From positions 817 through 15,407 of the forward strand of contig PMEC01000235.1 of the NCBI GenBank assembly GCA_003155705.1: a stretch of DNA of 14,591 bases, in the 5' to 3' direction. The stretch comes from Bacteroidales bacterium (GTDB lineage Bacteria; Bacteroidota; Bacteroidia; Bacteroidales; VadinHA17). Shown here one piece after another: positions 1-14,591 of the stretch (position 1 is its first letter; each line of letters opens with the position of its first letter). A model generated the notes under the pieces. The model was given only the letters and a program-made list of their open reading frames with translations. It did not search any database and was not told the origin of the DNA. Both the position numbers and the translations under genes were made by a program.

Positions 1-51
1 GTTTCAGATAAGATGTTTGTGACGGATATTACTATTAACAGGAAAAAATAA
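1..51 (+). CDS. C-terminal end of an unidentified plus-strand protein (partial)
   Basis: Frame 1 is open from the window edge to a TAA at 49-51 and encodes VSDKMFVTDITINRKK. The other two plus frames close within about 20 bases. The residue pattern (alternating hydrophobics, then a basic tail) looks like a normal protein C-terminus. It would converge on the decarboxylase gene that ends at 93. Sixteen residues are too few to name a family, and an open stretch this short could arise by chance. Confidence 0.4.
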   Translation, partial: VSDKMFVTDITINRKK

Positions 52-92
52 GGTATCAGGAGTGAGGTGTGAGGCAGCAGAAGCTGATATAA

Positions 93-1232
93 TTATGAGA
101 GTCTGTTTTTAAAATCGTTATAGTTGAATTTCCTCAGAAGTTCAAATATACCATTCTTCTTCCAGATGCCGATTGAAGGATGCTGAACACCATTGAACGT
201 TGTGGTTTTGACCATTGTATAATGGATCATATCGAGGAAAACAATCCTGTCACCAGGTTTAAGTTCATTCTCAAATGACCAGTCACCTATAAAATCCCCT
301 GAAAGGCATGAGTTCCCTCCCATTCTGTAAACAGGTTTGCCTTTAACCGGGTCACATGCACCAAGAATATCAGGTTTATATGGCATCTCAAGACAATCAG
401 GCATATGCGCGGTGAATGAAACATCAAGAATGGCAGTTTTTATTCCCGTATTTTCAACAACATCTTCAACCGTAGAAACAAGTTCCCCTGTTTGCCATGC
501 AAAGGCGCTTCCAGGTTCAAGTATAACGTGAAGTCCAGTTCTCTCCCGAAATCTTTTAAGCAAATCAATGAGATGATCAGTATTATAATCTTTCATTGTC
601 ATCAGATGACCACCCCCCATATTGATCCATTTCAGAATGTTGAACAAATGACCGAATTTTTCCTCAACAATGCCCAATATTTTTTCAAGAGTATATGAAT
701 CTGATTCAAACAAAACATGAAAATGAAGTCCTTCAATACCTTCAGGAATACCTTTTTTAAGATCTGCGGCAGTAACTCCAAGTCTTGATCCGGGAGAACA
801 TGGATTATACAAACCATGACTTACTTCAGAATATTCAGGATTTATTCTTAGTCCGGCTGAAATATTTTTCGAATATTTTTTCAATTTATTCGAAAACTTT
901 TTAAACTGGTTTAATGAATTAAAAGATATATGTGAACTGTATTTCAGGATATCTTTGAAATCTTCTCCCCGGTAAGCTGGGCAATATGTGTGTGCCGGGG
1001 AACCTATTTCTTCATAACATAATCTCGCCTCATTGACTGAGCTTGCAGCAGCGCCGGAAATATATTCCTTCAGGATACCGAATACGCCCCACATTGCGAA
1101 ACCTTTGAATGCAAGAATTATTTCAGCTCCCGACTCATCAGAAACCCGCTTTATAAGAGAGAGATTTCTACGGAATCTTACTTCATCGATTACGTAGCAG
1201 GGAGAAGGTATTATATTGTAGTTTATCGGCAA
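93..1232 (-). CDS. nspC: Carboxynorspermidine/carboxyspermidine decarboxylase
   Basis: A PLP-dependent, alanine-racemase-fold decarboxylase that converts carboxynorspermidine or carboxyspermidine to norspermidine or spermidine in the cytoplasm; this is the last step of the aspartate-semialdehyde-dependent polyamine route. The 379-residue length is typical. Visible motifs are the PLP lysine in LAFKGFA (Lys43), a glycine-rich NMGGGH loop (204-209), LEPGSAF (238-244), HMPDCLEMPY (276-285) and the C-terminal active-site block GGNSCLSGD with Cys309. The start is a TTG at 1232: the only upstream in-frame codons are six before a TAA and none is a usual start, while the next ATG is Met47, beyond the PLP lysine. 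A CAGAG stretch sits just upstream of the TTG. The gene lies 134 bp downstream of its pathway partner in the same orientation, probably one transcript. In many Bacteroidota the product is likely spermidine; the sequence cannot separate the two substrates. Confidence 0.93.
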   Translation of the reverse strand: MPINYNIIPSPCYVIDEVRFRRNLSLIKRVSDESGAEIILAFKGFAMWGVFGILKEYISGAAASSVNEARLCYEEIGSPAHTYCPAYRGEDFKDILKYSSHISFNSLNQFKKFSNKLKKYSKNISAGLRINPEYSEVSHGLYNPCSPGSRLGVTAADLKKGIPEGIEGLHFHVLFESDSYTLEKILGIVEEKFGHLFNILKWINMGGGHLMTMKDYNTDHLIDLLKRFRERTGLHVILEPGSAFAWQTGELVSTVEDVVENTGIKTAILDVSFTAHMPDCLEMPYKPDILGACDPVKGKPVYRMGGNSCLSGDFIGDWSFENELKPGDRIVFLDMIHYTMVKTTTFNGVQHPSIGIWKKNGIFELLRKFNYNDFKNRLS

Positions 1233-1278
1233 AACTCTGTTTATTTTAGATTAGTAGTTTTTAAAATACAAAGGTGTA

Positions 1279-1366
1279 AGGGCGTTGTACCGTTAACCCA
1301 TTAAGCCGTTAAGCCTTTAAGCCTTTAAGCCTTTGAGCCTTTATGTCCTTGAGACGTTGTGCCATT
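1279..1366. repeat. Degenerate octanucleotide tandem array (about 11 units)
   Basis: Read on the plus strand in 8-base steps, the gap between the two polyamine genes is a tandem array: AGGGCGTT, GTACCGTT, AACCCATT, AAGCCGTT, then AAGCCTTT three times, GAGCCTTT, ATGTCCTT, GAGACGTT, GTGCCATT. The third-to-last and last two positions of each unit (C..TT) are nearly fixed; the rest drifts. The last unit abuts the dehydrogenase stop codon (1367-1369) exactly. The array is non-coding and would lie within the mRNA if the pair is co-transcribed. Function is unknown; replication slippage of an AAGCCTTT core followed by decay would explain it. Confidence 0.8.
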
Positions 1367-2560
1367 CTAAACCTCCAAATCAACATCATTCAGCTCCACC
1401 CACGGAAGGCCAAGCCTGTTTAATTCTGTCATGAAGGGATCGGGGTCAAATTCCTCGACATTGAATACTCCAGGTTTTTTCCAGATTCCTTTTAGATACA
1501 TCATAGCGCCAATGGCTGCAGGAACTCCGGTAGTATAGCTTACTCCCTGGGCCCCTGTCTCCGCATAAGCCGCCTCATGACTGCAATTATTGTAAACATA
1601 ATAGGTTTTTTCCTTCCCGTTTTTCAGACCTCTTATCCGGCACCCTATTGATGTCTGACCCTTATAATTCTCTCCAAGTTCTCCAGGATCAGGTAGAACA
1701 GCTTTCAGAAACTGGATCGGTACAATTTTAATACCTTCGAACATGATAGGTACGATACCAGCCATTCCAATATTCTGAATTACACGTAAATGGGTAAGGT
1801 ATTCCTGTCCGAATGTCATCCAGAATCTTGCCCGTTTAAGTGTCGGGAAATTCTTTACAAGAGACTCAAGTTCTTCGTGATAGATAACATAGGATTCTTT
1901 TGGTCCGATATCGGGATAGTTAAGTGGTTTATGTATTTCGTGAGGTTTTGTATAAATCCACTTACCATTTTCCCAATATTTTCCTTTCTGTGTTACCTCC
2001 CGGATATTTATTTCAGGATTGAAGTTGGTAGCGAAAGGTTTCCCATGGTCGCCGGCATTACAGTCGACTATATCAAGATACTGAATCGAATCGAAATGAT
2101 GTTTAGCTGCATAAGCAGTATAAATTGATGTTACTCCGGGATCGAATCCGCAACCGAGGATCGCGGTGATACCTGCTTTTTTATATCTGTCTGCATAAGC
2201 CCATTGCCAGCTGTATTCAAACTTAGCCTCTTCAAGAGGTTCATAATTGGCAGTGTCGAGGTAAGCAACACCTGTTTCAAGACATGCGTCCATAATATGA
2301 AGATCCTGGTAGGGAAGTGCCACGTTGACAACAATATCCGGCCTGAAGGATTTAATTAGTTTTACAAGTTCAGGAACCTTATCAGCATCAATCTGAGAGG
2401 TCTTTATACGATCTTTCCCGATTCGATCAGCAATAGCTTCGCATTTCGACCTGGTGCGGCTTGCCAGCATAATTTCAGAAAAAACATCCGGAAGGGAAGC
2501 CATTTTATGAGCTACAACCGAACCTACTCCGCCGGCACCTATTAAAAGTACTTTTCCCAT
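1367..2560 (-). CDS. Carboxynorspermidine/carboxyspermidine dehydrogenase (saccharopine dehydrogenase family)
   Basis: Reductively condenses aspartate beta-semialdehyde with putrescine or 1,3-diaminopropane to give carboxyspermidine or carboxynorspermidine, using NADPH; the product feeds the decarboxylase encoded next. The 397-residue protein starts with a Rossmann dinucleotide loop, LLIGAGGVGS (5-14), followed by the family features ASRT (33-36), NVALPYQD (79-86), GCGFDPGVTS (136-145) and a C-terminal FDPDPFMTELNRLGLPW block (371-387). This pattern fits the Lys1-like carboxy(nor)spermidine subgroup rather than lysine-forming saccharopine dehydrogenase, and the adjoining decarboxylase makes the assignment firm. 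The ATG at 2560 begins directly at the Rossmann strand. There is no strong Shine-Dalgarno, but a good Bacteroidota-type promoter sits 34-63 bases upstream. It appears to be the first gene of a two-gene transcript. Confidence 0.92.
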   Translation of the reverse strand: MGKVLLIGAGGVGSVVAHKMASLPDVFSEIMLASRTRSKCEAIADRIGKDRIKTSQIDADKVPELVKLIKSFRPDIVVNVALPYQDLHIMDACLETGVAYLDTANYEPLEEAKFEYSWQWAYADRYKKAGITAILGCGFDPGVTSIYTAYAAKHHFDSIQYLDIVDCNAGDHGKPFATNFNPEINIREVTQKGKYWENGKWIYTKPHEIHKPLNYPDIGPKESYVIYHEELESLVKNFPTLKRARFWMTFGQEYLTHLRVIQNIGMAGIVPIMFEGIKIVPIQFLKAVLPDPGELGENYKGQTSIGCRIRGLKNGKEKTYYVYNNCSHEAAYAETGAQGVSYTTGVPAAIGAMMYLKGIWKKPGVFNVEEFDPDPFMTELNRLGLPWVELNDVDLEV

Positions 2561-2593
2561 CTTCAGAATTATATCAGGTTAATTACAAGTATG

Positions 2594-2623
2594 CAAAAAT
2601 ATCTAAATTCAATGTATATCCAA
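2594..2623 (-). promoter_or_regulatory. Bacteroidota-type promoter for the polyamine pair
   Basis: On the minus strand a TTG (plus 2621-2623, CAA) is followed after exactly 19 bases by TATTTTTG (plus 2594-2601, CAAAAATA). This matches the Bacteroidota primary sigma pattern of a -33 TTG and a -7 TAnnTTTG box with 19-21 bp spacing. A start point near 2587 would leave a leader of roughly 25 bases before the dehydrogenase ATG. It was predicted by eye only. Confidence 0.6.
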
Positions 2624-2698
2624 CATAACTTTAATTCAAATTGACTAAGGTTTCTTCCTGGCAACATTAGGTTATGAGTATTTAAAATGAGCTAGATT

Positions 2699-3415
2699 TT
2701 AATTGTCAAAATACTTCCTTACCTGCTCAAGGTTTTCCGGAGTACCTATATCGGCCCAGAATCCTTCATCGTGTTTGAAAGTATAAATATTATGTTCTCC
2801 GGCGAGTTTTAGATATTGAGCAGTCATAGTATAGATACCTTCATTCATAAAATCAAATATCTCAGGTTCAACAATATGCATACTGGAGAAGGCTATTTCG
2901 GTAAGCTTTTCACTTACAGCTCCGACAAGTATCTTTTCTCCGGTTAATTTGTTTGTCCATCCACGGATCAAACCTGATTCATTAACAAGGTAGAACCTGT
3001 TTCCGGGGCGGTTCCTAACAGCCAGGGTAGCCAGCCCATTATTTTTAATATGAAAACTGTACAGAGATGAAAGATCCAGATCAGAAATAATATCAACATT
3101 ATAAATAAGGAATGGATTTTTATCAAAGAATCCTCTGGCTTTGTATAATCCTCCTCCAGTCTCAAGCAGCATTTCCCGTTCGTCCGAGACTGAGATTCTA
3201 AATCCCATTTTATTTAGTCTTGAAGCTTCATCTTCAACCATATCTGCAAAATGGTGCACATTGATTATTATGTCATTAAATCCATAGTCAGTGCATTTCT
3301 CAACAGCGAGATGAAGAGCAGTTTTTCCATTGATATCTACAAGAGCTTTAGGAATATTCTCGGTTATTTTTTCAAGTCTTTTCCCTAGTCCGGCTGCGAA
3401 AATCATTGCCTTCAT
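2699..3415 (-). CDS. murU: N-acetylmuramate-1-phosphate uridylyltransferase-like nucleotidyltransferase
   Basis: A 238-residue sugar-phosphate nucleotidyltransferase, predicted to make UDP-MurNAc from MurNAc-1-phosphate and UTP in the cytoplasm. The N-terminal signature AAGLGKRLEKITENIPKAL (7-25) is the GxGxR...PK loop of the family. ETGGGL (85-90), the metal-site aspartate in YNVDII (Asp108) and FWADIGTPENL (219-229) complete the pattern. The compact length without a left-handed-helix domain fits MurU and differs from GlmU or RmlA. The specific substrate rests on the neighbour: the start lies 12 bp after the stop of an AmgK-like kinase, the known MurU partner in Pseudomonas. The minus-strand AGGTGA (plus 3420-3425) is a good ribosome binding site and fixes the ATG at 3415. 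An alternative is another small sugar-1-phosphate nucleotidyltransferase, such as a guanylyltransferase. Confidence 0.82.
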   Translation of the reverse strand: MKAMIFAAGLGKRLEKITENIPKALVDINGKTALHLAVEKCTDYGFNDIIINVHHFADMVEDEASRLNKMGFRISVSDEREMLLETGGGLYKARGFFDKNPFLIYNVDIISDLDLSSLYSFHIKNNGLATLAVRNRPGNRFYLVNESGLIRGWTNKLTGEKILVGAVSEKLTEIAFSSMHIVEPEIFDFMNEGIYTMTAQYLKLAGEHNIYTFKHDEGFWADIGTPENLEQVRKYFDN

Positions 3416-3419
3416 AATA

Positions 3420-3425
3420 TCACCT
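3420..3425 (-). promoter_or_regulatory. Ribosome binding site of murU
   Basis: The minus-strand hexamer AGGTGA lies inside the 12-bp gap between the kinase stop and the murU ATG, at normal Shine-Dalgarno distance. It supports tight translational coupling of the two genes and the ATG at 3415. Confidence 0.6.
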
Positions 3426-3427
3426 GG

Positions 3428-4471
3428 TTAATTTTTTGTGTCGACCCGCTCTGTTAAATTCCTGAATAATCTGGTATCAGGAATGATGCTGATAATTTGT
3501 TTCAATTCAGGGATATTCACAGGAAGTTTTCCGGAATTTACAATACCTATCAGGAGATTAACTGCCGGAACGATACTTTCAGTGAATGAAGGTTTTTGTT
3601 CGTACAATCCACGGAATCCAAAAGCTCCCAACGCCTGCATGAGACGGATCAAGCTAAAACCGGCATAGTGTTCTGTAAACCGGTCTCTGTTTTCTTTTGT
3701 CACGGTACAAAATATGTCGGTATAATAATCCAGCAACATTTCATTTATATCAATTGGAATATGGGCTTTAGCATCATACAGAAGTGAAGCAACATCGTAC
3801 TGAGGAGCTCCACTCCTGCCTCCCTGATAATCAATGAACCAGGGATTACCATCAAGAATCATGATATTAGCGGACTGAAAATCACGATAAAGAAAATAAT
3901 TCTGACCGGCTTCCAGGAGAAAGTCACTTAAAACATTAAAATTATGTTCCAGCTTCTTTTCATTAAAGGGAACTGATATCAATTTCAGAAACATATATTT
4001 GAAATAGTTCATATCCCACATCATCGACTGTTTATCGAAGCTGCGGTGCGGGTAACATAATTCCATATCGAGACCATCAATTCCCCTGATCTGAAAAAGC
4101 AAAAGTATTTCAAGTATTTTTTTGTATAAAGTCGTTGTATCATTATCAAAGGCATTTCCAACAGGCTTTTGATTCAACCAGGTGAAGAGATTTGTATCTC
4201 CCAGATCCTGAAGAAAATAAATATGTTCATCGGGAAGGTGCCCGTAAATCTCAGGAACGGGAAGCTCTTTTGAGATGAAATGCCTGGTGAAGCCTACGAA
4301 TGCCTTATTTTCTTCAGGATTAGGATTAAACGCGCCAATTATGCTGCTTTTCTTTCCACCAATCCTGTAATATTTCCGGTCAGATCCTGAGGCCGGTATA
4401 GGAACGATCTTTAGTTCAGCTTTTCCAAATATTTTTTTGTATCCATCTGATATTAAAGATATTTCGTTCAT
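3428..4471 (-). CDS. amgK: AmgK-like N-acetylmuramate/N-acetylglucosamine anomeric kinase (APH-fold phosphotransferase)
   Basis: A 347-residue aminoglycoside-phosphotransferase-fold kinase, predicted to phosphorylate MurNAc (and GlcNAc) at C1 with ATP in the cytoplasm and feed MurU. ASGSDRKYYRIGG (27-39) matches the SGSDRxYYR nucleotide-loop region of AmgK-type proteins. FLQDLGDTNLF (86-96) is the hinge region. The catalytic loop is LYRDFQSANIM (194-204) with catalytic Asp197 and Asn202, and the metal-binding Asp214 lies in FIDYQGGR (212-219). The usual HxD of the family is YRD here, so Tyr replaces the non-essential His. The start has a clear AGAGGTAA on the minus strand. It is the first gene of a two-gene operon with murU, 12 bp apart. 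The family also includes kinases for choline, homoserine and aminoglycosides; the MurU partner and nearby NagZ argue for MurNAc. Confidence 0.8.
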   Translation of the reverse strand: MNEISLISDGYKKIFGKAELKIVPIPASGSDRKYYRIGGKKSSIIGAFNPNPEENKAFVGFTRHFISKELPVPEIYGHLPDEHIYFLQDLGDTNLFTWLNQKPVGNAFDNDTTTLYKKILEILLLFQIRGIDGLDMELCYPHRSFDKQSMMWDMNYFKYMFLKLISVPFNEKKLEHNFNVLSDFLLEAGQNYFLYRDFQSANIMILDGNPWFIDYQGGRSGAPQYDVASLLYDAKAHIPIDINEMLLDYYTDIFCTVTKENRDRFTEHYAGFSLIRLMQALGAFGFRGLYEQKPSFTESIVPAVNLLIGIVNSGKLPVNIPELKQIISIIPDTRLFRNLTERVDTKN

Positions 4472-4477
4472 AAATAA

Positions 4478-4485
4478 TTACCTCT
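4478..4485 (-). promoter_or_regulatory. Ribosome binding site of amgK
   Basis: The minus-strand AGAGGTAA (plus TTACCTCT) ends seven bases, with its GG nine bases, from the ATG at 4471. It is one of the few strong Shine-Dalgarno sequences in the window and settles the kinase start. Confidence 0.6.
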
Positions 4486-4528
4486 TTTTATTTCTTACTT
4501 TTTACTTTCATGAACTCAACCTGTCTAG

Positions 4529-4678
4529 GGTTGTTGAAAAAGAGATTAATTTTGACTTTCCCCCTTTGTGGTACTTTGTGTCGTCCTTTGTGATCCTTTG
4601 TGGTTCAATGATTTAGGTTTAACCACGAAGGGACACAAAGGTTTTCACGAAGGTTCACAAAGTACTTTTTCAACAGCC
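4529..4678. repeat. Inverted-repeat element with two mirrored arms of CCTTTGTG units (MITE-like)
   Basis: This non-coding element occupies most of the gap between the membrane protein and kinase genes. The outer arms GGTTGTTGAAAAAG (4529-4542) and CTTTTTCAACAGCC (4665-4678) are inverted repeats matching at 13 of 14 positions. Inside, the left arm carries four CCTTTGTG-type octamers starting at 4563, 4573, 4585 and 4595. The right arm carries four CAC(A/G)AAGG-type octamers starting at 4624, 4634, 4646 and 4656. Spacing is 10/12/10 on both sides and the units are exactly symmetric about 4613. The inner stem GTGGTT/AACCAC (4600-4605, 4621-4626) closes a 15-base loop. The left side has about 19 extra bases between outer arm and units. 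No transposase and no clear target-site duplication is seen. The outer arms resemble ends of insertion sequences, so a non-autonomous element is possible. The short plus-strand open frame over it is not a credible gene. Confidence 0.75.
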
Positions 4679-4682
4679 ACAT

Positions 4683-4735
4683 TTTACCTTCTAAATACGT
4701 CTTACTTTTGTCGTTATACTTTTGTCTTTTATCTT
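4683..4735. repeat. Short T-rich direct repeats beside the inverted-repeat element
   Basis: The plus strand holds two near-tandem copies of ACTTTTGTC (CTTACTTTTGTCGTTATACTT, then TTGTC again; about 4701-4725). The decamer TCTTACTTTT at 4700-4709 also occurs at 4493-4502, on the other side of the inverted-repeat element. The two copies lie 26 and 21 bases outside the outer arms, too far for a simple target duplication. The sequence is low in complexity, so little weight should be put on it. Confidence 0.4.
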
Positions 4736-4736
4736 T

Positions 4737-5843
4737 TCAAAATCTTATAAATACTTTCTTCCTGTAAAGAATAAGCGTTATACCCCACAAGATCAATAGC
4801 TGAATTATTGCAAACAACAGGCTGCCATTAAGGTTTCCGGCAACAGGGACACAAACCTTTTCATAGAACCATCCGTAAAGAGAAACTTTTTCCACCCCCG
4901 AACCTACCTTGATAAGGAACAATAACTTGACCCAGAGAATGGAAAGTGAATATGTAAAAAGAGCATTTGTGCCCAAAACCTCCAGAAAGGTTGCCCACTT
5001 CTGAAACTTGAAAATATCTGTGACAAGATAAAAGAGCGAAAGTACAGCTATTCCGATTCCAGCAGTATAAAGTACATACGAACTGGTCCACAATGGTTTA
5101 TTTAGAGGGAAGATAAGGTTCCAGAGAAGACCTAACCCAACACTTCCTGCGGCAAATAGCAATAACTTAATGACAGTAACCCCGCTGGGCGATCCTTTGC
5201 CAACCATTTCTCCTGTCAGAAACCCCAGTAAAACTGAACAAATAGCCGGGATGGTGCTTAATAATCCTTCAGGATCAAAAGGAATCCCAAAACCCTGATA
5301 AAGATGCTTTTCACCAAGAATCTTCAGATCAACCTTAAGCGCAAGATTGGCGTCCAGACTGAAAGGATCTGAACCACCGAACAGTACCATCACTCCCCAG
5401 TAAAGCAAAAGCAGTGAGCCGGTAACAACCCAGATATAATTTCTTCTTACTGCAAGACATATCAAAGCGCCAAATCCATAAGCAAGTGCGATGCGCTGGA
5501 GAACACCCATGATTCTTAAAGTAGAATAATCACGGCTGAAGTATGGAAAAATATTCAGGAAAAGTCCTAATGCAAAAATAGCTACTACTCTTCTGAAAAT
5601 CCTCAACAGAGATGCACCGGTAACCTGATGGTCATATTTTTTGAGTGAAAACCACATTGATACTCCAACAATAAAAAGAAAAACCGGGAAAACCAGGTCG
5701 GTTGGTGTACAACCATTCCATTTGGAATGCTGCAGAGGAGCATAGACAAATTTCCAGCTGCCCGGAGTATTAACGATAATCATGAATGCAACTATCAGAC
5801 CTCTTAATACATCGAGAGAGAATAACCTGCTGCTTTTAACCAT
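4737..5843 (-). CDS. nagX: NagX-like multi-span membrane protein (DUF5009 / HGSNAT-related acyltransferase family)
   Basis: A 368-residue inner-membrane protein with about ten hydrophobic segments (roughly 12-27, 47-65, 84-103, 114-132, 136-155, 195-212, 225-245, 256-277, 290-311, 341-360). It carries the family marks SLDVLRGLIVAFMIIVN (9-25), a conserved His39 followed by KWNGCTPTDLVFPVFLFIVG (41-60), GVLQRIALAY (113-122), PFDPEGLLSTIPA (188-200), KPLWTSSYVLYTAG (249-262) and GTNALFTY (291-298). These are shared with human heparan-alpha-glucosaminide N-acetyltransferase, whose active-site His sits in the matching loop. Bacterial relatives called NagX occur in GlcNAc-use gene clusters. The role here could be moving GlcNAc or MurNAc across the inner membrane, or acylating an amino sugar; the sequence does not decide. 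It is divergent from the muropeptide hydrolase and upstream of amgK-murU in the same orientation. No strong Shine-Dalgarno precedes the ATG at 5843. Confidence 0.8.
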   Translation of the reverse strand: MVKSSRLFSLDVLRGLIVAFMIIVNTPGSWKFVYAPLQHSKWNGCTPTDLVFPVFLFIVGVSMWFSLKKYDHQVTGASLLRIFRRVVAIFALGLFLNIFPYFSRDYSTLRIMGVLQRIALAYGFGALICLAVRRNYIWVVTGSLLLLYWGVMVLFGGSDPFSLDANLALKVDLKILGEKHLYQGFGIPFDPEGLLSTIPAICSVLLGFLTGEMVGKGSPSGVTVIKLLLFAAGSVGLGLLWNLIFPLNKPLWTSSYVLYTAGIGIAVLSLFYLVTDIFKFQKWATFLEVLGTNALFTYSLSILWVKLLFLIKVGSGVEKVSLYGWFYEKVCVPVAGNLNGSLLFAIIQLLILWGITLILYRKKVFIRF

Positions 5844-5902
5844 TACAGAGATTTTTTTTGCTACGTAAAAATAATAATTAATGTCAATTTGTAATAATCT
5901 TG

Positions 5903-5913
5903 AAGGTCACCTT
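5903..5913. promoter_or_regulatory. Palindromic operator candidate AAGGTCACCTT
   Basis: An 11-base palindrome with a single central base lies in the 178-bp divergent region between the NagX-like gene and the hydrolase gene. It is bracketed by a perfect 8-base inverted repeat, TAATCTTG (5895-5902) and CAAGATTA (5927-5934). The half-site AGGTCA recurs as AGGTGA at 5954-5959 and inverted as TCACCT at 6005-6010. This fits binding by a dimeric repressor or activator shared by both genes, but no regulator gene is in the window. Confidence 0.4.
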
Positions 5914-5951
5914 GAATTATTGTCGGCAAGATTAAGATTAAGACAGGAATC

Positions 5952-6012
5952 TGAGGTGAAAAAAACACTATTTTTGAAAGAGTATTGAATTTATGTTTAA
6001 CTGATCACCTCA
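5952..6012. promoter_or_regulatory. Perfect inverted repeat flanking the hydrolase promoter region
   Basis: TGAGGTGA (5952-5959) and TCACCTCA (6005-6012) are perfect inverted copies 45 bases apart. They lie either side of the best promoter candidate, and the right copy ends nine bases before the first ATG of the hydrolase. It could be a pair of operator half-sites. It is unlikely to be a simple RNA hairpin if transcription starts near 5983, because then only the right arm would be transcribed. Confidence 0.4.
5969..5976 (+). promoter_or_regulatory. Candidate -7 box for the hydrolase gene
   Basis: TATTTTTG matches the Bacteroidota -7 consensus TAnnTTTG. A start near 5983 would give a leader of about 40-55 bases. 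No TTG is found at the -33 position, so the promoter may be weak or need an activator. Confidence 0.35.
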
Positions 6013-6021
6013 AAAAATAAA

Positions 6022-8991
6022 ATGAAAATGCATTTTATGAAGAAAAAAATAATTCCTGCAATTATTACATATCTTCTTCTGTTTCCACTCTCTTTGAGGG
6101 CTCAGCAGACAGATCCTCCGTTTATAAAATATCTGAACCATCCCTGGGTCGATTCTGTATTAAAAACGCTTACCACCGATCAGCAGATTGCCCAATTAAT
6201 ATGGATTCCGGCATGGTCTGACAAAGATGTTTCGCATTCAGTAGAGGTTAGTGATATCATAAGAAAATTCGGTATTGGAGGAATAATTTTTTTTCAGGGT
6301 ACTCCGGGAAAACAGGCTGAGCTGACAAATTTCTATCAGAAAATCTCTAAAGTTCCGCTGTTTATTGCAACTGATGCTGAATGGGGTCTGGGAATGAGGC
6401 TGAATAATGTGGAAAAGTTTCCATATCAGATGACACTTGGGGCAATTCAGAATGATTCACTCATTTACCTCATGGGGAAAGCTATTGCAGATCAGAGTAA
6501 AAGGTTGGGCATCAATATGAATCTGGCTCCTGTTGCAGACATAAATAACAATTCACTGAACCCGGTCATCAACTACAGATCCTTTGGTGAGAACCGGGAA
6601 AAGGTTACAGCGAAGACACTGATGTATATGAAAGGGATGCAGGATAATAACATAATGGCAACTGCAAAACATTTTCCGGGACATGGAGACACTGATGTAG
6701 ATTCACATAATGATCTTCCTGTGATAAACCATTCAAAATCAAGACTGGATAGTCTCGAATTGTTCCCTTTTTCGAGGCTGATTAATGAAGGAATATGTGG
6801 TGTAATGACTGCACATCTTAGGGTTCCATCGCTCGATACTACTTCAAATTTGCCATCCACGCTTTCCTCTTTAATTATAAATGATCTCCTCAAGAAACAA
6901 ATGGGATTCAAAGGACTTGTGATGACCGATGCAATGAATATGAAAGGTGTCACAAAGTACTATGAACCATGGGTAGCCGATGCAAAGGCGTTTGAAGCCG
7001 GAAATGATGTGATTGAATATGTTACTGATGTTGATGCTGCTGTCAGAGAGATCAGTAATCTGGTAAAAGCAAAAAAAATAACAGCGGAGGAGGTTACATC
7101 CAGATGCCGGAAAATACTTGCAGCAAAATACTGGGCTGGACTTAGCAATTATAAAAAAGTAAGACAGACAAACCTGGAACATGATCTGTCAAAAGGGATA
7201 TCAAACGCATTGATCCGGGAACTGTATGCTTCAGCAATAACAGTATTGAATGACAATGATAATATTATACCTGTGAGTCATCTTGAAAGAACCAGGATAG
7301 CAACGCTTGCTATAAACAAAAATAAAAAAGAGCCAACATTATTCCAGGAAAGAATATCAAAATATGCTCCCGCTGATAACTTTTTCATTGATACAATTAA
7401 TCAGAAGAAGACATCCGTAATTCTAAAAAAACTGGCTCATTATGATCTGGTCATTACCGGGATTTTTAATACCGATCAAAGACCTGGCATGAACTTTGGC
7501 ATTCCTGAGAACCTTGATAGTTTGCTCGAAAAACTAAATATGCAAAACAGGTGCATTATCACATATTTTGGAAATCCCTATGCCATCGCCAAGATCAATT
7601 CTCTTCAAAAAGCTGCCGGGCTCATCCTGGCATATCAGGAAAATAATTACACCCAGGATCTGTCAGTACAGCTCATTTTCGGTGGTATCGGATCAAAGGG
7701 ATTGCTGCCAGTGACTATTAATAATAAATACCCGGAGGGTTACGGAATTATTACCCCGGGAAATCTGCGTCTCCAGTACGGCATTCCTGAAAGTGCGGGT
7801 ATGAACTCTGAATTTCTGAACAGGAAGGTTGACTCAATTGCAAATTGGGGTATTGCTGTCGGAGCCTATCCGGGTTGTGAGGTAATGATCGCAAGAAAAG
7901 GGGTTGTGGTTTTTCAGAAGACTTATGGTTATCAGACATATGAAAACAGGGTCGGAGTATCAGAAGATGACCTTTACGACCTCGCATCTGTTACAAAAAT
8001 ATCAGGTCCATTGCCAGCTTTGATGTTGCTGAATTCGTCAGGAAAATTTTCTCCCGATGAAAAGCTTGGAACATATCTGCCGGATTTCCGCCGAACAAAT
8101 AAGGCTGATCTGCTATTGAGAGATATGCTAACACACCAGGCAGGACTGCAAGCCTGGATCCCTTTCTGGAAGGAAACTGTGAAAAAAGACGGAAAGTTCA
8201 AAAGGAATATCTTTTCACCGGAAGCTTCGAAAAAGTACCCGGAAGAAGTTGCCGAAGGACTTTATATTAACAAGAATTACAGGAAGAAAATCTTCACCGA
8301 GATAAAAAAATCGCCTCTTGGAGAGAAAAAATATCTCTATTCAGATTTGACATTTATAATTGTTCCGGAGATTATTGACAGGCTCGCCGGCAAACCTTGG
8401 TATGATTTTGTGACATCTGAGTTATATCATAAAATAGGGGCGTTTGAGATCGGATTTAATCCATATAAGAAATACTCACTTACCAGAATTGTACCTACAG
8501 AGTATGATTCACTTTTTCGAAAACAGCTGTTACATGGGACTGTTCATGATGAAGGCGCTGCTATGCTGGGGGGAATTTCTGGTCATGCCGGGCTATTCGC
8601 AACTGCCAACGACCTGATGAAACTCATGGAATTGTACAGAAGGATGGGAAACTATGGAGGAGAACAGTTAATAAGCAATGAAGTTATGAAAGAGTACAGC
8701 CGGGTGCAGTTTCCTGAAAACAAGAACAGAAGAGGACTTGGATTTGACAAACCATTGCTTAATAATCAGGAAGTTAAACCGGATGAAGTGTATCCTGCCA
8801 GGAGCGCATCACCAGAAAGTTTCGGCCATTCCGGGTATACAGGTACTTTTGTGTGGGTAGATCCGAAATATGAAATCAGTTATATATTCTTCTGCAACAG
8901 GGTTTACCCCACCAGGAATAATAATCTGGTCACAGATATGAACCTTAGAACAGAAATTCTTCAGGCCATTTATGATTCGATTGAAAAGTGA
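6022..8991 (+). CDS. Exported NagZ-type GH3 beta-N-acetylglucosaminidase fused to a class-C-beta-lactamase-like serine hydrolase
   Basis: A 989-residue periplasmic fusion. The signal peptide runs to about residue 27 (LSLRA then QQTD). In-frame ATGs lie at 6022, 6028 and 6037; the third gives a classic MKKK start. GH3 domain, about 40-375: DAEWGLGMRL (118-127), the NagZ signature KHFPGHGDTDVDSH (216-229) holding the Asp/His dyad thought to act as general acid-base, and the nucleophile Asp303 in MTDAMNMKGV. Residues about 400-575 resemble a degenerate GH3 C-terminal domain. Serine hydrolase domain, about 590-985: SVTK (656-659, nucleophile Ser656 and Lys659), YSD (773-775) in place of YxN, HDEGAAMLGGISGHAGLF (842-859) and HSGYTG (936-941) in place of KTG. 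The first domain should cleave GlcNAc-MurNAc links. By analogy with the separate NagZ and AmiE (beta-lactamase family) of Bacillus subtilis, the second may remove the peptide from MurNAc; a D,D-peptidase or esterase is the alternative. It is divergent from nagX and near amgK-murU. Confidence 0.9.
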   Translation: MKMHFMKKKIIPAIITYLLLFPLSLRAQQTDPPFIKYLNHPWVDSVLKTLTTDQQIAQLIWIPAWSDKDVSHSVEVSDIIRKFGIGGIIFFQGTPGKQAELTNFYQKISKVPLFIATDAEWGLGMRLNNVEKFPYQMTLGAIQNDSLIYLMGKAIADQSKRLGINMNLAPVADINNNSLNPVINYRSFGENREKVTAKTLMYMKGMQDNNIMATAKHFPGHGDTDVDSHNDLPVINHSKSRLDSLELFPFSRLINEGICGVMTAHLRVPSLDTTSNLPSTLSSLIINDLLKKQMGFKGLVMTDAMNMKGVTKYYEPWVADAKAFEAGNDVIEYVTDVDAAVREISNLVKAKKITAEEVTSRCRKILAAKYWAGLSNYKKVRQTNLEHDLSKGISNALIRELYASAITVLNDNDNIIPVSHLERTRIATLAINKNKKEPTLFQERISKYAPADNFFIDTINQKKTSVILKKLAHYDLVITGIFNTDQRPGMNFGIPENLDSLLEKLNMQNRCIITYFGNPYAIAKINSLQKAAGLILAYQENNYTQDLSVQLIFGGIGSKGLLPVTINNKYPEGYGIITPGNLRLQYGIPESAGMNSEFLNRKVDSIANWGIAVGAYPGCEVMIARKGVVVFQKTYGYQTYENRVGVSEDDLYDLASVTKISGPLPALMLLNSSGKFSPDEKLGTYLPDFRRTNKADLLLRDMLTHQAGLQAWIPFWKETVKKDGKFKRNIFSPEASKKYPEEVAEGLYINKNYRKKIFTEIKKSPLGEKKYLYSDLTFIIVPEIIDRLAGKPWYDFVTSELYHKIGAFEIGFNPYKKYSLTRIVPTEYDSLFRKQLLHGTVHDEGAAMLGGISGHAGLFATANDLMKLMELYRRMGNYGGEQLISNEVMKEYSRVQFPENKNRRGLGFDKPLLNNQEVKPDEVYPARSASPESFGHSGYTGTFVWVDPKYEISYIFFCNRVYPTRNNNLVTDMNLRTEILQAIYDSIEK

Positions 8992-9004
8992 TTTCCGGTT
9001 TTGG

Positions 9005-10921
9005 TCAGAGAATTTTTGTAAGAGCAATTTTACTTTCATCATTGATTGACACCTTATCACAGAAATCCACAAAGTCAGAATAATCAGAAACCGGATAAAG
9101 CCCCTTAAAAAACTTAAATGTTCTTATATATCTGATTGTATTGTTAAAAAAGGAAATTTCTGTGGTGTACTGGCCGAACTTTGTCAAAACAGAAACCTTT
9201 TCCGGAATCTGACCTATTTTATAACTGACAGGTAATTTGAATGTTATTGTATCAATTTCATTATAGGATCTTCTTATACTAATTTCAGATTTTCTTTCTT
9301 TTGTTTTATAAGGAAGTTTACCAAACTTTGTCATCAGATTTGGATTAAAAAGGAATCTGTTTCCCATAATAATTCCATAATCAGGTAAACCCAGAAATAG
9401 TTCTTCTTTGATAGACGGGATAATATTCCTTTCCTCTCTATGGGAAAAATTAATCAGTTTGAAACTGGGAACAGTAATACGGGTCTGAACATCCTTTCTA
9501 CGGTCGGCTTCATCCATCTGAAGAACCCAGTAAACTTTATCATACAGAGCACCTCGGTAATCTGTTTTGATAATTGCAGTAGCATTGCCATCCTCACCAA
9601 GACTTACAGTAGCACTCCTGATTTGCTTATTATCATCAATAGTATATTTTTTTGTATTCACCAGAGCGCTCCCATCTTCACTTGTTAGAAGGACTTTCCT
9701 GTCATCTGTAAATGTTCCAATATAACCGAAAGGTAAATGCTGGCTTGTACATTCAAGCCAGAGAGTATCATTCTTAAATGGCACACAAATTATTACATGA
9801 TTAAATTGGTTTGAAGGGAAGGCAGCTTTTATTGGTGTGGCATCTTCTCCAGCATTAGCAAGAGTATAATAACTCTTTATACCAACAACATCTAAAAGCG
9901 ATTTCATGTAATTTGAAAGCGCTTTGCAATCTCCATATGAAAGACGGTCAACAGTTTCTGCATTTATCGTCTGCCATCCTCCTATTCCTTTCTGAATGCT
10001 GACATATCGGACTTTATTTTGCAAATAATTGTAAAGAACCTTGATTTTTTCATAATCATCAGTCATGCCGGAAACTAATTTTCTGATTTTATCACCTGAC
10101 TCTGTAGGTAGAGTATTTCTTCCTTTACCGAGCATATTGATCCATTTTCCAAAACTGCTCCACGATTCCAGGTTCCCTTTATAACCGCTTATTTCAAAAT
10201 CAGAAGGAGCAGTCAGGACATTTGAGGTATATTCTTGAAAGGGTGTGCCGAATGGTTCATTTTTTATGGCAGGCATGTTTTCTGCTTTCCAAGTATATGT
10301 TGTTTTATCCTTTCCTTTATTAATTGTGACCCTGTCTTTGATATTATTTTCCATATACCTGAATTTGAATTCATTAGGTGTTATTATCGTAAATGTTGAT
10401 TTTTCAACTGAAACATTATAATCATCATAGACAAACCAGTCGGGATAAAACAAGAGTCCATTATAAACGATCTCATAAGTGAATTCAACAGTAAAGGGTG
10501 TAGTACGGTATTTTGGATCCAGTAACTTAACCCTGTTATCCTCATATAACGAATATCCTGCATTTGCTGAGTAATCCTTCACATCTACATTTATTCCATT
10601 TTTAATCGGAATTCCATTCTGGTCATATAGATCTGATCTTATTTTCCTGACACTTAAGAATTTATCATAAAACTTAATCAAAACTGAGTTGTCAATACCA
10701 TTTGTATTTAAAATAGTTATAACGTATTTGACACTCATTACAGCTTTATCAATATCTGAAATCTCGAAGACAGTTTCACTGGTTCTAACGACTGCTTTAG
10801 CGTCAACTAGAAGATCTTTAGCTATATCGTTTACTTTATATTTATTATCTGTTCCATAGACCCATGTCAGGAAAAAAGTAAATAAAATAAAGAGAATAGT
10901 CCTGTTTTTTGATGCCGACAT
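9005..10921 (-). CDS. Exported DUF3857 and transglutaminase-like domain protein with an intact Cys-His pair
   Basis: A 638-residue secreted or periplasmic protein of unknown role. A signal peptide covers about 1-23 (ILFILFTFFLTWVYG). A DUF3857-type beta-rich domain spans about 50-240, with the typical WFVYDDYNVSVEKSTFTI region (162-179). A transglutaminase-like core follows at about 270-400: Cys332 in SYGDCKALSNYM, His375 in QFNHVIICV and Glu390 in LWLECTS, the position usually held by the third catalytic acid. A C-terminal beta-rich part ends the protein. The Cys-His-acid arrangement implies a thiol peptidase or acyl transferase fold, but no substrate is known for these proteins. The gene starts 4 bp after the stop of its DUF3857 paralogue, clearly the same transcript. 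Its stop is 13 bp from the stop of the convergent hydrolase gene, leaving no room for a terminator. Confidence 0.85.
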   Translation of the reverse strand: MSASKNRTILFILFTFFLTWVYGTDNKYKVNDIAKDLLVDAKAVVRTSETVFEISDIDKAVMSVKYVITILNTNGIDNSVLIKFYDKFLSVRKIRSDLYDQNGIPIKNGINVDVKDYSANAGYSLYEDNRVKLLDPKYRTTPFTVEFTYEIVYNGLLFYPDWFVYDDYNVSVEKSTFTIITPNEFKFRYMENNIKDRVTINKGKDKTTYTWKAENMPAIKNEPFGTPFQEYTSNVLTAPSDFEISGYKGNLESWSSFGKWINMLGKGRNTLPTESGDKIRKLVSGMTDDYEKIKVLYNYLQNKVRYVSIQKGIGGWQTINAETVDRLSYGDCKALSNYMKSLLDVVGIKSYYTLANAGEDATPIKAAFPSNQFNHVIICVPFKNDTLWLECTSQHLPFGYIGTFTDDRKVLLTSEDGSALVNTKKYTIDDNKQIRSATVSLGEDGNATAIIKTDYRGALYDKVYWVLQMDEADRRKDVQTRITVPSFKLINFSHREERNIIPSIKEELFLGLPDYGIIMGNRFLFNPNLMTKFGKLPYKTKERKSEISIRRSYNEIDTITFKLPVSYKIGQIPEKVSVLTKFGQYTTEISFFNNTIRYIRTFKFFKGLYPVSDYSDFVDFCDKVSINDESKIALTKIL

Positions 10922-10925
10922 AATT

Positions 10926-12791
10926 TTACTTCTTTTTAAGGATAATTGGCTCAGACTGTTTTTTAATCACCTGATTATAAAATTCTTTAAGAGCAGCGTA
11001 TTCTTCCGGCAAAAACATAGTTTTATTTATAGCAAATATAGAAGTTACTTTTATGGTGTTCCCCAATTGGGATACATCATAAATAAGTGATGCAGAATTA
11101 CCTTCCATCCTGAGTCTGACCGATCCAGGTAATTCTGTAACAGTGTAGTTATCTGGTATCTCAAAACTTGAAGTAGTATTTTTTTCTATATTATATCCAT
11201 AATCGACAGGGTATTTTCTTACATCCAGTGCAAAAGGGTTTTCTTTTAATTGATCATAAAGCAAAGGCATTATATAAACCTCATTACCAAGAACATTAAG
11301 CAGATTATTTAAAGTGACATCATATTCTTCAATAACAGGGAGATAGACACTATCTACATTATCAATTCTGGATTCATTTATGACCAGACCCAGTTTATCT
11401 TTTTTAAAGTCTTCAAGATATGCATCCTGACTATTGAATTTGTGGTATTTGCTCCTGAAGTCAAGAGCAGAATAATCTATTTTCCTTTTGGATAGCTTAC
11501 CTCTCAGTGTGTTGTCTTCCTGTATTTTAAGAAAGTATGTGGTAAATTCTTTATCTTTGCGTGTTGTGGAAAGATCAACCAGATCGCTTTTTACTTCACT
11601 TACTGTTCTTCCGGAATTGTTCAGACATCTTAAAGGAATCAGATAATAAGGCATATAAGGCTCTGTAGCATCAAGCAAAATTGATTTATCACCAATCTTC
11701 GCAAGGACAATTACATAATTAAGCTTACTCAGACTTGGTGAAATGGGCGATAAAATTCCATTATCCCTGGTGCTCATGACAACCGGAGTAACATCAAAAT
11801 CGAGTTTCTTAAGCAATTGGTAAAGGATCAGATTGACATCTGCCGAATTGCCAAGCTTCATTTTAAATGTAAAAGCAAAATTAGGACTTGAAGCAACAAC
11901 TGATTTTCTCTCATCCCATTTTACAATTGATTTAACTGATTCATAGGCCATTTTCAATTTCTCCTCGCCTGTGGTTTTTGAATTCTCTATGCTTTTTGCC
12001 AGATTATTCAAATAAATTGAACCGCTGTTTGGAGATATGAAATTTGAATTATCCAGTAAAAGTCTGCTTACAGATTCCCATGATGATGCAAATTCTTTTG
12101 TAAATGCACCGTAGGTAATATTGAGGATATCAAATTCAAATTTTGTAAGATAGTTCTCTTTTGAACTCATATAGGATTCTATCTTAAAGGAGGGCATTTC
12201 TTTTGCAATCCATATCGGTGGAGTAGAGACAGCTAGAGGTTCAAAACCAAAATAGTTTATTCTGAATCTTACATCCTTCGGATTCTCAAGTATTAATTCA
12301 CTGTATTTTACAGGTATCACCTCCTGAAACTTCCATTCTGACGGTATACCTTTAAAGGCAAACTGTAGGTCTATTACTGAGCCAACCTTTATATTTGGCA
12401 TTGCAGCCCGAACTACAAAATTCTTTTCTGATAACTTATCGTAAAAAATTGATTCGTTCTTTAACTTCTCCTGAACAACCTTGTCATTCTCAAGATTAGT
12501 TGTAATACCTTTTATTGTAGAAGTCTCAGTACTTGGATAGCTGTGGTTGGCCCAGTTATAACCTTCCTTCTTGAGAATTTTTATTCTTAAAGTTCTGGTA
12601 AAAAGTGCAGTTTGAATATTTAAATAACCATAGTCACATAATATTACTGCTGCTGCTGATGTATCTCCCGGATAAGATACCATTTTAAGCTCATCAGGAC
12701 TAACTTCACCAAATTTTATAGGTGCTTTCTGGGCTGGAAGGACTGATATTACCAGGAAAAAAACTGACAGGGTAAGAATTACGTTCTTCAT
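10926..12791 (-). CDS. Exported DUF3857 protein with a degenerate transglutaminase core
   Basis: A 621-residue exported protein, paralogous in layout to the protein encoded 4 bp downstream. The signal peptide is about 1-20 (VFFLVISVLPA, then QKAP). The DUF3857-type domain spans about 60-240, including VGSVIDLQFAF (136-146) and WKFQEVIPVKYSEL (153-166). The transglutaminase-like core is recognisable at about 270-390 but lacks key residues. GNSADVN (314-320) stands where the partner has GDCK, so Ser316 replaces the nucleophilic Cys. LNYVIVLA (357-364) puts Tyr359 where the partner has His. LLDATEP (372-378) keeps the acid, Asp374. It is therefore probably a pseudoenzyme that binds or scaffolds. 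The ATG at 12791 gives a standard signal peptide, with only an A/T-rich leader before it. It is the first gene of the pair. Function unknown. Confidence 0.82.
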   Translation of the reverse strand: MKNVILTLSVFFLVISVLPAQKAPIKFGEVSPDELKMVSYPGDTSAAAVILCDYGYLNIQTALFTRTLRIKILKKEGYNWANHSYPSTETSTIKGITTNLENDKVVQEKLKNESIFYDKLSEKNFVVRAAMPNIKVGSVIDLQFAFKGIPSEWKFQEVIPVKYSELILENPKDVRFRINYFGFEPLAVSTPPIWIAKEMPSFKIESYMSSKENYLTKFEFDILNITYGAFTKEFASSWESVSRLLLDNSNFISPNSGSIYLNNLAKSIENSKTTGEEKLKMAYESVKSIVKWDERKSVVASSPNFAFTFKMKLGNSADVNLILYQLLKKLDFDVTPVVMSTRDNGILSPISPSLSKLNYVIVLAKIGDKSILLDATEPYMPYYLIPLRCLNNSGRTVSEVKSDLVDLSTTRKDKEFTTYFLKIQEDNTLRGKLSKRKIDYSALDFRSKYHKFNSQDAYLEDFKKDKLGLVINESRIDNVDSVYLPVIEEYDVTLNNLLNVLGNEVYIMPLLYDQLKENPFALDVRKYPVDYGYNIEKNTTSSFEIPDNYTVTELPGSVRLRMEGNSASLIYDVSQLGNTIKVTSIFAINKTMFLPEEYAALKEFYNQVIKKQSEPIILKKK

Positions 12792-13182
12792 ATATCAAAT
12801 ATTAAATTTCCGAAATACCTATATAAATAATTACATCCTTATATCATGAGTCGGATCTCCATTTTCAATAAATGATTTATTCTTTCAATGTTTTATTATT
12901 CACTTTATCAGATAAGTATACTAAAATAGTAATATTTATCGAGAAATTCCTGACGTTGGATAATAAATTATTAACAATAATGAGAAGCTCTTTCCATTTC
13001 ACTGGATGATCATCTGATTACTTAAAAGAGTAATTGGACAAATAAGGCTGTCGCATTTTTGAAATAAAACGGGAAAGAACCGCAGAAAATAAAACTTTAG
13101 CAATAATCAGAAAACATCTTAAGACAAGAAAAACAGTTTAAAACAGAAATCTGAAGAAAATCGAGGGAGTTGCTTTATCATT
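12792..13182. other. 391-bp A/T-rich intergenic region with no gene found
   Basis: This gap lies upstream of the DUF3857 pair and downstream of the GH28 gene, so it should hold the promoter of the former and the end of the latter's transcript. Both strands are full of stops and no credible short coding frame is seen. No TTG-N19-TAnnTTTG promoter and no stem plus T-tract terminator is convincing. A phrase at about 13046-13061 (GGCTGTCGCATTTTTG) resembles the end of an insertion sequence, but no partner end is present. Confidence 0.5.
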
Positions 13183-14591
13183 TTACTGCAATTTCAAATC
13201 CATCTCTGTACTGTTCTGAACTTTCAGGACACTATTATCTTTGGTTTTGACAGACACATTTTTGAACTTCCACCCTTTGGCAAATGAAATATCCCCCTGA
13301 GATCTTGCTTCAACTTCAATATCTGTGAGAAAATAGTTTTCAACAGGTGATTCTTTCATACCCGATATTGAAATAGCTGCACCTCTCACTGAACCCTTCA
13401 TCGCCGTAAGGTAGACGTTTTTAAAATGAGGAGTCCCTCTTTCCGGGCCTACCTTTTCCAGGAAAACTTTCCAGTGATTCGGAATACTGTCATAAGAATA
13501 TCCTTTGGGCAATGTTGAATAGCTATAAGCAGGATTCCAGTCCATTGTAGCCCGGAGCATAGTGCCTACATTATTCATTTCAATATTATGAACATAAATA
13601 TTCTCGACGGTACCGCCGCGGGTAATGGCAGATTTGAAATTGATACAGTTGGATGTGCCATTTGCTATCAGATCGTAAGCCAGTACATTTCTGATTCCAC
13701 CTGAAGTCTCACTTCCGCATGTGATAAGACCGGCCCCTTTGCGTGCAACACATTTTCGGATTACAACATACTCAGTAGGACGGTTAACTCTTAGCCCGTC
13801 TGCATCGCGACCGGCTTTCAGGCAAAAATCATCATCGTTACAATCAATATCACAATTCTGGACAAGTATTCTCGTGGAGGAATCAATGTCGATTCCATCT
13901 GTGCTCGGGCCACTTCCATCCACATTATTCTGGATAACAATTCCATCGACTGTAACATGTTCTGAATAAAGAATCTGGACTGTCCAGAAACCGGCCTGCT
14001 TTAATGTAATATCTTTGATTGTAATATTAGATGATTCCTGTATAAGCATTGTACGGGGACGTTTACAATCATAATCCACAATCCATCTTAAACCCTTCGC
14101 GTCATAATCCCTTCGCATCTTGAAGTACTTATCCCAAAAAATTTTGCCTTGAGCATGGATTTTTCCCTTTCCCGAAATCTCTGCATTATCTTCTTTGAGT
14201 ATGTTAATAAGTGCTGCCGGCCATTTTATTTCAATTCCTGCAATCCGGGTATTAATCTCCGGATAATCTTCAATATTCTGACTTCCAAGCAGCATCACTT
14301 TTTCACTGATCAGGAGATTTACCCCTTTTTTAATAAACAAAGATCCGGTAAGGTAAGCCCCGGTATCAAATGTTACAACGCCTCCCCCATTTTTCCAGCA
14401 GGCATCTATTGCAGCCTGAATAGCTTTTGTATTCAAAGTTTTTCCATCATTTTTTGCACCATATTTATTTACAGTGAATATGTTTTTGGAGGAAGGTATA
14501 TTTTTTGCCCCGACTTCATTGACCCATTTAAGTTCGGGAAAAACTATATCACTTTTCTGAGCAGATATGATACGGCTGAAAAAGATTGGAA
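13183..14591 (-). CDS. GH28 family pectinase (polygalacturonase-like), 5' end beyond the window
   Basis: A glycoside hydrolase family 28 right-handed beta-helix enzyme, expected to hydrolyse galacturonide links in pectin outside the cytoplasm. The frame stays open from the stop at 13183 to the window edge, giving 468 visible residues. The first visible residues (PIFFSRIISAQKSD) look like the end of a signal peptide, so the true start is just past 14591. The apparent TTG start at 14436 is internal: the preceding VNKYGAKNDGKT continues the classic GH28 N-terminal pattern YGAxxDGxTLNTxAIQAAID. Catalytic motifs, counted from the first visible whole codon: STDGID (229-234), the acidic cluster CNDDDFCLKAG (250-260), CGSETSGG (291-298) where fungal enzymes have GHG, and FKSA (318-321) in place of RIK. 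The last two changes are usual in bacterial exo-acting or rhamnogalacturonan-type members. The exact substrate cannot be read off. Confidence 0.9.
   Translation of the reverse strand, partial: PIFFSRIISAQKSDIVFPELKWVNEVGAKNIPSSKNIFTVNKYGAKNDGKTLNTKAIQAAIDACWKNGGGVVTFDTGAYLTGSLFIKKGVNLLISEKVMLLGSQNIEDYPEINTRIAGIEIKWPAALINILKEDNAEISGKGKIHAQGKIFWDKYFKMRRDYDAKGLRWIVDYDCKRPRTMLIQESSNITIKDITLKQAGFWTVQILYSEHVTVDGIVIQNNVDGSGPSTDGIDIDSSTRILVQNCDIDCNDDDFCLKAGRDADGLRVNRPTEYVVIRKCVARKGAGLITCGSETSGGIRNVLAYDLIANGTSNCINFKSAITRGGTVENIYVHNIEMNNVGTMLRATMDWNPAYSYSTLPKGYSYDSIPNHWKVFLEKVGPERGTPHFKNVYLTAMKGSVRGAAISISGMKESPVENYFLTDIEVEARSQGDISFAKGWKFKNVSVKTKDNSVLKVQNSTEMDLKLQ

Follow-up and report, generated by a model that had tools for sequence, protein, structure and literature searches.

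Our analyses of the window, the whole stretch of 14,591 nucleotides from a Bacteroidales genome, indicate that it probably encodes a pared-down route of peptidoglycan-sugar salvage, in which a periplasmic fusion enzyme would free MurNAc and an AmgK/MurU-like pair would convert it into UDP-MurNAc, the locus having presumably arisen from a Tannerella-type island by loss. This reading draws on gene presence, domains and active-site residues, and on the patterns of neighbourhood and gene content across related genomes. The compact locus looks like a stripped-down form of the larger salvage island of its relatives, and its parts are themselves known; the observation behind the original prediction is real, and the interpretation placed upon it is partly supported.

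Layout of the locus and identity of its genes

The features considered are the following, with positions counted within the window.

93..1232, minus strand: carboxynorspermidine decarboxylase gene nspC, conserved flank (TIGR01047, 509.8 bits, above the cut-off of 409)
1367..2560, minus strand: carboxynorspermidine synthase-like gene, conserved flank (NCBIfam, 409.8 bits, cut-off 800)
2699..3415, minus strand: MurU-like nucleotidyltransferase, 238 aa (NCBIfam and sequence matches to solved structures)
3428..4471, minus strand: AmgK-like sugar kinase, 347 aa, APH fold (Pfam APH, NCBIfam)
4737..5843, minus strand: NagX/HGSNAT-like membrane protein, 368 aa (NCBIfam NagX, HGSNAT chain, aligned Asn25 and His39)
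5844..6021, no strand: intergenic region of 178 bp between the divergent NagX-like and fusion genes (read from the sequence)
6022..8991, plus strand: fusion of NagZ (GH3) and a serine beta-lactamase-type domain, 989 aa, predicted to be exported (Pfam, 3bmx, motifs)

The four central genes had been named as such in the original prediction, and both their positions and their identities were borne out, the latter at the superfamily level (Pfam, NCBIfam), with the catalytic motifs of the fusion intact. Only the MurU-like, AmgK-like and NagX-like genes share a strand, separated by gaps of 12 and 265 bp, and because the fusion gene runs divergently from the NagX-like gene across the 178-bp gap, on the opposite strand, a single four-gene operon was rejected and the locus is better described as a cluster. 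An 8-base inverted repeat was spotted by eye in that intergenic region and provisionally ascribed to chance. The pattern TTTG-N(18-21)-TAnnTTTG, which we take to be the Bacteroidota-type promoter consensus, had 0 matches within the window and was dropped. The carboxynorspermidine flank was found in most clade loci extending that far; its synthase-like gene probably lies outside the salvage function.

The fusion matches the GH3 domain at residues 51-366 (Pfam, E 5.5e-75) and the Beta-lactamase domain at residues 615-966 (E 1.2e-38), with a weak GH3_C match at 437-569, and its residues 12-576 align by sequence with the solved structure 3bmx of YbbD/NagZ (E 4e-63). This is the RmNag3-type architecture, in which a single chain carries a GH3 N-domain and, after it, a serine beta-lactamase domain. 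The NagZ Asp-His dyad loop KHFPGHGDTxxDSH (KHFPGHGDTDVDSH) lies at 216-229 and the Asp nucleophile is D303; loop and nucleophile are kept in 21 of the 22 other aligned rows, the remaining one (G125) having neither. The serine-hydrolase motifs SxxK (656-659), YSD (with its Tyr) and HxG are likewise present, YSD reading YSG in two of the 22 other rows, both from the outgroup, and one further row (G121) stopping ahead of HxG; the C-terminal domain is predicted to be of the serine beta-lactamase/AmiE type. Hydrolysis had been placed in the periplasm from the outset, and the N-terminus, which read by eye is basic and then hydrophobic as in a signal peptide, would fit that placement, export itself being a prediction. 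The fusion occurs in all 19 same-genus genomes.

For the 238-aa protein the closest NCBIfam family is MurU (E 2.3e-36). Its two MurU models gave 125.7 bits (cut-off 250) and 102 bits (cut-off 370), so the equivalog cut-offs were not reached, yet these models are the best-scoring families, the next standing at 66.4 bits. The best two sequence matches among solved structures were 4y7t (3.3e-22), titled 'nucleotidyl transferase', which we take to be a MurU structure, and 8hhd (5.8e-21), named N-acetylmuramate alpha-1-phosphate uridylyltransferase. The enzyme is predicted to turn MurNAc-1-P into UDP-MurNAc. The 347-aa protein matched only two NCBIfam models, both AmgK (E 3.4e-11 and 5e-11), at 42.8 and 42.5 bits against equivalog cut-offs of 550 and 500. 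Its APH fold keeps the invariant residues and, together with its neighbours, agrees with a predicted anomeric kinase of MurNAc/GlcNAc. The window's kinase has no RapZ_C domain, which is present in most Bacteroidales homologues examined; from the AmgK-RapZ_C architecture, seen in most of the order's loci examined, one may suppose that amino sugars exert feedback on the kinase in many relatives.

The 368-aa membrane protein matched NagX as its sole NCBIfam family (4.3e-46, 157.7 bits, below the equivalog cut-off of 480) and, among solved structures, the human HGSNAT chain by sequence (E 1.6e-13). Its Asn25 and His39 line up with the HGSNAT motif, His39 at the place of the catalytic histidine; in an alignment of 69 rows that includes some duplicates, the His is found in 68 (one gap) and the Asn in 67 (one gap, one Ala). 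No Pfam family matched this protein at E up to 0.001, nor did HGSNAT_cat (PF07786) even at E up to 10, and the latter did match the more distant L045 relative. Since the kinase, the transferase and the NagX-like protein all score far below their NCBIfam equivalog cut-offs, their substrates are those that we infer.

Conservation of the neighbourhood and history of the locus

The original prediction called for a survey of the neighbourhood in related genomes, and this upheld its conservation within the window's lineage and not beyond it. The clade was defined as 43 of the 80 named loci, chosen by a kinase identity of at least 58%; named and unnamed loci overlap, some being the same genomes (e.g. 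L089 = L069, L120 = L083). In the named clade loci, MurU adjoins AmgK in 37 of 38 (L107 being scored without MurU solely from an overlap limit in the counting script), NagX adjoins AmgK in 34 of 39, and the divergent fusion lies within 2 kb in 25 of 31. NagX is absent beside AmgK in three of the 19 same-genus loci and in five of the 39 named clade loci, and was consequently rejected as an obligatory part. Order-wide, AmgK and MurU lie at most 4.5 kb apart in 64 of the 97 genomes compared and the fusion lies within 10 kb of AmgK in only 3 of 85, as measured mostly from each genome's best row (all 103 kinase genomes, 100/111 for MurU, 95/114 for the fusion), leaving out weaker or unlisted MurU and fusion rows and all NagX rows. 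The pair is therefore order-wide, and outside the lineage the fusion is not beside AmgK. The NagX-like protein was found in 22/119 and, outside the lineage, is likewise not beside AmgK; no NagX-like ORF was detected at E up to 1e-4 in seven stretches from five other-family genomes with AmpG or MurQ. Only in the window's lineage does the full four-gene block occur, and there it is well conserved.

In same-genus relatives the block stands on either side of a Tannerella-like island of AmpG, MurK-like, MurQ, NamZ, NlpC/P60, Ala-Glu epimerase-like, deaminase-like and other genes. The relatives' loci have AmpG, MurK and MurQ, none of which turned up within the 20 kb surrounding the window's block. 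The original prediction held that AnmK and AmpG were not needed locally. For AnmK this agrees with its count of 0/19 in the genus, against 7/12 in genomes from other families (5/14 control genomes were positive). For AmpG the picture is mixed: there is no match in the window's genome, where the absence of AmpG and of a true MurQ is weak evidence because the genome is 75.9% complete, and both are likewise absent from G122 and G129, each 98% complete, but a close AmpG homologue occurs in 6/19 same-genus genomes, or 7/19 if every TIGR00901 match with an E of 0.001 or lower is counted, none of them above the family cut-off. MurQ was found at E <1e-60 in 8/19, several same-genus relatives keeping MurQ/MurK in the same region.

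Because same-genus relatives keep AmpG and MurQ/MurK, we regard the compact form as a reduced state within the genus, though not a clean one, since a 520-aa MurQ/GKRP-like protein is weakly matched in G123, G127 and G133, and G120 has a 415-aa AmpG-like protein. The locus would have come from a longer Tannerella-type island through loss of its import and catabolic half, namely AmpG, MurK, MurQ and the GlcN6P-deaminase-like and D-lactate-dehydrogenase-like genes. AmpG presence changes only once on the fusion tree, so that its association with the compact form carries no independent weight (the AmpG-like protein of G120 and the GKRP-like matches were scored as absent and AmpG in G112 was left open). 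The opposite direction of change, with a compact ancestor and later insertion of the larger island, is somewhat unlikely: the window's fusion does branch outside a supported clade holding all six close-AmpG genomes, but each half of the tree includes genomes with MurQ next to the fusion or close to it (G126 and G135 in one, G119, G131, G136 and G112 in the other), the simplest reading of which is an ancestral MurQ-fusion linkage with repeated loss, MurQ changing state five times.

De novo synthesis is another matter: MurB scored above its cut-off in 14/19 same-genus genomes, including the window's, and loss of de novo MurNAc synthesis was accordingly rejected for that genome.

Proposed route and competing readings

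In the reduced salvage route that we favour, the NagZ half of the fusion would remove the non-reducing GlcNAc from GlcNAc-MurNAc-peptide in the periplasm, after which the AmiE-like half would split MurNAc off the stem peptide; in Bacillus subtilis these steps fall to two separate enzymes, NagZ (YbbD) and AmiE (YbbE), and the salvage set there also has NamZ (YbbC). Exo-muramidase activity could come from two NamZ genes that the window's genome carries elsewhere. Free MurNAc would enter the cytoplasm through a putative importer, none having been found; there the AmgK-like kinase would phosphorylate it at C1 and the MurU-like enzyme would turn the product into UDP-MurNAc, alongside de novo MurA/MurB synthesis. 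The lack of AnmK in the genus, with AmpG and a true MurQ not found in the window's 75.9%-complete genome, fits a periplasmic release of free MurNAc that feeds AmgK/MurU.

A bolder version, which we advance tentatively and hold to be possible rather than probable, sees a Tannerella-like island for feeding on peptidoglycan reduced, in one Bacteroidales lineage, to a wholly anabolic line with no need of AmpG, AnmK or MurQ, in which the HGSNAT-type protein acts between the fusion and AmgK/MurU, either as importer of MurNAc or by a transmembrane re-acetylation of muramic acid, the kinase has shed a RapZ-type sensor domain, and the line is possibly the sole source of UDP-MurNAc where MurB was undetected; if true, an HGSNAT-type membrane protein would gain a new role in cell-wall recycling.

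Were the NagX-like protein itself the MurNAc importer, as a counterpart of Tannerella MurT, the four genes would form a complete pathway of cutting, import, phosphorylation and activation. NagX has been described as a remote relative of TfMurT, a putative MurNAc transporter (PMC9007349, in part), it adjoins AmgK in most clade loci and the window's block has no other importer. We nevertheless find this unlikely: the retained His39 and Asn25 point to acetyl transfer, NagX also occurs in AmpG-bearing relatives, the five clade loci without it keep fusion and AmgK, and the available parts of PMC5790795 conflict with the NagX relation, placing TfMurT in the sodium symporter superfamily and elsewhere in the major facilitator superfamily.

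Another substrate for the kinase and nucleotidyltransferase (GlcNAc-1-P, heptose or choline), with a different reason for their place beside the fusion, would account for the low AmgK/MurU scores, and the APH and NTP-transferase folds are common to choline kinases, LicC-type and heptose enzymes; but both MurU models lead the next family by at least 35 bits, the kinase matches AmgK models only, and in relatives the pair shares its block with MurQ, MurK, NamZ, AmpG and the fusion, which makes this reading improbable. That the fusion serves mainly the breakdown of chitin or other polysaccharides is less probable still: RmNag3 is active on acetyl-chitooligosaccharides (PMC6987092), but the window's fusion carries a serine beta-lactamase/AmiE-type domain and in relatives keeps company with MurQ, MurK, NamZ, NlpC/P60 and Ala-Glu epimerase-like genes.

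If the favoured salvage reading is right, it describes a minimal route from wall fragment to UDP-MurNAc, bypassing AmpG, AnmK and MurQ, and the genomes from full island to bare core form a natural series in which the need for each part of wall-sugar salvage could be tested. The regular occurrence of an HGSNAT-type protein beside AmgK/MurU would also make the inner-membrane crossing of free or de-acetylated muramic acid a testable question.

Comparison with known salvage systems

In Pseudomonas, recycling through AnmK, MupP, AmgK and MurU ends with AmgK and then MurU yielding UDP-MurNAc, and uses cytoplasmic NagZ, AmpG, AmpD and AnmK. The AmgK/MurU step is alike here, whereas AnmK was found in 0/19 genomes of the window's genus and AmpG had no match in the window's 75.9%-complete genome. 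Searches of the open-licence PMC literature, where an absence is weak evidence, returned no match for a NagZ-AmiE muropeptide fusion in Bacteroidetes, DUF5009 with N-acetylmuramic acid, the NamZ muramidase of Tannerella forsythia or a RapZ C-terminal domain on a Bacteroidetes phosphotransferase.

The original prediction presented the salvage topology as a departure from the classic route, a novelty that does not hold: according to the available parts of two papers, it had been proposed for RmNag3 (PMC6987092), and uptake of free MurNAc is known in T. forsythia (PMC7670621). RmNag3 of Rhodothermus marinus is an active GH3 and beta-lactamase enzyme with a signal peptide, placed in the periplasm by its authors because its host was reported to lack AmpG (PMC6987092). 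The window's fusion resembles it in the NagZ-type GH3 domain with Asp-His dyad and the C-terminal beta-lactamase domain, and an export signal is predicted for it. R. marinus was reported to have AnmK, in contrast to the window's genus, and the available parts of PMC6987092 make no mention of the AmgK/MurU/NagX neighbourhood that surrounds the window's fusion. According to the same source, the two cleavages of B. subtilis salvage, the system of NagZ, AmiE and NamZ, likewise take place outside the cytoplasm (PMC6987092). The B. subtilis enzymes are separate proteins and work with PTS import, whereas in the window the NagZ- and AmiE-type halves are fused.

NagX has been described as a putative transmembrane glucosamine N-acetyltransferase, often in chitin-use operons (PMC9007349, in part); the window's protein is alike in size, membrane type and conserved His, but its gene sits with AmgK/MurU.

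A further related system is that of T. forsythia, thought to use AmgK/MurU on the MurNAc it takes up (PMC7670621), and reported, in the available parts of the sources, to have an AmpG-YbbC-MurT-MurK-MurQ operon along with AmgK/MurU (PMC5388701, PMC5790795, PMC7670621). T. forsythia lacks MurA/MurB, whereas MurB was found in the window's genome, and its operon has AmpG, MurK and MurQ, all three of which are missing from the window's locus; a similar gene series is found in the window's relatives, and an AmgK/MurU anabolic branch is proposed for both systems.

Gene order and its conservation

Open reading frames for all four salvage-type genes of the original prediction were found exactly where it had placed them:

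2699-3415, minus strand: MurU-like gene
3428-4471, minus strand: AmgK-like kinase gene
4737-5843, minus strand: gene for the NagX-like (HGSNAT-type) membrane protein
6022-8991, plus strand: gene for the NagZ-type GH3/beta-lactamase fusion

The minus-strand genes follow one another at intervals of 12 and 265 bp, and a further 178 bp separates them from the divergent fusion gene. One flank holds nspC and a carboxynorspermidine synthase-like gene; on the opposite flank, a DUF3857 protein and a GH28 protein are accompanied by a further protein whose DUF3857 match falls under the Pfam cut-off. The former pair (93-2560) also borders the block in most clade loci. Between it and MurU, most relatives carry a gene named TrkH-like by eye from its sequence, absent there in the window and in three relatives' loci (L093, L095 and L115).

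In the same-genus set (21 loci from 20 genomes), MurU adjoins AmgK in 19/19 testable loci, and NagX adjoins AmgK in 16/19, with the fusion at most 2 kb away in 8/17. The corresponding values were 37/38, 34/39 and 25/31, with all counted fusions divergent, in an overlapping set of 43 named clade loci (kinase identity at least 58%), titled as Bacteroidales, Bacteroidia, Bacteroidetes or Bacteroidota MAGs, whose isolate names suggest fen and lake among the sample sources. Among the 37 other named loci, they were 14/36, 0/35 and 0/31. Across the order, at E up to 0.001 and with remote paralogues counted, 103 of 119 genomes have a match to the kinase, 114 to the fusion, 111 to the MurU-like protein and 22 to the NagX-like protein; kinase and MurU lie within 4.5 kb in 64 of the 97 genomes with both entered. 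The block, whose persistence in relatives the original prediction had proposed to survey, is conserved inside the lineage, but in full form it is lineage-specific, kinase and fusion falling within 10 kb in 3 of 85 genomes with both entered, two of these from the window's genus. In a genome of another family (G104), the fusion directly adjoins a MurU-like gene (L053:6128-9857) and the kinase is on a separate contig.

The Bacteroidales AmgK-like kinases examined are mostly about 480 aa long (at least 440 aa in 89/103 order genomes, counted by eye) and carry a C-terminal RapZ_C domain (PF22740; e.g. L085:5835-7262). This domain was present in 28/30 order loci tested (L004-L032 among them; the window's copy is one of the two exceptions), in 37/80 named loci, and in 1/20 same-genus loci, the remaining 19 lacking it.

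The fusion and the NagX-like protein

Pfam assigns fusion residues 51-366 to GH3 (E 5.5e-75) and 615-966 to Beta-lactamase (E 1.2e-38), and the YbbD/NagZ structure 3bmx matches residues 12-576 (E 4e-63); the N-terminus, judged by eye, resembles a signal peptide. In an alignment with 22 other rows (19 same-genus, three outgroup), the KHFPGHGDTxxDSH loop and Asp303 are conserved in 21, G125 lacking both, and SxxK in all 22; YSG replaces YSD in two outgroup rows, and the G121 row stops ahead of HxG. The AmpG-bearing genome G125 has a fusion frame of 863 aa (L192:3002-5590), from which the NagZ loop and the nucleophile region are missing.

The NagX-like protein scores 157.7 bits against NCBIfam NagX (cut-off 480) and is matched by human HGSNAT (E 1.6e-13); a Pfam search to E 0.001 returned no family, and HGSNAT_cat was still unmatched when the limit was raised to E 10. 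In a row set that includes duplicates, His39 is conserved in 68/69 aligned rows, with one gap, and Asn25 in 67/69. According to passages of PMC9007349, NagX is proposed to acetylate periplasmic glucosamine using cytoplasmic acetyl-CoA, and the putative MurNAc transporter TfMurT is distantly related to it; PMC5790795 assigns TfMurT to the sodium symporter superfamily in one passage and to the major facilitator superfamily in another. The NagX-like protein may act in acetyl transfer or in import. In G019, a DUF5009 protein adjoins a NagX-like protein on the opposite strand (L046:221-2760), the aligned histidine occurring in both.

Gene content and the larger island of relatives

The gene-content comparison covered 19 genomes of the genus (the window's included) and 12 from other families, 31 in total. 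The fusion was detected in 19/19 same-genus genomes, whereas AnmK was found in 0/19 of these against 7/12 of the others. A close AmpG homologue occurs in 6/19 same-genus genomes and a TIGR00901 (AmpG) match at E up to 0.001 in 7/19, its cut-off being exceeded in none of the 31. MurQ at E below 1e-60 was found in 8/19; the sole match in the window's genome is weak (4.6e-5). G122 and G129, each 98% complete, yielded no AnmK, AmpG or true MurQ. The AmpG-free route of the original prediction agrees with the window's genome (76% complete), in which a search for AmpG found none, but some relatives retain AmpG and MurQ. All six close-AmpG genomes fall within one supported clade of the fusion tree, alongside G112, G134 and G136 and excluding the window's fusion, so that AmpG is a clade trait rather than independent evidence; MurQ state changes five times.

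MurB exceeds its cut-off in 14/19 same-genus genomes, the window's included, and no such match was found in G120, G124, G125 and G127 (the last two 97% complete) or G130 (95%). If its absence is real, AmgK/MurU could be the sole UDP-MurNAc route there, as suggested for Tannerella.

Loci with a non-adjacent fusion carry varying sets of MurQ, MurK-like, GlcN6P-deaminase-like, NlpC/P60, Ala-Glu epimerase-like, NamZ and AmpG genes. In G119 and G131 the island runs MurU-AmgK-NagX, epimerase, P60, NamZ (a fragment in G131), deaminase-like, a large ORF and AmpG, followed by more ORFs and then MurK, MurQ and the fusion; that of G132 is similar without MurK or MurQ there. Domains of the extra ORFs were each read in one genome and elsewhere equated by position and length alone: a FAD/4Fe-4S protein of D-lactate-dehydrogenase type, GH9 plus deacetylase, SpoIID and DUF4922 in G119, and a glycosyltransferase and a Golvesin_C/Amidase_3-type protein in G131. 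The first of these (L184:8262-11198), between the deaminase-like gene and AmpG, suits a catabolic branch, since D-lactate is a product of MurQ (as noted in PMC5790795). Next to MurU in G132 lie a sodium:solute symporter and a GKRP-like MurQ relative of 682 aa (L081:6544-10080), which may be an import/etherase pair. The window's locus has apparently lost the catabolic branch, loss being inferred as the direction of change because MurQ is found close to the fusion in genomes from either half of the tree.

Proposed route and known systems

The block is most likely explained by a fusion-AmgK-MurU salvage route. In the periplasm, the NagZ half of the fusion would act first and the AmiE-like half second; free MurNAc would then enter through a putative carrier, and the AmgK-like kinase, followed by the MurU-like transferase, would turn it into UDP-MurNAc. 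MurNAc release could be assisted by two NamZ genes at other sites in the window's genome, whose scanned neighbours include no further gene recognised as wall-related.

The relatives' larger island resembles the T. forsythia operon, given in the relevant part of PMC5388701 as lyase, two glycosyltransferases, LytB, AmpG, YbbC and then MurT-MurK-MurQ. For the fusion, the counterpart described in sections of PMC6987092 is RmNag3 of Rhodothermus marinus, a characterised GH3 enzyme with the same extra C-terminal domain and a signal peptide, where the fusion has a signal-like N-terminus; its authors drew a comparison with B. subtilis NagZ and AmiE and argued for a periplasmic location because AmpG is missing. 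Given this precedent, the predicted topology of periplasmic hydrolysis and MurNAc import is sound in outline but had already been proposed in print. Features that seem to be new are the series of reduction from larger island to compact block, the regular association of AmgK/MurU with an HGSNAT-type protein, and the presence of RapZ_C on AmgK-like kinases.
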